Source of the DNA: Clostridiales bacterium
GTDB taxonomy: Bacteria > Bacillota > Clostridia > Christensenellales > CAG-138
NCBI GenBank assembly: GCA_012838425.1
Contig: DUPG01000014.1
Coordinates: 129,541-193,540, forward strand
Direction of reading: 5' to 3'
Length of the DNA stretch: 64,000 bases
This document shows positions 1-64,000 of the stretch, one piece after another (the stretch's first letter is position 1; every line of letters starts with the position of its first letter). A model generated the notes under the pieces. The model had not been told where the DNA came from and did not search any database. It was given only the letters and a program-made list of their open reading frames with translations. The position numbers and the translations under genes are program-made.

Positions 1-1393
1 TCAAGCCCGCTTCGCACTTCACGCTTTCCAATGAAGCACATTCGGCAAACGCTTCACTGGGTATTATGCGCAGACTGCTTGGTATGCGCACCTCCTTCAA
101 TCCTGTGCATGAATAAAAAGCTCTTTTCTCCATGATTTGCACATCGGTTAGTTGAAGCTCGCACAACGCGATGCAGCCCGAAAACGCTTCTTCACCAATC
201 TCTGTTAACGATTCGGGCAGCAACACTTTTTTAAGCGAAGCGCAGTTAAAAAACGCGTGCTTTGATATTATTTTTAGCTTTTTATTGATAACAATATTGC
301 TTAGCGAAGTGCAATTCGAAAAAACGCCCTCTTCAAGTATTTTCAGGCTGTCCGGCAATGTGACGGACACCATGCCGGTACAGCTACTAAATGCCTCTGC
401 GCCAATATGCTCAACAGCATAGGGCAGTACTAAGTTCTTAATTCCTACGCAGTTGTAAAACGCGCTCTTGCCTATATGCTCTAAGTTGTTAGGCAGAGAG
501 CAGTTCGCCAATGATACGCAGTTAGAGAAAGCATTTTCGCCAATGCTGATAAGAGTTTCGGGCAAAAACAGGCAGGTCAGCGCGCTGCAATCAGAAAACG
601 CGCCATTCTTTATAGAGGTAATGCCCCAAGGCAGAGATATAGAATTCAGCGATACGCAGCCGCTGAACATATACTCGCTTATTTCTAAGAGAGTTTTCGG
701 AAGCTCAACGATAGTCAAGGCCAAGCAGCCGCTGAATGTGTTTTTTCCGATGGTTATTAGCGAGTCAGGTAATACGACCTTTTTCAATGCCTTGTTGTTA
801 GCAAATGCGTGTGCGCCCAATACAGCTACATTATCCGATAAAGTAAGAGATTCCAATGAAATGCAGTTTGAAAACGCGCCCTTTGAAACAGTTGTGCTGT
901 CAATTATTAAGGTTTTTAGGTTTTCACAGCCGGAAAATGCGTATTCGCCTATGCAGTTTGAGCATACCTTTGCGTATGTCAGCTTGCTGCAGGCTAAAAA
1001 CGCGTACTTTCCTATGGTTGTTATATGCTTAGGTATTTCAAGCTCCTCAAATGCGCAGCCCTTGAATGCCCTGTCGCCAATAATTGAAAGGGTTTTGGGA
1101 AAGTTTATTTTGCGCAGGCTTTTGCAGTCTAAGAAAGCGAATTTGCCTATATAAACTAAGCTATCGGGCAGGGCTACGCTCTCAAGGTTCTCGCAGCCCA
1201 AAAACGCTTTGTCCTCTATTCCGGTAACGCCCTCAGGTATTTTTACGCGCTTAATATATTCGCACTTTTCAAACGCGCGATAGCCGATAGTAGTAACGCC
1301 ATATGGAATCTCAACTTCCTCGTCTCTGCCATAGTAGCGTTCCAAAACACCTTGCTTGTTAATCGCAAACAGCTTATCAGATAAGTCGAGCAT
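1..1393 (-). CDS. BspA-like leucine-rich-repeat protein, 3' end outside window
   Basis: Open for 464 codons from an ATG at 1393 to the window edge, with no in-frame stop. The product is almost entirely 23-residue LRR_5/BspA (TpLRR) repeats of the form GAFxxCxxLxxVxLPxSLxxIG, beginning after a short non-repetitive head (MLDLSDKLFAINKQG). Family members are surface or secreted binding proteins, but no signal peptide is visible at this start, which has a good AGGAGG 4-7 nt upstream. The repeats make the opposite strand look falsely open. The C-terminus, which could carry an anchor or dockerin, lies beyond position 1. Ligand and cellular location cannot be read from the sequence. Confidence 0.88.
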   Translation of the reverse strand, partial: MLDLSDKLFAINKQGVLERYYGRDEEVEIPYGVTTIGYRAFEKCEYIKRVKIPEGVTGIEDKAFLGCENLESVALPDSLVYIGKFAFLDCKSLRKINFPKTLSIIGDRAFKGCAFEELEIPKHITTIGKYAFLACSKLTYAKVCSNCIGEYAFSGCENLKTLIIDSTTVSKGAFSNCISLESLTLSDNVAVLGAHAFANNKALKKVVLPDSLITIGKNTFSGCLALTIVELPKTLLEISEYMFSGCVSLNSISLPWGITSIKNGAFSDCSALTCLFLPETLISIGENAFSNCVSLANCSLPNNLEHIGKSAFYNCVGIKNLVLPYAVEHIGAEAFSSCTGMVSVTLPDSLKILEEGVFSNCTSLSNIVINKKLKIISKHAFFNCASLKKVLLPESLTEIGEEAFSGCIALCELQLTDVQIMEKRAFYSCTGLKEVRIPSSLRIIPSEAFAECASLESVKCEAGL

Positions 1394-1420
1394 TGCTCCT
1401 CCTGCAAACTTATTGCAATT

Positions 1421-1449
1421 ATTATATTATATCTGTTACTAAATGTAAA
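1421..1449 (-). promoter_or_regulatory. Promoter for the LRR gene
   Basis: On the minus strand, TTTACA (1449-1444), a 17-nt spacer and TATAAT (1426-1421) form a near-consensus vegetative promoter, giving a leader of roughly 20 nt before the ATG at 1393. Confidence 0.65.
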
Positions 1450-1458
1450 CAAAGGTTG

Positions 1459-1488
1459 TTGGAAAGCCACCCAAAAATGTATTATAAT
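1459..1488 (+). promoter_or_regulatory. Promoter for the nucleotidyltransferase operon
   Basis: TTGGAA (1459-1464), 18-nt spacer, TATAAT (1483-1488) on the plus strand, about 40 nt upstream of the ATG at 1532. It is divergent from the LRR promoter. Confidence 0.55.
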
Positions 1489-1531
1489 GATGAAAGGGCA
1501 TTTGCCCCAAGCATTATATTAGGAGCATGAA

Positions 1532-2455
1532 ATGACTAACATTAAATTACCTAAATTAGTGATAATGGCGGCGGGCATGGGCAGCCGTTTCGGCGGCTTG
1601 AAGCAGATTACTCCCATGGACGATTTTGGGCACCTTCTTATAGATTTTTCAATCTACGATGCGATACAAGCAGGCTTTAAGGACATTGTGTTTATAATAA
1701 AGCACGAAATTGAAGCCGATTTCAGAGCCGCAATAGGCAACAGAATTGAAAAGGCAGCCAATGTAAGCTATGTTTTTCAAGAGCTTGATATGCTGCCTAA
1801 GGGCTTCACGGTTCCAGAGGGCAGGGTAAAGCCGTGGGGTACATCACACGCTATACTTTGCTGTAAAGATGTGTTGGGCGACAGCAGCTTCGTTCCCCTG
1901 AACGCAGATGATTTTTACGGCAGAAACGCATTTGCGATTGCGTTTAACTTCCTTATGAATAACCATAACACAAACGAGCATTGCGTAATAGGCTATCCTA
2001 TTGAATCAACTCTTACAAAGCATGGTCATGTGTCGCGCGGGGTCTGCGAAATAGACGAAAACGATAATCTCATCGACATAAGAGAGCGCACAAAAATCAA
2101 GCTGATTGACGGTAACGCGGCATACACAGAGGACGAGGCAACATATCACAAAATCCCCGAGGGCAGCATGGTTTCTATGAATATGTGGGGCTTTAATTCG
2201 GGTATGCTAAATGAGCTGGAGGAGAGCTTCCCCAAGTTCTTGGCTGAGAATATCGCAAAGAATCCGCTGAAATGCGAGGACTACTTGCCCGAAGCCGTAA
2301 GACGCGCGGTTACGGCAGGGCGCGCACAGGTTAAGGTAATAAGAACGCCTGACCGCTGGCATGGCGTTACATACGCAGAGGACAGACCGGCGCTTATGCA
2401 GGCAATAGCAGAGTATAAAGCAGCAGGGATTTACCCCGAAAAGCTATGGGAGTAG
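1532..2455 (+). CDS. Sugar-phosphate nucleotidyltransferase family protein
   Basis: 307 aa. The N-terminus shows the NTP_transferase signature LVIMAAGMGSRFGGLKQ, with the GxGxRxxxxxK nucleotide-binding loop, followed by a Rossmann-like alternation and an NADDFYG segment that supplies the metal-binding aspartate. The family transfers NMP from an NTP to a sugar phosphate or a similar phosphorylated substrate; the actual substrate is not readable. It lacks a left-handed beta-helix acyltransferase tail. The start is fixed by AGGAG at 1521-1525. An ABC exporter pair follows after 15 nt, so co-transcription is likely, but a functional link is not evident. Confidence 0.85.
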   Translation: MTNIKLPKLVIMAAGMGSRFGGLKQITPMDDFGHLLIDFSIYDAIQAGFKDIVFIIKHEIEADFRAAIGNRIEKAANVSYVFQELDMLPKGFTVPEGRVKPWGTSHAILCCKDVLGDSSFVPLNADDFYGRNAFAIAFNFLMNNHNTNEHCVIGYPIESTLTKHGHVSRGVCEIDENDNLIDIRERTKIKLIDGNAAYTEDEATYHKIPEGSMVSMNMWGFNSGMLNELEESFPKFLAENIAKNPLKCEDYLPEAVRRAVTAGRAQVKVIRTPDRWHGVTYAEDRPALMQAIAEYKAAGIYPEKLWE

Positions 2456-2470
2456 CGGAACGGAGCTAAT

Positions 2471-3355
2471 ATGAGCATAATTGAAATTAAAGGCTTAACA
2501 AGAGATTACGGAAAAGGGCGCGGAGTGTTCGACCTGTCTTTTTCGATAGAGGAGGGCGAGGTTTTCGGCTTTCTCGGGCCAAATGGTGCGGGCAAAACCA
2601 CAACCATAAGGCACATAATGGGTTTTTTGAAGCCCGAAAAGGGCAGCTGCTCCATACATGGCTTAGATTGCTGGAGGGACAGCGCATCAATTCAGCAAAG
2701 CGTAGGCTATATTCCCGGTGAAATAGCTTTCTTTGATGATATGACGGGTTCGGAGTTTCTGAGCTTCTTGGCAAGGTATAGAAAGACTAAATCTAATGGC
2801 CGTATGCAAGAGCTGCTTGACAGGTTCGAATTATACCCTAAGTCAAAAATCAGGAAAATGAGCAAGGGCATGAAGCAGAAGGTAGGTATAGTGGCGGCTT
2901 TTATGCACGACCCGAGCGTACTTATATTAGACGAGCCCACAAGCGGTCTTGACCCTTTAATGCAGAACAGGTTTGTTGAGCTTATTTTGCAGGAGAAAGC
3001 AAGAGGAAAGACAATATTGATGTCCTCACATATATTTGAGGAGGTTGAGCGCACCTGTCATCGCGTGGCGATAATTAAGCAAGGCAGGCTTGTAGCGACA
3101 GATTCGGTAGATGCGTTGAAGGCGGCACAAGTCAAAAAATATGTGATAACACTTGAAAATGAAGAGTCTGCGGCCGCTTTTGTGAATGAGGGGTTAAATA
3201 TTGCTTCTGTTTCGCAAAACAGTGTAACCGTTATAGTTCAAAACGATATAAAGGAGCTTATAGCGGTAATGAATCGCTATCCCGTAACTAATATATCTGC
3301 ACCGCACCAAAGCCTTGAAGAAGTATTTATGCAGTATTATGGGGGTAATATATGA
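2471..3355 (+). CDS. ABC transporter ATP-binding protein
   Basis: 294 aa. Walker A is GPNGAGKTT, the signature region is KMSKGMKQKVG, and Walker B is LILDEPTSGLD, followed by the H-loop SSHIFEEVE. The first about 220 residues are the ATPase domain of the CcmA/DRR family; the last 70 form a C-terminal accessory domain typical of ABC-2 exporters. It acts on the cytoplasmic face of the membrane and pairs with the permease whose start overlaps its stop by 4 nt. Substrate unknown; small peptides, lipids and drugs are all transported by this family. Confidence 0.93.
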   Translation: MSIIEIKGLTRDYGKGRGVFDLSFSIEEGEVFGFLGPNGAGKTTTIRHIMGFLKPEKGSCSIHGLDCWRDSASIQQSVGYIPGEIAFFDDMTGSEFLSFLARYRKTKSNGRMQELLDRFELYPKSKIRKMSKGMKQKVGIVAAFMHDPSVLILDEPTSGLDPLMQNRFVELILQEKARGKTILMSSHIFEEVERTCHRVAIIKQGRLVATDSVDALKAAQVKKYVITLENEESAAAFVNEGLNIASVSQNSVTVIVQNDIKELIAVMNRYPVTNISAPHQSLEEVFMQYYGGNI

Positions 3356-4152
3356 TTAACTTCACACTATACAAGCGCGGCATGCAGGGAAGCTGGAAAA
3401 CGCTTCTAATATTCGCGGCAGTGCTGGCTATGTACTTTGCAATAATTATATCAATGTTTAATCCCGAGATAGGCAGCGCGTTAGAAGAGTTCGCAAAGGC
3501 TATGCCCGAGCTAATGGCTATGGTGGGTATGACTCCTGCATCAGCAGAGCTTATAAGCTTTATGTCCGCGTATCTGTATGGCTTTATAATGCTTGTGTTC
3601 CCCATGATATTTTCAATTATCATAGCTAACAAGCTAATTGCGAGCCATGTTGACAAGGGCTCTATGACCTACTTGGTCGCGGCGCCGGTAAAGCGCAGCA
3701 CAGTTGTATTTACGCAGATGAAGGTGCTATGCACAGGGCTGTTTGCGCTGGTGCTGTTCGCAACGGTATTAGGAATCGTCGTCTGTGAAATCTCATTCCC
3801 GGGCGAGCTGGATATTGTGCGGTTCGCGCTTCTGAATGCAGGCGTGCTGTGCTTGCAGCTATTCATAAGCGGAATATGCTTTCTGGCATCATGTGTTTTC
3901 AATGAAAGCAAGTATGCGGTAAGCGCAGGGGCGGGAATTCCGGCATTGGCGTTTATTATACAGATGCTTGCGAACGCGGGGCAGGATTTAGAGAAGTTCA
4001 AGTATGCAACTTTCTTTACGCTGTTTAATCCCGACGGAATAATAGCCGGCGAAGCAAGCGCATACTTGGGTATGGCAATATTGCTTGTCGGCGCGATTGC
4101 GTTATTTGCTTTGTCTATAATCGTGTTTTCAAGAAAGGACCTGCACATATAG
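3352..4152 (+). CDS. ABC-2 type transporter permease
   Basis: 266 aa with about six hydrophobic segments (first near residues 15-35, last near 240-262), in the arrangement of ABC-2 exporters. A long extracytoplasmic loop after the first helix (containing FNPEIGSALEEFAKAMPELM) is typical of the DRR/NatB-like branch. The ATG overlaps the ATPase stop (ATGA type), implying translational coupling. It forms the membrane half of the exporter encoded with the preceding gene. Substrate unknown. Confidence 0.9.
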   Translation: MINFTLYKRGMQGSWKTLLIFAAVLAMYFAIIISMFNPEIGSALEEFAKAMPELMAMVGMTPASAELISFMSAYLYGFIMLVFPMIFSIIIANKLIASHVDKGSMTYLVAAPVKRSTVVFTQMKVLCTGLFALVLFATVLGIVVCEISFPGELDIVRFALLNAGVLCLQLFISGICFLASCVFNESKYAVSAGAGIPALAFIIQMLANAGQDLEKFKYATFFTLFNPDGIIAGEASAYLGMAILLVGAIALFALSIIVFSRKDLHI

Positions 4153-4156
4153 CGTT

Positions 4157-4173
4157 AATATGCTTAGCATATT
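4157..4173. repeat. Perfect inverted repeat downstream of the permease
   Basis: AATATGC-TTA-GCATATT, 7-bp arms with a 3-nt centre and outer GCG/CGC that could extend it. It abuts the -35 of the nadD promoter. It has no U-tract, so an operator or processing hairpin is as likely as a terminator. Confidence 0.5.
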
Positions 4174-4201
4174 GCGCAACAGTATGTTTTCGTTATATAA
4201 T
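4172..4201 (+). promoter_or_regulatory. Promoter upstream of the nadD-yqeK fusion
   Basis: TTGCGC (4172-4177), 18-nt spacer, TATAAT (4196-4201), about 44 nt before the ATG at 4245. Confidence 0.5.
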
Positions 4202-4244
4202 TCTGTATCCAAGGTGTATTGGATAGCATATTGAAAGGATAATT

Positions 4245-5417
4245 ATGCACATCGGCGTATTCGGAGGTACATTTAACCCCATACATTATGGGCATTTGCG
4301 CACAGCAAAAAGAGTTACGCGTACATATTCTTTGGATTTGTGCCTGCTCATGGTAGCGAACAGCCCTCCCGACAAGAATATGCAGTATGGCATACTGCCC
4401 TCACAGCGCTATGAAATGGCGGCGCGCGCGCTGAACGAATTGCCAAGCTATTCGAACATACAGGTATCCGATTTAGAGCTGCTTCGTGGCGGCACAAGCT
4501 ATACATATGATACGGTAGTCGAGCTTAAAGCTAAGTACAACAACCCCCGCATAAGTCTTATAATAGGTGCGGACAGGCTATTCGACATACATACTTGGCA
4601 CAGGGCGGAAGAGCTGCTGAAACAGGTCAGCTTAATAGTTATACGCAGAAAGGGCTTTGGCACGACGCCTGAGCTATTCGCCCGTGCGGAATGGCTTAGG
4701 CAGGAGTACGGTACAAGCGTGTCGATACCCGACTTTACAGGGCCTGCTATTTCCTCCACTCAGATAAGGGAGTATGTATATAACGCAAAGCCAATATCCG
4801 AGCTGCTCCCCTATAATGCCGAGCGTTACATATACGAGCACGCGCTATACCAGCCCGACTACATAAAAGAAATAGAAGAAGATCTGAGGTCAAGGCTTAG
4901 CCATAAACGCTTTGTGCATTCGGTAAGCACTATGCGCTGCGCAATAGCGTTGGCGGATAAATACGGCGCAGACGCGGATAAATGCAGGTTAGCCGCACTT
5001 TTGCACGATTGCGAAAAGGTAAGCGGTGCGGATTACTTAGCGCTTGCCAAGCAATACGGCTTAGAGCCCGACGAATATGAGCTTGAGCACAGAGGGCTGT
5101 TGCACGCGAAAATTGGCGCGTATATGGCAAGAGTGCGTTACGGTATAACCGATGAAGAAGTTTTGCGCGCTATACAGTCGCACACGTTGTGCCGCAAGGG
5201 TATGTCTGTCGTGGAGAAGATAGTCTATATTGCCGACAAAATAGAGGCGGACCGCGACTTTTTAGGCGTAGAGGGCTTGCGCATGGCAGCAAAGCGCAGT
5301 TTGAAAGAGGGAATGTTAGCGTGCTTAGACTTTACAATAAACAGTATAAAGCATTCAAACAAAAGCCTGCACCCGAATACTATTGAGGCAAGGGATTACA
5401 TAATAAATAACGAGTAG
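4245..5417 (+). CDS. nadD: NadD-YqeK fusion: nicotinate-nucleotide adenylyltransferase plus HD-domain Ap4A hydrolase
   Basis: 390 aa, about the sum of the two usual proteins. Residues 1-200 are NadD: GGTFNPIHYGH with the HxGH motif at 14-17, and ISSTQIR near 169-175. It would adenylate nicotinate mononucleotide in NAD synthesis. Residues about 205-385 are a YqeK-type HD domain, with His225, His254-Asp255 (LLHDCEK) and later HTL and DKIE segments. YqeK proteins of this family hydrolyse diadenosine tetraphosphate symmetrically. In many Firmicutes the two are adjacent separate genes followed by an LCP gene and rsfS; here they are one ORF, with rsfS 11 nt downstream. Confidence 0.93.
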   Translation: MHIGVFGGTFNPIHYGHLRTAKRVTRTYSLDLCLLMVANSPPDKNMQYGILPSQRYEMAARALNELPSYSNIQVSDLELLRGGTSYTYDTVVELKAKYNNPRISLIIGADRLFDIHTWHRAEELLKQVSLIVIRRKGFGTTPELFARAEWLRQEYGTSVSIPDFTGPAISSTQIREYVYNAKPISELLPYNAERYIYEHALYQPDYIKEIEEDLRSRLSHKRFVHSVSTMRCAIALADKYGADADKCRLAALLHDCEKVSGADYLALAKQYGLEPDEYELEHRGLLHAKIGAYMARVRYGITDEEVLRAIQSHTLCRKGMSVVEKIVYIADKIEADRDFLGVEGLRMAAKRSLKEGMLACLDFTINSIKHSNKSLHPNTIEARDYIINNE

Positions 5418-5428
5418 ATGGAGGTTTT

Positions 5429-5788
5429 ATGAAAGCAGTAAACGAGGCAATTTTAGAACAGGCAAAGGCTATTGAAGCAATATTAGATGAAAAGGGCGCT
5501 AATGACTTATTGCTTCTGCATGTTGGCGACAAAACCATTATTGCCGACTATTTCGTGGTATGCAGCGGCAACAATCCCACCCATGTAAAAGCGCTGTGCG
5601 ATCATTTGGAGGAGCATTTGCCCCAGCTGAAGCTGCCATTGCTCAGAGTTGACGGCTATGAGCAGGGCAGATGGATTGTGTGCGATCTTGGCTCAATATT
5701 AGTGCATATTTTCCACCCCGAAGAGCGCGTTTATTATAACATAGAAAGGCTTTGGAAAGAGGAAAGCGCAGACGCTGAAATGCAATAA
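5429..5788 (+). CDS. rsfS: Ribosome silencing factor RsfS (Iojap/YbeB)
   Basis: 119 aa covering the whole RsfS family domain, with the typical core ADYFVVCSGNNPTHVKAL and a WIVCDLGSILVHIF segment near the C-terminus. RsfS binds ribosomal protein uL14 and blocks subunit joining under nutrient limitation. ATG preceded by GGAGG. It follows the NadD-YqeK fusion by 11 nt, the conserved order in Firmicutes. Confidence 0.95.
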   Translation: MKAVNEAILEQAKAIEAILDEKGANDLLLLHVGDKTIIADYFVVCSGNNPTHVKALCDHLEEHLPQLKLPLLRVDGYEQGRWIVCDLGSILVHIFHPEERVYYNIERLWKEESADAEMQ

Positions 5789-5816
5789 CCGCAAAGCGTA
5801 ATAATTATTGTGCGGT
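5788..5816. terminator. Possible bidirectional hairpin between rsfS and the LCP gene
   Basis: ACCGCA (5788-5793) pairs with TGCGGT (5811-5816) around an A/T-rich, partly self-complementary loop, between two convergent stop codons. There is no clear U-tract, so it is weak as an intrinsic terminator. Confidence 0.35.
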
Positions 5817-5834
5817 ATCTGCTTCTACCTGTTT

Positions 5835-6833
5835 TCAGCCGCTTATATGCGATTCCGTTCCATAGATAAACTCGTCTAAGGCAATAGCGTTTTTCTCAAT
5901 ATCGCCGAACAACGCTAACCTGCCGTTCAGCTTGTTTATTCTGTACTCTTTTTCTATGGGCAGCATAATGAATTCGATTTCGTTTACCTGCTCCAATGCG
6001 GCGGTTGACAGCTCATATATGGCTGTCAGCGGAATATTCGTAGAAATCCTGCTGTTCTTATTTGTGATAATGCTATACATAGTGTAAAGCATAGTTCGCG
6101 ACTTGATTCTTTCAATGCAGGCATCGACTATTTCATTGCTTTTTGAATTGTCAATATCAAGCTCAAGTAACTGAACCACCTGCTCGAATGTTAAATTATG
6201 CTTTCCGCTGCGCTCGGGCAGGGGATTGCTTATCCTTTGGTTTAATAGCTGCACCTCATCTTTTGTAAGGCTTACGCGCACAGTGCCGAGTCGGTTCAGG
6301 TTGCTGCACAGCTTATCAAAGTCCACAAACGCGTAACGCTGAATATCCAAGCCGTAGCAGTAGTTTAGCGCGTTCACTGCGCCGCCTATGCCTAAGTACC
6401 TATACACATCCGCAAGTCTTTGATGCTCATAGCCTTGAGTCAGCACAACTAAGCTTCCCGGAATAGCAATCAGCTTGATTTTTCGCGTTTCCTTGTTAAA
6501 TGAGAGAATAGAAAAGTTGCAATCGTACTGCAAGCTGTCCGCTAACAGCAGATAGTTTGCTATTTTGTCCGAATTTGCGCTTTTGCGGTAAATATACTGC
6601 TTTTTTAGCCCCTTAATCTGTGATAGGTCTATCGTTTCGTTCCGGCTGCTTTCCCAATTTACGCTGCGCTGCTTTATTACCGGAAAGGTGTCGTCGCCGT
6701 CAACTATTCTCACTTCGCTTTTTATTGAGTTAAAAAATCTATAGCCCAAGAATCCTGCTGCTATTAAAGCAGTAATAAGCACAAAATGTATCAAAAGCGC
6801 AAACGCAACTATTATGTTCTCAGCCCTTTTCAT
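5835..6833 (-). CDS. Divergent LytR-CpsA-Psr (LCP) family protein with lost active-site residues
   Basis: 332 aa. One N-terminal membrane helix (about 7-30) precedes an extracellular domain matching the LCP fold: a NYLLLADS strand, FSILSFNKETRKIKLIAIP, a YRYLGIGGAVNALNYCYGLD helix, YAFVDFDKL and GKHNLTFEQV. LCP enzymes attach wall polymers to peptidoglycan. Here the family's IPRD motif reads IPGS (124-127), and the RxR and D-R-x-x-RQ elements after the LTFEQ segment are not recognisable, so catalysis is doubtful. In related genomes an LCP gene lies between yqeK and rsfS; this one sits just after rsfS on the opposite strand, as if inverted. SD AGGAGG before the ATG. Confidence 0.8.
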   Translation of the reverse strand: MKRAENIIVAFALLIHFVLITALIAAGFLGYRFFNSIKSEVRIVDGDDTFPVIKQRSVNWESSRNETIDLSQIKGLKKQYIYRKSANSDKIANYLLLADSLQYDCNFSILSFNKETRKIKLIAIPGSLVVLTQGYEHQRLADVYRYLGIGGAVNALNYCYGLDIQRYAFVDFDKLCSNLNRLGTVRVSLTKDEVQLLNQRISNPLPERSGKHNLTFEQVVQLLELDIDNSKSNEIVDACIERIKSRTMLYTMYSIITNKNSRISTNIPLTAIYELSTAALEQVNEIEFIMLPIEKEYRINKLNGRLALFGDIEKNAIALDEFIYGTESHISG

Positions 6834-6884
6834 GCTTTCCTCCTTTTTTTATCTATTATTGACAGATTAAAGCCCTAAAATGTA

Positions 6885-6912
6885 TTGAAAGGGCGATAAA
6901 TTGTGCTATAAT
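6885..6912 (+). promoter_or_regulatory. Promoter for coaX
   Basis: TTGAAA (6885-6890), 16-nt spacer, TATAAT (6907-6912) with an upstream TG (extended -10). It supports the ATG at 6937 rather than the in-frame TTG at 6901, which would lie inside the promoter. Confidence 0.7.
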
Positions 6913-6936
6913 ACAGAAGTGCTGCGGAGGGGCAAT

Positions 6937-7707
6937 ATGTTATTAGCATTAGATATTGGAAACACGAATATTAAAACAGGTATTTTCAAGGATAACGAGC
7001 TTATACAGTCGTTCAGGCTTGATACGAATGTAAGGCGCACTGCCGACGAGTATGGCGTAATGCTGGCATCCTTCTTCAATCATATAGGCATACCAACAAG
7101 CAGCATTACGGGAATTATAATGTCGTCGGTCATACCTTCTATAAACTATACTATCGAGCATATGTGCAGGCTGTATTTCGGAATGGAGCCTTTGACAGTC
7201 AGCAGCGATATAAATATCGGCATAAAGAACTATTATGAGAATCCCAACAAGCTGGGTTCAGACAGAATCTGCAGCGCGGTAGCCGCAAACAAGCTGTATC
7301 GCGACGATTTAATAGTAATCGATTTCGGAACTGCAACAAGCTTTAATGTAATATCCAAAGAGGGCGACTTTTTGGGCGGCGTAATCTGCCCCGGCTTGAA
7401 GGTTTCAGCTGCTGCGTTGACTAATGAGGCGGCGCTATTGCCTAAGTTTGAGCTTGACCTGCCAGAAAAGGTAATAGGCACGAATACGGTTGACGCTATA
7501 CAAGCGGGCGTTATATTAGGCTATGTCGGTATGGTTGAATACCTTATAAAGCGCATAAATGAAGAGCGCGGCATTAAGCACAAGGTAATAGCGACAGGCG
7601 GCATGAGCAACCTTATAGCTTTAGAAACCGATATGATAGAGATTATAGACCCCATATTGACGCTTGAGGGCTTGTCAATAATAGCCCGCCTTAACGGCTT
7701 AGTCTGA
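6937..7707 (+). CDS. coaX: Type III pantothenate kinase
   Basis: 256 aa from the ATG at 6937, preceded by GGAGGGG at 6926-6932. The product opens with LLALDIGNTNIKTGIF (the ASKHA phosphate-1 motif DxGNT) and has LIVIDFGTATSFNVI (DxGTAxT) and GGVICPGL, typical of CoaX. It phosphorylates pantothenate in the first step of coenzyme A synthesis, independently of the CoaA type and insensitive to CoA feedback in characterised members. Its final 9 nt overlap the 3' end of convergent rmuC. Confidence 0.95.
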   Translation: MLLALDIGNTNIKTGIFKDNELIQSFRLDTNVRRTADEYGVMLASFFNHIGIPTSSITGIIMSSVIPSINYTIEHMCRLYFGMEPLTVSSDINIGIKNYYENPNKLGSDRICSAVAANKLYRDDLIVIDFGTATSFNVISKEGDFLGGVICPGLKVSAAALTNEAALLPKFELDLPEKVIGTNTVDAIQAGVILGYVGMVEYLIKRINEERGIKHKVIATGGMSNLIALETDMIEIIDPILTLEGLSIIARLNGLV

Positions 7708-8979
7708 TAAGCTGTCTATTTCTTCGCTTTCTATTTCGGGCAATTCAATAAAATCGTCTGTGCCGGCTAATCTGCTTATGCTGTTTAGTTTCTTATTGAT
7801 TCTGCGGCTTCTTACACCCATAAGCTTTCCTAAATCGTCATTTGCTAAGTTTAAGTGCTTCTGCATTTTCACAAGCACACCCTCGAATGTTGCGAACTCC
7901 TGCTTAACCTCGTGCAGAATTCCAAACACCTCTCCTGCCCTGCGCTGTATTGCCTGATTGTTGAATGCCATCTGCATACTGCTTAAAAATGCGGCAATGG
8001 TGCTTGGACCCGTTACATATACCTTATGCGTTCTGAACACCGTTTCAAGCATGCCTTGGTTTATGGCTTCCGCGTACATGCTTTCTGTGGGCAAAAACAT
8101 AATCGCATAATCCGTTGTGTGTGGCGGCTCAATGTATTTTTCAGAAATATCCTTTGCCGCCCTTAACAGCTCGGCACAGAATGCCTTTTGGGCCGCCTCT
8201 AAAGCAACCTTGTCGCAGGCGTCCGCCGCTTGCACAACCGCTTCGTAACGCACTATGGGGAATTTTGAGTCTATGGGAAGCAAAATATAATCGTTGTCCT
8301 CTGTCGGAATCTTTAACGCAAACTCAACGACCTTTGTGCTTTCGGGCGAGGTTTTTGCGTTCTTAACATACTGGTCCGGTGAGAAAATATCAGCCAAAAG
8401 GTTTTCCAGCTGGAATTCGCCCATCATGCCTCTTGTTTTTACATTAGATAATGTGCGCTTCAACCCGCCGACATCTTCAGCCAATGCCTGCATACCGCCT
8501 ATCTTTGAGCTTACCTCCGATAAGAGATTTGAAACATTAGCAAATGACTCTGTGAACCGCTTAGACAATTCGGTTTGCAGCTTTTCGTCAACTGTCTTGC
8601 GCATTTCATCAAGCTTATTGTTGTTGTCCTCACGCATTTTGTTCAAGGAGCTTTGAACGGTTTCGTTGATTTCGGATAAACGCCTTGCGATTCTCTCATT
8701 TTGAATTTCATTCGCCTGAGTGATATTCGAAAAATTATCGACAAGTATTTGATTCTGCGCGTTTATGCGGTTTGTTTGAGCGGTATCCAACTCTGTTTTA
8801 AGGTTGGTTATGCTTGTCTGAATAGAGCTATTAAGCTCTGTTCTTAGGCCGGCTAACTGTCTGTCAAGCTCATTTTTGTCGATGGGGTTTTTACTGTTGC
8901 TTGTACTCTGAAGCTTTATAAGCACAATAATAACACCTAATAAAGCACATGCTGCGAGTGCTATTTGAATGTATTCCAT
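7699..8979 (-). CDS. rmuC: DNA recombination protein RmuC homologue
   Basis: 426 aa. An N-terminal membrane helix (about 5-23) is followed by a long coiled coil (about 30-150) and then the RmuC domain, including MMGEFQLENLLADIF, LPIDSKFP and DYAIMFLPTESMYAEA, with a restriction-endonuclease-like fold in the family. RmuC limits inversion at short inverted repeats and is a proposed nuclease. SD AGGAGG before the ATG. The stop at 7699-7701 lies within the coaX 3' end, so the two transcripts overlap antisense. Confidence 0.92.
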   Translation of the reverse strand: MEYIQIALAACALLGVIIVLIKLQSTSNSKNPIDKNELDRQLAGLRTELNSSIQTSITNLKTELDTAQTNRINAQNQILVDNFSNITQANEIQNERIARRLSEINETVQSSLNKMREDNNNKLDEMRKTVDEKLQTELSKRFTESFANVSNLLSEVSSKIGGMQALAEDVGGLKRTLSNVKTRGMMGEFQLENLLADIFSPDQYVKNAKTSPESTKVVEFALKIPTEDNDYILLPIDSKFPIVRYEAVVQAADACDKVALEAAQKAFCAELLRAAKDISEKYIEPPHTTDYAIMFLPTESMYAEAINQGMLETVFRTHKVYVTGPSTIAAFLSSMQMAFNNQAIQRRAGEVFGILHEVKQEFATFEGVLVKMQKHLNLANDDLGKLMGVRSRRINKKLNSISRLAGTDDFIELPEIESEEIDSLSD

Positions 8980-9003
8980 ACTTTCCTCCTTTGAGATATG
9001 CGG

Positions 9004-9498
9004 TTAAAACAGCTTAGTTTTTTCTAATCCTATAATAAGAGCGTATCCCACTATGCCGCCAACAGTGGTTTGCAATAGATTGAAGGGTATATTCACTAAC
9101 GCTATTTCGAATGAGGTTATAAACACAAGCTCGTATAAAAAGTAGCCTATGGGTATTATCAAGCCGGCTATGAGTATTGCTATAATGCGCAGCTTAGGCT
9201 TAAATATTTTCATGAGCAAGTATGCTGTAAATGCTGTTAAACCCTTTATTATGAATGTCGCGGGCGCATACAGGGTATAGCCTAACAGAATATCAGTCAA
9301 CGCGCTGCCCACTGCCGCCGCCGCTATACATTCGAGACCGCCTAACAAGAAAGCTCCGGCGAATATAACGGAATCGCCCAAATGTATATAGCCCGAACCG
9401 CCCGGAATCTTAATTGCCAAGTATGTTACCAATGTAGTCAACGCTGCAAACAGCCCGCTTAATACCAATCGCTTTGTTTTGAATGTGTTTTCTCCCAT
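9004..9498 (-). CDS. ECF transporter S component
   Basis: 164 aa, five to six hydrophobic helices. The segment GSGYIHLGDSVIFAGAFLLG, followed by an alanine-rich helix and DILLGY, is typical of the ECF-type riboflavin/hydroxymethylpyrimidine S-component family (ECF_trS1). S components bind a vitamin and dock onto a shared EcfA-A'-T energising module, which is not encoded here, so it is probably group II. The ATG follows the aminotransferase stop by 4 nt, so the two are co-transcribed. The vitamin cannot be named from the sequence. Confidence 0.85.
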   Translation of the reverse strand: MGENTFKTKRLVLSGLFAALTTLVTYLAIKIPGGSGYIHLGDSVIFAGAFLLGGLECIAAAAVGSALTDILLGYTLYAPATFIIKGLTAFTAYLLMKIFKPKLRIIAILIAGLIIPIGYFLYELVFITSFEIALVNIPFNLLQTTVGGIVGYALIIGLEKTKLF

Positions 9499-9502
9499 AT
9501 GC

Positions 9503-10675
9503 TCACCTTATTGATACTATAGCCTTGCTCAGTCTTTCAAGTGCCGCCGATAGCTCAGCCTTAGGCAGCGCGACATTAAACCTAACATGCCCTTCGCCGC
9601 CGGTGCCGAATGTAATTCCCGGTATTGCGTCTATCTCGGCCTTGTCAACCAAGAAGCTTTCAAGCTCTGAATCCGACATATTCAGCTTAGAAAAATCAAG
9701 CCACAACAGATAAGTGCCTTCCGCGACTGTGTACTGCACTTGCGGCAGGTGCGCGTCAAAGAAGTCATAGCACATTTTGAAATTGGCTTTTAAGTAATCA
9801 AGCAATGCGCACAGCCACTCGTCGCACTCTGTATATGCGGCTATGCTTGCCGCTCTTGCAAAGTACGGTATTGTTGAGTTGCCCTCCTTGATTATGCGCT
9901 TCCTTAGCTGGTTATACAGCTGCTTGTTCTCAACAAATATGTTAGAGCACATAAGCCCTGCCATGTTGAATGTCTTGCTTATTGCCATGCAGGTAATTAC
10001 TCTCTCGCGCATATCGCCAATATTTGCAAGCACTGTATGCTTTTTATATGTAATATCTGCATGAATTTCATCTGAAACAATTATCAAATCGTATTTTTCA
10101 GCTATTTCGGCCAATGTCGTAAGCTCCTCAACGCTCCAAACTCTGCCTACGGGATTATGCGGCGAGCATAGAATCATCAGCTTTATTTTCTGATTTTTGA
10201 GTATGCTCTCCAAGCCCTCAAAATCCATTTCGTACTTGCCGTTACGCTTTATAAGAGGGTTCTCAACCGGTATTCGCCCATTACCCTTTATAGTGTTTAT
10301 GAATGGCGTATATACAGGCGGCTGGAACAGCACAGGCTCGCCCTCATTCGTGAAGGCTCTTACAGCCATGCCCAGCGCAGGCACGACACCTGAGGTTATA
10401 AGCAGGCTGTCTTTACTTGGTGAATAATCGTGATGACGCTGCATAAAGCTTAGCACAGCGTCTATATACGCGTCGTCAGGCATTGTGTAGCCGTATATGC
10501 CATGTTCGACGGCATCATAAAGTGCCTTTTTTATTGCGGGGGCAACGCTGAATTCCATATCGGCAACTGTCAAGGGGGTGTAGCCTTTATCCGCCAAGCG
10601 CTTTGTGGCAGTATTATACTTAATTGAGCCTGTATTTGCTCTGCTTATTCTTGTATCGAAATCGAAATTATCCAT
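9503..10675 (-). CDS. MalY/PatB family aminotransferase (probable cystathionine beta-lyase)
   Basis: 390 aa fold-type I PLP enzyme. Key segments are SPHNPVGRVWSVEEL, IVSDEIHADITY and CMAISKTFNMAG, in which the lysine of SKT binds PLP; the order and spacing are those of MalY/PatB. PatB-type members cleave cystathionine or cysteine C-S bonds; others are broad aminotransferases. It is the first gene of a two-gene unit with the ECF S component. Confidence 0.88.
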   Translation of the reverse strand: MDNFDFDTRISRANTGSIKYNTATKRLADKGYTPLTVADMEFSVAPAIKKALYDAVEHGIYGYTMPDDAYIDAVLSFMQRHHDYSPSKDSLLITSGVVPALGMAVRAFTNEGEPVLFQPPVYTPFINTIKGNGRIPVENPLIKRNGKYEMDFEGLESILKNQKIKLMILCSPHNPVGRVWSVEELTTLAEIAEKYDLIIVSDEIHADITYKKHTVLANIGDMRERVITCMAISKTFNMAGLMCSNIFVENKQLYNQLRKRIIKEGNSTIPYFARAASIAAYTECDEWLCALLDYLKANFKMCYDFFDAHLPQVQYTVAEGTYLLWLDFSKLNMSDSELESFLVDKAEIDAIPGITFGTGGEGHVRFNVALPKAELSAALERLSKAIVSIR

Positions 10676-10732
10676 ACTTCCCCCTGTTAATTAGTACATA
10701 TGAATTATATCATATTTTGGTGTGATAGGTAT

Positions 10733-10765
10733 ATAAAAAAGGGGCAAAATTTGCTTCGCCCCTTT
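10733..10765 (-). terminator. Intrinsic terminator downstream of the pseudokinase gene (distal)
   Basis: AAAGGGGC (10738-10745) pairs with GCCCCTTT (10758-10765). On the minus strand the hairpin is followed by TTTTTT. It is the second of two hairpins with GGGGC stems in this 137-nt gap. Confidence 0.7.
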
Positions 10766-10784
10766 GATTGTGATGACACTATGA

Positions 10785-10806
10785 GGGGCAAGGTGGTGCT
10801 TGCCCC
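10785..10806. terminator. Hairpin downstream of the pseudokinase gene (proximal)
   Basis: GGGGCAAG (10785-10792), a six-nt loop and CTTGCCCC (10799-10806), a perfect 8-bp stem. The T-rich side is on the plus strand, so on the minus strand it acts as a strong hairpin ahead of the true terminator at 10733-10765. Confidence 0.55.
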
Positions 10807-10812
10807 TTTAAT

Positions 10813-13479
10813 TTATGATATGCTTAGCCAGTTAGTAGATGAATTTATACTCGAATCGGCAACAACCGTTACCTCGCAGGTCGCTTCAAAGAATCCGTAA
10901 TCGGTTACTACAAATGCGAGTGTGAATCCTACACTTCTGCCCGTAATTATACCGTTGTAGTCTATTGTAGCGATTGACGGGTCCTCAACTCCCCATGTAA
11001 CGCCCCTGTTGGTAGCATTAGTAGGTTCAAATATTGCGGACAGCTTGAACCTCTCGCCAACTCTCAGCGTAACCTTGGAAGGAGCTATCGATACGCCTTC
11101 AACGGGTATGAAGGGCGTAGGCGTCGGCTCAGGAGTAGGCGACGGCTTAGGCGTGGGCGTGGGGGTAGGCTTCGGCGTCGCTGTGGGTGTAGCCGACGGT
11201 TTTGGCGTAGGCGTGGGCGACGGCTTAGGTGTCGCTGTGGGTGTTGATGTAGGCTTATTAGTAGGTGTGGGAGTCGGCTTAGGTGTTGCCGTAGGTGTGC
11301 TTGAAGGCGTAGTTGTGGGACGCGGCGAACTCGTGCGCTGCGGAGTAGATGTTACCGAAGGCGTTTGAGTTTCAAGCGTCGGTGTAGGCTCCGGAGTAGG
11401 TGTGGGAACATCAGTCGGGTTTACCTCAATAGTCGGCTGTGGCTTAGGTGTGGGCAATACCACTCCCTTAGGCGCAAATGCAGCGTAAACCGTTACTATT
11501 CCGCTACAGGGCTGTTCGTTTGTAAACGCATAGCCGGTAGCGTTCTCTCCATAGCTCCAGCCTATGAAGGTCAACTCCTCGTCCTCCGGCGGCTTGGGAT
11601 TGCCGGGCATATTGTTGCCCAATGCCGTGTTCTCAAGCGTGCTCTTTATATCGTAAACCTCACCGTTGACCTTGAAAACTATAATAGCTCTCAAATCGGT
11701 GATGGTTTCAGACATTCGTATTCGTGCGTTCTGCAAAGCACTGCCCGAGCTTACGCTAAGCTCAACTGTTTGATTCGAAACAGCATTTCCCGGGGCTATG
11801 CTCTGCGATACTACACAGCCTACGAGCACTTCGTCGTTCTTTACATATTTAATATCGATTCTTACATTGTTTCGCTTTGCGACCTCATACGCCAAATCAA
11901 GGCGCATATACGATAAGTCAGGCATTATGCCTTGTTCGGAATACTCTGCACGCGCAATGTTTATCGAAACTACATCGCCTAACATTATTTCGCTTTCTGC
12001 AACCGGGGATTGCGAGGAAACGCTGCCGACCTCCGTAGAATCCACAGGCTCTGAACCTGTTATCAGCATAGTTAATCCGTTTTGATCAAGCGTTTGCTTA
12101 GCTTCTTCAATAGTCATTCCAACTATATTTGGAACAAGCGCAAGCTTTTTTTGCGAAGGAAGCAAATCAAATACGCCCAAAAGAAGCAAAGCAACAGCAA
12201 TCAGTATTATGCCAAAGAAGCTGATGACGCCAATTTTTACGCCAACAGGTATTGAGAGCCTTGTCTTGGCTGTGCTGTATCGCTTTGGCTGCGGTGCGGG
12301 CTTTTCCTTGATTGTCTTTGCCTTCTCCGCAATCTTTTTGAGCTGCATTTCCTGCCTATGCTCCTGCTCATAGCGCTTGTTTATAGCGGCTAATGATTCG
12401 TCCTCAGCCTCGCTGTCCGCCTCTTCGTCAAAAAGGCTCAACACCTCTTGGGGTGAAGGCTTTTTCTGTGAAGCGGCTGCAGCAGCTTGAGCAGCCTGCG
12501 ATACCCCTAAGAATATGCGCAAGGGCGCATCGTCAACTAATATCCTATACGACTCCTTGTCCTCAAAGTCCATCTGCTCTAAGAATTCGGCTACAGTTTC
12601 GATTCTCTCTTCGGGATACAAGCCCAATGCTTTTAGCAACACCTTTTCAGCGTACTTGGGAATATCCACATCCAAAGCAGACGGAGGAACTACTACATCG
12701 TCATATTCTCTTTCGGTTGCCAGCATAACCGGCTTGCCTGTAAGCATGAAATACAGCACGCAAGCCAATGAATATACATCTGATGTCTTTGTAATCTCCG
12801 AATCCTCATCGAAGTATTCGGCAGGCAGGTAGTTATTGTCTAACAGCTGCTTCGGGTCATCGGTATGATTCATTACTAAGTATTCGGTATCAAGCAGCAA
12901 TGAATCTGATTTCGGAGTCAATATTATGCTTTTGGGCGATAAGCTGCCGTAAAGCACTTCTTTTTCATGCAGCTTTTGTATGGCTTTTGCAGTACGAACA
13001 AATATGTGCATTGCCGCAGAATATGGCAATCTGCCTCTTTCTCTGATGAACTGCTGCAAGGTCTTGCCCTTTGAATACTGCTCAACCCAATAGAACTCAT
13101 CTTCTATCATGAAGTAGTCAGTATTAGGTATGTAATCGGGAATATCCTTCACCCTGTTTGTATGTGCTTCGGCGGATTCAAGCAGCTTATCCTTGTTAAG
13201 AAGCGCCTTGTAAAAATGCCTTGCCTTTTTCTTTTCAATGGCGCCTCTGATGATAACCTGTTTATCGTTTTTTGAGTCATACGCAATGTAACGCGTGCCA
13301 AGCTCGTCGGAAGCGATTTCGCAGCCCACAATATAGCGGTCCTTATGCTTAGTGCCTACGCGCATATTCGGATTCTTGTTCTCATAGGCGCCTTTCTTCA
13401 AACCGCATACTGGGCATACATCGCCTTCAACGGCTATATGCTCCATACAGCCCATACATAATCTCTTTGCTTCGCTCAT
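10813..13479 (-). CDS. Zinc-ribbon / pseudokinase / TM / PASTA / InlB-type repeat / Big2 membrane protein
   Basis: 888 aa from the ATG at 13479 (AGGAG 8 nt upstream; an in-frame GTG at 13488 is less likely). Order: zinc ribbon with C8-x2-C11 and C22-x2-C25; protein-kinase-like domain about 45-300; Ala/Lys-rich linker; one membrane helix about 413-435; two PASTA domains about 446-577; an InlB-type beta repeat about 600-665 (FIGWSYGENATGY); a Thr-Pro-rich stretch about 675-790; and a terminal Big2 domain. The kinase HRDxKPxN motif reads YGSLSPKS and DFG reads DTE, and the glycine loop and VAIK lysine are not recognisable, so it is probably catalytically dead. PASTA domains bind muropeptides in PrkC-type kinases. 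By inference it senses wall state. Confidence 0.88.
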   Translation of the reverse strand: MSEAKRLCMGCMEHIAVEGDVCPVCGLKKGAYENKNPNMRVGTKHKDRYIVGCEIASDELGTRYIAYDSKNDKQVIIRGAIEKKKARHFYKALLNKDKLLESAEAHTNRVKDIPDYIPNTDYFMIEDEFYWVEQYSKGKTLQQFIRERGRLPYSAAMHIFVRTAKAIQKLHEKEVLYGSLSPKSIILTPKSDSLLLDTEYLVMNHTDDPKQLLDNNYLPAEYFDEDSEITKTSDVYSLACVLYFMLTGKPVMLATEREYDDVVVPPSALDVDIPKYAEKVLLKALGLYPEERIETVAEFLEQMDFEDKESYRILVDDAPLRIFLGVSQAAQAAAAASQKKPSPQEVLSLFDEEADSEAEDESLAAINKRYEQEHRQEMQLKKIAEKAKTIKEKPAPQPKRYSTAKTRLSIPVGVKIGVISFFGIILIAVALLLLGVFDLLPSQKKLALVPNIVGMTIEEAKQTLDQNGLTMLITGSEPVDSTEVGSVSSQSPVAESEIMLGDVVSINIARAEYSEQGIMPDLSYMRLDLAYEVAKRNNVRIDIKYVKNDEVLVGCVVSQSIAPGNAVSNQTVELSVSSGSALQNARIRMSETITDLRAIIVFKVNGEVYDIKSTLENTALGNNMPGNPKPPEDEELTFIGWSYGENATGYAFTNEQPCSGIVTVYAAFAPKGVVLPTPKPQPTIEVNPTDVPTPTPEPTPTLETQTPSVTSTPQRTSSPRPTTTPSSTPTATPKPTPTPTNKPTSTPTATPKPSPTPTPKPSATPTATPKPTPTPTPKPSPTPEPTPTPFIPVEGVSIAPSKVTLRVGERFKLSAIFEPTNATNRGVTWGVEDPSIATIDYNGIITGRSVGFTLAFVVTDYGFFEATCEVTVVADSSINSSTNWLSIS
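11109..11454 (-). repeat. Low-complexity Thr/Pro-coding repeat
   Basis: Imperfect tandem repetition of short units such as GGCGTAGGCGTGGG (plus strand) encoding alternating TPTP, TPKP and SPTP units between the InlB-type repeat and Big2 domain. It makes the plus strand falsely open in a Gly/Val-rich frame. Likely length-variable by slippage. Confidence 0.8.
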
Positions 13480-13501
13480 GCAAATCACTCCTATAAAGGA
13501 A

Positions 13502-13966
13502 TTAGTAACGCTCCTTCATTTTGCGTTCCATTTCTCGTGAGGCATCCCTCTGTGCAATATCGTGTCTTCTGTCGTAAAGCTTTTTGCCCTTAGCTACTGC
13601 TAATTCCAGCTTTACACGCCCGTTTGACAAATAAAGCGATAGTGGAATCAAGCTGTAACCGTCAGCCTGCGATAAGGCCTTCAGCTTCTTAATCTGTTGT
13701 TTATGCAATAACAGCTTTCTTTCGCGAAATGGGTTGGGATTAAACATATTGCCCTGTTCATAAGGGCTAACATGCATGCCAACAACAAAGGCCTCGTCGT
13801 TCTTTATCCTGACATACGCGTCCTTTATGTTAACTCTCCCCGCACGAATACTTTTCACCTCACAGCCTACAAGCACTATTCCGCACTCATAAGTGTCCTC
13901 GATAAAGTAGTCGTGCCGCGCCTTCCGGTTCTGCGCTAATTGCTTTATTCCAACCTGCTTAGGCAT
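13502..13966 (-). CDS. smpB: SsrA-binding protein SmpB
   Basis: 154 aa, the usual length. Family hallmarks are [39 protein letters not shown], the [18 protein letters not shown] stretch and the basic C-terminal tail [11 protein letters not shown]. It binds tmRNA and delivers it to stalled ribosomes. No ssrA gene is visible nearby. It ends 22 nt before the pseudokinase start, so read-through is plausible. Confidence 0.97.
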
Positions 13967-14004
13967 GCACCAATCCCACTATATAGTCTCGCATATACTA
14001 AATA

Positions 14005-14033
14005 ATCTTACACCAAACAGTATAAGATTGCAA
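14005..14033 (-). promoter_or_regulatory. Promoter for smpB, embedded in an inverted repeat
   Basis: On the minus strand, TTGCAA (14033-14028), 17-nt spacer, TAAGAT (14010-14005). AATCTTA (14004-14010) and TAAGATT (14023-14029) form a perfect 7-bp inverted repeat across the spacer and -10, possibly an operator. Confidence 0.45.
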
Positions 14034-14043
14034 GCGTGGTATA

Positions 14044-14571
14044 TTATCTCCGCGGAACTAAAGTGCTTCGTATTCTGTACTCATAAATGCGGAACGCAAA
14101 GCTTTGCAGCAGGTCAAAAACAATCAGTAAAACCTCTGCGGCTACTATGATTAACCATTGCGGCAACGAAATATCCGGAACAGCAATGTTGAACACCTTT
14201 AACGCCAAGAATATGCCCAAAGCTAAAAATGCGTTGCAGTATAAAAGCTTTATGCAATGTGCTATAATTTTGTCCTTTACTTTACTGTCTATGAACACCT
14301 TGAATATTGCGTAATGTCCGAAAAGCCCTATGTATAGGAACGCAAATGTTTTATCGGGTACTATTAAAAGCGAAATAAGCCCTGCGGCGATATACGCCAA
14401 AAAAGCGAATAGAAATTCGCCTTCACATAATAGCGCATATATGGTTACAGAAGAAACAAGCAGCAGCACAAGCCGAATATACGGAATCATGCCTGCCGCG
14501 TACAGCATAACCACGCTTATAGCAGCTGCCATAGCCGCCAATGAGATTTTTGTAGAAGCGCTTAACTTCAT
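14044..14571 (-). CDS. Multi-pass membrane protein of unknown function
   Basis: 175 aa with about five hydrophobic segments (10-28, 30-47, 52-70, 74-90, 110-130, 137-160) and a basic C-terminal tail YRIRSTLVPRR. I do not recognise the family with confidence. It lies 11 nt after the J-domain gene on the same strand and probably belongs to the same operon as the J-domain and DUF5685 genes. No catalytic motif is apparent. Confidence 0.75.
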   Translation of the reverse strand: MKLSASTKISLAAMAAAISVVMLYAAGMIPYIRLVLLLVSSVTIYALLCEGEFLFAFLAYIAAGLISLLIVPDKTFAFLYIGLFGHYAIFKVFIDSKVKDKIIAHCIKLLYCNAFLALGIFLALKVFNIAVPDISLPQWLIIVAAEVLLIVFDLLQSFAFRIYEYRIRSTLVPRR

Positions 14572-14582
14572 ACTTCTTTACC

Positions 14583-15197
14583 TCAACAGCAGGGAATTAA
14601 GTCGCCGCCCATAGCTTCACAGCAGCAGTCGGCGCAAATAAGTGCAGTGCATACATCGCAGGTCGAGCAGTCGTCGCCGCGAGATGCCCTGCCTCTTCTG
14701 CCGTATCCGCCGTAATCATATGTATAGGTGCGCGGATTCGACATAGTTTCATACGCTGTCCTGTATTGATAGTTGATTGGCTCCATTCTGTATGCCATTT
14801 CAAAATGGCTGTATGCCGCGTCGTGCATATTCAGCTTATAGCTAACAAGTCCATATAGATAGTGCCACCTTGCATTGTGAAAAGAGATTCTGTCAAGAGC
14901 TTGCTTTGCCATGAACAATTCGTTTCTCTGTATCATTTCTTCAATGCGTGAAAATTCGCTTGCGTACTCTCCTGTATAACTGCTATATTGCGAAGAAGAT
15001 GAGCTTGTGCTGCTCTGCTTCTTTGTAAGCATGTCGTACGCTTCGTTTATTTCCTTCATCTTCTCATTTGCTTCGTTCTCAAAGGGTGTGCTCTGATACC
15101 TGTCGGGATGGTACTTCTTCACAAGCTCTAAATATGCCCTGCGTATTTCTTCCTGCGTGGCGTTCTCGCTCACACCTAACACCTTGTATGGATTCAT
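14583..15197 (-). CDS. J-domain protein with cysteine-rich tail
   Basis: 204 aa. Residues 1-62 are a clear J-domain (NPYKVLGVSENATQEEIRRA, then the HPD motif in KKYHPDRYQ), which would stimulate an Hsp70 ATPase. There is no Gly/Phe region or DnaJ zinc finger. A serine-rich linker and TPR-like helical segment (about 85-160) lead to a Gly/Tyr/Arg patch and a terminal cysteine cluster (DDCSTCDVC, CADCCCEA and a final CC) that could bind metal or be acylated. The start overlaps the DUF5685 gene by 4 nt, indicating translational coupling. Confidence 0.9.
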   Translation of the reverse strand: MNPYKVLGVSENATQEEIRRAYLELVKKYHPDRYQSTPFENEANEKMKEINEAYDMLTKKQSSTSSSSSQYSSYTGEYASEFSRIEEMIQRNELFMAKQALDRISFHNARWHYLYGLVSYKLNMHDAAYSHFEMAYRMEPINYQYRTAYETMSNPRTYTYDYGGYGRRGRASRGDDCSTCDVCTALICADCCCEAMGGDLIPCC

Positions 15198-16096
15198 TTT
15201 TTCTCCTTGTCGATTTCGTTTTCTAATAATGGCGATTGCTTTTTCAAATCAAAAGCGTTTTTCTTAATTTTGCTGCTCTTACCTATGAGCCTATCCATCA
15301 TCTTATATAGTCCGTCATAAAAAATATTGTCTAAAATCTCCTTGTTTGCGTGCAGTTTCAGCAAATCATACGCAAGCACAGCCTCGTTTAATGCTAACTC
15401 CATAAGCGTTTTAGCGCGTTTACTGTCTATGCCGCACACCAACAATGGATTATAATTGCCTGATTTCCTGTCTTTCTCTCTGTCTATTTCAGCGTCAAGC
15501 AGGTATATCCATTTCCCGATATTATAGCTTATTGCCTCGCATTTTTTCAATTCATCGCAAGGTATTTCTTTGCTTGCACATACGCAGTTCTTCATAAGCT
15601 CGCCGAAAGTGTTAGCGGCTGTATCAATATCGGCGCACTTTTCCTTTTCAAGCGTATCCAATTCAGCTAAGCCGTTCTTTATCGCGCTGGCCGCTTCGGG
15701 ATACATCTTCTTAGCTTTTTTCGTTGCGCTCTTATACAATCCGTATGAAATACCCGCTAAAAGCTTTTTTTCGTCCTTCCAATCGTCTTTTAATTTGTAA
15801 TAAGCTAAAAGCACATTCACAGCAGCGCAGTAATTCATAATACTGCTTTGCTTGGCTATGGGAATTTTCTTGAAGGGCATATACAAGCACTTTCCCTGTT
15901 CGCAGCGCGGAGTGTCGCTCTCTTGCAATGCGGATAAGAAAATTGCCATAAATGTACAGTCGTAATTAAGCAAATACTGTGAGTGTATTCCAAAGGCTCT
16001 TTGTAATGTCCTGCACAAGCCGCAGTAGTACGCTTTATATAAAGCATAATCACACATACGCAAAAAAGGCTTGTAGGGCATAATATATCCAAACAT
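15194..16096 (-). CDS. DUF5685 family protein
   Basis: 300 aa. The N-terminus FGYIMPYKPFLRMCDYALYK followed by YYCGLCRTL is characteristic of DUF5685, a Clostridia family of unknown function. Conserved cysteines include CGLC near 28-31, Cys46 and a CEQGKC pair near 64-69. The rest is helical with many lysines and no membrane segment. It is first in an operon with the J-domain protein (4-nt overlap) and the membrane protein. A metal-binding or redox role is inference only. Confidence 0.85.
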   Translation of the reverse strand: MFGYIMPYKPFLRMCDYALYKAYYCGLCRTLQRAFGIHSQYLLNYDCTFMAIFLSALQESDTPRCEQGKCLYMPFKKIPIAKQSSIMNYCAAVNVLLAYYKLKDDWKDEKKLLAGISYGLYKSATKKAKKMYPEAASAIKNGLAELDTLEKEKCADIDTAANTFGELMKNCVCASKEIPCDELKKCEAISYNIGKWIYLLDAEIDREKDRKSGNYNPLLVCGIDSKRAKTLMELALNEAVLAYDLLKLHANKEILDNIFYDGLYKMMDRLIGKSSKIKKNAFDLKKQSPLLENEIDKEKK

Positions 16097-16198
16097 AGAA
16101 AGATTTTAGCATTTGTGCTTTTCAATTTCAAACAGTAATAAAATACGCAAAAATGTTCAAACTATATGCATAAGCCATTGAATAGAAAAGGAGGCATT

Positions 16199-16351
16199 AT
16201 GCAGAGAGCTAATATATTGAAAATCGCAGTTGTTATTGCTGTTGTTGCCGTATTTTCGGTATTGTGCTTCATGCTTTGGCAGTTGAACAGAAGCTTCGAA
16301 CCGCAAAGCGGCGCAAGATTTATCAGTAATTTCTTGGGGTATATGCTGTGA
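16199..16351 (+). CDS. Small single-pass membrane protein upstream of spoVAC
   Basis: 50 aa from the ATG at 16199, preceded by AAGGAGG at 16189-16193 (an earlier in-frame ATG at 16166 lacks an SD). Residues 7-28 form one hydrophobic helix, followed by QLNRSFEPQSGARFISNFLG. The stop overlaps the GTG of the next small gene (GTGA). Position at the head of the spoVA genes suggests forespore expression. It is not SpoVAA or SpoVAB by length. Function unknown. Confidence 0.65.
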   Translation: MQRANILKIAVVIAVVAVFSVLCFMLWQLNRSFEPQSGARFISNFLGYML

Positions 16352-16485
16352 AGGATATAAAGAAGCAGCCCTCAATACCTAAATCAGACCATTTAGGCAC
16401 AGCAGGCAACAACAATGCAGGTGAGCGCGAAACGCGCAGAAAAGGCGCAAAGAGGAACATATTAGACAGCTTTGAGAGGAGGTAG
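16348..16485 (+). CDS. 45-residue basic protein between the small membrane gene and spoVAC
   Basis: GTG start overlapping the previous stop by 4 nt, GGGGT as likely SD 7-8 nt upstream, and a stop at 16483-16485. The product is hydrophilic and strongly basic (VKDIKKQPSIPKSDHLG at the start, ETRRKGAKR and DSFERR at the end). The last codons GAG AGG AGG double as the Shine-Dalgarno for spoVAC, 6 nt downstream. Coding status rests on coupling and spacing, not on homology I can recognise. Confidence 0.5.
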   Translation: MKDIKKQPSIPKSDHLGTAGNNNAGERETRRKGAKRNILDSFERR

Positions 16486-16491
16486 CCGCTT

Positions 16492-16953
16492 ATGAAAAAG
16501 GGAAATCAATCGCCCGAGCAGCAGGCGTACTTAGAAAAAGTCAAGCAATATGAACCAAAAAGCAATACATTTTCTCAATGCGTTAAGGCGTTTATAGTTG
16601 GCGGACTAATATGCTGCTTGGGTCAGCTGATATGGGATATTGGCAATAATATGTTCACATTCACCGAGTCGCAGAATTCGGGCTTTACTTCAATAGTGCT
16701 CATATTCTTAGGCGCCTTGTTCACAGGAATAGGCATTTACGATAAGCTTGGCAGCTTCGCCGGCGCAGGCTCAATAGTGCCTATTACAGGCTTTTCTAAT
16801 GCGATAGTTTCCACCGCTATGGAGCATAAGCGCGAGGGCTATGTTTTAGGCGTCAGCGCAAAGATGTTCTTAATAGCCGGGCCGGTGCTTGTATATGGCA
16901 TTAGCGCGTCTGTCGTGTTAGGAATAGTCTATTTTCTTTTCGGAATAGCGTAA
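16492..16953 (+). CDS. spoVAC: Stage V sporulation protein AC
   Basis: 153 aa integral membrane protein with about four helices. The segments SQCVKAFIVGGLICCLGQLI, GIGIYDKLGSFAGAGSIVPI and GFSNAIVSTAMEHKREG are family-diagnostic. SpoVAC is a mechanosensitive channel component in the spore inner membrane that moves Ca-dipicolinate into the forespore and out at germination. Followed by spoVAD after 8 nt. Confidence 0.96.
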   Translation: MKKGNQSPEQQAYLEKVKQYEPKSNTFSQCVKAFIVGGLICCLGQLIWDIGNNMFTFTESQNSGFTSIVLIFLGALFTGIGIYDKLGSFAGAGSIVPITGFSNAIVSTAMEHKREGYVLGVSAKMFLIAGPVLVYGISASVVLGIVYFLFGIA

Positions 16954-16961
16954 GGAGGCAT

Positions 16962-18014
16962 ATGAACTCGAAAAGATGCGGAAGTCAATCTGTCATATTT
17001 CCGACTAATCCAAAAATATTAAGCACAGCAACCATAGTGGGCGATGTTGAGGGGCAGGGACCCATAGGCAAGCATTTCGATTTGGTGCTTGAGGACGATA
17101 CTTGGGGCGAGGATAGCTGGGAAAAAGCCGAGCGCAAGATGTTCGAGCACTCTGTAAGGCTTGCCTGCAACAAGTGTAATATTGCCCCCGAGAGCTTGGA
17201 TTGCATGCTGGGCGGCGATATACTCAATCAGCTTATTTCCGCGAACTTTGCGGCGCGTGCAATAAAAGCGCCATTCCTGGGGCTGTACGGGGCTTGCTCC
17301 ACAATGGTAGAGGCAATGCTTATAGGCGCTATGCTTATAGACGGCGAATACGCCTCAACCGTAAGCGCAACCGCATGCAGCCACTTTTCCACAGCTGAAA
17401 GGCAGTATCGCTCTCCGCTTGAATTAGGCGGGCAGCGTCCTCCGACAGCGCAGCGCACAGTAACTGGCGCAGGCACGGCAATATTAGTTTCAGATGAGTA
17501 TCAGCATAATAATGAAAGCACTCATGAGCTGTTCAATAATATAGTTATTTCAGCCGGCACAATAGGCAAGGTAATTGATTTAGGAGTGAAAGACGCCAAC
17601 AATTTAGGCGCTGCTATGGCTCCCGCCGCGGCGGATACCATACAGGTTCATCTCAACGATTTCAACAAGACAGTTGATGATTTCGACCTTATAGTAACAG
17701 GCGATTTGGGCAGTCTTGGCTCTGAACTGCTCAATGAGCTGTGCAAAGAAAAGAATATAGACCTTAAAGACAAGCATATCGATTGCGGAAATACAATTTT
17801 CAGCAAGGACCAGAATGTAGATTGCGGCGGAAGCGGCTGCGGCTGCTGCGCTGTTACATTTTGCGGTTACTTGATTAAGCGTTTGGAAGCAGGGGATATT
17901 AACAACATACTATTTGTCGCGACAGGCGTACTGTTAAGTCCCGATACCACATTGCAAGGCGATACAATACCCTCAATAGCGCACGCGGTAGTGATAGAAA
18001 GGAGAGTATCATGA
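16962..18014 (+). CDS. spoVAD: Stage V sporulation protein AD
   Basis: 350 aa with a thiolase-like fold: GLYGACSTMVEAMLIGAML, SATACSHFSTAERQYRSPLE, RTVTGAGTAILV and DCGGSGCGCCAVTFCGYL. SpoVAD binds dipicolinic acid on the spore inner membrane and works with SpoVAC and SpoVAE. Strong AAGGAGG before the ATG. It overlaps spoVAE by 4 nt. Confidence 0.96.
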   Translation: MNSKRCGSQSVIFPTNPKILSTATIVGDVEGQGPIGKHFDLVLEDDTWGEDSWEKAERKMFEHSVRLACNKCNIAPESLDCMLGGDILNQLISANFAARAIKAPFLGLYGACSTMVEAMLIGAMLIDGEYASTVSATACSHFSTAERQYRSPLELGGQRPPTAQRTVTGAGTAILVSDEYQHNNESTHELFNNIVISAGTIGKVIDLGVKDANNLGAAMAPAAADTIQVHLNDFNKTVDDFDLIVTGDLGSLGSELLNELCKEKNIDLKDKHIDCGNTIFSKDQNVDCGGSGCGCCAVTFCGYLIKRLEAGDINNILFVATGVLLSPDTTLQGDTIPSIAHAVVIERRVS

Positions 18015-18379
18015 GCGATTTTTCACAATATTTATGGGTATTTATAGTCGGCGGAGCAATCTGCGTAATTGGGCAGCTTCTTCTATCTTATACGAAGCTC
18101 ACATCTGCAAGAATACTCGTAATATTCGTAACTGCCGGCGTAGTGCTTACAGCGTTAGGGCTATACAGACCACTGGTTGAGTTGGCGGGCGCAGGCGCGA
18201 CAGTACCATTAACGGGCTTTGGATACTCCTTAGCTAAAGGCGTAAAGGAAGCAGTCAGGCAATCAGGCCTATTAGGTGCTTTCACCGGCGGCACTATGGC
18301 AACAGCAGGCGGTATAGCAGCCGCAGTATTCTTCGGTTACATAATATCAATAATTTTTACGCCTAAAACGAAAAAGTAG
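18011..18379 (+). CDS. spoVAE: Stage V sporulation protein AE
   Basis: 122 aa with three to four hydrophobic helices; GATVPLTGFGYSLAKGVKEA is typical of SpoVAE(b) and mirrors the SpoVAC motif. It completes the C-D-E trio that is the minimal clostridial spoVA set. The stop lies only 2 nt from the stop of the convergent NlpC/P60 gene, with no terminator between. Confidence 0.95.
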   Translation: MSDFSQYLWVFIVGGAICVIGQLLLSYTKLTSARILVIFVTAGVVLTALGLYRPLVELAGAGATVPLTGFGYSLAKGVKEAVRQSGLLGAFTGGTMATAGGIAAAVFFGYIISIIFTPKTKK

Positions 18380-18381
18380 AA

Positions 18382-20091
18382 TTAGCTTACGGTTTCGTAT
18401 GCAATAGAGCTGCTTGTGCCGCACACATAAATATAGGGACGCCCATAGAAAGCTATTGACCATCTGCCCGTACCCGATTCTCCCCATGCCATGCGCAGCA
18501 CAACCTTACCTACATTGTATGACGATTCGATATAGTATCGCGTGCCGTTAATAGTACCTACGAACATTGCCACATGGTGTATTTCCATAAACCTTCCGCA
18601 TGAGCAGTAATTATCTGTGAAGAATATGAGGTCGCCCGGAATAAGCACTTCTTTTGCCAGCATACCATTAAGATTCAAACAGAATTCGCCCTGCTTTTCA
18701 GAGGTGCGCGGTAGCTTTACGCCCAAAGGCGAATACGCCTTCTGCATAGCCGCAGAGCAGTCAAGCTGGCCCACGCCGGTTCCATAGGGCGTACCTAACA
18801 GCGTAAACGCGTTCATAACCGCATGAGAGCCAATTTCGCTTTCGTTCAGAGAATTCAGGTAGTTGAGTATGGCTTGTCTTTGCTCTGCGCCTAATTGCGA
18901 GGTGCCGGAATTATACGCATTGCCTGCTAATACCGAATCCGTAGCCCCCATGAAGAAGCTGCCCATAAACAGCGTTTCTTCGGGGTTCCCGTCTGTCGTT
19001 ACATTCAGCACAAGCGTTTTCTTGCCATACGAAAGCGTGCCGAATGCAAGCAGGTTATTCAAGCAATCAGCTTCTCCGTTATTCAGAGTATAAAGCAGTA
19101 CATTATCGTCAGCAGAAAATTCTTTTTCAGCGAATATCTCTAATTCATTAAAGTAGTTGTAAACATCTATGCGCACTTTGGTTATAGGCGCAACCGCGCA
19201 TATATCGCCCGCAATATCATATGGTTTGCCGTATTGCAGTATTTTATCATCTGATGGCAGCGTATAGTTTTCGAGCTCCACATTCCCCGTAGGCGGATTT
19301 GTAGGAATAGGCGTTGGGGTAGGCGTTGGCGTAGGCACAGGTGTTTCTGTGGGTGCGGGTGTTTCCGTAGGCGCTTCCGTAGGTGTTGCCATATTGCCTG
19401 TAACTAATTGCAGATAGCATGAACCAACTGTTGATATGTCCGCGCTGCAAACGAGCAGATTATACACCCCGGACTCATACACGAAGAACTCTAATCTTGA
19501 AAAAGCATCGTCGCCGCCGTCATCATTAGCCGCGAACATATTGTATTTAGAGTCCATCAGAAACAGTATAGTATCTACAGGCATATTCTTGAAGGTCGTT
19601 TCAAAAACTGCCCATTTTCCTGCTATCAGGTTAACGCTGAAGCCCACAGCGTAGCAGGTTGTACCAAAAGGATTTGTAACTGTGTATGAGGTGTATTCGC
19701 TTAAATCTATCTCTATTAAGTCGCCCAATGAAGCGGGCTTGTATTCGATTTTATTGTAGTTTTCATTTGTTGATATTATATTAAGCGGTTCTGCGGCGAA
19801 CTCCGATACGCCTATAAGGTATCTAAGTATAAGCATAGCGTCGCCCGAGTTTATTTTATCGTCGCCATTAACATCAGCGGCTAATTCGCCGTAAAAGCCA
19901 AGCTTGCGCAAGCCGATGCTATATTGCAAAATGACGATGCTGTCACCTGTGTTGACTTTCCCATCACAGTTAGCATCGCCAAGCTGTAAATCTATATCGA
20001 GTTTTGCGTTAGTTACGGGCATGGAAACAAGCAGCACCATAATTGCAAGCATGATTGAAAAAGCAGTTTTTAGGCGCATTAGCTTACCCAT
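18382..20091 (-). CDS. Secreted dockerin / PPC-like / NlpC-P60 peptidase
   Basis: 569 aa. Signal peptide 1-29; two type I dockerin repeats at about 37-95 (GDANCDGKVNTGD and ADVNGDDKINSGD calcium loops); a PPC-like beta domain about 135-232 (AANDDGGDDAFSRL); a Thr-Pro linker about 236-268; a beta domain about 272-385 shared with the next gene; and C-terminal NlpC/P60 about 425-555, with Cys445 (LDCSAAM) and His505/506 (EIHHVAMFVG). NlpC/P60 enzymes cut muropeptide stems. The dockerin is N-terminal rather than C-terminal. A CSCG motif sits just ahead of the catalytic histidine. Forms a tandem pair with the upstream paralogue, 12 nt apart. Confidence 0.93.
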   Translation of the reverse strand: MGKLMRLKTAFSIMLAIMVLLVSMPVTNAKLDIDLQLGDANCDGKVNTGDSIVILQYSIGLRKLGFYGELAADVNGDDKINSGDAMLILRYLIGVSEFAAEPLNIISTNENYNKIEYKPASLGDLIEIDLSEYTSYTVTNPFGTTCYAVGFSVNLIAGKWAVFETTFKNMPVDTILFLMDSKYNMFAANDDGGDDAFSRLEFFVYESGVYNLLVCSADISTVGSCYLQLVTGNMATPTEAPTETPAPTETPVPTPTPTPTPIPTNPPTGNVELENYTLPSDDKILQYGKPYDIAGDICAVAPITKVRIDVYNYFNELEIFAEKEFSADDNVLLYTLNNGEADCLNNLLAFGTLSYGKKTLVLNVTTDGNPEETLFMGSFFMGATDSVLAGNAYNSGTSQLGAEQRQAILNYLNSLNESEIGSHAVMNAFTLLGTPYGTGVGQLDCSAAMQKAYSPLGVKLPRTSEKQGEFCLNLNGMLAKEVLIPGDLIFFTDNYCSCGRFMEIHHVAMFVGTINGTRYYIESSYNVGKVVLRMAWGESGTGRWSIAFYGRPYIYVCGTSSSIAYETVS

Positions 20092-20103
20092 TCATGCCCT
20101 CCA

Positions 20104-21276
20104 TCAGTTATACGGACGCGCACAGCAATCTATCTGCCATTTACCTCCGTTTGCTCCCCAAATATCCCTTATTACCACTTTATATAAGCTGCTCGTGGAT
20201 TCAATAAGGTACATTACGCCGTCAACCTCTCCCAAGTATATAGCGGAGTGGTGAATGTCGTGGTATCTGTCGCAGCCACAATCCGTTCTGCGCATAAACA
20301 CCAAGTCGCCCGGCTGAAGCTCTGAAAAGTCTATTAGCATATCGTTGTCTGCACAATACTTTGCTTGGTCAGCCGAAATTCTTGGAAGCGTAATGCCCAC
20401 AGCGTTCAAATATGTTGCGCGAACGAATCCGCTGCAATCGTATTCCGAATAGCTCTTGCCTAAGTAGTTCACCGCAAAGCCAACTATCATTTTGCCAGTG
20501 TCTGAAACCGTATCGTAGGAGTTTAACAGGTTAAGTATCTTATTAGTTGTTGCCGCGCTTATTTTGTCAGCCTCGTCATATACATTTCCGTATAGCTCTA
20601 TGAATGAAAAGCCCATAGTAAAGTAGCTTGTATATACTGTGATTTTCGGGTCAAGCTTAGTAGCGCAGGTCAATTCTAAGCGCTTCTTGCCAGCCGAAAG
20701 AGATGAAAACTTCACGCGCTTGTTCAAAGAGTGTGAAGCGCCATTGACATCGTAGCTGTATACTCCAATCGGGAAATATACGGACTCATCGATTTCTGTT
20801 ACACTGGTATTTACATCAGTAATCTTTATAGTAACACTGGTTATAGGCACGCCGGAGGTTATTTCAGCATTAAGGCTGTAAGGCTTGTTAAGCGGAAGGC
20901 GCGTGCCGGACTTTGGCAATGTGTAGTTTTTAAGCGCTACCATGCGGTGCTGCTCTGATACTACCGGAAGCTCGGTAATCAAGCCGGTTATATAGCGCAA
21001 AATAATAGATACATCTGCAGTATTTACCTTATTGTCGCAGTTTACATCAGAATTTATAAGCTGAATAGCCTGCAGCTTAGCAAGCCCGTTGCAGTATCGC
21101 ATAAGCAGCGATAAGTCAAGAAGGCTCACCTTGCCGTCAAGATTTGCGTCGCCATATACAACAGTATATCCGGAAAGAACATTGTCTGGGTTTGCGTTCG
21201 CGGTGGTAAAAACCGCAGAAAAAATAGTGATTACAGCCACAAACACAGCACAAAGCTTTGTATAGCGTTTTCTCAT
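20104..21276 (-). CDS. Secreted dockerin / NlpC-P60 peptidase, paralogue
   Basis: 390 aa. Signal peptide 1-28; dockerin repeats about 41-103 (GDANLDGKVSLLD and SDVNCDNKVNTAD); a beta domain about 112-225 whose KNYTLPKSGTRL opening parallels ENYTLPSDDKIL in the downstream paralogue; NlpC/P60 about 262-388, with Cys281 (YDCSGFVRA) and His342/343 (DIHHSAIYLG). A CGCD motif replaces the neighbour's CSCG at the same place. It lacks the PPC-like domain and Thr-Pro linker. First gene of the pair. Likely cell-wall or cellulosome-associated; no cohesin is seen in the window. Confidence 0.93.
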   Translation of the reverse strand: MRKRYTKLCAVFVAVITIFSAVFTTANANPDNVLSGYTVVYGDANLDGKVSLLDLSLLMRYCNGLAKLQAIQLINSDVNCDNKVNTADVSIILRYITGLITELPVVSEQHRMVALKNYTLPKSGTRLPLNKPYSLNAEITSGVPITSVTIKITDVNTSVTEIDESVYFPIGVYSYDVNGASHSLNKRVKFSSLSAGKKRLELTCATKLDPKITVYTSYFTMGFSFIELYGNVYDEADKISAATTNKILNLLNSYDTVSDTGKMIVGFAVNYLGKSYSEYDCSGFVRATYLNAVGITLPRISADQAKYCADNDMLIDFSELQPGDLVFMRRTDCGCDRYHDIHHSAIYLGEVDGVMYLIESTSSLYKVVIRDIWGANGGKWQIDCCARPYN

Positions 21277-21309
21277 TCCATTCCTCGCCTGTATTTAATA
21301 TACCAATTT

Positions 21310-21338
21310 ATCATAGCAATTTATTGTGAAATGCGCAA
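21310..21338 (-). promoter_or_regulatory. Promoter for the dockerin-P60 pair
   Basis: Minus strand TTGCGC (21338-21333), 17-nt spacer, TATGAT (21315-21310), about 34 nt before the ATG at 21276. The same hexamers recur at the lepA promoter. Confidence 0.55.
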
Positions 21339-21447
21339 ATGAACATCGTATAATTTTACAATTTATTCACAAATTTACTTTATGATTTCATTTATATTTT
21401 CAGATAAATGCAAGTATAATGCGAGTTAGCTTGTCATATAAATTCAT

Positions 21448-22752
21448 ATGCTTGAAACCATATTAGCGCCGGTACTGCTGATTTTCGGCGCATATTTTAC
21501 ATTTAAGCTGAAATTCTATAAGCCCCATACCTTAATCAGACTTGCCGCATACGGCATAAAGCCCGAAAAGACCAAAAAAGGCGAAATAAGCTCATTAGCG
21601 GGAATGTTCACAGCACTTGCAGGCACAATAGGCACCGGAAACATTGTGGGAGTAGTGGGCGCGATTATGTTTGGCGGCGCTGGCGCAATATTTTGGATGT
21701 GGGTAAGCGCTTTCTTTTCGTTTGCGACGAAATATTCAGAGGTTTTCTTAGCAGTAAAGTACAAAAAGCACAGCTCAGAGCTATACGGACCAATGGTGTA
21801 TATTGAAAAGGGCTTGGGCAGGCAGTACAAACCGCTTGCTGTGTTGTTCTGTGTGCTGGGAATAGCTGCGTGCTTGGGAGTGGGCTGCTCGGTTCAGGCG
21901 AATTCAATTTCTGAAAGCGTAGTTGCTCTTGCTCAATCGCAAATATTTGTAAGTGCAAAAGGTGAGCTGGTAATCAGGCTGATTGTCGGCATATTGCTTG
22001 CAGCAGCAGTAATATACGCACTGATTGGCGGTGCTAAGCGGATAACTAAGCTGTCATCAGTATTAGTGCCTGTGATGAGCTTACTTTATATGCTTATCTG
22101 CACAATAGCTTTCATAAAATCAAGACAAAATCTGTTCTCGATACTCAACTACATATTGCGCGACGCGTTCGATTTCAAATCAGTGATAGGCGGTTTCGCA
22201 GGCGTCGGAATAAAAGAGTCTATCAAAATGGGCATTACGCGCGGAATATTCTCGCACGAAGCGGGCATGGGCTCGGGCTCAATAGCGCACGCCGCGGCAA
22301 GTACGGTAACGCCTAAGAAGCAGGCTGCATTGGGAATTGTAGAGGTTTTCGTAGATACATTTGTAATATGCTCTGCAACAGCTATTGCGGTAATCTCTGC
22401 TGGAGTGTTGAAGCTTGACGGCGGCAACACTAATGTAATGCAGGCGATTCAAAGCGCATTTGCAACGGTTTTAGGAAGCGCGGGCGCAGGGCTTTTTTTG
22501 AGCGTATCAATAATTCTGTTTGCGTTTTCGTCTATGGTCAGCTGGTCATTTTACGGAAGCGTGTGCTTAAAGTATGTATCGAAAAGCTCTTATATTGCGC
22601 AATCTGCGTTTAAGTGGATATATGCTGCGTTCACGATTGTAGGCACAATACTTTCACTTAATTTTGTGTGGAGCATATCTGCAATACTTAATCTGCTCAT
22701 GGCTGTACCTAACTTATATGCCCTCGCGAAATTGCGGAACGATATAGAGTAA
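21448..22752 (+). CDS. AGCS-family sodium/amino-acid symporter
   Basis: 434 aa with about eleven membrane helices. The stretch ALAGTIGTGNIVGVVGAIM near residues 55-73 and the following GAGAIFWMWVSAFFSFATKY are diagnostic of the alanine-or-glycine:cation symporter family, as is FSHEAGMGSGSIAHAA. It imports small neutral amino acids with sodium or protons. No strong SD is seen before this ATG; a TATAAT at 21415-21420 lies 27 nt upstream. Convergent with the poly-gamma-glutamate operon; a supply role is speculative. Confidence 0.92.
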   Translation: MLETILAPVLLIFGAYFTFKLKFYKPHTLIRLAAYGIKPEKTKKGEISSLAGMFTALAGTIGTGNIVGVVGAIMFGGAGAIFWMWVSAFFSFATKYSEVFLAVKYKKHSSELYGPMVYIEKGLGRQYKPLAVLFCVLGIAACLGVGCSVQANSISESVVALAQSQIFVSAKGELVIRLIVGILLAAAVIYALIGGAKRITKLSSVLVPVMSLLYMLICTIAFIKSRQNLFSILNYILRDAFDFKSVIGGFAGVGIKESIKMGITRGIFSHEAGMGSGSIAHAAASTVTPKKQAALGIVEVFVDTFVICSATAIAVISAGVLKLDGGNTNVMQAIQSAFATVLGSAGAGLFLSVSIILFAFSSMVSWSFYGSVCLKYVSKSSYIAQSAFKWIYAAFTIVGTILSLNFVWSISAILNLLMAVPNLYALAKLRNDIE

Positions 22753-22755
22753 ATG

Positions 22756-22777
22756 AAAAACAGCGGCACCCAGCCGC
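22756..22777 (-). terminator. Terminator of the poly-gamma-glutamate operon
   Basis: GCGGC (22763-22767), loop accca, GCCGC (22773-22777), with TGTTTTTC after it on the minus strand. The plus side is also T-rich, so it may serve the symporter gene too. Confidence 0.55.
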
Positions 22778-22807
22778 CATTTAATCATTTTTAATGATAT
22801 TATTGCT

Positions 22808-24463
22808 TTAACCCTCAAACGATGAAACCGAAGTACCGCCGCGCCTATCATCATATGCGGAGAATACTCTCTTCAGCTTGGGCGAATATCCCACCGCTGC
22901 TATGCTGCCGAAGTACGCTGCGTCATCTCTGCGTATGAAGTAGTAATTCACTTCCTTTAATTCAACATTGGTTATAAGCGGGAAGAACTCTCTCTCCTCA
23001 ACAACAATGGTGTTGTGGTTCTTGCTGAAAACTCTGCCCTTAAATATCGCTTCCTGTAAATCCGTACCGAACTTTAAGTAATCTATAAGCACAGGCACGA
23101 GAATTTTGGGTATGTTGTTTCCGCCCGGAGTGCCTATTGACAGTATAAAGCCGTCATCTCCGCGTATAATCACGGGAGAGCAGTATGTTCTTGGAGTTTT
23201 GCCATAGTCCGATTGGTTTATTCCGCTTGAAGCAAAATGCTTGCAGGTGTCATTCATATAAATGCCCGCAACATGCTTTCTTGAACCCCAGAATGACGAC
23301 AGCGTATTAGTCGAAGAAACCACCATGCCGTTTTCATCAATAATAGTGAAGTGCGTAGTGCTTACATGCTCATAATCGTCGCTTAAATCTACATAGTCCA
23401 TATTCAGAAGCTCTGCAATATGGTCGGCTGAAACAAGGTATTGCTGGTCTATTTCCGTGAAATCGGGGTCAGCTATTCTATCTATCCTATCTGTATATGC
23501 GCGCGAGGTTATCTCATACAGCTGGTCTAAATATGTAACGGGGTTTTCGCCGGGGTTGGCAATATCCAATGCCTCTGCCATTCTCAGCATTTGAATAATT
23601 GTTATGCCGGCAAACGGAGCGGGTGCTGAAGCAATCTCATACCCCATAAAGTCGGATATTACGGGGTTAGTCTTGTGCACGCTGTATGAAGCCAAGTCCT
23701 GCATAGTAATATCTGCGCCCTGCATATTGGCTATTTGCTCCGCAATTTCACCTCTGTAGAAAGCGTCTGCGCCCTTTTCAGCCAATATACGAATAGTTTC
23801 GGCCAATTCGGGCTGGTACAGTATATCGCCCTGTTCAAGCCTGTTGCCATTTTCGTCGTAAAAGTTTTTGTTATCCTTCAGATTAGCCCATGCTACTCTT
23901 ATGCGAACCTCTAAGTCCTCAGTAACCTCTGTGCCGTTCTGCGCATATTCGATTGCAGGCGCAACCAATGCGGAGAAATCGACCGAGGCATAGTCGTTAT
24001 ACACCTCATACAAGCCCTTCACAAAGCCGGGAACGCCTATGTAGTTTCTTGATACCTTTGAGGTGAAGCGCATAGTCGGGAAGTAGTCGTAGAATGCATA
24101 TTCATTTTCAGCGGGGTTGTATAAAAGCAAGCAGCCGCCGCCTCCAAGACCCGACGCGTATGGCTGAACAACCGCCAATGTGTACGCGACGGCAATAGCC
24201 GCGTCAACAGCGTTCCCGCCAGCCTCTAATATCTTCATGCCTACCTGTGTAGCTATTTTATTAGATGTGCTAACCGCGTATGTATGAGTAGAAGCATTTA
24301 TCATGCTTCCTATCGGTGTTGACGAAGGTGAAACATCTATATCTAATGGTCCGTCGTTATTGGGGAGCCAATTACAAGCAGTCGAAGCAAATAGCATCAA
24401 CAAAAGCATTGCAAAAGCAATAAATCGCTTCGGTAAAGAATCAGCCCTTGTTTTTATGCGCAT
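22808..24463 (-). CDS. Gamma-glutamyltransferase-like lipoprotein, CapD-type
   Basis: 551 aa. Lipoprotein signal with lipobox ASTAC near residue 30. The Ntn-hydrolase GGT fold is clear: EAGGNAVDAAIAVAYTLAVV, SGLGGGGCLLLY, and STTHFTIID, where the first Thr of TTHF is the self-processing nucleophile. Relative to E. coli GGT, Asn411, Asp433 and the Ser462-Ser463 pair appear as Ser, His and Thr-Tyr (TLSSFWG, CKHF, RTYCSP). It follows pgsB-pgsC-pgsA, the place of CapD, which cleaves poly-gamma-glutamate and anchors it to peptidoglycan. It has its own promoter. Inference: processes or anchors the polymer. Confidence 0.87.
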   Translation of the reverse strand: MRIKTRADSLPKRFIAFAMLLLMLFASTACNWLPNNDGPLDIDVSPSSTPIGSMINASTHTYAVSTSNKIATQVGMKILEAGGNAVDAAIAVAYTLAVVQPYASGLGGGGCLLLYNPAENEYAFYDYFPTMRFTSKVSRNYIGVPGFVKGLYEVYNDYASVDFSALVAPAIEYAQNGTEVTEDLEVRIRVAWANLKDNKNFYDENGNRLEQGDILYQPELAETIRILAEKGADAFYRGEIAEQIANMQGADITMQDLASYSVHKTNPVISDFMGYEIASAPAPFAGITIIQMLRMAEALDIANPGENPVTYLDQLYEITSRAYTDRIDRIADPDFTEIDQQYLVSADHIAELLNMDYVDLSDDYEHVSTTHFTIIDENGMVVSSTNTLSSFWGSRKHVAGIYMNDTCKHFASSGINQSDYGKTPRTYCSPVIIRGDDGFILSIGTPGGNNIPKILVPVLIDYLKFGTDLQEAIFKGRVFSKNHNTIVVEEREFFPLITNVELKEVNYYFIRRDDAAYFGSIAAVGYSPKLKRVFSAYDDRRGGTSVSSFEG

Positions 24464-24509
24464 AATATTCCCTCTTATATCTTACCTCTTTATGCTGTTA
24501 AGCCAGTCT

Positions 24510-24538
24510 ATTATACTCTTAATAAATTTACATCGCAA
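24510..24538 (-). promoter_or_regulatory. Internal promoter for the CapD-like gene
   Basis: Minus strand TTGCGA (24538-24533), 17-nt spacer, TATAAT (24515-24510), in the 115-nt gap after pgsA. It would allow expression of the GGT-like gene independently of the synthase genes. Confidence 0.6.
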
Positions 24539-24578
24539 CTCTCTAAGCTCAAATGAAAGCATTGCGTTGCGGCTTACA

Positions 24579-25742
24579 TTATCCAAGCTCTATATACAGC
24601 CTTGAATCCTTTATTGTGTACGAATCATCAGCCATATACTTTGTAAGCGTGGTGAAGATTCTGTTTGTATATAGCTTATTCGTAGTCGGCTCAGGAATTC
24701 CTGAATTTATCCTCAAGGGCACTATTTCGACGGTTATTTTGCTTTCAGTGTCCATAGTCAAGTTAAGCGCTATACTGTCGCAGGTGCGCGAATTCGCAGA
24801 GTCGAATATAAAGCTGCCCAAGCTGTAAACTATAAGACCATTTCTGTACTTCTCCATAGGAAGAACCACGCGCGGATTAGTGCCCACAACTATGGTTGCA
24901 CCGGCGTCAATAAGCGTTTGTCCAAGCTTGCGCATAGCCTCTGTGTTTGTGAGCATATACTCGTATCCCCAGTCAACATACACCACGACTATATCGCATT
25001 TTTCGCGCGCGTTGTTTACTATAAGCGTTGTATTAGCGTTTTTTGACGACGCAACACCCTTTTGACCCTCTCTTGCGGCATAGTCCTTGGGGAAGCCCTG
25101 CACCATGCCTATTATGCCGACAGACCTTCCGTTCGCTTCAATTTTCTTATACGCGCCTGCTTCTATATTATCATAGCCAGCACCTACATAGCTTATTTCA
25201 AGCGATTCCAAGGTCTCAAATGCCTCTGCCAAAGCTTCAATGCCTAAGTCGGCTATATGGTCGTTAGCTAAAGAAACTACATTTATGCCTGCGTTCTTTA
25301 TATGCTCTATGTTTTTCGCTTCTGTATATTGGTATGAATACTTGTCGCGCTTGGGATAGTCCTTAACATCGCCCGTTATAATTGCCATATCAAGATTAGC
25401 CATTACTATATCCGAATCCTTTATCAAGTCCGCGGTAGGTATGAAAAGCTTGTCATAGCCAACAGTATCGCCAAGCTTTGCAATGTTTCTGCCGAATACA
25501 ATATCTCCGAAGAATGTCAGCTTGAGATTCGGGTCATTTTCCGCGATAGTGGTATCGTGCGGAGCAGCGGTTTGCTTCTTTAATCCGCTTATTGCTACGC
25601 TTGAGGAAATTATAAGCGTGATAAGCAGTATAGCCGCAATAACCAAGGGCAATACAAGAAGCCGCCTATGCTTTTCAACTACATAGGCTAAAACCCTGTC
25701 TCTCAGCGGCATTTTTGAACGCCCTGCGTTTGCCTTTTCCAT
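24579..25742 (-). CDS. pgsA: PgsA/CapA family poly-gamma-glutamate export protein
   Basis: 387 aa from the ATG at 25742, which has AAGGAG 8 nt upstream; the in-frame GTG at 25751 overlaps that SD. A basic N-terminus and one membrane helix (about 29-50) precede the CapA metallophosphatase-like domain: LTFFGDIVFGR, SDIVMANLDMAI, VVSLANDHIADLG, VVYVDWGYEY and VGTNPRVVLP. CapA/PgsA is needed for polymer transport outside the cell. Third gene of the pgsBCA set, 12 nt after pgsC. Confidence 0.92.
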   Translation of the reverse strand: MEKANAGRSKMPLRDRVLAYVVEKHRRLLVLPLVIAAILLITLIISSSVAISGLKKQTAAPHDTTIAENDPNLKLTFFGDIVFGRNIAKLGDTVGYDKLFIPTADLIKDSDIVMANLDMAIITGDVKDYPKRDKYSYQYTEAKNIEHIKNAGINVVSLANDHIADLGIEALAEAFETLESLEISYVGAGYDNIEAGAYKKIEANGRSVGIIGMVQGFPKDYAAREGQKGVASSKNANTTLIVNNAREKCDIVVVYVDWGYEYMLTNTEAMRKLGQTLIDAGATIVVGTNPRVVLPMEKYRNGLIVYSLGSFIFDSANSRTCDSIALNLTMDTESKITVEIVPLRINSGIPEPTTNKLYTNRIFTTLTKYMADDSYTIKDSRLYIELG

Positions 25743-25754
25743 ACTACGCACTCC

Positions 25755-26207
25755 TTAATACATCAAGTAGATAATGTTCATGAGTCCGAATACTACTAAG
25801 GTTACTATGAATGACGACGCAACCGTTATCGGAATTCCCTGCTTTGAGTACGCGTTTGCCAACAGACCGGGAACAATAACACCTATGCCCCTGAAAGCAA
25901 GCGTCGCGAAAGGAAGCATGGGATAGCACAGGTCGAATATCAGCTTAAATGCCATAGCTATTAAAAGCGTGCTCACGAACTTGCGTCTGCCGAACAGTAT
26001 TACAAAGCGCGGCAGTACGAATTCGACTACAACATATGTCAGCATACTGATTAGGTAGACTGCAACGAGTAAAAGCGGCTGGTCGAAAACCAGTGCCAAG
26101 TAGCCGGGAACCACAACGCCGCCTACCAATACTCCGAAAAACTCCTCAGCTAAAAAACTGCAAGTCAGTCCTAAAATAATTGAAATGTATAAGTCTGTTA
26201 CCTGCAT
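25755..26207 (-). CDS. pgsC: Poly-gamma-glutamate biosynthesis protein PgsC/CapC
   Basis: 150 aa, the usual size, with about four to five helices. ISIILGLTCSFLAEEFFGVL and VGGVVVPGYLAL are the family hallmark. It forms the membrane synthase complex with PgsB. Separated from pgsB by 3 nt. Confidence 0.94.
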   Translation of the reverse strand: MQVTDLYISIILGLTCSFLAEEFFGVLVGGVVVPGYLALVFDQPLLLVAVYLISMLTYVVVEFVLPRFVILFGRRKFVSTLLIAMAFKLIFDLCYPMLPFATLAFRGIGVIVPGLLANAYSKQGIPITVASSFIVTLVVFGLMNIIYLMY

Positions 26208-26210
26208 AAT

Positions 26211-27458
26211 CTAATTCCTTTCACTACCTGTTTCGTTATTGTCCTCTGTATTATCTGATAGCGCATTGCTTTCTGAAGCCTTGCTGCTGTTTAACAGCTT
26301 GTCTAACAATATTTCGCCATGTCCATGAATATTGCCCGCACAGAAAATAATTCTGTCGTCCATCACATTTTCAAGCGCTTTTGCTATAGTATCCACATCT
26401 GCGCGTTCGAAGTTGCGATATTCAACAACATTCTTCAGCTTGCCATTGTTGAATGCTCTTGTAATCGGGTGAGTGTTTTCGCCTATAACAAACAGCGTCG
26501 CATTTGGAATCTTGTCCAAAAAGTCGTTTGCGAACTGGCGTGTTCTGTCCACTCTGTCGGGGCGGGCGTTGAATAGAACTATCGGATTATCAGTAGGAAG
26601 CGTGCCCAAATCGACTAAGCGCTTCCAAATCTCGTATGTTGAATGTGGCTCATTCGCCGCAAAAGCGTTTATAATAGTCGCTTTATGTGAATTGTATTCA
26701 AACGGTATTATCTGCATAGCTCCCGGGTCAGGATGTGCCTTCAACAGTCCGCGCAGCGCCACTTCTCTGTCAATGCCCAGCAGCTCCGCCACAGCTAATG
26801 GCATTGCGCAGTTGTTGGGGAATACGAAGTAGTTGAACTTGTCCAAAAAGCCTTCGGGAATTTTGCTCTCGTCAGCCACTATTACTTTTGCGTTGTATTT
26901 CTTGGCTTCCTGCTTGAAAAACTCGGTGAATTCGCAGTCGGGAACGATAACAGTTCCGTTTACGGGAATTGTGCGTGAAAAAGCGTATGCAATCTGCTTT
27001 GTTGTAGGACCCATAACATCTAAATGGTCCTCCAACACATTAGCGATAATGGTTATGTTAGACTTCAAAATGTCGTGCTGATATACCTGCTGCAACTGCG
27101 GCTCAACTGCCATACATTCGCAAACCAATGCGTCTGCGCCCATTTTTACGGCTTTTCTGATTACGCGCACCTGCTCAACAATGTTAGGACCGCGCTTTCC
27201 TCTCTGAATCTTGAACTCCTCGTCCGTATTCCAGTAAATCATGCGCGCGGCTGTGCCGGTGGTCTTCGCTATAACCTTGTAGCCCGCTTCTTTAAGAACG
27301 GCGCAGGTCATACGCGTAATAGTTGACTTTCCGCGAATGCCGTTTACATTTATGCGTATTTTCAGCTTTTCGACATTCCTGTCATTATTCCGTTTTTCTA
27401 TAATGCCCAATGTTATTAAAACACATAAGCATACAAGCGTTACAATTAACTCTAACAT
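26211..27458 (-). CDS. pgsB: Poly-gamma-glutamate synthase PgsB/CapB
   Basis: 415 aa. N-terminal membrane helix (3-19), then a Mur-ligase-like ATP-dependent amide ligase core with the P-loop VNGIRGKSTITRM, the ECMAVEPQLQ segment and NVLEDHLDVMGPT, all diagnostic of PgsB/CapB. It polymerises glutamate through gamma-carboxyl links. First gene of the operon, with a good promoter 60-90 nt upstream. Together with pgsC and pgsA it makes a complete synthesis and export set. Confidence 0.95.
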   Translation of the reverse strand: MLELIVTLVCLCVLITLGIIEKRNNDRNVEKLKIRINVNGIRGKSTITRMTCAVLKEAGYKVIAKTTGTAARMIYWNTDEEFKIQRGKRGPNIVEQVRVIRKAVKMGADALVCECMAVEPQLQQVYQHDILKSNITIIANVLEDHLDVMGPTTKQIAYAFSRTIPVNGTVIVPDCEFTEFFKQEAKKYNAKVIVADESKIPEGFLDKFNYFVFPNNCAMPLAVAELLGIDREVALRGLLKAHPDPGAMQIIPFEYNSHKATIINAFAANEPHSTYEIWKRLVDLGTLPTDNPIVLFNARPDRVDRTRQFANDFLDKIPNATLFVIGENTHPITRAFNNGKLKNVVEYRNFERADVDTIAKALENVMDDRIIFCAGNIHGHGEILLDKLLNSSKASESNALSDNTEDNNETGSERN

Positions 27459-27521
27459 TCAAATTTTCCTCTGTTATTATACGGTATCGCCATATTTTCA
27501 ATACTCGCGATACACCGAAAA

Positions 27522-27549
27522 ATTATACCACACGCTACTATATTTGCAA
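27522..27549 (-). promoter_or_regulatory. Promoter for pgsB
   Basis: Minus strand TTGCAA (27549-27544), 16-nt spacer, TATAAT (27527-27522), with GTGTGG before the -10. Leader about 55 nt. Confidence 0.6.
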
Positions 27550-27804
27550 CCGCGATTTTTTCTAAGCATTTAGGTCAAATATGCCGTGTTCATTTGAATT
27601 TCCTTGATATTTACGGTGTTTTTGAATGGCCTCTCTTTCTTAATGGCGCGTTATAGGCATTTTGCCCTGTTAAAATTTAATCGATTGTTTACAAATTTCA
27701 AGCTAAACAGCTGCCCCTATTACATAAAGCCCTTTATGGCGTTGTGTTTTGCCTAAGGAACTGCGTTTTTACCTGTGTGTGCAAGCTTTTTGCGCAACTG
27801 CAAT

Positions 27805-27831
27805 AAAAAACCGCGCCCTTTACGAGTGCGG
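27805..27831 (-). terminator. Terminator of the decayed dockerin gene
   Basis: CCGCGC (27811-27816) pairs with GTGCGG (27826-27831), including one G-T pair. On the minus strand it is followed by a run of T (27810-27805). Confidence 0.65.
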
Positions 27832-27854
27832 CTCTGCGTAAAAGCATTGGGAAT

Positions 27855-28984
27855 TTAGTCAACAATGTGTTTCAATATAGCAATCACATCACCTGTGTTG
27901 ACTTTCAAATCCTTGTTAATGTCGGCTTTTTCTACTAATGCTGGGTCGAATTCCTCAAAGTCAGCACAATACCTTAAAAGCAAAACAGCATCGCCTGTGT
28001 TCTCTAAATTGTCAAAGTTCAAGTCAAATGGTTGTTCGGTGTAGTATGTTTCGTTAAATACAACCCTGTCAAGTGCATAGGTGTTTTCGTCGCACTTTGC
28101 TCTAATAAGTTCACCGTCCACCACGCGTACAATATCGAATAGATAAAGTTCCTGGTCGTCATACGTTTCTTCGGCAAAAGCAATCAAATCGCCTTGCTTT
28201 GAATACTTTCTGTATGAGAGACCCACATCGAAGCCTTGAAAACACTCGACATATAGATTTCCACTATTATCGACGCCAAGAGGTGTTATGCCTATATGTC
28301 CAGGAATAACGTACTCGTTTGTGCCGAACTTAATTGTATTGGTATTTGTTTCTTCGTTGTACTCGTTTGTGTATAAGTTATCTGCAAGTATAAACGTAGA
28401 GTGTTCGGTGTCAAAAGCCCAAACTTCGTCGTTTTCATCATAAGAAGTAAAAACAATATATTCATCAATATTCAGAGAGCCTCTGCCTGAATAGCTAAAA
28501 ACACCCTCTGGTATTTCGTGCTTAACCACTTCCTCGGTTTCCAAATCATACTCGCAAAGTGTATAGTCATTGGTCAGCACATACAGCCTGCCACTATTAA
28601 CAATTATAGCTGAAACACCAGATTTACTATCAGAAAAAACTTCCGCAGGGATTGTGAGAATGTACTTGCCATCTGAAGAATACTGAACGATAGGTGATGG
28701 GTCATCGTAAGTATCCACAACCAAAACATCACCGTTTGGTAATATGTCATAGCTTGATGGACCACCGTCGGGTTCGGGGTTGGAACCTGGGTCGCCTATT
28801 GTAGTGAGACCAATTGACAGCTCTCCTTCTTCATCTCATACTGGAATTTCGATAATGTTTTCCAAAGCATAGCTTTGCCCCTGTTCAAAAACAGTCTCTG
28901 CTTGAACGCCAATAGGTTGTGCCGTCAAAATAAGGGCAAATGCAATAAGCAGCGCCATTATTTTTTTGTAAAAAGGTTTTTCAT
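27855..28984 (-). pseudogene. Decayed secreted protein with C-terminal dockerin
   Basis: An ATG at 28984 with AGGAGG upstream starts a signal-peptide-like sequence MKNLFTKK that meets TAA after an A-run; one base of shift joins it to a continuation starting IMALLIAFALILTAQ. A second lesion is an in-frame TGA at 28836-28838. The rest is open (about 290 codons): a beta-rich propeller-like region with repeated short strands (NSGRLYVLTNDYTLCEYDL) and, at the C-terminus, two dockerin-like repeats (ENTGDAVLLLRYC, ADINKDLKVNTGD). The SD and terminator survive. TGA serves as a normal stop elsewhere in the window, so recoding is unlikely. Confidence 0.8.
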
Positions 28985-29156
28985 GTTTTTTCCTCCTAAA
29001 TTTTTTTGAATTGCGACTCTATCCCTGCAATTCTACTACTAAATATTACCAATTTAAGCATAGAAGTGCAAACATTTTATCGCTAAATTCAAATATTTTA
29101 CAGTTTGTTCATAGTTCCGCATTTATAATAAGCAACTCAACCTTTGTTAGATAAAC

Positions 29157-29188
29157 AAAAAAGCCGCCATTGCTGACGGCTGTTTTTT
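29157..29188. terminator. Bidirectional terminator downstream of pepF
   Basis: AGCCG (29162-29166) pairs with CGGCT (29177-29181), flanked by A6 on one side and T6 on the other. It ends the minus-strand pepF transcript. Confidence 0.7.
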
Positions 29189-29195
29189 ATAAAAC

Positions 29196-30902
29196 TTACA
29201 CCAGTTTTGAGGTATCCTGCTTTTTCAGCCAAGCGGTTGCTTCCTCTGCGACCTTCTTCAGCGCGGAATCTCCGAAAGGTGTATCGAGCCCCGCCGCCTC
29301 AACAAGCTCAATGAATGTGCGTGTGCCTGCAAGGTCTACAAAATTCTGATACCTGTTCCAAGCGTCGTTAGTATCGTGCTGCATTAAAGCCCAGAAGCCC
29401 AAAGCGACGGTTTGCGCCAAGCAGTAGTCGATATAGTAGAAGGGACGCTCGTAAATATGGCTCTGTCTCTGCCAAGCCTTGCCCTCACCATAGAAGGGAA
29501 TCTCGTCGCCCAGCTTAACCCAAGGCATATAAACCTTGAGAAGTTCTCTCCAAGCATCATGACGCTGTTCGGGAGTGTATTCGGGGTGCTCATATACTAT
29601 GTGCTGGAAGTGGTCAACCATTGTGCCGTAGGGTATGAACTGCAATGAGCCAGCCAAGTGATTGTAATAGAACTTGTCTGTATCCTTGCCGAAGAAGCCC
29701 TCAGCCCAAGGCCATGCGAAGAATTCCATAGACATTGAGTGAACCTCGCACGCTTCAAAGGTAGGTGATGATAAGAACAATGGAACATCGTTCTTGTTTG
29801 CGACATAGCTTGCGTAAGCGTGACCTGCTTCGTGGGTAATAACCTCAACGTCGTGCTGTGTGCCGTTGAAGTTTGCGAATATAAACTGCGACTTATATTT
29901 CGGAATATCCGTGCAGTAGCCGCCGCCTGATTTACCCTTGCGGCTGAGAACATCTAATAATTCGTTCTCATACATGAAGTCTATGAATTCGGCTGTGTTC
30001 TTTGAAAGCTCATGATAGAACTTCTTGCCGTGCGCAAGTATATCGTCAGGTGTGCCTGTGGGCTTAGGATTGCCCGAACGGAAAGCCAAAGCCATATCCG
30101 AATAATTTAACGGATAGGGCAGCCCTGTGCGCTTTGCCTGCTCCTTGTAAAGCTCAGTCGCAATGGGCACTATGTACTTAACAACGGCGTTGCGGAACCT
30201 CTCAACATCGCTTGCTGTGTAGCAGTTGCGCTCCATGCGGTAGTAGCCAAGCTCAATGTAATTCTTGTAGCCCAGCTTCTTAGCCATCTTATCGCGAACC
30301 TTTACAAGCGAATCATAGATTTCATCAAGCCTCTGCGCGTTTTGCTTGTAGAAGCCGCCGTCTGCCTGCCAAGCCTTCATACGCCTTTCGTCATCGGGTA
30401 CCTGCTTGAAGGGCGTCAGCTGCGAAAGCGTGTATGTACCGCCTTCAAACTCAATTTGAGCCGAAGCGATAAGCCTGTCGTATTCGGTTGCGAGCTTGTT
30501 CTCCTCCTGCATTTCGGGAATGATTTCGGGCGAGAACGATTTTAACATCAGCTCAATGTTGGTGAAAAGAATCTTGCCATATTTCTTTTCGAACTCCGGT
30601 CTGAACTTTGAATTGTAAAGCGTCAAGCTGCCATTCTGAACTATTTCTGAGAACATCGGGCTTACTTCGTCTGAATAGTCGCTCTCCGCCTTGTAGAATT
30701 CGTCGTTCGTGTTGATTGTGTGCCTTACAAATGCCAATGTAAAGTCTGTCTGCACATCTGCCATTAAGTTTTGAAAAGCCTCAAACTGCTTGTCCGCCTC
30801 CTCGAATGTTTCCGCTTCGGAAAGCTGCTTGATTATTTCCGCAGCAACAGCCTTAACCTTTTCAATATCCGGCCGCTTATAGGGCATATCATTGAATTTC
30901 AT
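29196..30902 (-). CDS. pepF: M3-family oligoendopeptidase F
   Basis: 568 aa, full length for the clostridial PepF branch. The zinc site is VITHEAGHAYASY (HEAGH matches HExxH) with the downstream glutamate in SPTFEACEVHSMSMEFF, the usual third ligand. Cytoplasmic, no signal peptide. It degrades short peptides. Monocistronic, with its own promoter and terminator. Confidence 0.95.
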   Translation of the reverse strand: MKFNDMPYKRPDIEKVKAVAAEIIKQLSEAETFEEADKQFEAFQNLMADVQTDFTLAFVRHTINTNDEFYKAESDYSDEVSPMFSEIVQNGSLTLYNSKFRPEFEKKYGKILFTNIELMLKSFSPEIIPEMQEENKLATEYDRLIASAQIEFEGGTYTLSQLTPFKQVPDDERRMKAWQADGGFYKQNAQRLDEIYDSLVKVRDKMAKKLGYKNYIELGYYRMERNCYTASDVERFRNAVVKYIVPIATELYKEQAKRTGLPYPLNYSDMALAFRSGNPKPTGTPDDILAHGKKFYHELSKNTAEFIDFMYENELLDVLSRKGKSGGGYCTDIPKYKSQFIFANFNGTQHDVEVITHEAGHAYASYVANKNDVPLFLSSPTFEACEVHSMSMEFFAWPWAEGFFGKDTDKFYYNHLAGSLQFIPYGTMVDHFQHIVYEHPEYTPEQRHDAWRELLKVYMPWVKLGDEIPFYGEGKAWQRQSHIYERPFYYIDYCLAQTVALGFWALMQHDTNDAWNRYQNFVDLAGTRTFIELVEAAGLDTPFGDSALKKVAEEATAWLKKQDTSKLV

Positions 30903-30937
30903 ACTATCTTTTCCTTTCAGTTAGATTTATTTTAACT

Positions 30938-30965
30938 ATTTTATCATAATTGTTTGCGTATGCAA
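30938..30965 (-). promoter_or_regulatory. Promoter for pepF
   Basis: Minus strand TTGCAT (30965-30960), 16-nt spacer, TAAAAT (30943-30938), 35 nt before the ATG. Confidence 0.45.
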
Positions 30966-30972
30966 ATTGAAT

Positions 30973-31410
30973 CTATCCGCGCAAGTCCAATATTTGCTGG
31001 CAAATAAAGTCAATTTCATACTCCTCGCTCTTTGCTGCAATATCGCATTTCTCATCATCAAAGCACCCATGGCGTTTTTCTAACATAGCTTCAACAGCGG
31101 CAGGGAGATTTCCGTTAAATCTCTCTGCGAACCTTTGCTTTATAGTGTTAAGCTCAGCCTTCATCAGAATTCGCACGGCGCCTTCGGGCAGCATAGTTAT
31201 ATGCTCTTTTTCGGTGATCACATAAATTATGTTTTCGCCACTCAATGCGTCTTTCAGCATTCTTGAAAACTGCAATTTAGCTAACCCCTCATTCTTTGAA
31301 AGCCGCAGATAGTCCTTGCCCGAAAATACCTCGCCGCCCAGCTTTTCTTTAATTGCGTTTGCGAGAGTTGTTTTGCCCGTACAGCTTTCGCCGAAAATTC
31401 CAATAACCAT
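30973..31410 (-). CDS. Small P-loop nucleotide kinase-like protein
   Basis: 145 aa. Walker A GESCTGKTT at the N-terminus, then a YLRLSKNEG segment, a hydrophobic strand IIYVITEKEH and KQRFAERFNG, in the arrangement of small shikimate/cytidylate-kinase-like P-loop proteins. No closer match recognised. It lies 3 nt after the Gx-transporter gene and is the last gene of that operon. Substrate unknown. Confidence 0.8.
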   Translation of the reverse strand: MVIGIFGESCTGKTTLANAIKEKLGGEVFSGKDYLRLSKNEGLAKLQFSRMLKDALSGENIIYVITEKEHITMLPEGAVRILMKAELNTIKQRFAERFNGNLPAAVEAMLEKRHGCFDDEKCDIAAKSEEYEIDFICQQILDLRG

Positions 31411-31413
31411 ATA

Positions 31414-31923
31414 TTACTCCTTTCGAATATCAGGCAGCTTTGTTAGCATAAGCGTAGTTATAAGCCCCACGAAAAAACCCGTAGGTATAGACAGTATAGA
31501 CATCAGAGGAAAGTATAGAAGCATTGCGGGACCATTCAGAAACGAGCCCACGACTAACTGCCCCAAATTGAAAAAGAATGAGCCGCATACCGACATTCCT
31601 ATCGCGCTGATTCTTTTCTTTATATACAGCTCTAACAGCATGCTCATTGCCAAAAACGCCAGCATTCCGCCTGTTAAGCTGTAAAGCATTCCCGAAATTG
31701 CCCCGCTCAGAAAACTTCCCAATATGCTTTTTAATACTGTGAGAATAAGCGCGTCGCGTCTTGAGAATTTTATAAGAGTATATAGCGTAAATATGTTGGC
31801 AAGCCCCAGCTTTATGGGCACGCCCAGAATCAGCGAGGGAAGCAGCCCCTCTATATAGTGAACGGCTGTTGCCGCCGCTATCAGTATGCCTAATATTGCT
31901 ATGTGCTTAGTATTGCTTTTCAT
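31414..31923 (-). CDS. Gx transporter family protein (heptaprenyl-diphosphate-synthase component I-like)
   Basis: 169 aa with five to six helices, and the family pattern AILGILIAAATAVHYIEGLL, VPIKLGLANIFTL and LKSILGSFLSGAISG. Resembles ECF S components in fold. Overlaps the NusG_II gene by 4 nt; this two-gene order is common in Clostridia. Transported substrate unknown. Confidence 0.88.
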   Translation of the reverse strand: MKSNTKHIAILGILIAAATAVHYIEGLLPSLILGVPIKLGLANIFTLYTLIKFSRRDALILTVLKSILGSFLSGAISGMLYSLTGGMLAFLAMSMLLELYIKKRISAIGMSVCGSFFFNLGQLVVGSFLNGPAMLLYFPLMSILSIPTGFFVGLITTLMLTKLPDIRKE

Positions 31924-32297
31924 CCGAAGGTAACTCCGTCAACATCATCGCTTTTGCCCGATATTATAATGATTACTTCATTAGGCAGGCAGGTAACGGG
32001 TCTGAATGTAGTGGCTGCGCCCATTTTTATGCAAAGCTTGTCCTTGCAGTCGGCTTCACTCATATAAGCTACACCGTCTTTTATTGTGATTTCGTTTTTC
32101 CCGTCAGGCGTAACTATTACAATATCTGTACTCAAATCACCCCTGTACAGCACCTTGCCATGCTGCATAACGGTAACGGTTTCGGCATTTTTGGGAATAA
32201 ACAGCAGCGATATGAACGAAAGCGCTATAATAGCCGCAATAATCAAAAAATCAAGTGGTTTCAGCTTATATGCTTTTTTCGAATTACTTTCCTTCAT
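31920..32297 (-). CDS. NusG domain II-containing membrane-anchored protein
   Basis: 125 aa. One N-terminal helix (about 13-32) then a small extracytoplasmic beta domain of the NusG_II family, with DCKDKLCIKMG and RPVTCLPNEVIIIISG, which place two conserved cysteines. Function unknown. First gene of an operon with the Gx-transporter and P-loop genes. Confidence 0.9.
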   Translation of the reverse strand: MKESNSKKAYKLKPLDFLIIAAIIALSFISLLFIPKNAETVTVMQHGKVLYRGDLSTDIVIVTPDGKNEITIKDGVAYMSEADCKDKLCIKMGAATTFRPVTCLPNEVIIIISGKSDDVDGVTFG

Positions 32298-32323
32298 TAT
32301 TTTTCCATATAGTCAGTATTTGA

Positions 32324-32344
32324 AAGGGGGAAATACTCCCCCTT
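32324..32344 (-). terminator. Terminator of glyA
   Basis: AAGGGGG (32324-32330), 7-nt loop, CCCCCTT (32338-32344), 22 nt past the glyA stop. The U-tract on the minus side is short. Confidence 0.6.
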
Positions 32345-32365
32345 ATTTCATGCAAAAATATGCGC

Positions 32366-33604
32366 TTATTTATATAATGGGTGCTTCTCTGTAAGCTTTT
32401 CAACCTCTGCGCGTACGAAGGGCACTGCGTCCTCACCCTCAAATACTATCTTAGCTATAAGGCTTGCTATTACCTCCATATCCTCTTCTTTGAAGCCTCT
32501 TGTTGTCAGCGCGGGAGTACCAATTCTTATGCCGCTTGTAACGAAGGGACTGCGTGTTTCAAAGGGTATGGTGTTCTTGTTTACTGTAATCAATGCCTTA
32601 TCAAGAAGCGCTTCAACCTCCTTGCCTGTTCTTTCCGTAGCGGTAAGGTCAACAAGCATAAGGTGATTATCCGTTCCGCCGGAAACCAAGCGCAAGCCCT
32701 TATTAGCCAATGCGTTAGCAAGCGCCCTTGCGTTCTTAACAACCTGCTGTTGATATGCCTTGAATTCAGGCTGCATAGCCTCGTGGAAGCATACTGCCTT
32801 TGCGGCGATTATGTGCATTAACGGGCCGCCCTGTGTCCCCGGGAAAACGCCCTTGTCAATCTGCTTCGCGAATTCCTCCTTGCAGAGTATCAGACCGCCT
32901 CTTGGACCACGCAATGTTTTATGAGTGGTAGAAGTAACAACATCTGCGTATTCTACGGGGTTCATGTGCAAACCAGCAGCTACAAGCCCTGCTATATGCG
33001 CCATATCCACCATGAACAAAGCACCTACGCTCTTTGCGATTTGAGAAATACGCGCAAAGTCAATGGCTCTTGGATATGCGCTTGCGCCTGCAACAATCAT
33101 CTTAGGTTTATGTTCATTAGCGAGTCTTTCAAGCTCGTCATAATCTATCATTTCGTCTTTTTCACTGACGCCATAGGGGATAACATTGAAGTATTTGCCG
33201 CTCATGTTTACGGGGCTGCCGTGCGTCAGGTGTCCGCCATGCGACAGGTTCATGCCCAGTATTGTGTCGCCATGCTCTAACAGCGAAAAATATACGGCTA
33301 AGTTAGCCTGTGCGCCGGAGTGGGGCTGAACATTCGCGTGGTCTGCGCCGAAAAGCTTCTTTGCCCTTTCGCGTGCAAGATTCTCCACTATGTCAACACA
33401 TTCGCAGCCGCCGTAATAGCGCTTTGCGGGATAGCCCTCCGCGTACTTGTTGGTGAGGTGGCTTCCCATTGCCGCCATAACAGCTTCGGATACAAAGTTT
33501 TCAGAAGCGATAAGCTCTAAGTGCGAACGCTGCCTGTCAAGCTCGCATTGCATAGCCGCTTCGATTTCGGGGTCAACCTTTCGTATCGTTTCAAAAAAAG
33601 TCAT
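32366..33604 (-). CDS. glyA: Serine hydroxymethyltransferase
   Basis: 412 aa from the ATG at 33604, 9 nt after GGAGG; the longer upstream frame has no SD. PLP lysine in [13 protein letters not shown]; other landmarks are [31 protein letters not shown] and [11 protein letters not shown]. It converts serine and tetrahydrofolate to glycine and methylene-tetrahydrofolate. Single gene with its own promoter. Confidence 0.97.
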
Positions 33605-33633
33605 CGATTCATACCTCCAACAGTTATGGCTCA

Positions 33634-33662
33634 ATTATAGTAAATTAACCGGTTGAATACAA
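33634..33662 (-). promoter_or_regulatory. Promoter for glyA with palindrome in the spacer
   Basis: Minus strand TTGTAT (33662-33657), 17-nt spacer, TATAAT (33639-33634). The spacer contains the palindrome AACCGGTT, a possible operator. Confidence 0.6.
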
Positions 33663-33750
33663 GTTAGATTTAGTATATTTAATGAGTGTTACGCAATATC
33701 GCAAGCTGAATTGCATATTTAAGAAGTTAAAACGACTTGACCTATCAGCG

Positions 33751-34164
33751 TTACTCTTGAAATTCGTCGTTCACTATTATTGCAAGCATTTTAGGGTTGA
33801 ATTCCTGTTTGCTCGCGAACACAGGCTCTAATAAATGCAAGCCCAAGTATGAAAGCAGCGCCGCGGCAACACCAATTATGGCAGAGGCTATTTCGTTTAT
33901 AAGCGAACCGAAGCCCATGCCAAGTAGCATTATGATTAAAGGAATACCGTACATAATAAGGCTTGCCTTAACTATGCTTTTCGTATGCAGCACAATTGCC
34001 ACCCTGTCGCCTACCTTCGCGTCAAGAGTATTCTCAAGCTCAACGACTAATTCATCGGGAGAGAAGCTCAGGCAAGCTTTGCAGCTCTTGCACATAGGCA
34101 TACGCCTGAACTTCACGGTAGCGGTTTTACCATCAATGCTTATTACTTCGCCTATGGCTTCCAT
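33751..34164 (-). CDS. RseC/SoxR-reducing family membrane protein
   Basis: 137 aa. N-terminal beta region with cysteines in RMPMCKSCKACLSF, then two adjacent membrane helices (about 75-115), as in RseC and Rnf-associated RseC-like proteins. In Clostridia such proteins usually sit by rnf genes; none is here. It is the last gene of the aroQ-ADH unit, 2 nt after ADH. Confidence 0.87.
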   Translation of the reverse strand: MEAIGEVISIDGKTATVKFRRMPMCKSCKACLSFSPDELVVELENTLDAKVGDRVAIVLHTKSIVKASLIMYGIPLIIMLLGMGFGSLINEIASAIIGVAAALLSYLGLHLLEPVFASKQEFNPKMLAIIVNDEFQE

Positions 34165-34166
34165 AG

Positions 34167-35270
34167 TTAGCCTCCAAACAGCTCTCTATACATATTCGCA
34201 ATATCCGAGGATTCATATGGTATGCCTGTCTTAGCGCATGAGCCCTGCTTCGCGCTCTGCTCGGCAAAGCTCATAATCTCGTTTTCGCTCAAATGTATGG
34301 TATTAGGAACAAGTGTCGTTGCAAGCTCAAGCAGCTCGGTTTTAGTCATCGAAAGCGCACTCAATGCCTCGTTGAGCCTTTGCGGTCTGTGCTTAGCCAA
34401 TGCGTTCACATATGCGGGAAGCACAAGTGTATTAGCTGCGCCATGCGGCACATCATAGAAATATGTTAAAGGATAGCCCATTGCGTGCATCATAGTCGTT
34501 GCGGTTATTGCTATTCCCATTCCCGCAAGCGTTGACATGAGCATAAGCTTATCGCGAATACCGTCAAACTCACCTTTAAGCAAGCTCTGCTTACATTCGC
34601 TAAACAGCTTCAGCGCCTGTATGTTCAGCGCGTCGGTTACGGGAGTTGCTTTTAATGAAATAAAGCTCTCGAAGCAGTGCGTAAAAGCGTCCATAGCCGT
34701 ATTTATGGTTACGCTCTTTGGCAAATTGTCCGTATATGCAGGGTCTAAGAATGAAACCCTGGGGAATGTGCTCCTTGTGCCGAAGCCGCGCTTTGTTTGC
34801 TCGTTATGCAGAGTCAGCACAGACCAAGGAGTTACCTCGCTGCCTGTTCCCGAAGTCGTAGGAATAGCCACAATGGGCAGTACGCCGTTTTTGTAGTCGC
34901 CCGAGAAAAGCTCTTCGGCTGTAATATCGTTTTTAACGAATACTGCTATGGCCTTCGCCGCGTCCATAGGCGAACCTCCGCCTATGCCTATTACGAAATC
35001 CGCATTGAAGCCCTTTGCCAACTTGCTAAGCTCTATGCATTGCTCAACGCTCGGGTTGTTTTCTATCCCCTCAAATACCTTGTAGGCAATATTCAATTCT
35101 TTGAGTGCGTTCTCGCAATCCTGCAATGCGCCGGAAAGCCTGCCTGAATTTGCACCGGTTACAACAAATGCGCGCGTACCTGTTTTTTTCAGGTGCTTCG
35201 CCTTGCTTTTCAGTATCCCTCTGCCGAAATATACTTCTGTCGGCATATAAAAATTAAATGATTCGAACAT
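34167..35270 (-). CDS. Iron-containing alcohol dehydrogenase
   Basis: 367 aa type III ADH. NAD-binding GIGGGSPMDAAKA near residues 95-107, PTTSGTGSEVT, and metal ligands in DAFTHCFESF and HAMGYPLTYFYDVPHGAANT. It oxidises or reduces alcohols or aldehydes with NAD(P). Substrate not readable. Begins immediately after the aroQ stop. Confidence 0.93.
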   Translation of the reverse strand: MFESFNFYMPTEVYFGRGILKSKAKHLKKTGTRAFVVTGANSGRLSGALQDCENALKELNIAYKVFEGIENNPSVEQCIELSKLAKGFNADFVIGIGGGSPMDAAKAIAVFVKNDITAEELFSGDYKNGVLPIVAIPTTSGTGSEVTPWSVLTLHNEQTKRGFGTRSTFPRVSFLDPAYTDNLPKSVTINTAMDAFTHCFESFISLKATPVTDALNIQALKLFSECKQSLLKGEFDGIRDKLMLMSTLAGMGIAITATTMMHAMGYPLTYFYDVPHGAANTLVLPAYVNALAKHRPQRLNEALSALSMTKTELLELATTLVPNTIHLSENEIMSFAEQSAKQGSCAKTGIPYESSDIANMYRELFGG

Positions 35271-35705
35271 CTACACCTCCAATAAGTATTTTGCCGCTAA
35301 ATAATATCCGTATGCGCCCAAACCCACAATGCTGCCAACGCACACAGGGGCAATTACACTTGTTCTTCTGAATTCCTCACGCGCAAACACATTTGACATA
35401 TGCACTTCGACAGTTTTAACACCACAAGCCACAATCGCGTCGCGTATAGCGTATGAGTAATGCGACCATGCGCCCGCGTTAATTATTATCCCGTCAAAAT
35501 TATTTCGCGCGGAGTGCAGAATATTTATTATTTCGCCCTCTATATTGCTTTGAAAGCAGGTAACCTCAGCTCCGCTTTCTTTTCCTATGCGAACTAACTC
35601 CGATTCAATTTCCGCAAGCGTGGTGCTGCCGTAAATCTCTTTTTCGCGCGTGCCGGTCAAGTTCAGGTTCGCGCCATTTATTACTAAAATTCTTTTTGCT
35701 TTCAT
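35271..35705 (-). CDS. aroQ: Type II 3-dehydroquinate dehydratase
   Basis: 144 aa, the usual size. INGANLNLTGTREKEIYG (family NGPNLNLLGxREPxxYG, with the Pro replaced by Ala) carries the catalytic Tyr; also INAGAWSHYSYAIRDAI and VEVHMSNVFAREEFR. It dehydrates 3-dehydroquinate in the shikimate pathway. Heads a tight three-gene unit with ADH and the RseC-like gene. Confidence 0.95.
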   Translation of the reverse strand: MKAKRILVINGANLNLTGTREKEIYGSTTLAEIESELVRIGKESGAEVTCFQSNIEGEIINILHSARNNFDGIIINAGAWSHYSYAIRDAIVACGVKTVEVHMSNVFAREEFRRTSVIAPVCVGSIVGLGAYGYYLAAKYLLEV

Positions 35706-35775
35706 AATAGTATGTTACCAGTGCTTAACATTTTTTGCAAGTAAAATACTCCTGAAAAGTTTATCAAAATAAAGA

Positions 35776-35788
35776 GAAAAAATGTTTG
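35776..35788. promoter_or_regulatory. Candidate LexA operator
   Basis: Matches the Gram-positive LexA box GAACRNRYGTTYG at 12 of 13 positions; the only mismatch is A for C at position 4. It overlaps the likely -35 of lexA, suggesting autoregulation; it also lies 71 nt upstream of divergent aroQ. Confidence 0.5.
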
Positions 35789-35814
35789 CTTATTTACAGA
35801 TAATGTGATAAAAT
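35786..35814 (+). promoter_or_regulatory. Promoter for lexA
   Basis: TTGCTT (35786-35791), 17-nt spacer, TAAAAT (35809-35814). SD TTGGAGGT and ATG at 35842 follow. Confidence 0.45.
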
Positions 35815-35841
35815 CCTCGTATAGCTTGGAGGTGCAAATAT

Positions 35842-36468
35842 ATGAGAAAGAAAGCAGAAGGCTTGACGAGGACGCAGCAGCGCATATTAGAATATTTGAA
35901 AGACTATATAAATGAAAACTCCTTCCCCCCAACCGTCAGGGAAATCTGTTCGGGGCTTAATATTAAATCCACTTCAACAGTGCATACGAATCTTAAAAAG
36001 CTCAGCGAGTCCGGGCAAATCAAATATACACCGTCAACAAGACGCTCAATAACCCTATGCACTCAATCCGGCGAAGGCACAGTTCCCGTTCCATTGGTGG
36101 GCGATGTCGCCGCAGGGCAGCCCATAACAGCGATAGAGAACATTGTCGATGTGTATAATCTCCCAAAAAGCATGCTGCGTGGCGCAAAGGAGAATGATGT
36201 ATTCATGCTAACAGTTCGCGGCGACAGTATGATAGACATAGGCATATTAGACGGGGATATGATTATAGTAAACAACTCTTTATCTGTTCATAACGGCGAT
36301 GTTGCGGTAGTCAGAGTTAATGGCGATACAGCCACCTGCAAGCGCTTCTTCAGAGAGAAAGATAAAATAAGGCTGCAGCCCGAAAATTCGTCAATGCAGC
36401 CAATAATAGTAGGTTTAGACGAGGTTGAAATCATAGGAAAGGTAGTAGGGCTGTATAGAAACCTGTAA
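35842..36468 (+). CDS. lexA: LexA repressor
   Basis: 208 aa. N-terminal winged helix (LTRTQQRILEYLKDYI, PPTVREICSGLNIKSTSTVH) binds operators. The C-terminal S24 autoprotease has the cleavage site Ala91-Gly92 (GDVAAGQP), nucleophile Ser129 (VRGDSMI) and Lys167 (ATCKRFF). It represses the SOS regulon and self-cleaves on RecA filaments. Single gene between divergent aroQ and a convergent small gene. Confidence 0.96.
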   Translation: MRKKAEGLTRTQQRILEYLKDYINENSFPPTVREICSGLNIKSTSTVHTNLKKLSESGQIKYTPSTRRSITLCTQSGEGTVPVPLVGDVAAGQPITAIENIVDVYNLPKSMLRGAKENDVFMLTVRGDSMIDIGILDGDMIIVNNSLSVHNGDVAVVRVNGDTATCKRFFREKDKIRLQPENSSMQPIIVGLDEVEIIGKVVGLYRNL

Positions 36469-36505
36469 TCTCAAGCGCCCAATTTTCTCACAGTAAAGTA
36501 TAAAG

Positions 36506-36904
36506 TTATATGCTTTCCAAGTGCTTTACAAATTGCTCCAAGTCGCCTGTAAACCTTATTACTGACGGGTGAAAGTAATATGCGCTTACAACAGAGCCCT
36601 GCTCAAACTCTCTGCCCGTTGTGCTCCAAACTATAATGCGTTTTCCTGCGCGTGATGCCAAAGCGATACCTAATTCTGTCGCGGTTGTGTGTGTTTCGGG
36701 GCAAACATGTATGAATAATTCCGCATCTCTTATAGATTGCACTAAGTTGAAAGCGCTTTCTGTGATTTTTTCCTCCGGCTGCTCCCTCACATCGCCATAA
36801 GTCAGCATATCGTATGCGTTCACATGACCCATTTTTGATAAGGCATATGACAACGCCTTAACAACACCGTGATTCGAATATGCAGCTGAAATAAAGTATC
36901 TCAT
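36506..36904 (-). CDS. Nucleoside 2-deoxyribosyltransferase-like protein
   Basis: 132 aa from the ATG at 36904 (AGAGGT 6-7 nt upstream); the longer frame has no SD. It opens MRYFISAAYSNHG and contains DAELFIHVCPETHTTATELG, with ELGIALASRAGKRIIVW matching the E-L-G-x-A...GK helix/strand of the deoxyribosyltransferase/TIR-like superfamily. Substrate unknown. Alternative: a YtoQ-like or DUF4406-type member. Confidence 0.7.
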   Translation of the reverse strand: MRYFISAAYSNHGVVKALSYALSKMGHVNAYDMLTYGDVREQPEEKITESAFNLVQSIRDAELFIHVCPETHTTATELGIALASRAGKRIIVWSTTGREFEQGSVVSAYYFHPSVIRFTGDLEQFVKHLESI

Positions 36905-36963
36905 AATATTACCTCTGTGGTTTGTATCATTGATAGGATACCACAAGTTAATCCATAATTCCA

Positions 36964-36992
36964 TTGCGCACACATCATTTTTTTAGTATGAT
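36964..36992 (+). promoter_or_regulatory. Promoter for lepA-hemW-gltX
   Basis: TTGCGC (36964-36969), 17-nt spacer, TATGAT (36987-36992), 33 nt before the ATG at 37025. Confidence 0.55.
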
Positions 36993-37024
36993 ATTCTTTG
37001 CAACATATTTTTATTGAGGTATAT

Positions 37025-38827
37025 ATGGCATACGATATAAATTTAATCAGAAACTTCTGCATAATAGCGCACATAGACCATGGGAAGTCGACGCTTGCGG
37101 ACAGGCTGATTGAGCTTACACAAACAATTTCAAACAGGGATATGGAGGATCAGTTCCTCGATACAATGGATATCGAGCGCGAGCGCGGAATCACCATAAA
37201 AGCCACGCCTGTTCGAATGTTCTATAAGCATACGGACGGTAAAACGTACCTGTTCAATCTCATTGACACTCCCGGTCATGTTGACTTCACTTATGAGGTG
37301 TCAAGAAGCCTTGCCGCCTGCGAGGGTGCGATACTGGTTGTTGACGCCACACAGGGCATTGAAGCGCAAACCTTGGCTAATGTTTACTTGGCTCTTGACA
37401 ATGATTTAGAGATAGTTCCCGTAATAAACAAGGTTGATTTGGCGAGCGCAAATCCCGATGAGGTAGCCAAGGAAATCGAGGACGTAATAGGCATTCCCGC
37501 GGCGGAAGCGCCCCAAATCTCCGCAAAAACAGGGCTGAATGTCGAGCAGGTGTTAGCCTCTTTAGTGGATTTGGTTCCGCCACCCACAGGCAGCAATGAC
37601 AATCCCTTAAAAGCGCTTATATTCGACTGCGTATATGATAATTACAAGGGCGCGTTGAGCTTCGTTCGTGTGAAAGACGGTGTAGTTAAGCGCGGTATGC
37701 GTATTCGCTCAATGGCTACGGGCAAGGAGTTCGAGGTAACCGAAGTAGGCACTTTTTCACCGTCGTTAGTTCCTGCGAATGAGCTTTGCGCCGGCGAGGT
37801 CGGTTATATTGCCGCTTCAATCAAGAGCGTTGCGGACACAAAGGTAGGCGACACGTGGACAGACGCCGCGAACCCCGCCAAAGAGCCCCTGCCCGGCTAC
37901 AAGCAGGCTGTTCCCATGGTTTATTGCGGCATTTTCCCCGCAGACGGCGCACACTATGAGGATTTGCGCGATTCGTTGGAAAAGCTGGCGCTTAATGACG
38001 CCTCTGTTGCGTATGAGCCGGAAAATTCGTCTGCGTTGGGCTTCGGCTTCCGTTGCGGCTTCTTGGGGCTGCTACACATGGAAATAATACAGGAAAGGCT
38101 TGAGCGTGAGTTCGACCTCGATTTAGTAACAACCGCTCCAAGCGTTATCTATAAGGTTGTAAAGACAGACGGTTCAACGCTTACAATCTACAATCCCTCG
38201 CACTTGCCGCCGGCAAATGAAATCGCCTATATGGAAGAGCCCATGGTTAACGCGAATATCATAACGCCTGCCGAATATGTGGGCTCTATTATGGAGCTTT
38301 GCCAAGAAAGGCGCGGCATTTACAAGGATATGAAGTATATAGAGCAAACGCGCGTGAACCTGAGCTATGAAATTCCGCTGAACGAGATAATTTACGACTT
38401 TTTCGACCAGCTGAAGTCGCGCAGCCGCGGCTATGCTTCATTCGACTATGAGCTGTCGGGCTATGTGCGCTCCGATTTGGTTAAGCTCGACTTCCTGCTT
38501 AACGGCGAAATATGCGATGCGCTTTCAACAATAGTGCATAAGGACAAGGCATATTCAAAGGGCAGGGCGATTTGTGAGAAGCTTGCCGAGGTAATTCCGC
38601 GTCAGCAGTTTGAGGTGCCTATACAAGCGGCAATTGGAAGCAAGATAATTGCGCGTGAAACAGTTAGGGCTTTGCGCAAGGATGTTTTAGCCAAGTGCTA
38701 TGGCGGCGACATAACGCGTAAAAAGAAGCTGTTAGAAAAGCAAAAGGAAGGCAAAAAGCGTATGCGTCAGATAGGCTCGGTATCCTTGCCGTCCGACGCG
38801 TTCATGAGCGTTTTGCGCATAAACTGA
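37025..38827 (+). CDS. lepA: Elongation factor 4 (LepA)
   Basis: 600 aa, exactly the usual size, from the ATG at 37025 (TGAGGT upstream); an upstream TTG would add nine residues without an SD. G1 [15 protein letters not shown]3 DTPGH, G4 NKVD, G5 SAKTG; the C-terminal LepA domain ends [19 protein letters not shown]. It is a translational GTPase that back-translocates or remodels stalled ribosomes. The stop overlaps the hemW ATG by 1 nt. Confidence 0.98.
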
Positions 38828-39981
38828 TGGCAGGGATATACATTCATATACCTTTCTGTGTGAAAAAGTGCGCCTATTGCGATTTTGTTTCGTTTGAGGG
38901 CGATACGAGCCAAAAGCAGCGCTATTTAGCCGCATTATTGCGTGAAATTGAGCTTTCTGGCAAGGAGTATAGCGACCGAGCTTTCGATACGGTTTTCATA
39001 GGCGGCGGCACACCCTCAACGCTGCCTGATGAAGCTGTTTCTGAAATATTAGCGGCTATAAGGCAGCATTTCAGATTAGCTGACAACCCCGAAATAAGCA
39101 TTGAGGTTAACCCCAACACAGCAAGCCTTGACAAGCTGATAGAATACAAAGCCGCAGGAGCAAACCGCATAAGCATAGGTCTGCAAAGCGCGAATGACAA
39201 TTTGCTGAAAAAAATAGGGCGCATACATAGCTTTGCCGATTTTCAAGAAACGCTTACACAGGCAAAGCAGGCAGGCTTTACTGATATAAATGTTGATATT
39301 ATGTACGGGCTGCCCAATCAAACAGTAGATGATTATTTAGAAACGATACGCTTAGTCGCAAATGCCGAAGTGCCGCATGTTTCGGCGTATTCGCTTATTT
39401 TAGAGGAAGGCACAAGGCTTTTTGACGCAGTAAATAAGCATGAAATCACATTGCCCGATAAAGAAGCTGAATTCGAAATGCACACAGTGGGCAAGGAGTA
39501 TTTGTTAAAGCTTGGCTATCAAAGATATGAGATTTCAAACTATGCTAAAAATGGTCATGAGTGTCGCCATAACCTGAATTATTGGGATATGGGCGACTAT
39601 ATAGGCGTAGGGCTGAACGCACATTCGGCAATAAGGGCAGGGGATAAGCTGATAAGGTACTACAATACAAGCGATTTAGATAAATATTATTCGCTTATCG
39701 AATCAAATATGCTGCCTATCGAACATAAAGAAGCAGTCCCCACGCAAGAGGAAATGTTTGAATTTTTTATGTTAGGGCTTAGGAAAACAAGCGGCGTAAA
39801 AGCTGCAGACTTTCAAAACAGGTTCGGCGTTTCCCCTTTTGAGATTTTCAACGACGCCATAAATAAGAACGCCAAAAAAGGTTTTTTATGCTATGATAAT
39901 AGCAGCATTTGGCTTACAGATACAGGCTTGGATATGCAGAATCAGGTATTAACTGATTTTATGATATATGTAGAGGAGTAA
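38827..39981 (+). CDS. hemW: Radical SAM heme chaperone HemW
   Basis: 384 aa. YIHIPFCVKKCAYCDF provides the CxxxCxxC for the 4Fe-4S cluster; FIGGGTPSTLP and SIGLQSANDNLLKKIGR are HemW/HemN-type. The fourth cysteine of true HemN is not followed by its C-terminal hallmark, so heme trafficking rather than coproporphyrinogen oxidation is the expected role. Overlaps gltX by 1 nt. lepA-hemW is a conserved pair; gltX in place of hrcA is less usual. Confidence 0.94.
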   Translation: MAGIYIHIPFCVKKCAYCDFVSFEGDTSQKQRYLAALLREIELSGKEYSDRAFDTVFIGGGTPSTLPDEAVSEILAAIRQHFRLADNPEISIEVNPNTASLDKLIEYKAAGANRISIGLQSANDNLLKKIGRIHSFADFQETLTQAKQAGFTDINVDIMYGLPNQTVDDYLETIRLVANAEVPHVSAYSLILEEGTRLFDAVNKHEITLPDKEAEFEMHTVGKEYLLKLGYQRYEISNYAKNGHECRHNLNYWDMGDYIGVGLNAHSAIRAGDKLIRYYNTSDLDKYYSLIESNMLPIEHKEAVPTQEEMFEFFMLGLRKTSGVKAADFQNRFGVSPFEIFNDAINKNAKKGFLCYDNSSIWLTDTGLDMQNQVLTDFMIYVEE

Positions 39982-41444
39982 TGAGTATGGAGAAAACAAC
40001 AGTAAGAACAAGGTTCGCGCCCTCGCCTACGGGCTATATGCACATAGGCAATTTGCGTTCGGCGCTGTATGCGTATCTATTCGCAAAATCACATGGCGGC
40101 AAGTTTATATTGAGAATTGAGGATACAGACCTTGCACGCTATGTCGAGGGCGCTGTCGATTTGGTTTATCGTGTGCTCAAAGAGGTCGGCATACATTGGG
40201 ACGAGGGTCCGGATGTAGGCGGCGACTACGGTCCTTACATTCAAAGCGAGAGAAAGGATATGTACCTGCCATACGCCGAGCAGCTTATAAAAAGCGGTCA
40301 TGCCTACCGCTGCTTCTGCACAAAGGAAGAAATTGAAGAAGCCCGTGCACAAGCGCAGGCGGAGGGCAGAGCATATAAGTACGATAAAAAATGTTTGCAC
40401 TTGAGCAAAGCTGAAATTGAAAGGAAGCTGGCTGAGGGTATTCCGTATGTAATTCGTCAGAATGTTCCCACAAGCGGCACTACGAGCTTCACTGACGAAA
40501 TATTCGGCACAATCACAGTCGATAACGAAACGCTTGACGACGGCGTGCTCATAAAGGCAGACAAAATGCCCACATACAATTTCGCGAATGTCATAGACGA
40601 CCATTTAATGCAGATTACCCATGTAATGCGCGGAATGGAGTATCTGTCGTCAACGCCTAAATACAATCTCTTATACGAGGCGTTCGGCTGGGAGATCCCG
40701 AAGTACATTCACATGCCGCCCGTAATGCGCGACGCTCAGCACAAGCTATCAAAGCGCGACGGCGACGCTTCATACGAGGACTTTATCAACAAGGGCTATC
40801 TGAAAGAAGCTATAGTCAACTATATTTCCCTGCTTGGCTGGAATCCCGGCGATGAGCGCGAAAAGTTTACATTAAACGAGCTTGTGGAGGCGTTCTCAAT
40901 AAAGGGGCTTAGCAAATCCCCTGCGATATTCGACCCCTTGAAGCTGCGTTGGCTTAATGCTCAATACATTCGTGAGCTATCTGCTGAGGATTTCACAAGG
41001 CATGCTATGCCATATTATGAGAAGGCGGGAATAGCGCACATGAACACAGATATCCTGTGCAAAATACTGCAGCCGCGCGTAGAGGTGTTCTCAGAGCTGC
41101 CCGAAATGGTGGATTTCTTAGCGAAGTTAGATGAAGGCTACTCAATAGAGCTTTTCACTAACAAGAAATCCAAGACCGACGCGCAGATATCAAGAGAGGT
41201 GCTTGAATTCGTAATCCCCGAGCTGAAAGCCTTAGAAGCATGGGACGAAACGCATATACACGACTTGCTGATGGGCTTGGCTCAAGCAAGAGAGATGAAA
41301 AACGGTACGCTTTTATGGCCTGTTAGAATCGCATTGGCGGGCAAGCAGGTAACCCCCGGCGGCGCAATAGAAATCGCTGTGCTTTTGGGCAAGTGCGAAG
41401 CAATAAGGCGCTTAGAGCTTGGCTTGGAGAAGTTAAAAGCATAA
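39981..41444 (+). CDS. gltX: Glutamyl-tRNA synthetase
   Basis: 487 aa class I synthetase. RFAPSPTGYMHIGNLRSALY contains the HIGH-like HIGN; the KMSKS-like loop is HKLSKRDGD. The full anticodon-binding domain is present. It charges tRNA-Glu and, in organisms without glutaminyl-tRNA synthetase, tRNA-Gln for later transamidation. AGGAG precedes the ATG. Last intact gene of the lepA-hemW-gltX unit. Confidence 0.97.
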   Translation: MSMEKTTVRTRFAPSPTGYMHIGNLRSALYAYLFAKSHGGKFILRIEDTDLARYVEGAVDLVYRVLKEVGIHWDEGPDVGGDYGPYIQSERKDMYLPYAEQLIKSGHAYRCFCTKEEIEEARAQAQAEGRAYKYDKKCLHLSKAEIERKLAEGIPYVIRQNVPTSGTTSFTDEIFGTITVDNETLDDGVLIKADKMPTYNFANVIDDHLMQITHVMRGMEYLSSTPKYNLLYEAFGWEIPKYIHMPPVMRDAQHKLSKRDGDASYEDFINKGYLKEAIVNYISLLGWNPGDEREKFTLNELVEAFSIKGLSKSPAIFDPLKLRWLNAQYIRELSAEDFTRHAMPYYEKAGIAHMNTDILCKILQPRVEVFSELPEMVDFLAKLDEGYSIELFTNKKSKTDAQISREVLEFVIPELKALEAWDETHIHDLLMGLAQAREMKNGTLLWPVRIALAGKQVTPGGAIEIAVLLGKCEAIRRLELGLEKLKA

Positions 41445-41861
41445 ATGATTTATAGAGTAGCGAATAATCAGTATTTTAACGCCCTTTGCAAGCTGCAGAG
41501 GGCGTATTAGCAAGCGATAGGGGAGAGCACCAGCCGAAAGCGACCTGCATAATTGGCTTAACGCAATTAACAGCGGCAAAATAGAGTTCTGTGTATGCGA
41601 GCATGATGGCAAGTTAGTCGCCATGTGTTCTGCGTGTAAAGCATTCTCAACTTATAACTATGAAGCGAGTGGCAAATTTGAGGACTTCTTTTTGCTAACG
41701 AATACAGGCACACGGGAATAGCCAAAGCCCTTGTTAAATTCGCATTTGAGCAAAGCAATGTTTCTATTTTGATAGTTGGCTGTGCAGATTGCGATATTGA
41801 AATGTATAAGGCGTTGGGGTTTGACACCTGTATAGGCAATATGCTTGTGCTTTCAAAGTAA
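41445..41861 (+). pseudogene. GNAT acetyltransferase remnant
   Basis: Starts at an ATG right after the gltX stop (MIYRVANNQYFNALCKLQR), then hits stops. Later segments in different frames read LHNWLNAINSGKIEF, KFEDFFLLTN and, after a shift near 41700, IAKALVKFAFEQSN and EMYKALGFDTCIGNM, ending in TAA at 41859-41861. The EMYKALGF motif is typical of the GNAT C-terminus. At least three lesions. No function expected. Confidence 0.7.
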
Positions 41862-41891
41862 AATTCTGCTTTACAATGATGATATGCAAAT

Positions 41892-41920
41892 AAAAAAGCG
41901 GAGAGTGTACACCCTCCGCT
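41892..41920 (-). terminator. Terminator of the malic enzyme gene
   Basis: AGCGGAG (41897-41903) pairs with CTCCGCT (41914-41920); on the minus strand it is followed by TTTTTTA. It may also stop read-through from gltX. Confidence 0.75.
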
Positions 41921-41934
41921 GATATTTTATGCGA

Positions 41935-43107
41935 TTATATCCTTGCCACTCCGCTTCTTCTTGCCGCGTCTGCGACCGCGTTTGCGACCGTGTCTTTAAG
42001 TCGCTTATCAAATGCTTTGGGTATTATGTAGTCGGTGCGAAGCTCATCGTCGCTTACTAACGAAGCTATTGCATACGCCGCGGCAATCTTCATTTCATCG
42101 TTTATGTCCGAAGCCCTTACATCAAGCGCACCTCTGAATACAGCAGGGAACGCCAGCACATTGTTTATCTGGTTAGCAAAGTCCGACCTGCCTGTGCCTA
42201 CAACTTTCGCACCAGCGCTCAATGCTATATCGGGCATTATTTCTGGCACGGGGTTCGCCATGGGGAAAAGTATAGGCTCCTTCGCCATGGATTTTACCAT
42301 TTCGGCAGTTATGCAGTTAGGAGCGGATACACCTATGAACACATCAGCGCCGCAAAGCACATCTGCTATGCTGCCTTTTTCTAAGCCGGGATTCGAAACC
42401 TCCGCAATAAGCTCTTTTTCTTCGTTCAGATTATCTCTGCCCTTGTAAATAGCGCCTGTTCTATCGCAGAGTATTATGTTCTTCAGCCCAACCTTTTGCA
42501 GCAGCCTTGTTATAGCTATCCCAGCAGCACCTGCGCCGCTGATAACTGCTTTCAGATCCTCAATTCTCTTGTTAACGAGCTTCAAAGCGTTTAAGAGCGC
42601 GGCAAGTGTTACAATAGCTGTACCATGCTGGTCATCGTGGAAAATAGGAATATCGCAGCTTTCCTTCAAACGCCTTTCTATTTCAAAACAGCGCGGGGCT
42701 GAAATATCCTCTAAATTTATTCCGCCAAAGCTGCCTTGCAGCAGCGTAACGGTTTCGACAATCTTATCAACGTCTTTTGATCTTATGCACAACGGAACGG
42801 CATTCACACCGCCAAATTCCTTGAAAAGCACGCATTTGCCTTCCATAACGGGCATGCCCGCTTCGGGACCAATGTCGCCCAAGCCCAATACGGCTGTTCC
42901 GTCTGTTACAACGGCTATTGTGTTCCATCTGCCCGTCAGCTCATAGCTTTTGCTGATGTCCTTCTGAATTTCCAAGCAGGGCTGTGCGACTCCGGGTGTG
43001 TATGCAAGTGATAATTCATGCTCATTAGATACAGGCGCGCGGCTTACTATGTCCAGCTTGCCTTTTAATTGGTAGTGCAGCTTCAACGATTCTGATGCGT
43101 AATCCAT
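41935..43107 (-). CDS. NAD-dependent malic enzyme
   Basis: 390 aa, the short bacterial type. SLAYTPGVAQPCLEI, TDGTAVLGLGDIGPEAGMPV, DDQHGTAIVTLAALLNAL and VISGAGAAGIAITRLL are diagnostic. It decarboxylates malate to pyruvate. GGGAGGGG before the ATG. Monocistronic with its own promoter and terminator. Confidence 0.95.
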   Translation of the reverse strand: MDYASESLKLHYQLKGKLDIVSRAPVSNEHELSLAYTPGVAQPCLEIQKDISKSYELTGRWNTIAVVTDGTAVLGLGDIGPEAGMPVMEGKCVLFKEFGGVNAVPLCIRSKDVDKIVETVTLLQGSFGGINLEDISAPRCFEIERRLKESCDIPIFHDDQHGTAIVTLAALLNALKLVNKRIEDLKAVISGAGAAGIAITRLLQKVGLKNIILCDRTGAIYKGRDNLNEEKELIAEVSNPGLEKGSIADVLCGADVFIGVSAPNCITAEMVKSMAKEPILFPMANPVPEIMPDIALSAGAKVVGTGRSDFANQINNVLAFPAVFRGALDVRASDINDEMKIAAAYAIASLVSDDELRTDYIIPKAFDKRLKDTVANAVADAARRSGVARI

Positions 43108-43137
43108 TTTCCCCTCCCAAAAATCAATTCGACAATA

Positions 43138-43166
43138 AGTATATCTTAGCGCTCAGCTTTTTGCAA
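43138..43166 (-). promoter_or_regulatory. Promoter for malic enzyme
   Basis: Minus strand TTGCAA (43166-43161), 17-nt spacer, TATACT (43143-43138). Confidence 0.55.
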
Positions 43167-43355
43167 TATAAAAGCAGGTTGTTTCGCTGAATTTGATTAG
43201 GTATTAACATCACCACACTATGAATTGAATTATCGTTACAAGAATCGCGATTCGCATATAAAAATGAGAGGGAATAACCCCCGCATATCAAAGAAATAGC
43301 AAACTCCTAAATATAAAGCGAGGTAGTATCCCGCGCCTTTGTTATTTACTATATT

Positions 43356-44452
43356 TTAGTTTTCAACATAGCGCAGCAATACCATTACTGCGTCGCCGGT
43401 ATTCAGCTTTTCGTCCATATTCGCGTCGCCGTACTGTCAATATACCGCTTCAATTTCCGTATTTTCCGTAATGTTAGTATAGGGCTTGTTCCAACCTGCG
43501 AAGTAATAGCCCTCAACATCATCAAGCATTGGAGGAATCGTGTTCTCGCCATGCTTTACATATTGCCAGCTATAATGGCGCGCCAACAGACTTCTAAAAA
43601 TTACTTGGTGCATAAGCTCAGAAGCTATAAACTCGACGCTCTCAAGCTCGAATGCGCCGTCTTTGTATTTCAATTTTTACCATAACGGGTGTGAAGTCCG
43701 CTCCGTCATAATTTTGCCCGGGGTCGCTTATGCTTCCGTAGGTTATGGCGGTAATGCTCAAATCGGTGGGGTTGAATTCAAGCTTGCTTTCGTCAAAGCT
43801 CAGCTTGAAGCCATACTCCCTGTCAAAATTACGCGCTGATATTGTTTCTTCTGAAACTTAAAACTCGTGCTTCTCGGTACTCTCCTCATACCATACCTCG
43901 AATGTCGTTTCGTCTTTCCACTCCATGTTAAAGTTTGAGTCGTCAAAGCAGTCCAGCTCTGCGATAGAGTTGAAGGTAAACTCGTTTTCGCCATCAGTGA
44001 AGATTTCTTTCAGAACTTCGTCAGAATATGTGAACGCATACAGCATTTCAACCGATATGCTGCCGCCAAGCTCGTGTCCTTCAGTATAATAAGCGTTTCA
44101 CCCTCTAAATTCACGCATTGCAGTATTGGATGAGTGGGCGTTTCTCCATTGCGCTCAATAAACACCGGCTCTTTATCTGTTTCTGTTCCGTGGTTGAACT
44201 CGATAGTAAGCCTTGCGGTTATAACCTCGTTGTATCGGGCGTTGTTGTAACATTGGCAAACGTAATAAGGTCGTTAACTCCGTTATTGTCAACATCTAAT
44301 AACTGATATGCCCAATCGCCAAAAAGCGTTTCGCCTTCAAAAAGCAGAATGTACGTGATTTCATTCGAACTTTCAGCGTTGACAACTGGCACATAGCATA
44401 CAAGAAGTGCAAGCGCAAGTATAAGCGCGAAGGATGCGTTTTGTTTTTTCAT
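43356..44452 (-). pseudogene. Decayed secreted protein with a dockerin repeat
   Basis: ATG at 44452 with GAGGGG upstream and a clear signal peptide (MKKQNASFALILALALLV). Lesions: a stop at 44219-44221 with a frame change, a further shift near 44065, TAA at 43858-43860, a shift near 43680, and TGA at 43437-43439. Translated piecewise it gives a beta-rich ectodomain, an InlB-type segment (VEGYYFAGWNKPYTN) and one dockerin repeat (GDANMDEKLNTGDAVMVLL) before TAA at 43356-43358. The second decayed dockerin gene in the window, more degraded than the first. Confidence 0.8.
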
Positions 44453-44539
44453 AGTAATACCCCTCAGCAGATTTGATATATTGCTTTTATATTTGAAAAA
44501 TCAGAATGTCAACCATTATTTTATAGAATTCTCAATAAT

Positions 44540-44567
44540 AAAAAGCGCAAATACTTGACTTGCGCTT
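44540..44567 (-). terminator. Terminator of the carD-yacL unit
   Basis: AAGCGCAA (44543-44550), 9-nt loop, TTGCGCTT (44560-44567); T-rich on the minus side (TTTTTATTATT). Confidence 0.75.
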
Positions 44568-44597
44568 CGTTCTATGCTGTTAATATTTACTTTGCAT

Positions 44598-45689
44598 TCA
44601 TACCGCGTCTGCGATTTTTGCGAATATAAGCCTGCCTGCAGAGGTCTGCATTACGCTTGTAACCACAAGCGGCATTTCCATACCTACGTATTGCTTGCCG
44701 TTCTCGATTACTATCATAGTCCCGTCAGAGAGATACGCCAAGCCCTGCCCATACTCCTTGCCTTCCTTTATTATTGTCGCAGTCAGCGTTTCACCGGGTA
44801 TAAGCACAGTCTTTATTGCGTTCGCAAGGTCGTTCACATTTAATACGGGAACCTTCTGCACAGAAGCGACCTTATTTAAGTTATAGTCCGTTGTGATTAT
44901 TGCGCAGCTCATTTCGGTAGCAAGTCTTAAAAGCTTTGCGTCAACCTCGCTTAGCTCCTCATAGTCCTGAGTAATTACTTTTATCGGAACCTTCGAATCA
45001 GTCTGCATTTGCTTCAGAATATCAAGCCCGCGTCTGCCTCGATTGCGCTTCATGGTGTCGGCATGGTCTGCGATATGCCTAAGCTCGTCCAATATGAACG
45101 AAGGCACTATAAGAGTCCCCTCCAAAAAGCCCGTCTTGCTTAAATCATAAATTCTTCCATCGATTATAGCGGAAGTATCCAACAGCTTAGGACTGCAGGT
45201 CTTTTCTAAGGAATCGTGCGTTTCGTGGCTTTCCTTTGATTTTTTTCTGAACCATGCTGGCAACACGAAATCGTTACGCCTGCGGTACATAATTGAAATG
45301 CCTAAGTACGAAAACGCGATGTATGAAAGCAGATTTACAGGAAGCTGCAACAGCTGGCTCGGTATGCTTGAAACAAGCCTGCTCAAAAGGTAGGCAATAG
45401 TAAGCCCGATAATCAAGCCTATTACGCATATAAACAGGTCAGATATGGGCATTTTGGTTAAACGGTTCTCGATGTATTTCAAAAATCTTGATACAGCCTT
45501 AATTATGGCCGGCGAAACAACAAATAAAACAATTCCGAATAATAAACCAAGTATTGTATGCCAGCCGACTCTCATCCATATATCATTCGCCAAGTAGTCA
45601 GGAAACAGTGTGATTGTCGCGGAAGCAACGCCAACACCTGTTCCTGCACCTATTAGCGTTAATAATACCCTCAACGCTTTTATTATCAA
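44598..45689 (-). CDS. yacL: PIN/TRAM-domain membrane protein, YacL family
   Basis: 363 aa from a TTG at 45689 that has GGAGGTG about 5 nt upstream; an ATG at 45713 would overlap carD and lacks an SD. Four helices (about 5-30, 40-60, 75-98, 105-125) are followed by a PIN nuclease domain (KLLDTSAIIDGRIYDL, NRGRRGLDILKQMQ, IITTDYNLNKVA) and a C-terminal TRAM RNA-binding domain. Likely a membrane-tethered RNase. carD-yacL is a conserved Firmicutes pair. Confidence 0.93.
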   Translation of the reverse strand: MIIKALRVLLTLIGAGTGVGVASATITLFPDYLANDIWMRVGWHTILGLLFGIVLFVVSPAIIKAVSRFLKYIENRLTKMPISDLFICVIGLIIGLTIAYLLSRLVSSIPSQLLQLPVNLLSYIAFSYLGISIMYRRRNDFVLPAWFRKKSKESHETHDSLEKTCSPKLLDTSAIIDGRIYDLSKTGFLEGTLIVPSFILDELRHIADHADTMKRNRGRRGLDILKQMQTDSKVPIKVITQDYEELSEVDAKLLRLATEMSCAIITTDYNLNKVASVQKVPVLNVNDLANAIKTVLIPGETLTATIIKEGKEYGQGLAYLSDGTMIVIENGKQYVGMEMPLVVTSVMQTSAGRLIFAKIADAV

Positions 45690-45702
45690 GCAAACACCTC
45701 CA

Positions 45703-46173
45703 CTATATGCCAAGCAGCTTTTCGTAATGCTCGAAGCTGTTACCGCTGACGCACATCAGCTCGCTTATCAATACCTGCTTAGCGGTTAAGAATATTTTTC
45801 TCTCTCCAGAAGATAAACCCTTGTCCTCGTTGCGCTTTTTCAAGGATTTCACAACTTCAACAACGGCTAAAAAATCCCCTGACTTCAGCTTTTCAATATT
45901 GTCGCGATAACGCTGATTCCAATTAGGATTCTCATCCGCATATTCGTCATTATTGAAGTATTCGAGCGCCTTATCGTACTCCTGCTTGCTTATTATGCTC
46001 CTTAATCCCACCTCCTTGCACGAAGAAACAGGAACCATAGCAAGCATTTTACCGTTGATAAATTTAAGTATATAGTATCTATTACATTCTCCTAATACAA
46101 TATGACTTTCAATTTTTTCAATTATTCCTACGCCGTGCATGGGATAAACAACCTTATCCCCAACTGCAAACAT
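45703..46173 (-). CDS. carD: CarD family transcriptional regulator
   Basis: 156 aa from the ATG at 46173 (TGGAGGT 6 nt upstream). The N-terminal CarD/Mfd RNA-polymerase-interaction Tudor-like domain reads MFAVGDKVVYPMHGVGIIE; the C-terminal helical domain has the conserved WNQRYRDNIEKLKSGD. CarD stabilises open promoter complexes. Co-transcribed with yacL, 13 nt apart. Confidence 0.93.
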   Translation of the reverse strand: MFAVGDKVVYPMHGVGIIEKIESHIVLGECNRYYILKFINGKMLAMVPVSSCKEVGLRSIISKQEYDKALEYFNNDEYADENPNWNQRYRDNIEKLKSGDFLAVVEVVKSLKKRNEDKGLSSGERKIFLTAKQVLISELMCVSGNSFEHYEKLLGI

Positions 46174-46207
46174 TTTCTTACCTCCACATAACATATATTA
46201 TACTTCT

Positions 46208-46235
46208 ATTATACCCAAAAATATAATAAAGTCAA
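46208..46235 (-). promoter_or_regulatory. Promoter for carD
   Basis: Minus strand TTGACT (46235-46230), 16-nt spacer, TATAAT (46213-46208), 34 nt before the ATG. Confidence 0.65.
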
Positions 46236-46525
46236 ATCGATGCCTTAATTTATGCGCTATTTTGCAGCGCGGAAATAATAGTAAAACGCCTATAAAAAAG
46301 GGACATTTCATGTTGTATTTAGAATATAATTGCTTGATGTTTTCCCGAGTTAGCAAGCTGATTGTCTTTCGTTAGCGCAGACTTCACAAGCGGCTTGATA
46401 GAGCAGGGTAGAGTTTCTCTTGATTTACTGCAATGGTGACCTGAATAATACGCCCGGCACACCTTTCAATGAAATGTTATTTTATTGCGGCTTCGATTTC
46501 AAAAGCGTTCAACTTCCTGCCTAAC

Positions 46526-46548
46526 AAAAAAGCGGCTTTGCGCCGCTT
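46526..46548 (-). terminator. Terminator of ftsZ
   Basis: AAGCGGC (46530-46536), loop, GCCGCTT (46542-46548); T6 on the minus strand, 15 nt past the ftsZ stop. Confidence 0.8.
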
Positions 46549-46562
46549 CTTGCTATTGCTCT

Positions 46563-47729
46563 TTACTGTCTTTTCCTTAAAAATGTAGGTATATTCAAAT
46601 CGTCATGCTTGGGCTGTGGTGTTTTCTGTTCGGGCGTGGGCTTTTCGCGCTTTGAGTTTGTCTTTTGCCCAAGCTTTGATGGAGTAGGAGGTACTTGCGA
46701 GGGCATATCCTCGAATTCGTCTAAAACTGTTTCTTCTACACCTTCCTCGTCTGCGGAGGTGGTTATTCTCTTGCTTCCGTCAAAGCCGGTAGCAATAACG
46801 GTAATTCTTATAGTGCCTTCCTCAATCTTGCTGTCTGAACCGATACCGAACAGTATGTTCGCTTCGGGGTCAGCGTGCGAGGTAATCAAGTTTGCAGCTT
46901 CGGTAGCCTCCTGCATCAATATATCGTCGCCAGATATGTTTAGCAATACGCAGGTAGCGCCGTCCATCTTAGTTTCAAGCAGAGGACTCGATATAGCCTG
47001 TTTTGCCGCAACTACCGCTCTGTTATCGCCTATGGCTTGACCAATGCCCATGTGAGCTAAGCCTGCGCCAGCCATTGCGGTTCTAACATCTGCAAAGTCA
47101 AGGTTTACTATTGCAGGAACAGAAATTATATCGCTTATGCCTTGAATGCCTTGGCGCAGCACATCGTCCGCCACTCTGAAAGCCTCTTCCATAGTAACAG
47201 CGCCAACAGTTTCAAGCAGTCTTTCGTTAGGAATCGTAATCAGCGTATCGACATTCGGCTGAATGTCCGTAATGCCCTTGTTTGCAGTGCGCATTCTTAC
47301 AACGCCCTCGAATGCAAAAGGCTTTGTAACAACTGCGATTGTGAGTATGTTCATCTCCTTTGCAATCTTAGCTATTACAGGAGCAGCGCCGGTACCTGTG
47401 CCGCCGCCCATGCCCGTTGTTATGAAAACCAAGTCGGCGCCTGCAAGCACCTGCGCTATGGCTTCTTTTGATTCCTCAGCGGCCATGCGTCCAATATCGG
47501 GATTGGCGCCTGCGCCTCTGCCGCCTGTTATCTTCTCACCGATAGGTATTTTTATAGTAGCTCGCGACATATCCAAAGCCTGCCTATCGGTGTTCGCGGC
47601 TATGAACTCAACGCCCTGCAACCCGTATTGAATCATGCGGTTCACAGCGTTTCCGCCCGCTCCTCCGACACCTATTACCTTGATTTTAACAACCGGAGGC
47701 AATGTTCTATCAATTTGAATGTCGTGCAT
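46563..47729 (-). CDS. ftsZ: Cell division protein FtsZ
   Basis: 388 aa. Tubulin-like GTPase: [13 protein letters not shown], the signature [13 protein letters not shown] and the [12 protein letters not shown]7-loop region. An acidic/Pro/Lys linker leads to the conserved C-terminal peptide [12 protein letters not shown] that binds FtsA and SepF. It forms the division ring. Three nt after ftsA; last gene of the cluster, ending at a strong terminator. Confidence 0.98.
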
Positions 47730-47732
47730 ATT

Positions 47733-49010
47733 TTATCTCCTAACTCCAAAAAATTCTTTAATTAAGCTTCCAATACCTTTGCCGCTCGTGCAGTCGGTAT
47801 CGATTTCATCACTATATAGCGCAAAGCACGCCACAGAATATGCCGAAACATAATTGGGCGTTTTCAAAAATGGCATTGCAGGCAGGCTTGCATTTATAGT
47901 TATGCCCAAATGCTTCTCTAAAAAATCAACGCCGCCCTGCATCATGGCTATGCCTCCGCCAGTGAGATAAACCGTATTATTGTTATAATAATGCTTATCG
48001 ATAGTATTGTCAATTGAATCATTTGTGCTTTCTTTGGAACCTTCGGGAGCATATTCCTCATGAATTACGCCTTTTTCAAGCGCATATTCCCTTATGAAAT
48101 CGCCGAATTCCTCCGCGCGCGCCTCAATTATTTCAGCTATGTAAGACTGCTTCACATACTGCGTTTCGCCCTCAGAAGCGGGTATGCACTCTGTGCCGTT
48201 GTCATAATCAAGACCAAGCACAAAGCGTCGCTTCAGGTTCTCAGCAACATTCAATGGAATTTGCAGCACCTTTGAAAGGTCGTTCGAAAAATGCTTTCCG
48301 CCTGCGTGTATTACCTTCATATCGACTATCATTGAGTTTTTAACGAATGTTAGGTCGGTATGCGAATAGCCCATGTCTATTAACAATGCGCCCTTACTCG
48401 AAGCGTGTGGCGGAATCAGCGTGTAAATCTCAGCCAAAGGAACAGCAACATACGAGTTCGCGTACAAGCCCCTTCGCGCGAGTACATCATTTACAAGCTC
48501 TACATAATCGTTAGAAACAAATATATGCGAAAAATCAGCCGCAAGCTCAAATACCGAGCTCCCCACAGGCAACGATACGCTCTCCGCACCGTCGGCATAA
48601 TAGCATATTGGCGCGCAGTGGCATAGTGTATAGCCTGTGCAGGAAACATCCTTCAATGATAATTTTAGAAGCTTATCGTCGTCACTTTCAGATACCTTGA
48701 ATCTTTTGTTTTTCGATACTAATTTGCCCTGCATGAGTATAGAATTCAAAAAGGGAACATCAACGCCAACAATAACGGATTTTAATTTAACGCCAGCTTC
48801 ATTTTCGGCCTGCGCTATAACGCGCTTAACTGCTGTTTCAAGACTCTTTTCGTCAGGTAGATTTGATTCTATAAAGTCGCCGGTGCGATAGCCCGAATAT
48901 TCGCACATGCCTACACCGTGCATAACAACGGGCATATCTGAACCGCCTTTTGAACAGATGATGCAAGTAACCTTCGAGCTGCCTATATCCAATATCGCTG
49001 TGTAGTGCAT
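47733..49010 (-). CDS. ftsA: Cell division protein FtsA
   Basis: 425 aa from the ATG at 49010 (AGGGGAGA upstream); a longer frame from 49076 would overlap the promoter. Actin-like: ILDIGSSKVTCIICSKG, LLIDMGYSHTDLTFV and VYLTGGGIAMMQGG. The C-terminal GKGIGSLIKEFFGVRR is the amphipathic membrane-targeting helix. An Asn/Ser-rich insert near residues 333-355 (KESTNDSIDNTIDKHYYNNN) is unusual. It tethers FtsZ to the membrane. Confidence 0.94.
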   Translation of the reverse strand: MHYTAILDIGSSKVTCIICSKGGSDMPVVMHGVGMCEYSGYRTGDFIESNLPDEKSLETAVKRVIAQAENEAGVKLKSVIVGVDVPFLNSILMQGKLVSKNKRFKVSESDDDKLLKLSLKDVSCTGYTLCHCAPICYYADGAESVSLPVGSSVFELAADFSHIFVSNDYVELVNDVLARRGLYANSYVAVPLAEIYTLIPPHASSKGALLIDMGYSHTDLTFVKNSMIVDMKVIHAGGKHFSNDLSKVLQIPLNVAENLKRRFVLGLDYDNGTECIPASEGETQYVKQSYIAEIIEARAEEFGDFIREYALEKGVIHEEYAPEGSKESTNDSIDNTIDKHYYNNNTVYLTGGGIAMMQGGVDFLEKHLGITINASLPAMPFLKTPNYVSAYSVACFALYSDEIDTDCTSGKGIGSLIKEFFGVRR

Positions 49011-49047
49011 ATTCTCCCCTTTTGAATTTGAGTTTGTAACTGTCAAA

Positions 49048-49076
49048 ATTATACCATGCAGCAGTTTTTTTGGCAA
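49048..49076 (-). promoter_or_regulatory. Promoter for ftsA-ftsZ
   Basis: Minus strand TTGCCA (49076-49071), 17-nt spacer, TATAAT (49053-49048) with TG one base upstream (extended -10), in a 148-nt gap after ftsQ. Separate control of ftsAZ is likely. Confidence 0.7.
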
Positions 49077-49158
49077 TAAGTTTTACACATTTTATGTTAA
49101 AAAGCTTAACCAATTATTACTATATCAAAAGAATGTTAGCACGCAAGCCGCTAATGTC

Positions 49159-50655
49159 TTATGGTTCGGGCGTCTGCTCCGCTGTTTCTTCGGGCGTTTC
49201 GTCTGGTGTTTCTTCCGGTGTTACAATTGGAGTTTCTGCAGGTGTTGTGTTTGGCGTTTGTGTAGGCCTTGCAGTATGTGATACCTGCGGCGTTTCGGTA
49301 GGTATGGCGGTGCTTTCAGGCGTAGCAGACGGGCTTTCGTCAGTAGGGGAGGGTGTTGCGTCGCTATCGGGTATGAAAGCGGGCTTGTCTACACATGAAA
49401 CATCTATTCTCCCTGTGCCTAAATCGCTTATCTCGTTGAGAATTCTTTTTAGGTTTTCTAACTTCTTTGCACAGTTTTCGGTATCGCCGAAATATACAGG
49501 ATAATTCGACTTTGCAAGCATTTCTATAGCCAACGGATTAGCCATATTTATCTCGGATATAACCGCATAGTATTCGCCCGATATTATTTCTGAAATCAGT
49601 TTAAGCAATGTGCTTGCTCTGTAATCGCTCAAAGGGGCAATGCGCTTGCCTACCTGCAAGCTGCTCGTTTCCATACCCGTAATTCTGACAAGCGTAGGAA
49701 GTGGATTATCGCTTTCGATTGAAAGAACATTGCCTTCAATATCCATTGTCGCATATCCCGTTTTTGTTACGATTACTGCACATTCGCTGCGCTCGGTAAC
49801 CGTTATTACGATCTGGTTGGGCAGCTTTCTTGTTATCTTTGCTGTTATATAAGGGTTTTGCGAAATGCTATCCTGCGCACCTTTGGTGTCTAAAAACAAT
49901 AAATTGTCGCCGATATTCAGCCCCGACAGGCGAATAATATAGTCGCTCTCAAACCGCACATTTCCTGATACGGTTATGCTCTCTATCTTGAACAATAGGA
50001 TGCTTGCAACATATGCTCCTGCGCATAATACAGTCAGCAAAAACACTAAGAATACATATCTCAGCGCCTTTCTTGCTCTTTCCCTGCGCAGCTTTCTAAC
50101 CTCGGGTGATACTACCTTCTTTTGCTTTACTTTTTTTACTCTTTCGCGCGGTATATTTCTTTCCTCGGGCTTAACTGTACGCCTTTTTTTGTCCGCGCGG
50201 GCGGGCTGCTCCTTTATTCTTATTACGCCCTCATCGGAGGTCCTTATAACATAGCTTTCGTTTTTATATGATGGCTTAGCAGACCTTTTTTTTGCCTGCG
50301 GTTTAGCTGGGGCATTCTTTTTCTTCTTTGCCGCTTCATTCTCTAATGATATGTTAGGGTTTGTCCGCACCTTTGGATTCGGCTTATTAACGGTTCCTCT
50401 TAAAGCGTCGCTGCCCTTGCTTTTTGCGGGCTTTTTGGTGTTGTTGAAGTAATCTACCTTGGGTTGTTTTGAAACAGAGCTTGTACTATATTTTCGTACA
50501 GGCTCAACATCATATATTTTATTCGGATTATATGTAACGCCCCTCGTTTTTCTCGGAACAAACTGCGAAACATTTGAGCCTTTGGGGTGTGCTGAATCAG
50601 AAGCCAAACTGCTTGGCTTTTTCGCTTTTTTTCTTTTGCCGCCGTCTTTACTCAC
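49159..50655 (-). CDS. ftsQ: FtsQ/DivIB with long cytoplasmic and C-terminal extensions
   Basis: 498 aa from a GTG directly after the murA stop. A very basic 200-residue cytoplasmic head (typical DivIB heads are far shorter), one helix about 200-222, then POTRA about 224-293 (IESITVSGNVRFESDYI, ITRKLPNQIVITVTER) and the beta domain to about 420. A Thr/Pro/Glu-rich tail of about 70 residues ends the protein. It scaffolds the divisome with FtsL and FtsB/DivIC. The head and tail are disordered and low-complexity. Confidence 0.92.
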   Translation of the reverse strand: MSKDGGKRKKAKKPSSLASDSAHPKGSNVSQFVPRKTRGVTYNPNKIYDVEPVRKYSTSSVSKQPKVDYFNNTKKPAKSKGSDALRGTVNKPNPKVRTNPNISLENEAAKKKKNAPAKPQAKKRSAKPSYKNESYVIRTSDEGVIRIKEQPARADKKRRTVKPEERNIPRERVKKVKQKKVVSPEVRKLRRERARKALRYVFLVFLLTVLCAGAYVASILLFKIESITVSGNVRFESDYIIRLSGLNIGDNLLFLDTKGAQDSISQNPYITAKITRKLPNQIVITVTERSECAVIVTKTGYATMDIEGNVLSIESDNPLPTLVRITGMETSSLQVGKRIAPLSDYRASTLLKLISEIISGEYYAVISEINMANPLAIEMLAKSNYPVYFGDTENCAKKLENLKRILNEISDLGTGRIDVSCVDKPAFIPDSDATPSPTDESPSATPESTAIPTETPQVSHTARPTQTPNTTPAETPIVTPEETPDETPEETAEQTPEP

Positions 50656-51918
50656 TTAGTTTATCCTCGTAATGTTTGCTCCTATTGAGTTCAGCATGTT
50701 CTCAATGCGTTCATATCCCCTGTCGATAAAATCAATATTATCAACAGTCGTATAGCCCCATGCGGCTAAGCCCGCAATAACAAGTGCGGCCCCTCCGCGC
50801 AAATCTCTTGCGGTTACATGAGTCCCCCGCAAATGCTTAACGCCGCGGATTATTGCGGTTCTGTCGCGCTGAGTTATTACTGCCCCCATTTTAGTAAACT
50901 CCGGCGCATGCTTAAAACGGTTTTCAAATACATTCTCTACTATTATACTCGTTCCGTCTGCAACTGTACAGAGCGCAAACAGCATGGGCTGCATATCCGT
51001 CGGAAAGCCCGGGTGCGGCAAGGTTTCAATCATTCTTATTTCGCGCAGCCTATCCGGTGCTGTGATATGCACATCGCTCCTGCCAATATCCAATGTGCAG
51101 CCCGCTTCCCTCAGCTTAGAAAGTGTTGACGACATATGCGCAGGCTCAATATCCTTCACATTCAGGCTGCTGCCGCATATTGCCGCTGCGCACAGCATAG
51201 TGCCGGCTACAATTCTATCAGAAATTATCTTGTGTTCAACTACATCTGGAATGTTTATATTCAATCTGCCGTCTATCTCTATTGTTGAAGTGCCCGCGCC
51301 GTTTACATTATAGCCCAGCTTTCGCAAAAATGCTTGCAAGTCTTCTATTTCAGGCTCCCTTGCTGCATTTGTTATTATCGTTTTGCCCTTTGCGCCCGAG
51401 GCTGCCATCATCAGATTCTCTGTCGCGCCTACGCTGGGATAGTCGAGGTGAATAGCCGTTCCCCGCATATCCTCACCGTTGCAGATTATGCTTCCTTCCT
51501 CTTCGTTTACGCTTACATTCAGCATTTGCAAGCCCGATAAGTGCAGTCCTATGGGGCGGTTTCCAATCTCACAGCCCCCGGGATATACGCAGCACGCTTT
51601 CCCGAAACGCGCAAGTATTGAGCCTAACATGAATATAGATGACCGCAGCTCGCGCGATAAGTCAGGAGGCATAACATAGGTGTCGGCTGATGCGGTGTTC
51701 ACATATAAAGAATCGCCTTCAAAATAATAATTGCCGCCAAGTGTTTTTAGAATGTTAAGCATATTGAATACATCTGAAATCTTGGGGCAGTTTTTTATTC
51801 TGACGGTTCTGTCGGTCAGCAAAGTGCAGGCTAAAATGGGCAGTATAGAGTTTTTGGCGCCGCCAATACTTATTTCACCACTGATTTTAGCTCTACCTTC
51901 TATTATCATCTTTGCCAT
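50656..51918 (-). CDS. murA: UDP-N-acetylglucosamine 1-carboxyvinyltransferase
   Basis: 420 aa from the ATG at 51918 (GGAGGG 6 nt upstream). GGAKNSILPILACTLLT at the N-terminus and the catalytic cysteine in YPGGCEIGNRPIGLHL, i.e. the fosfomycin-sensitive form. It transfers enolpyruvate to UDP-GlcNAc, the first committed step of peptidoglycan synthesis. It sits between ftsW and ftsQ, where murG, murC and murB often lie. Confidence 0.97.
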   Translation of the reverse strand: MAKMIIEGRAKISGEISIGGAKNSILPILACTLLTDRTVRIKNCPKISDVFNMLNILKTLGGNYYFEGDSLYVNTASADTYVMPPDLSRELRSSIFMLGSILARFGKACCVYPGGCEIGNRPIGLHLSGLQMLNVSVNEEEGSIICNGEDMRGTAIHLDYPSVGATENLMMAASGAKGKTIITNAAREPEIEDLQAFLRKLGYNVNGAGTSTIEIDGRLNINIPDVVEHKIISDRIVAGTMLCAAAICGSSLNVKDIEPAHMSSTLSKLREAGCTLDIGRSDVHITAPDRLREIRMIETLPHPGFPTDMQPMLFALCTVADGTSIIVENVFENRFKHAPEFTKMGAVITQRDRTAIIRGVKHLRGTHVTARDLRGGAALVIAGLAAWGYTTVDNIDFIDRGYERIENMLNSIGANITRIN

Positions 51919-51931
51919 GTTACCCTCCATT

Positions 51932-51960
51932 AGTGCATCAGTTAGTTAATAATATGCACT
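51932..51960. repeat. Inverted repeat upstream of murA
   Basis: AGTGCAT (51932-51938) and ATGCACT (51954-51960), 7-bp perfect arms, 15-nt loop, just before the murA SD. Could be leader structure or an operator; no U-tract. Confidence 0.45.
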
Positions 51961-51967
51961 GATAGAG

Positions 51968-51997
51968 GGGTAGTGTTACATTTTTTCGACATTACCC
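51968..51997. repeat. Second inverted repeat between ftsW and murA
   Basis: GGGTAGTGT (51968-51976) and ACATTACCC (51989-51997), a 9-bp stem with one G-T pair and a T-rich loop, starting 3 nt after the ftsW stop. Confidence 0.45.
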
Positions 51998-51999
51998 TG

Positions 52000-53187
52000 C
52001 TAAACACGCGTCGGTTCGCAGTCCTTTGATATGTTAAGAAGCACGCCGAATGCGCACATGTATATAAACAGCGAGGTTCCGCCCGCGCTCATAAATGGCA
52101 GAGTTTGACCTGTCGAGGGTATAAGGCTTACAGAAACTGCGATGTTGATAAAGGTCTGTATTATGAATATGAATGAAATGCCGGTCGCAAGCAAGCTCCC
52201 AAATCTGTTCTTGCAGGTCAGCGCTATTCTAATTCCTCTATAAAATACGAATATATACAAAGCTATAAGAAGCATTGCGCCAACGAAGCCTGTTTCTTCG
52301 CAAATAATAGAGAAAATATAGTCCGAATCCGCATAGGGCAGGAAAAGCAGCTTTTGCTTTGACATGCCAAAGCCTGTTCCGAAAAGCCCGCCCGAAGCTA
52401 TAGCGTACAACGATTGTATAGTCTGATACCCCGTACCGCTTGGGTCAGAGTATGGATTGCCAAAGAAGCTTAATATGCGTGTTAGCGAATAAGCGTCCTT
52501 TATTATTATGAAAATTGCGCCTGCGAAGCCTAATACTGCAAAGAATATGGCATAGCGCATTTGAATTCCGCCCATAATCAGCAGCACGAATGCAGTTAAC
52601 CCGATAATAATCGCTGTTGACTTGTTAGGCTGCAGGAATATCAAGCCGCATATCGCGCCAATAAGAAGAAGCATAGGCAGTATGCCCCGCAAAAAGCCTC
52701 TCATAAAGCTTTTACTCGACATGGTTTTAGGCCGCTTAGCCATGTATGACGACATAGCAAGTATAAGTGCGAATTTAGCGAATTCAGAAGGCTGAAAGCT
52801 CATGCCGAATACTATTATCCAGCGTTTTGCGCCATTTATCGTTCTCCCAAAAAACAATACCGATATCAGCAGCAATACCGCTGCTGCATAAGCTAATAGT
52901 GATAGCTTATCTAACTTCTTGTAAAAATTCTTTATGTTTGCGAAAGTAAGTAAACCTATAAGCCCAAGCACATACCATCCCAGCTGATTTTTAACAGTAG
53001 CGAATGCCCCCGCTTCTTGAATAAGATTGCGGTAATAGCTTGCGGAAAGTATCATGATCAAGCCGTAAATAGAAAGCACCAGCACCGAGAAAAGCAGAGT
53101 GAAGTCCATTTTTCCCTGTACGAGCATGGAAGGAAACTCTGTAACTTTTTCGTTCGGCTTTTGTGCTTTGCTCTTTACCGTTTCCAT
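52000..53187 (-). CDS. ftsW: Lipid II polymerase FtsW
   Basis: 395 aa SEDS protein with about ten helices. Conserved segments: INGAKRWIIVFGMSFQPSEFAK (read in two parts around the catalytic-loop Arg/Trp), GFGMSKQKLLFLPYADSDYIF and PFMSAGGTSLF near the end. It polymerises glycan strands at the septum with its partner PBP. Follows murD; SD AAGGAG. Confidence 0.95.
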   Translation of the reverse strand: METVKSKAQKPNEKVTEFPSMLVQGKMDFTLLFSVLVLSIYGLIMILSASYYRNLIQEAGAFATVKNQLGWYVLGLIGLLTFANIKNFYKKLDKLSLLAYAAAVLLLISVLFFGRTINGAKRWIIVFGMSFQPSEFAKFALILAMSSYMAKRPKTMSSKSFMRGFLRGILPMLLLIGAICGLIFLQPNKSTAIIIGLTAFVLLIMGGIQMRYAIFFAVLGFAGAIFIIIKDAYSLTRILSFFGNPYSDPSGTGYQTIQSLYAIASGGLFGTGFGMSKQKLLFLPYADSDYIFSIICEETGFVGAMLLIALYIFVFYRGIRIALTCKNRFGSLLATGISFIFIIQTFINIAVSVSLIPSTGQTLPFMSAGGTSLFIYMCAFGVLLNISKDCEPTRV

Positions 53188-53257
53188 TACATACTCCTTT
53201 CGCTTTAGGGCTCATTATTACTGTTATTAGCAAATGCGCTTAATTATTCTAAACTTA

Positions 53258-54610
53258 TTATAATGAGCGTACTATTTCGCGAAATACTTCTCCGCGCTCC
53301 TCAAAATCTCTGAACATTCCCCAGCTTGCAGCCGCAGGCGATAGCAATATGTTCGTGCCTTCGTGCGCCATTTCCTTAGCGGCTAACACCATTTCCTTCA
53401 ATCCTCTGTTCTCGATAACTATGTTCCTAAAGCCTGTTCTCCTTGCGGCTTTTAGTATAGCAGGCACATTTATTCCTGACGCCACAACGCCAATAATCTT
53501 ATCTCCAAATGCTCTGAAAACAGGTGTGAAGTCGCTTTGCTTGTCGTATTCGCCGACGCCTAATATCAGCACCGTCGGGCGATTCATAGCCTCTATTGCG
53601 CGTATGGTAGAATCGGGGTTGGTTGCCTTACTATCGTTAAAATATTGAATACCGTCTTTCTCGCAAATAAATTCTATTCTGTGCTCAACGCCCTTGAATT
53701 CTCTAAGCACCTTGCGTATTGTGTCAAAATCTACTCCATTGCTTGCGGCGCAGGCGGTACAGCATAGCGCGTTCTCAACATTGTGCCTTCCGGGAATCAG
53801 CAGCTCGGAGGTATGTATAATCTCAGTATCTGCACCCGAATCGCGCCATATTATCCTTTCGTCGCGTATGAATGCGCCGTCAACCTCATTTTTCTGTGAG
53901 AACCATACTATTCTTGCCTTTGTGAGCTTCGCCATATTGCGCACGCATTCGTCGTCGTAATTCAATACAGCAATATCACTTTTTGATTGGTTTTCGAATA
54001 TGCGTTCTTTTGCCGCCACATATTTTTCCATTGAACCGAACCTGTTTATATGGTCCTCGCTTATGTTAAGCATTGCGGCAGTGTTTGCTCTGAACTCCTT
54101 TATGCTTTCAAGCTGTAGTGCTGCAACCTCTACAACAATAGTGTCGCCGTCTTTAATCTCTGAAGCGTATTCGGTAATGGGAATGCCTATGTTGCCCAAA
54201 ACATAAGTCCTTCTGCCCGACGCCTTGAATATCTCTCCTGTAAGCGTGGTAGAGGTGGTCTTGCCATTTGTTCCGCTTATGCACACGAAATTAGCGTTTT
54301 TTGAAGCATAGCGGTAACCAAGCTCAATTTCGCCTATAACCTCGATTCCTCTATTCTGCGCTTCAATGGCAAATGGCTTGAATATGGGTATTGCGGGGCT
54401 TAGCACCATAAGGTCAACCCCGTCTAAAAGCTCCATTGGGTCAACCCCAAGCTTCATATCGTATTCTATATCGCTTAAAGCCTCAGCCAAGTTAGGTATT
54501 TCACGCTTTACATCGTTTATAATTACTCTGTATCCGTTCTTATACAGCAGCTTTGCGCTGCCTATGCCGCTTCGCGCCATGCCAACAACTAATGCGGTTT
54601 TTGCTTTCAT
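53258..54610 (-). CDS. murD: UDP-N-acetylmuramoylalanine-D-glutamate ligase
   Basis: 450 aa. VVGMARSGIGSAKLLYKNGY is the MurD N-terminus, CISGTNGKTTSTTLTGEI the P-loop, and NISEDHINRFGSMEKY and FNDSKATNPDST the later ligase motifs. It adds D-glutamate in the cytoplasm. First gene after the internal terminator/promoter, so it starts a murD-ftsW-murA-ftsQ transcript. Confidence 0.97.
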   Translation of the reverse strand: MKAKTALVVGMARSGIGSAKLLYKNGYRVIINDVKREIPNLAEALSDIEYDMKLGVDPMELLDGVDLMVLSPAIPIFKPFAIEAQNRGIEVIGEIELGYRYASKNANFVCISGTNGKTTSTTLTGEIFKASGRRTYVLGNIGIPITEYASEIKDGDTIVVEVAALQLESIKEFRANTAAMLNISEDHINRFGSMEKYVAAKERIFENQSKSDIAVLNYDDECVRNMAKLTKARIVWFSQKNEVDGAFIRDERIIWRDSGADTEIIHTSELLIPGRHNVENALCCTACAASNGVDFDTIRKVLREFKGVEHRIEFICEKDGIQYFNDSKATNPDSTIRAIEAMNRPTVLILGVGEYDKQSDFTPVFRAFGDKIIGVVASGINVPAILKAARRTGFRNIVIENRGLKEMVLAAKEMAHEGTNILLSPAAASWGMFRDFEERGEVFREIVRSL

Positions 54611-54638
54611 ATTTGCACCTCGTGTATTTTATACAGCT

Positions 54639-54667
54639 ATTATATAAAAAAGAGCCGTTTGGGTAAA
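54639..54667 (-). promoter_or_regulatory. Internal promoter upstream of murD
   Basis: Minus strand TTTACC (54667-54662), 17-nt spacer, TATAAT (54644-54639), 29 nt before the ATG. The -35 touches the descending arm of the long hairpin. Confidence 0.55.
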
Positions 54668-54714
54668 GCTGTGCCAAGCGCCAACTCGAACTCACAGTAA
54701 AAAACCAAACGGCT
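54646..54714 (-). terminator. Long-loop terminator-like hairpin after mraY
   Basis: Perfect 10-bp arms AGCCGTTTGG (54653-54662) and CCAAACGGCT (54705-54714), a 42-nt loop, and CTTTTTT after it on the minus strand. Positioned 15 nt past the mraY stop. Confidence 0.6.
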
Positions 54715-54728
54715 TTCTTAGCAGCTAA

Positions 54729-55760
54729 TTAGATAAATGCCAGCAAGCATATTAGGCAGGCGAATGTAGTAACTATCATATAACCGCTTACTATCTTGCT
54801 TTCGCAGTAGCCTAATTTCTCAAAATGGTGATGCAGGGGAGCCATCTTGAATATACGCTTTTTGTTTCTCAGCTTATATGAGCCGACCTGCAATATAACA
54901 GACACTCCCGATGCCACAAAGCATATTCCCATAATAGGAAGCAGGAACACAGCGCGCGAGGTTAAAGCGAGCACGCTTATAGCTCCTCCCAATGCCATTG
55001 AGCCCGTATCTCCCATAAATACTTTTGCGGGGTACGAGTTGAAGCGTAAAAAGCCCAAGCAGGCTCCGCCCAAGGCTGCGGCGTATATCGCTAATGAGCC
55101 TGTGCCCTCTATGAGCTTGTAGCCCTCGACCGCAGCGGCTTTGCTGAGGTACAGGAACACTACGCACATAGTTATTGAGTATATAAGCGTAACTCCCGAC
55201 GCTAAACCGTCTAAACCGTCTGTCAGGTTTACGCAGTTTACAACAGCTATTATTACGAACATAGCAAAAGGTACATATAACCACGATATATCCCATTCTA
55301 CATTAAAGAAGGGAAGGTATATCGATGTTCCCAGCGTGTTTTTTAAGTAAAGCGCATACACGAGCGCAAATGCGAATTGAGCGATTATCTTTTGGTAAGC
55401 TCTCAAGCCAAGCGAAGATTTGGTTTTAACCTTGATAAAGTCGTCTATAAAGCCAACCAAGCCATATGCGCACATAACCAGTATTGCAGGAGTCAAAAAG
55501 CCAACCTTGTCGCCTGTTATTCCGTCCTTTAAGCCAATAAGCTCAGGCAGATATATTCCCGCTAATGTCGCAATGATTATTGCCGCAATCATCATGATGC
55601 CGCCAATAGTAGGGGTACCGCTCTTTATCAGGTGTGTCTGCGGTCCGTCCTCCCTCTCTGTTTGTCCGAACTTCAAGCGCTTTAGAGTAGGTATTATTAT
55701 AGGACCCAGCAACAGCACAACCACCGCAGCAATTAGGAATGTCAATATGCTTGTTTGCAT
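54729..55760 (-). CDS. mraY: Phospho-N-acetylmuramoyl-pentapeptide transferase
   Basis: 343 aa with about ten helices. GPQTHLIKSGTPTIGGIMM, VNLTDGLDGLASG (catalytic Asp pair) and APLHHHFEKLGYCES are the family motifs. It makes lipid I at the inner face of the membrane. 15 nt after murE; no murF intervenes. Followed by the long-loop hairpin. Confidence 0.97.
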   Translation of the reverse strand: MQTSILTFLIAAVVVLLLGPIIIPTLKRLKFGQTEREDGPQTHLIKSGTPTIGGIMMIAAIIIATLAGIYLPELIGLKDGITGDKVGFLTPAILVMCAYGLVGFIDDFIKVKTKSSLGLRAYQKIIAQFAFALVYALYLKNTLGTSIYLPFFNVEWDISWLYVPFAMFVIIAVVNCVNLTDGLDGLASGVTLIYSITMCVVFLYLSKAAAVEGYKLIEGTGSLAIYAAALGGACLGFLRFNSYPAKVFMGDTGSMALGGAISVLALTSRAVFLLPIMGICFVASGVSVILQVGSYKLRNKKRIFKMAPLHHHFEKLGYCESKIVSGYMIVTTFACLICLLAFI

Positions 55761-55775
55761 TTCATCCTCCGTAGC

Positions 55776-57248
55776 TCAATCCTGCATCTTGCTAAGTATT
55801 GATTCCACAATCTGTTTTTCGTCAAAAACCTTCTTTTCGCCATTGATTTCCTGATAGCTCTCATGCCCCTTGCCTGCAAGCACTATGCAGTCGTTCCTTT
55901 TTGCGTTTTTGAGAGCGTATTCTATAGCCTCGTATCTGTTTTCAATTACAACATACTCACAGCCGGTTTTCTCAACGCCCTCAAGTATCATATTTATTAT
56001 TGAAGTCGGATTTTCTGTGCGCGGATTATCAGATGTAACTATAAGAAAATCCGATAGCCTGCCCGCAACTTCGCCCATAATTGGTCGTTTGCCCTTATCC
56101 CTGTCGCCGCCGCAGCCAAACAGAGTTACTATGCGCCCCTGTGCGAATCCGCGTATAGTGTTTAGCAGGTTCTCTAACGCGTCAGGGGAGTGCGCATAAT
56201 CGAGTATCACCATAAAATCTCTGCCATGAGTAGGCAAGGATTCAAGCCTGCCGGCAACGGGCGACATATTCTCAAGCCCTGCGCGTATATGCTCAATGCT
56301 ATATCCCAAGGCAAATGCCGCAGACGCCGCCGAAAGCGCATTCATTACAGAGAACAGCCCCGGTATAGGCACATTAATATCTATGCTTTCCTTCCCTCTG
56401 TTAAGGGTAAAATCAACGCCTGTGGTCTTTATATCTATGTTCTTTGCATATATGTCGGCATTGCGTGTAATGCCGAATGTCGTAACGGGGCAGGTAACGC
56501 CTTCCATCATGGCGTCTGCATAGCTATCGTCTGTATTGAAGCAGGCGTTTATGCACGAATTGAACAGTTTTTTCTTTGCTGCGAAGTAATTATCGAATGT
56601 CTTGTGGTAGTCGAGGTGGTCCTGCGTCAAGTTTGTGAATACCGCCACATCAAACACTATGCCATGCACGCGCTCTTGGTCTAATGAGTGTGAGGATACC
56701 TCCATTACTACAATATCTACGCCCGCGTCGTTCATCTTGCGCAATATCGCTTGCAGCTCAACGCTTTCAGGCGTAGTGCGTGAGGTAGCCAGCACTTCAT
56801 CGCCTATAAGATTTTTTATAGTCCCAATAAGTCCAACCTTTTTGCCGGCTTGCTCCGCAATGGCTTTCAGCATATATGATGTGGTGGTTTTGCCGTTAGT
56901 GCCTGTTATTCCTACAATCACCATTCCGTCTGCGGGGTGGTTGTAGTATTCGGCGGCTAATTTCGCCATAGCAATTCGCGAATTCTCTACTATTATCTGT
57001 GGAACCTGTATATGAGGCAGTCTTCTTTCGCACAATACTGCGCAAGCTCCGGCGTCAACAGCCGCCTGCGCGTACTCGTGTCCGTCTAAGAATGTACCTG
57101 AAATACAGCAGAATAAATCGTTCTTCCTTACAAGACGCGAATCATATTCAATTTTGTTTATTTCAAGCTTGGAAATATCGCCAATCGTTTCGCAGGAGAT
57201 AACAGAAATCAGCTCCTCTAAACGATTGTTAATATTTGATTGACGCAT
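55776..57248 (-). CDS. murE: UDP-MurNAc-tripeptide synthetase, meso-diaminopimelate type
   Basis: 490 aa from the ATG at 57248 (GGAGGTG upstream). ITGTNGKTTTSYMLKAIAEQ P-loop; EVSSHSLDQERVHG; and SDNPRTENP, the DNPR form that in characterised MurE selects meso-diaminopimelate rather than lysine. It adds the third stem residue. 28 nt after the PBP gene. Confidence 0.96.
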   Translation of the reverse strand: MRQSNINNRLEELISVISCETIGDISKLEINKIEYDSRLVRKNDLFCCISGTFLDGHEYAQAAVDAGACAVLCERRLPHIQVPQIIVENSRIAMAKLAAEYYNHPADGMVIVGITGTNGKTTTSYMLKAIAEQAGKKVGLIGTIKNLIGDEVLATSRTTPESVELQAILRKMNDAGVDIVVMEVSSHSLDQERVHGIVFDVAVFTNLTQDHLDYHKTFDNYFAAKKKLFNSCINACFNTDDSYADAMMEGVTCPVTTFGITRNADIYAKNIDIKTTGVDFTLNRGKESIDINVPIPGLFSVMNALSAASAAFALGYSIEHIRAGLENMSPVAGRLESLPTHGRDFMVILDYAHSPDALENLLNTIRGFAQGRIVTLFGCGGDRDKGKRPIMGEVAGRLSDFLIVTSDNPRTENPTSIINMILEGVEKTGCEYVVIENRYEAIEYALKNAKRNDCIVLAGKGHESYQEINGEKKVFDEKQIVESILSKMQD

Positions 57249-57276
57249 ATACACCTCCAAATTTTCGCAGCTTTTG

Positions 57277-59400
57277 TTATTCTGACCCGAATTTGACAGT
57301 AATCGTTGAGCCTACTTCAACCTCTTTGCCATAGCCCACGCTCTGCCAAGAAACGAGTCCGCCGCTATATGTTCCCGAAACCTCCATTAAAAGCCCCATC
57401 TCTTTTAGCTTGTCATAGGCTTCAAGCCGCGTCATTCCTATAAGGCTTATCATGGTTACGGTATCTTCCGTTATTACTACACTTGTAGATTCTGTGTATA
57501 AAAGCACATCGGTTCCCTTTATCGCAAGCTCTCCCGCCTGCGGAATCTGGTTCACGATTCTATCTGTCGCTTGAAAGCAAGCGTTCAAGCCTAAATCCTC
57601 TAATATTTCCCGCGCTTCTGCAACAGTCTTGCCAATTAAATAGGGCACTTCCACCATTTCCTCGCTGCCCTCAGGCTTAAAACCTGCGTATCTCAGCGTT
57701 TCTTCAAGCACCTGCTTAACAAAGGGGGCTGCAACAGTTGAACCGAATATAACGCCTACCTGCGGCTCGTCAACAAGTATCAAGCAGATGTATTCGGGGT
57801 CGTCTATTGGCGCTACGCCTATGAATGAAGCCACCAGCTTGCCCTGCGCGATAGCACCGTTTTCATATTTCTGTGCAGTACCTGTCTTGCCGCCTATTCT
57901 GTATCCGGGAACCTGCGCGTTCCTGCCGCTTCCGTTTACGACTACGCTTTCAAGTATCTCGCGTACAGTTTGAGAAGTCGCTTCTGAGATAACCTTTCTT
58001 ACAACCGTAGGCTTTGCTGAGTATATCTCCTGTCCGTCGGCCGTAAGTATCTTTTCGATTATGTACGGCTGCATCAGGTTGCCGCCATTCACTGCCGCGG
58101 CTGTCGCTGTAACGAGCTGTAAGGGTGTTACAGCAATGCTTTGACCGAAGCCTATGCGCGCTATGTCGGTATCCTTTATGTATTTTTGGTGGGTTACAAT
58201 ACCGCTGCTTTCGCTGCCCAAGCCGCTGCCTGTGGTGCTGCCGAAGCCGAACCTGTAAATGTATTCATAAAACTTAGGGGTGCCCATGGCTAATGCCATA
58301 TCGATAAATGCGCTGTTGCATGAGTTTTCTGCGCTTTGCGTGAGGTTAAGCGTGCCATGTCCTCCGCTTCTCCAGCACTTTATCCTTTGCCCGTTTACAT
58401 ATCTTGCGCCTGAACAGTGGGCCGTGAAATTTCTGCTTATTGCTCCGCTGTCCAACGCAGATGCCAAGGTAATTATCTTGAATGTCGAGCCGGGCTCATA
58501 AGCGTCTGCCACAATGCGATTTCGCGACAATGCGCTCAACAGCTCTGTATCGTTGCGCGGAGGGTCATTCGGGTCGAAGCTTGGCAAAGTTGCCATTGCC
58601 ACTATAGCCCCGGTTTTTGCATTCATTATTATGCCCTGCGCCGACTTTGCTCTATTAACCTTTAACGCGTTGTCAAGCGCCTTCTCCAAGAACGCTTGTA
58701 TTACGCTGTCAACTGTCAATACCAAGTCATTGCCGTCCTCGGGCGGTATGTATTCCTGAGTGCCGTATGCGATAGAATGACCGTCTCTGTCGCGCTCTGT
58801 AAGCACTCTGCCGTCAATGCCTGCAAGGTACTTGTTGTATTTTAGCTCTATTCCCTCTTGCCCGTTACCTTCTACTTTATTTGTAAAGCCAAGCACCTGT
58901 GAAAAAAGCGAGCCATAAGGGTAATATCGCTTTGTGTCTGTTGTAATTACTACTCCGGGTCCTAATTGCAGCGCGGTTATTTTATCCGCAACTTCTCTTT
59001 CTAATTGCCTTGCTAATACGATTTCGTTCAGCGGCTTTTCTGTCAAGGTGTTGCTGACCCTCTTATATATGTATTCATAGCTAAGGTTCAGCTCCTCAAT
59101 ATTCGCAAGCTCTTGAGAAACTCTTTCCCAATCGTCCTTCGAAATCTGGTTAGGCCATATTAGCACCTTGTAGGCTGTAGCGCTCTCGGCAAGCACTGTC
59201 CCGTTTATGTCCATTATTTTGCCGCGCTTGGCAGAAACCGCTGTGTTGCGCATCCATTGTGAAAGAGCCTCGCTTTGGTACTTATCCGCTTGTATTATTT
59301 GTATAAAAACTAATTTTCCTAACACAAATAGGAAAGCCACAGCAACAAAAAGAGAACACCAAAAAACGCGTCTTCTGCTCAACTTGGTGGGCTTACCCAT
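57277..59400 (-). CDS. Class B penicillin-binding protein with two PASTA domains (FtsI/SpoVD type)
   Basis: 707 aa. One N-terminal helix (about 12-35), dimerisation domain, transpeptidase with Ser305 in GSTFKII (SxxK), SCN at 360-362 and KTGTAQ, then two PASTA domains from about 590 to the end (VPYLIGKTVAEAREILEDLG, LIGMTRLEAYDKLKEMG). It cross-links septal peptidoglycan with FtsW. Only one such gene is here; spoVD and pbpB roles cannot be separated by sequence alone. Confidence 0.95.
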   Translation of the reverse strand: MGKPTKLSRRRVFWCSLFVAVAFLFVLGKLVFIQIIQADKYQSEALSQWMRNTAVSAKRGKIMDINGTVLAESATAYKVLIWPNQISKDDWERVSQELANIEELNLSYEYIYKRVSNTLTEKPLNEIVLARQLEREVADKITALQLGPGVVITTDTKRYYPYGSLFSQVLGFTNKVEGNGQEGIELKYNKYLAGIDGRVLTERDRDGHSIAYGTQEYIPPEDGNDLVLTVDSVIQAFLEKALDNALKVNRAKSAQGIIMNAKTGAIVAMATLPSFDPNDPPRNDTELLSALSRNRIVADAYEPGSTFKIITLASALDSGAISRNFTAHCSGARYVNGQRIKCWRSGGHGTLNLTQSAENSCNSAFIDMALAMGTPKFYEYIYRFGFGSTTGSGLGSESSGIVTHQKYIKDTDIARIGFGQSIAVTPLQLVTATAAAVNGGNLMQPYIIEKILTADGQEIYSAKPTVVRKVISEATSQTVREILESVVVNGSGRNAQVPGYRIGGKTGTAQKYENGAIAQGKLVASFIGVAPIDDPEYICLILVDEPQVGVIFGSTVAAPFVKQVLEETLRYAGFKPEGSEEMVEVPYLIGKTVAEAREILEDLGLNACFQATDRIVNQIPQAGELAIKGTDVLLYTESTSVVITEDTVTMISLIGMTRLEAYDKLKEMGLLMEVSGTYSGGLVSWQSVGYGKEVEVGSTITVKFGSE

Positions 59401-59437
59401 AGTAACCTCCGTATTGCTTATCGCATGCCCATTTGGT

Positions 59438-59872
59438 TTACGGATTTATATCCTCCTGCATTGTAGGCGATAGGAAACCGTTTTCTATCGCTTGTTGAGT
59501 CAGCCTGTTTATGTCTGTTTTTGAGCTTATTTCGTGGTTAAGCTGCTGAATCTCCTGCTCCTGCTGGGATATTGCGCTGTTCACCTTCGTCAGCTCCGCA
59601 TACCCTGCATGAATCTGCGTATAGCTGATGATTACAGCAACTATTCCGCAAGCTACAAAGAGCAAAGTGAAAATGGCAAGTGCTCTCCTTGCATAATTCG
59701 GCTTAGGAACGCCGACAACCCGTGGCTTTCTTGCAGGCTGGGGCGTCGCTGCAGGCTTCTTGGGCAGTACACGCGGTTCATATTGCGGTGCAACATCCGT
59801 TTTATATGCAGCCGAACCCACAGTGTAGTAGCGATTAGCATTGCTGTTAAATTTTCTATCTTCTGCTGCCAT
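59438..59872 (-). CDS. ftsL: Cell division protein FtsL
   Basis: 144 aa: basic/Pro-rich head, one helix (about 63-85), then a coiled coil (INSAISQQEQEIQQLNHEIS-like heptads). Low sequence conservation; the assignment rests on topology and on lying between rsmH and the PBP gene. It forms the FtsQLB/DivIB-DivIC complex. Confidence 0.85.
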   Translation of the reverse strand: MAAEDRKFNSNANRYYTVGSAAYKTDVAPQYEPRVLPKKPAATPQPARKPRVVGVPKPNYARRALAIFTLLFVACGIVAVIISYTQIHAGYAELTKVNSAISQQEQEIQQLNHEISSKTDINRLTQQAIENGFLSPTMQEDINP

Positions 59873-59905
59873 ATTATGCTTTGCTCCTTTCTCGTATTCG
59901 CTTTA

Positions 59906-60850
59906 TTATATTTTTTCCGCCCCGCGCAGCTTTGCGCTTCGCGCTCGTGGATTGCAAATTATCTCGCCTCTGGTTGCTACAACAGGCTTTTTTGTTAACA
60001 CTTTTACAACAGGCTTCTTGTTGCAGGTGCATATGGGAGCCTTAGGGTCGCAGGTGCAGGGGTTTTGCAGTTTTGCGAATGTCTGCTTCACTATCCTGTC
60101 CTCTAATGAGTGGAAGGTGATTACCGCTATCACTCCGCCGGGGTTAAGCAAGTCTATTGCGCTATTAAGTGCTTCCTCCAAGCCGTTTAGCTCTGAGTTT
60201 ACTTCGATTCGTATGGCTTGGAATGTACGCTTTGCCGGGTGCTGATTCTCGTGTAATGCCTGCTTGGGCATTGCCGCCTTTATTATCTCTACAAGCTCTG
60301 ATGTAGTGCCTATGGGCTTACTCTCTCTTGCGGCTGCAATGGCTTTCGCTATCCTGCCTGCGTATCTCTCCTCGCCGTAGTTAGAGATTATCTCTTTAAG
60401 CCTTTGTTCTTCGTATGTATTTACCACATCGTATGCGGAGAACTCAGCGCTCGTATCCATTCGCATATCCAAGGGTGCGTTCTGCATATATGAGAAGCCC
60501 CGCTTAGGTTCGTCCAACTGGTGCGATGATACGCCCAAATCTAAGAGTATTCCGTCAACCTTTGTAACAGAGATTTTCGAAAGCAGCTCCTTCATCTCAA
60601 AGAAGTTACCGTGTATAGTGCAAAACTCCTTGCCTTCCTCAAGCACAGTGCTGAACTTCCTCGAAGCCTCGACAATGGCTTCCATATCTCTATCAATGCA
60701 AAAAAGGCGCGACCCCTTCGGCATTGCCTTGTAGATTTCAAGACTATGCCCGCCGCCCCCAAGCGTGCCGTCAACAAACAATCCGCCTCTGTTGGGTTTT
60801 AGCAGCTCCATAACCTCGTTTAGCATAATAGGTATATGGTAGCTACTCAT
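59906..60850 (-). CDS. rsmH: 16S rRNA (cytosine(1402)-N4)-methyltransferase
   Basis: 314 aa. YHIPIMLNEVMELL, FVDGTLGGGGHSLEIYK (SAM-binding loop), ILLDLGVSSHQLDEPKRGFS and FHSLEDRIVKQTF are hallmark segments. It methylates C1402 in the decoding centre. Overlaps the mraZ 3' end by 8 nt. Confidence 0.97.
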   Translation of the reverse strand: MSSYHIPIMLNEVMELLKPNRGGLFVDGTLGGGGHSLEIYKAMPKGSRLFCIDRDMEAIVEASRKFSTVLEEGKEFCTIHGNFFEMKELLSKISVTKVDGILLDLGVSSHQLDEPKRGFSYMQNAPLDMRMDTSAEFSAYDVVNTYEEQRLKEIISNYGEERYAGRIAKAIAAARESKPIGTTSELVEIIKAAMPKQALHENQHPAKRTFQAIRIEVNSELNGLEEALNSAIDLLNPGGVIAVITFHSLEDRIVKQTFAKLQNPCTCDPKAPICTCNKKPVVKVLTKKPVVATRGEIICNPRARSAKLRGAEKI

Positions 60851-61298
60851 TCCCTTCCCCGATTTCAGTTTTTATTGAAGTAATACGCGCGTCATAGGTT
60901 TTTTCAACTTCTTCGTTGTATTCTGCCCAGCGGTCGGGATTCCAAAGCTCTATTCTGTCTAATACGCCTATGAACACAACATCGTCGCCTATGCCCGCGT
61001 AGTCCTTTAATTCCTGTGGAATAACGATTCTGCCCTGCTTGTCCACCACACAGCATTCAACGCTTGAAGCAAGCCTGCGGACAATGCCCAACGCAGATTC
61101 GTTAAGCCTGTCAACCTTCGCAAAGCTGTCAATATACCTGAGCCAGTCCTCCCAAGGCATACACTGCAAGCAGCCTGTTTTAGCACTTGACTCGTCTTTC
61201 GCGATAGCGACAGTTTCACTGAGAGAATAACGCCATTTTGAGGGGAGAAAAACACGATTTTTAGAATCGACCGAATGATTGTATCGACCCATATACAT
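60843..61298 (-). CDS. mraZ: Transcriptional regulator MraZ
   Basis: 151 aa from the ATG at 61298 (GGGAGGT 7 nt upstream). Two AbrB-like MraZ domains: YMGRYNHSVDSKNRVFLPSK and the second ending DKQGRIVIPQELKDYAGIG. It is a DNA-binding autoregulator of the dcw cluster. First gene of the operon; candidate operator repeats lie upstream. Confidence 0.96.
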   Translation of the reverse strand: MYMGRYNHSVDSKNRVFLPSKWRYSLSETVAIAKDESSAKTGCLQCMPWEDWLRYIDSFAKVDRLNESALGIVRRLASSVECCVVDKQGRIVIPQELKDYAGIGDDVVFIGVLDRIELWNPDRWAEYNEEVEKTYDARITSIKTEIGEGNE

Positions 61299-61342
61299 CG
61301 AAAACACCTCCCTCTCTCATAAATTTACATTCTCTCAATGTG

Positions 61343-61371
61343 ATTTTACTATATGAATTGTGGCGTGTCAA
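61343..61371 (-). promoter_or_regulatory. Promoter for the division and cell-wall cluster
   Basis: Minus strand TTGACA (61371-61366), 17-nt spacer, TAAAAT (61348-61343). AAAGTGG directly precedes the -35 and overlaps it by one or two bases. Confidence 0.75.
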
Positions 61372-61420
61372 CCACTTTAATGAATATTTTTTAATTTTTT
61401 TATAAAATTTGATGTACTTT

Positions 61421-61450
61421 CCCCACCTTAACACCACATACCCTCCATTT
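61421..61450 (-). promoter_or_regulatory. Candidate MraZ operator repeats
   Basis: On the minus strand TGG triplets recur at exactly 11-bp steps (plus-strand CCA at 61423, 61434 and 61445), the last within GGTGGGGAAAG. MraZ in other bacteria binds short G-rich direct repeats upstream of its own gene; the exact box in this lineage is unknown. Confidence 0.4.
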
Positions 61451-61482
61451 GGCTCATATTGTTTTAGCAGTACCGAAAATAC

Positions 61483-61511
61483 TTGCATGAGAAAAATCCG
61501 CGTGATATTAT
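61483..61511 (+). promoter_or_regulatory. Promoter for the Xaa-Pro peptidase / efp genes
   Basis: TTGCAT (61483-61488), 17-nt spacer, TATTAT (61506-61511), about 40 nt before the ATG at 61552. Confidence 0.55.
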
Positions 61512-61551
61512 CTAATAGGCCATAGTGCATATAAAAATTGAAGGTAATAAC

Positions 61552-62622
61552 ATGAAAGAAAGATGCAACAAACTGCTTTCACACATTAGAAACACCTGCA
61601 CAGACGCAGTGATGATAACCTCGCCAATAAACATTCGTTATTTCAGCGGATTCACAGGCTCAAACGGCGTAATAGTTATCACGAAGAATAAAAAGGTCTT
61701 GTTTACCGATTCACGCTACACTATTCAGGCAGGCATTGAAACCAAGGGCTTGTATGAAGTATGCGAAGTAAAGGGCCCTATCAATCACGAAGTTATAGGC
61801 GATTTTTTGAGTGATCAGAAATGCGCTTTTTTGGGCTATGAAGAAGATTATATGACCGTAAAGCAGTATTTGGCGTTCAAAAAGCTGCCTTACGAGCTTG
61901 TTGATATTTCAAGGCTGCTGGCAAGAATCCGTATGACCAAGTCGCAGGACGAAATAGACAAGATAATCAAAGCGCAAAACATATCTGACAGGGCTTTCTC
62001 GGAGCTTTTGAGCATGATTTCGGTCGGAATGACAGAGCGTGAAGTAGCAAACGAGCTTGACTATTTCCTCAAGAAGTTCGGTGCTGACGAGCCCGCTTTC
62101 GATACCATAGTCGCTTCCGGTCCTAACGGCGCATTGCCCCACGCTACGCCCTCTGACAGAAAGCTGCAGCATGGCGATATGGTTGTAATCGATTTTGGAA
62201 GCAAGTATGAGGGTTATTGCTCTGATATGACGCGCACAATAGCTATAGGCGAACCCAATGAGGAGCTGCGCAAAATTTACAGGATAGTGCTTGAGGCACA
62301 GGTTATGGCTATGCGTGCGGTGAAGCCCGGCGTTGAGTGCAAGAAGATTGACGCTGTCGCGCGCGCTTGCATAGCGGCACGCGGCTACGGAAAGTGCTTC
62401 GGACATTCGTTAGGGCATGGCTTCGGCTTAGAGGTGCACGAAGCCCCCGCGGCGAGCGAACGCTCAACAGATGTGCTTATGCCTAATATGACGCTTACGG
62501 TAGAGCCGGGCATATACGTTGAGGGTCTTGGCGGTGTTAGAATCGAGGATTGCCTGATTATTACCGAAAACGGATACATAAATCCTGTTTCTACCACAAA
62601 AGACTTGATAATTATTGAATAG
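61552..62622 (+). CDS. M24 family Xaa-Pro aminopeptidase
   Basis: 356 aa from the ATG at 61552 (GAAGGT upstream; an in-frame GTG at 61525 lacks an SD). Creatinase-N domain about 1-130, then pita-bread metallopeptidase with VIDFGSKYEGYCSDMTRT (two metal Asp), GHSLGHGFGLEVHE (metal His), TVEPGIYVEG and IEDCLII (metal Glu). It removes N-terminal residues before proline. Upstream neighbour of efp in many Firmicutes. Confidence 0.95.
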   Translation: MKERCNKLLSHIRNTCTDAVMITSPINIRYFSGFTGSNGVIVITKNKKVLFTDSRYTIQAGIETKGLYEVCEVKGPINHEVIGDFLSDQKCAFLGYEEDYMTVKQYLAFKKLPYELVDISRLLARIRMTKSQDEIDKIIKAQNISDRAFSELLSMISVGMTEREVANELDYFLKKFGADEPAFDTIVASGPNGALPHATPSDRKLQHGDMVVIDFGSKYEGYCSDMTRTIAIGEPNEELRKIYRIVLEAQVMAMRAVKPGVECKKIDAVARACIAARGYGKCFGHSLGHGFGLEVHEAPAASERSTDVLMPNMTLTVEPGIYVEGLGGVRIEDCLIITENGYINPVSTTKDLIIIE

Positions 62623-62688
62623 TTCGCTAAAATAATAGAATATTGGCAATAAGTTAAAAGACAAAAGTAATAATGGAGGTAAGTTCGT

Positions 62689-63246
62689 ATGATTATGGCG
62701 GGCGATTTTAGAAAAGGAATGACTGTTGAAATTGACGGCGGAGTTTGGTCCATAGTCGATTTTCAGCATGTTAAGCCTGGAAAGGGTGCGGCTTTCGTTC
62801 GCACAAGGCTAAAGAATGTTATGACGGGTGCGGTATTGGAGAAAACCTTCAGCCCGACAGACAAGTATCCCAAGGCGCAGATAGACACGCGCGAAATGCA
62901 GTATCTTTACAATGACGGCGAGCTATACTATTTCATGGATACGGAATCCTATGAGCAGCTTGAGCTTAATTTCGATCAGGTTGAAGATGCTATCAACTTT
63001 ATAGTTGAAAATCAGAATGTTACGGTTCGCTTCTTCAAGGGCAAGCCGTTCTCAGTTTCGCCGCCGAACTTTGTTGAGTTGACAGTAGTTCATTCCGAAC
63101 CCGGTGTTAGGGGCGATACAGCTACAAGCACAACCAAGCCCGCAACATTGGAAACAGGCTATAAAATCAATGTTCCGATATTCGTAAACGAGGGAGATAA
63201 AATTCGCGTAGATACGCGCACAGGTGAGTATATAGAACGCGTATAA
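62689..63246 (+). CDS. efp: Elongation factor P
   Basis: 185 aa, the standard length. The KOW-like domain I has the exposed loop lysine in [10 protein letters not shown]; domains II-III end [16 protein letters not shown] relieves stalling at consecutive prolines, relevant here given the Thr-Pro and Pro-rich proteins. Strong GGAGG. No modification enzyme is seen nearby. Confidence 0.98.
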
Positions 63247-63260
63247 CATAAGGAGGATTT

Positions 63261-63743
63261 ATGGGCAAGGTAAGGGAAAAAATCGCATACCTGCAGGGGC
63301 TTAAAGACGGTATTAACCTGAAGGACCAAGACACAGCAAAGCTGATAGGCGCAGTGGTAGAGGTGCTGAACTCAATAGCTGACAGCTTTGATGAAGCAGA
63401 AACGCGGTTAGAGCTTATTGACGATTGCATTGAAGATATTTACGAGGACCTTGAATATCTGAATGAAAAATGCGATTGCTGCGACGAGTGTTGCGAGCCG
63501 TACTATGACGAATATGATGACTTCGACTATGACGAAGACTTTGACGACTTCGATGACGACTTCGATGACGAGGACGAATCCGAAGACGACGATGAAGAAT
63601 ACGACGATATGGAAAGCGCGGGCTTCGTAAGCTTCATATGCCCTCATTGCGAGGAGAGGATACATCTTGACGAATCGCTTTTCAAAAAGGGTGTAGAGAT
63701 TATTTGCCCCAGCTGCTCAAATGTCGTTTTTGAAGAGGAGTAA
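63261..63743 (+). CDS. CD1247-type protein: acidic linker and C-terminal zinc ribbon
   Basis: 160 aa. The N-terminal helical domain (MGKVREKIAYLQGLKDGINL and NSIADSFDEAETRLELIDD) matches the CD1247 N-terminal family of Clostridia. A CDCCDECCEP cysteine cluster follows, then about 45 residues that are nearly all Asp/Glu, then a zinc-ribbon-like end (ICPHCEERIHLD and IICPSCSNVVFEEE, two CxxC). Function unknown. 14 nt after efp, SD AAGGAGG. Confidence 0.85.
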   Translation: MGKVREKIAYLQGLKDGINLKDQDTAKLIGAVVEVLNSIADSFDEAETRLELIDDCIEDIYEDLEYLNEKCDCCDECCEPYYDEYDDFDYDEDFDDFDDDFDDEDESEDDDEEYDDMESAGFVSFICPHCEERIHLDESLFKKGVEIICPSCSNVVFEEE

Positions 63744-63751
63744 GCAATAAT

Positions 63752-63780
63752 AAAAAGGCAGGCTTTGCGCTTGCCTTTTT
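63752..63780 (+). terminator. Terminator of the Xaa-Pro peptidase / efp / CD1247 unit
   Basis: A 12-bp stem, AAAAAGGCAGGC (63752-63763) with GCTTGCCTTTTT (63769-63780), one G-T pair, 5-nt loop. Confidence 0.85.
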
Positions 63781-63821
63781 GCTGCCAAAAAGTAGTTAAT
63801 ACCCTGCTCATAGAAAAAGAT

Positions 63822-63846
63822 AAAGGCAAGCGTTGTGCTTGCCTTT
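63822..63846 (-). terminator. Terminator of plsX
   Basis: AAAGGCAAGC (63822-63831), loop gttgt, GCTTGCCTTT (63837-63846). On the minus strand it is followed by a T-rich run (TCTTTTTCT). Shares the GGCAAGC stem with the neighbouring plus-strand terminator. Confidence 0.75.
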
Positions 63847-63865
63847 TGCTTTGCTGATACACTTG

Positions 63866-64000
63866 TTATTCTTCTATATTAGCCAAGCTGTCGGAAATCT
63901 TATCAACAACATTTCCGCTCACGAATTTATACGCCTGCATTATTGCATTGTAAAACGCTCTTTCATCTGAACTGCCATGCGCCTTTATTACTCCGCCGTT
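63866..64000 (-). CDS. plsX: Phosphate acyltransferase PlsX, C-terminal fragment
   Basis: Last 44 codons of a gene that begins beyond the window. The visible NGGVIKAHGSSDERAFYNAI is the conserved PlsX C-terminal segment (IKAHGSS followed by an AF-x-NAI helix). PlsX makes acyl-phosphate from acyl-ACP for phospholipid synthesis. Ends with TAA at 63866-63868, 19 nt before its terminator. Confidence 0.78.
   Translation of the reverse strand, partial: NGGVIKAHGSSDERAFYNAIMQAYKFVSGNVVDKISDSLANIEE

Follow-up and report, generated by a model that had tools for sequence, protein, structure and literature searches.

Paired dockerin-NlpC/P60 proteins with a conserved cysteine/histidine cluster in a Christensenellales genome

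The gene pair and its domains

The window analysed here is a stretch of 64,000 nucleotides from contig DUPG01000014.1 of a Clostridiales bacterium (assembly GCA_012838425.1). Two adjacent open reading frames occupy positions 18382-21276 on the minus strand, exactly where an initial annotation had placed them. ORF B (20104..21276, 390 aa) is the first gene of the pair, and ORF A (18382..20091, 569 aa) lies 12 bp downstream. A scan for promoters and terminators gave matches at chance level only.

Both proteins begin with signal-peptide-like stretches, read by eye, followed by a dockerin, and both carry an NlpC/P60 domain at the C-terminus. In ORF B, the dockerin (residues 41-96) is joined to the P60 domain (236-390) by a beta-sandwich module (112-225). 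ORF A has its dockerin at residues 37-92 and continues with an extra domain at about 120-235, a Pro/Thr linker, the beta-sandwich module (270-385) and the P60 domain (398-553). The extra domain is tentatively called PPC-like. It is shared with the orthologue A' from another genus (44% identity over 99 residues), where it scores 17.8 bits in a PPC match, below the cut-off of 25.9. In the model of A it reaches Z 7.9 to a subtilase.

The dockerins of ORF B (20989..21156, minus strand) and ORF A (19816..19983, minus strand) score 42.8 and 36.3 bits against the Pfam model Dockerin_1 (PF00404, cut-off 22.9), and all four of their calcium loops have D/N/D/D at positions 1, 3, 5 and 12. The P60 domains of ORF B (20107..20571, minus strand) and ORF A (18433..18900, minus strand) match NLPC_P60 (PF00877, MEROPS family C40, cut-off 23) with 51.3 bits over residues 271-351 and 34.4 bits over residues 433-524. 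The initial annotation had assigned both paralogues a type I dockerin at the N-terminus and a P60 domain at the other end, and all four scores agree. Its proviso that the dockerin repeats might fall short of profile thresholds can be set aside, since both pass with their calcium loops intact.

Each P60 domain has a Cys-His pair and a polar third residue: Cys445/His506/Glu522 in A and Cys281/His343/Glu359 in B. Alignment leads to the same catalytic cysteines that had been named before, and the third residue is an assignment by alignment only. A, B and their two orthologues all have the tyrosine of the GxxY motif, the catalytic cysteine and the catalytic histidine. In the AF2 model of B, pLDDT values are mostly 89-97 in the P60 domain and 68 in the insert block described below. 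The model of A has a mean pLDDT of 68.3, with values mostly above 90 in the P60 domain and 81 in the insert block. Both modelled domains have the papain-like P60 fold: the best fold match of B is 7cfl (VIA Z 17.4, 119 residues, 1.8 Å), and A matches 6bim (VIA Z 17.1, 127 residues, 2.4 Å). Foldseek returned just two matches to the B model at E <= 0.001. Structure 7cfl, the catalytic domain of the Clostridium difficile autolysin Acd24020, is also the best profile match in the PDB, but it differs from A and B in having no cysteine insert in the alignment and no dockerin in the solved chain.

When the family's 103 genomes were searched with a profile, full module-plus-P60 matches turned up in two of them, the present genome (G000) and one from another genus (G022), with two proteins each. 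The order B then A is kept in G022, with 19 bp between the genes, and both orthologues score above the Pfam cut-offs for dockerin and P60. P60 identities are 48% between A and A' and 47% between B and B', and range from 34 to 43% between A-type and B-type domains. A tree likewise pairs A with A' (99/94) and B with B' (100/85). Judged from these alignments, the gene pair is old. The only other genome of the same genus that was seen (G001) gave no match to the pair; its assembly is 86% complete and consists of 360 contigs. The genes spoVAC, spoVAD and spoVAE converge on the pair in the window. A sporulation role suggested by this arrangement found no support, and these genes are absent among the neighbours seen in G022.

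A cysteine/histidine cluster in the P60 domains

Both paralogues had been noted to carry a two-cysteine insert just before the catalytic histidine. This insert is a C-x-C motif in each (Cys496/Cys498 in A, Cys333/Cys335 in B) that lies 8-10 residues ahead of His506 or His343. It is accompanied by a third conserved cysteine upstream, in the preceding helix (Cys471 in A, Cys308 in B), and by a conserved histidine immediately ahead of the catalytic one (His505 in A, His342 in B). The initial annotation would have given up its proposal if close orthologues lacked the cysteines, and the pattern is present in both G022 orthologues.

Related P60 domains were gathered by similarity to A and B and hence are not a random sample. 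The set holds 79 distinct domains of at least 110 residues, of which 77 were parsed and two were not. The class and helix cysteine of ORF A were set by hand, and L193, for which the parser had called an upstream cysteine, was counted as ordinary. Within this similarity-based set, 42 of the 77 parsed domains have at least two cysteines between the GDLVF strand and the catalytic histidine. Every one of these 42 also has a histidine directly before the catalytic histidine, a Lys/Arg close behind an insert cysteine and itself followed by Glu or an aromatic residue, and an acidic presumed third residue (33 Glu, 9 Asp) where ordinary relatives mostly have His. The double histidine and the acidic residue are not exclusive to insert carriers, because they are found in five and 11, respectively, of the 35 domains without an insert. 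The recurrence of the cysteine pattern in both orthologues and in 42 of 77 related domains excludes chance as its explanation at the level of sequence.

Two insert cysteines are present in 30 of the 42 domains, and 28 of these 30 also have the helix cysteine (the exceptions are L271 and L221). Three insert cysteines are present in the remaining 12, nine of which lack the helix cysteine; the three that keep it belong to one clade. Five clade members have the helix cysteine with no insert cysteine, and one has it together with a single insert cysteine. A third cysteine that resides either in the helix or, relocated, in the insert suggests a Cys3His metal site. In B, Cys308, Cys333, Cys335 and His342 would make up this predicted structural site, which may shape the substrate cleft. 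Such a third cysteine speaks for at least three ligands. C-x-C is also a strained spacing for a disulfide, and a bond between the two insert cysteines is the less favoured reading.

On the tree, the type with three insert cysteines and no helix cysteine needs only two changes and is also compatible with one origin. No more than one or two events therefore stand behind the notion that the third ligand moves. Whether the insert arose once or repeatedly turns on the fork that separates the two cysteine-bearing groups, and this fork is weak. Strong covariation of the third cysteine was considered and dropped in view of these one or two relocations, the exceptions L271 and L221, and the five sequences with a helix cysteine only.

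Judging by the domains compared, the insert occurs outside the pair and independently of dockerins, and marks a P60 branch that includes enzymes of conjugative elements. The idea that it is a feature of dockerin enzymes was rejected, as none of six further P60 proteins with the insert that were scanned has a dockerin. Many carriers resemble conjugative-element proteins. Five such enzymes (L107, L108, L110, L111 and L112) share with A and B a P60 domain with a C-x(1-2)-C insert, the double histidine, the glutamate and the helix cysteine. Unlike A and B, they lack a dockerin, have a large N-terminal region and adjoin a TraG/VirB4-type ATPase; neighbours of L108 and of L110 match the TraG P-loop (VirB4-type) model. 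Other carriers (L109, L113, L117 and L253) are secreted Big_2 proteins. If the metal-site branch is real, it spans conjugative-element lysins, secreted Ig-type enzymes and dockerin enzymes. The cluster is a plain mark, open to testing, on a P60 branch found also in conjugative elements.

Searches of other collections added little. In viral_contigs, the DNA motif search gave no matches and the A4 query found six loci, none of which exceeds 40% identity across most of its length. Searches with tblastn found 17 plasmid and 10 phage records, all below 60% identity. A scan of genome_contigs yielded at least 80 general P60 loci, used as outgroup and model alignment, and a regular expression found no cysteine insert among the matches listed. 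The profile matches 41 PDB sequences, and none of the five whose alignments were examined shows the insert. A search of the open-access literature found no report of a cysteine cluster in NlpC/P60 proteins, which is not proof of absence.

Dockerins, cohesins and a module shared with M15 peptidases

The genome, 1.48 Mb in size, contains 26 Dockerin_1 matches and a few cohesins. A genome-wide search for cohesins, as the initial annotation had proposed, did find such domains. Cohesins pass the cut-off in the lipoprotein L039 and in L040, an S8 protease of the subtilisin type that ends in a hydrophobic tail. Of the proteins that have dockerins themselves, L045 passes with 32.3 bits, and L041 falls just short, with 22.6 bits against a cut-off of 24.1. 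At most two cohesin-like domains were seen per protein.

Pfam scans covered all dockerin ORFs but one, which is cut by a contig end, and none of the 25 scanned has a glycoside hydrolase match. Their domains include subtilase, transglutaminase core, AhpC/TSA, RCC1, LRR_5, Big_2 and cleaved-adhesin domains and Listeria-Bacteroides repeats. A cellulosome, in which a scaffoldin with many cohesins carries glycanases by their dockerins, is thus not what these proteins of the genome indicate. Among 14 chosen genomes of the family, the present one included, ten have 20-54 dockerin and 2-10 cohesin matches, and each of the other four has a single cohesin match alongside 0-2 dockerins. Dockerin-rich genomes with no dockerin-borne glycanase raise the question of what cohesin-dockerin scaffolds are for beyond plant-fibre degradation.

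Positions 10 and 11 of the dockerin repeats could be read in 23 of the 25 dockerins. They are TG in 19 of the first repeats and 20 of the second. The dockerin of A has TG and SG. That of B has LL and TA; every other dockerin read has G at position 11 of at least one repeat. Since its code deviates, the cohesin partner of B may differ, and B may dock to another cohesin than usual.

The beta-sandwich module of about 115 residues that A and B have in common is also found elsewhere in the family. The profile search of 103 genomes located it without P60 in 17 further proteins, of which 14 were fetched. Peptidase_M15_4 scores above cut-off at the C-terminus of all ten module proteins that were scanned, and the same C-terminal motif is visible by eye in the four that were not. 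Three of the ten (L235, L237 and L241, from two genera) have an N-terminal dockerin too. These proteins, which come from other genera of the family, resemble A and B in their signal and N-terminal dockerin, their module and their C-terminal peptidoglycan peptidase, but their catalytic domain is M15 and not P60. A frame of dockerin, module and wall peptidase thus exists with two unrelated catalytic folds. Wall peptidases of both folds on one frame are a testable answer to the question of scaffold function. In the model of A, the module resembles domain 3 of GbpA (Z 9.4, 96 residues), but the Ig-like fold is common and this likeness is a weak lead.

Dockerins on wall-directed proteins have precedents. 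RflaF_05439 from Ruminococcus flavefaciens is described as having two NlpC/P60-like modules and an X-dockerin (PDB 4EZY), and its binding to the surface cohesin ScaE is mentioned as unpublished (PMC3573020). Like A and B, it is secreted and joins modules of the NlpC/P60 fold to a dockerin. Unlike them, it has two modules per chain, a C-terminal dockerin with an X module, a Cys-His-Gln triad and, by this account, a P60 relation that is not visible in its sequence (PMC3573020). Among the dockerin proteins tabulated for R. flavefaciens are a carboxypeptidase and a VanY protease (PMC2930009). The combination of dockerin and P60 is itself already known from this species (PMC3573020). What appears new is that these known parts sit in a frame that M15 enzymes use as well, together with a Cys/His mark on the P60 branch that looks undescribed.

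These observations modify the initial view of the dockerins. A peptidoglycan hydrolase borne on a scaffold is still the best reading, strengthened by the cohesins in the genome and by the M15-linked module. The accompanying statement that dockerins normally tether glycanases does not fit a genome with none among 25 dockerin ORFs, and the claim that a scaffold-borne peptidoglycan hydrolase is unusual gives way to the published R. flavefaciens cases, a P60-like protein and a VanY protease (PMC3573020, PMC2930009).

Candidate substrates and roles

On balance, A and B are probably secreted NlpC/P60 cysteine endopeptidases, docked to cohesins at the cell surface, that cleave the stem peptides of peptidoglycan at the gamma-D-Glu bond. 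The sequence features behind this proposal are the signal peptides, calcium loops, Cys/His/Glu residues, conserved gene order, cohesins and M15 association. The N-terminal dockerin would plug into a cell-surface cohesin, for which the lipoprotein, the subtilisin with its transmembrane tail and cohesin-like domains, and the cohesin-dockerin adaptors are candidates. The middle module probably helps to hold the enzyme on the wall, and the predicted Cys3His site would shape the substrate cleft. Peptidoglycan is favoured as the substrate because of the M15-borne module, the conjugative relatives and the fold matches to peptidoglycan endopeptidases. NlpC/P60 enzymes with proven activity are described as gamma-glutamyl DL-endopeptidases (PMC3573020). 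Features that speak against this assignment are the presumed third residue, which is Glu and not the His that most ordinary relatives have, the neighbouring pgsBCA-GGT genes, and the departure of the B dockerin from the TG code. A broader scheme, which we hold only tentatively and regard as doubtful, is that the whole P60 branch gained a metal site and an acidic third residue, that metal or redox state could switch the hydrolase, and that in this bacterial family such enzymes and M15 peptidases are cohesin-docked for work on the bacterial and not the plant wall.

The pgsBCA-GGT cluster (22808..27458, minus strand) lies about 1.5-6 kb upstream of the pair. All of its genes are on the minus strand: a GGT-like lipoprotein gene (22808-24463; 280.6 bits, below its own cut-off of 357.85), a pgsA-like gene (24579-25751; PGA_cap 178.8 bits, cut-off 27), pgsC (25755-26207; 115 bits, cut-off 96.45) and pgsB (26211-27458; 474 bits, cut-off 222.7), the last two above cut-off. 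A and B might therefore be poly-gamma-glutamate depolymerases that work with this cluster, as does PgdS (YwtD) in Bacillus subtilis, an NlpC/P60 endo-gamma-glutamyl peptidase (PMC5880399). PgdS is like A and B in its NlpC/P60 fold and poly-gamma-glutamate context, but it is described with three P60 domains and no dockerin, a comparison by description in which the sequences were not aligned (PMC5880399). Both pair-bearing genomes have pgsB, pgsC, pgsA and GGT, and they are among the eight of 61 relatives in which pgsB scores above cut-off, a co-occurrence that is weak because the genomes are related. However, agcS lies on the opposite strand between the pair and the pgs genes. In G022, the pair and the pgs genes are on different contigs and the pair has other neighbours, and G001, of the same genus and 86% complete, has pgsBCA and no pair. 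Adjacency is thus seen in G000 only, and the conserved linkage that would mark a PgdS-like enzyme is missing from these three genomes. In addition, M15 peptidases carry the shared module as well, and some do so in genomes that lack pgsC; PgsC was not found in the genomes of L235, L237 and L241. The context in G022 and G001 and this M15-borne module lower the poly-gamma-glutamate reading, which we consider unlikely.

Scaffold-held peptidoglycan cleavage, the preferred reading, could be directed at other targets. As part of a scavenging or antagonistic secreted complex, A and B might attack the walls of other cells, or wall fragments that have been shed. The other dockerin proteins, with subtilase, transglutaminase-like, cleaved-adhesin and LRR domains, do look like an outward-facing set, but no sequence feature separates a foreign wall from the cell's own. 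This target seems quite improbable. It is very unlikely that the P60 domains have become binding modules or protein peptidases with a changed active site. The acidic presumed third residue throughout the cysteine-insert branch is compatible with such a change, as is the report from R. flavefaciens that a P60-like module on a dockerin protein, its catalytic cysteine modified, gave no demonstrable protease activity (PMC3573020). In A, B and both orthologues, however, the catalytic cysteine, histidine and GxxY tyrosine are retained, and acidic third residues are described as allowed in the superfamily (PMC3573020).

The poly-gamma-glutamate cluster and neighboring genes

A poly-gamma-glutamate cluster (pgsB-pgsC-pgsA-like-GGT) occupies 22808-27458 on the minus strand of the window, in a genome of 1.48 Mb; pgsB scores above the cut-off in 8 of 61 relatives. 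Immediately upstream of pgsB is the third dockerin ORF in the window (27855-28724, minus strand), which uses a TTG start codon. It reaches 22.3 bits when scored alone (cut-off 22.9), compared to 25.6 bits in the genome search. G001, another genome of the same genus, has a dockerin-like ORF at the matching position.

The sporulation genes spoVAC, spoVAD and spoVAE (16492-18379, plus strand) each score above their own cut-off; the genome that carries them is small.

Cohesin and dockerin proteins elsewhere in the genome

Two cohesin-like domains are found in each of two proteins. One is a subtilisin with PA and Fn3-like domains (L040:1662-6863, contig C25). The C-terminal tail of this protease is hydrophobic, and it may be a scaffold in its own right. 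The other, adaptor-like protein (L041:4965-6224, contig C30) adds a Listeria-Bacteroides repeat and a dockerin.

Dockerins also accompany other domains. A single chain with a lipoprotein-like start (L034:3998-5998, contig C27) holds RCC1 repeats and a dockerin as well as a sortase-like domain that scores 24.4 bits, below the cut-off of 26.6. An AhpC/TSA-Redoxin domain with a C-terminal dockerin (L049:3996-5039, contig C8) would be a thioredoxin-type protein on a scaffold.

Cysteine-rich ORFs in the window

Read by eye, a kinase-like protein (10813-13488, minus strand) carries a cysteine-rich ribbon at its N-terminus and PASTA-like repeats; it also has a long run of Pro/Thr, and its end is Ig-like. 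By the same reading, a J-domain protein (14583-16096, minus strand) has a very cysteine-rich tail, and its ORF overlaps a cysteine-rich ORF of 300 amino acids.
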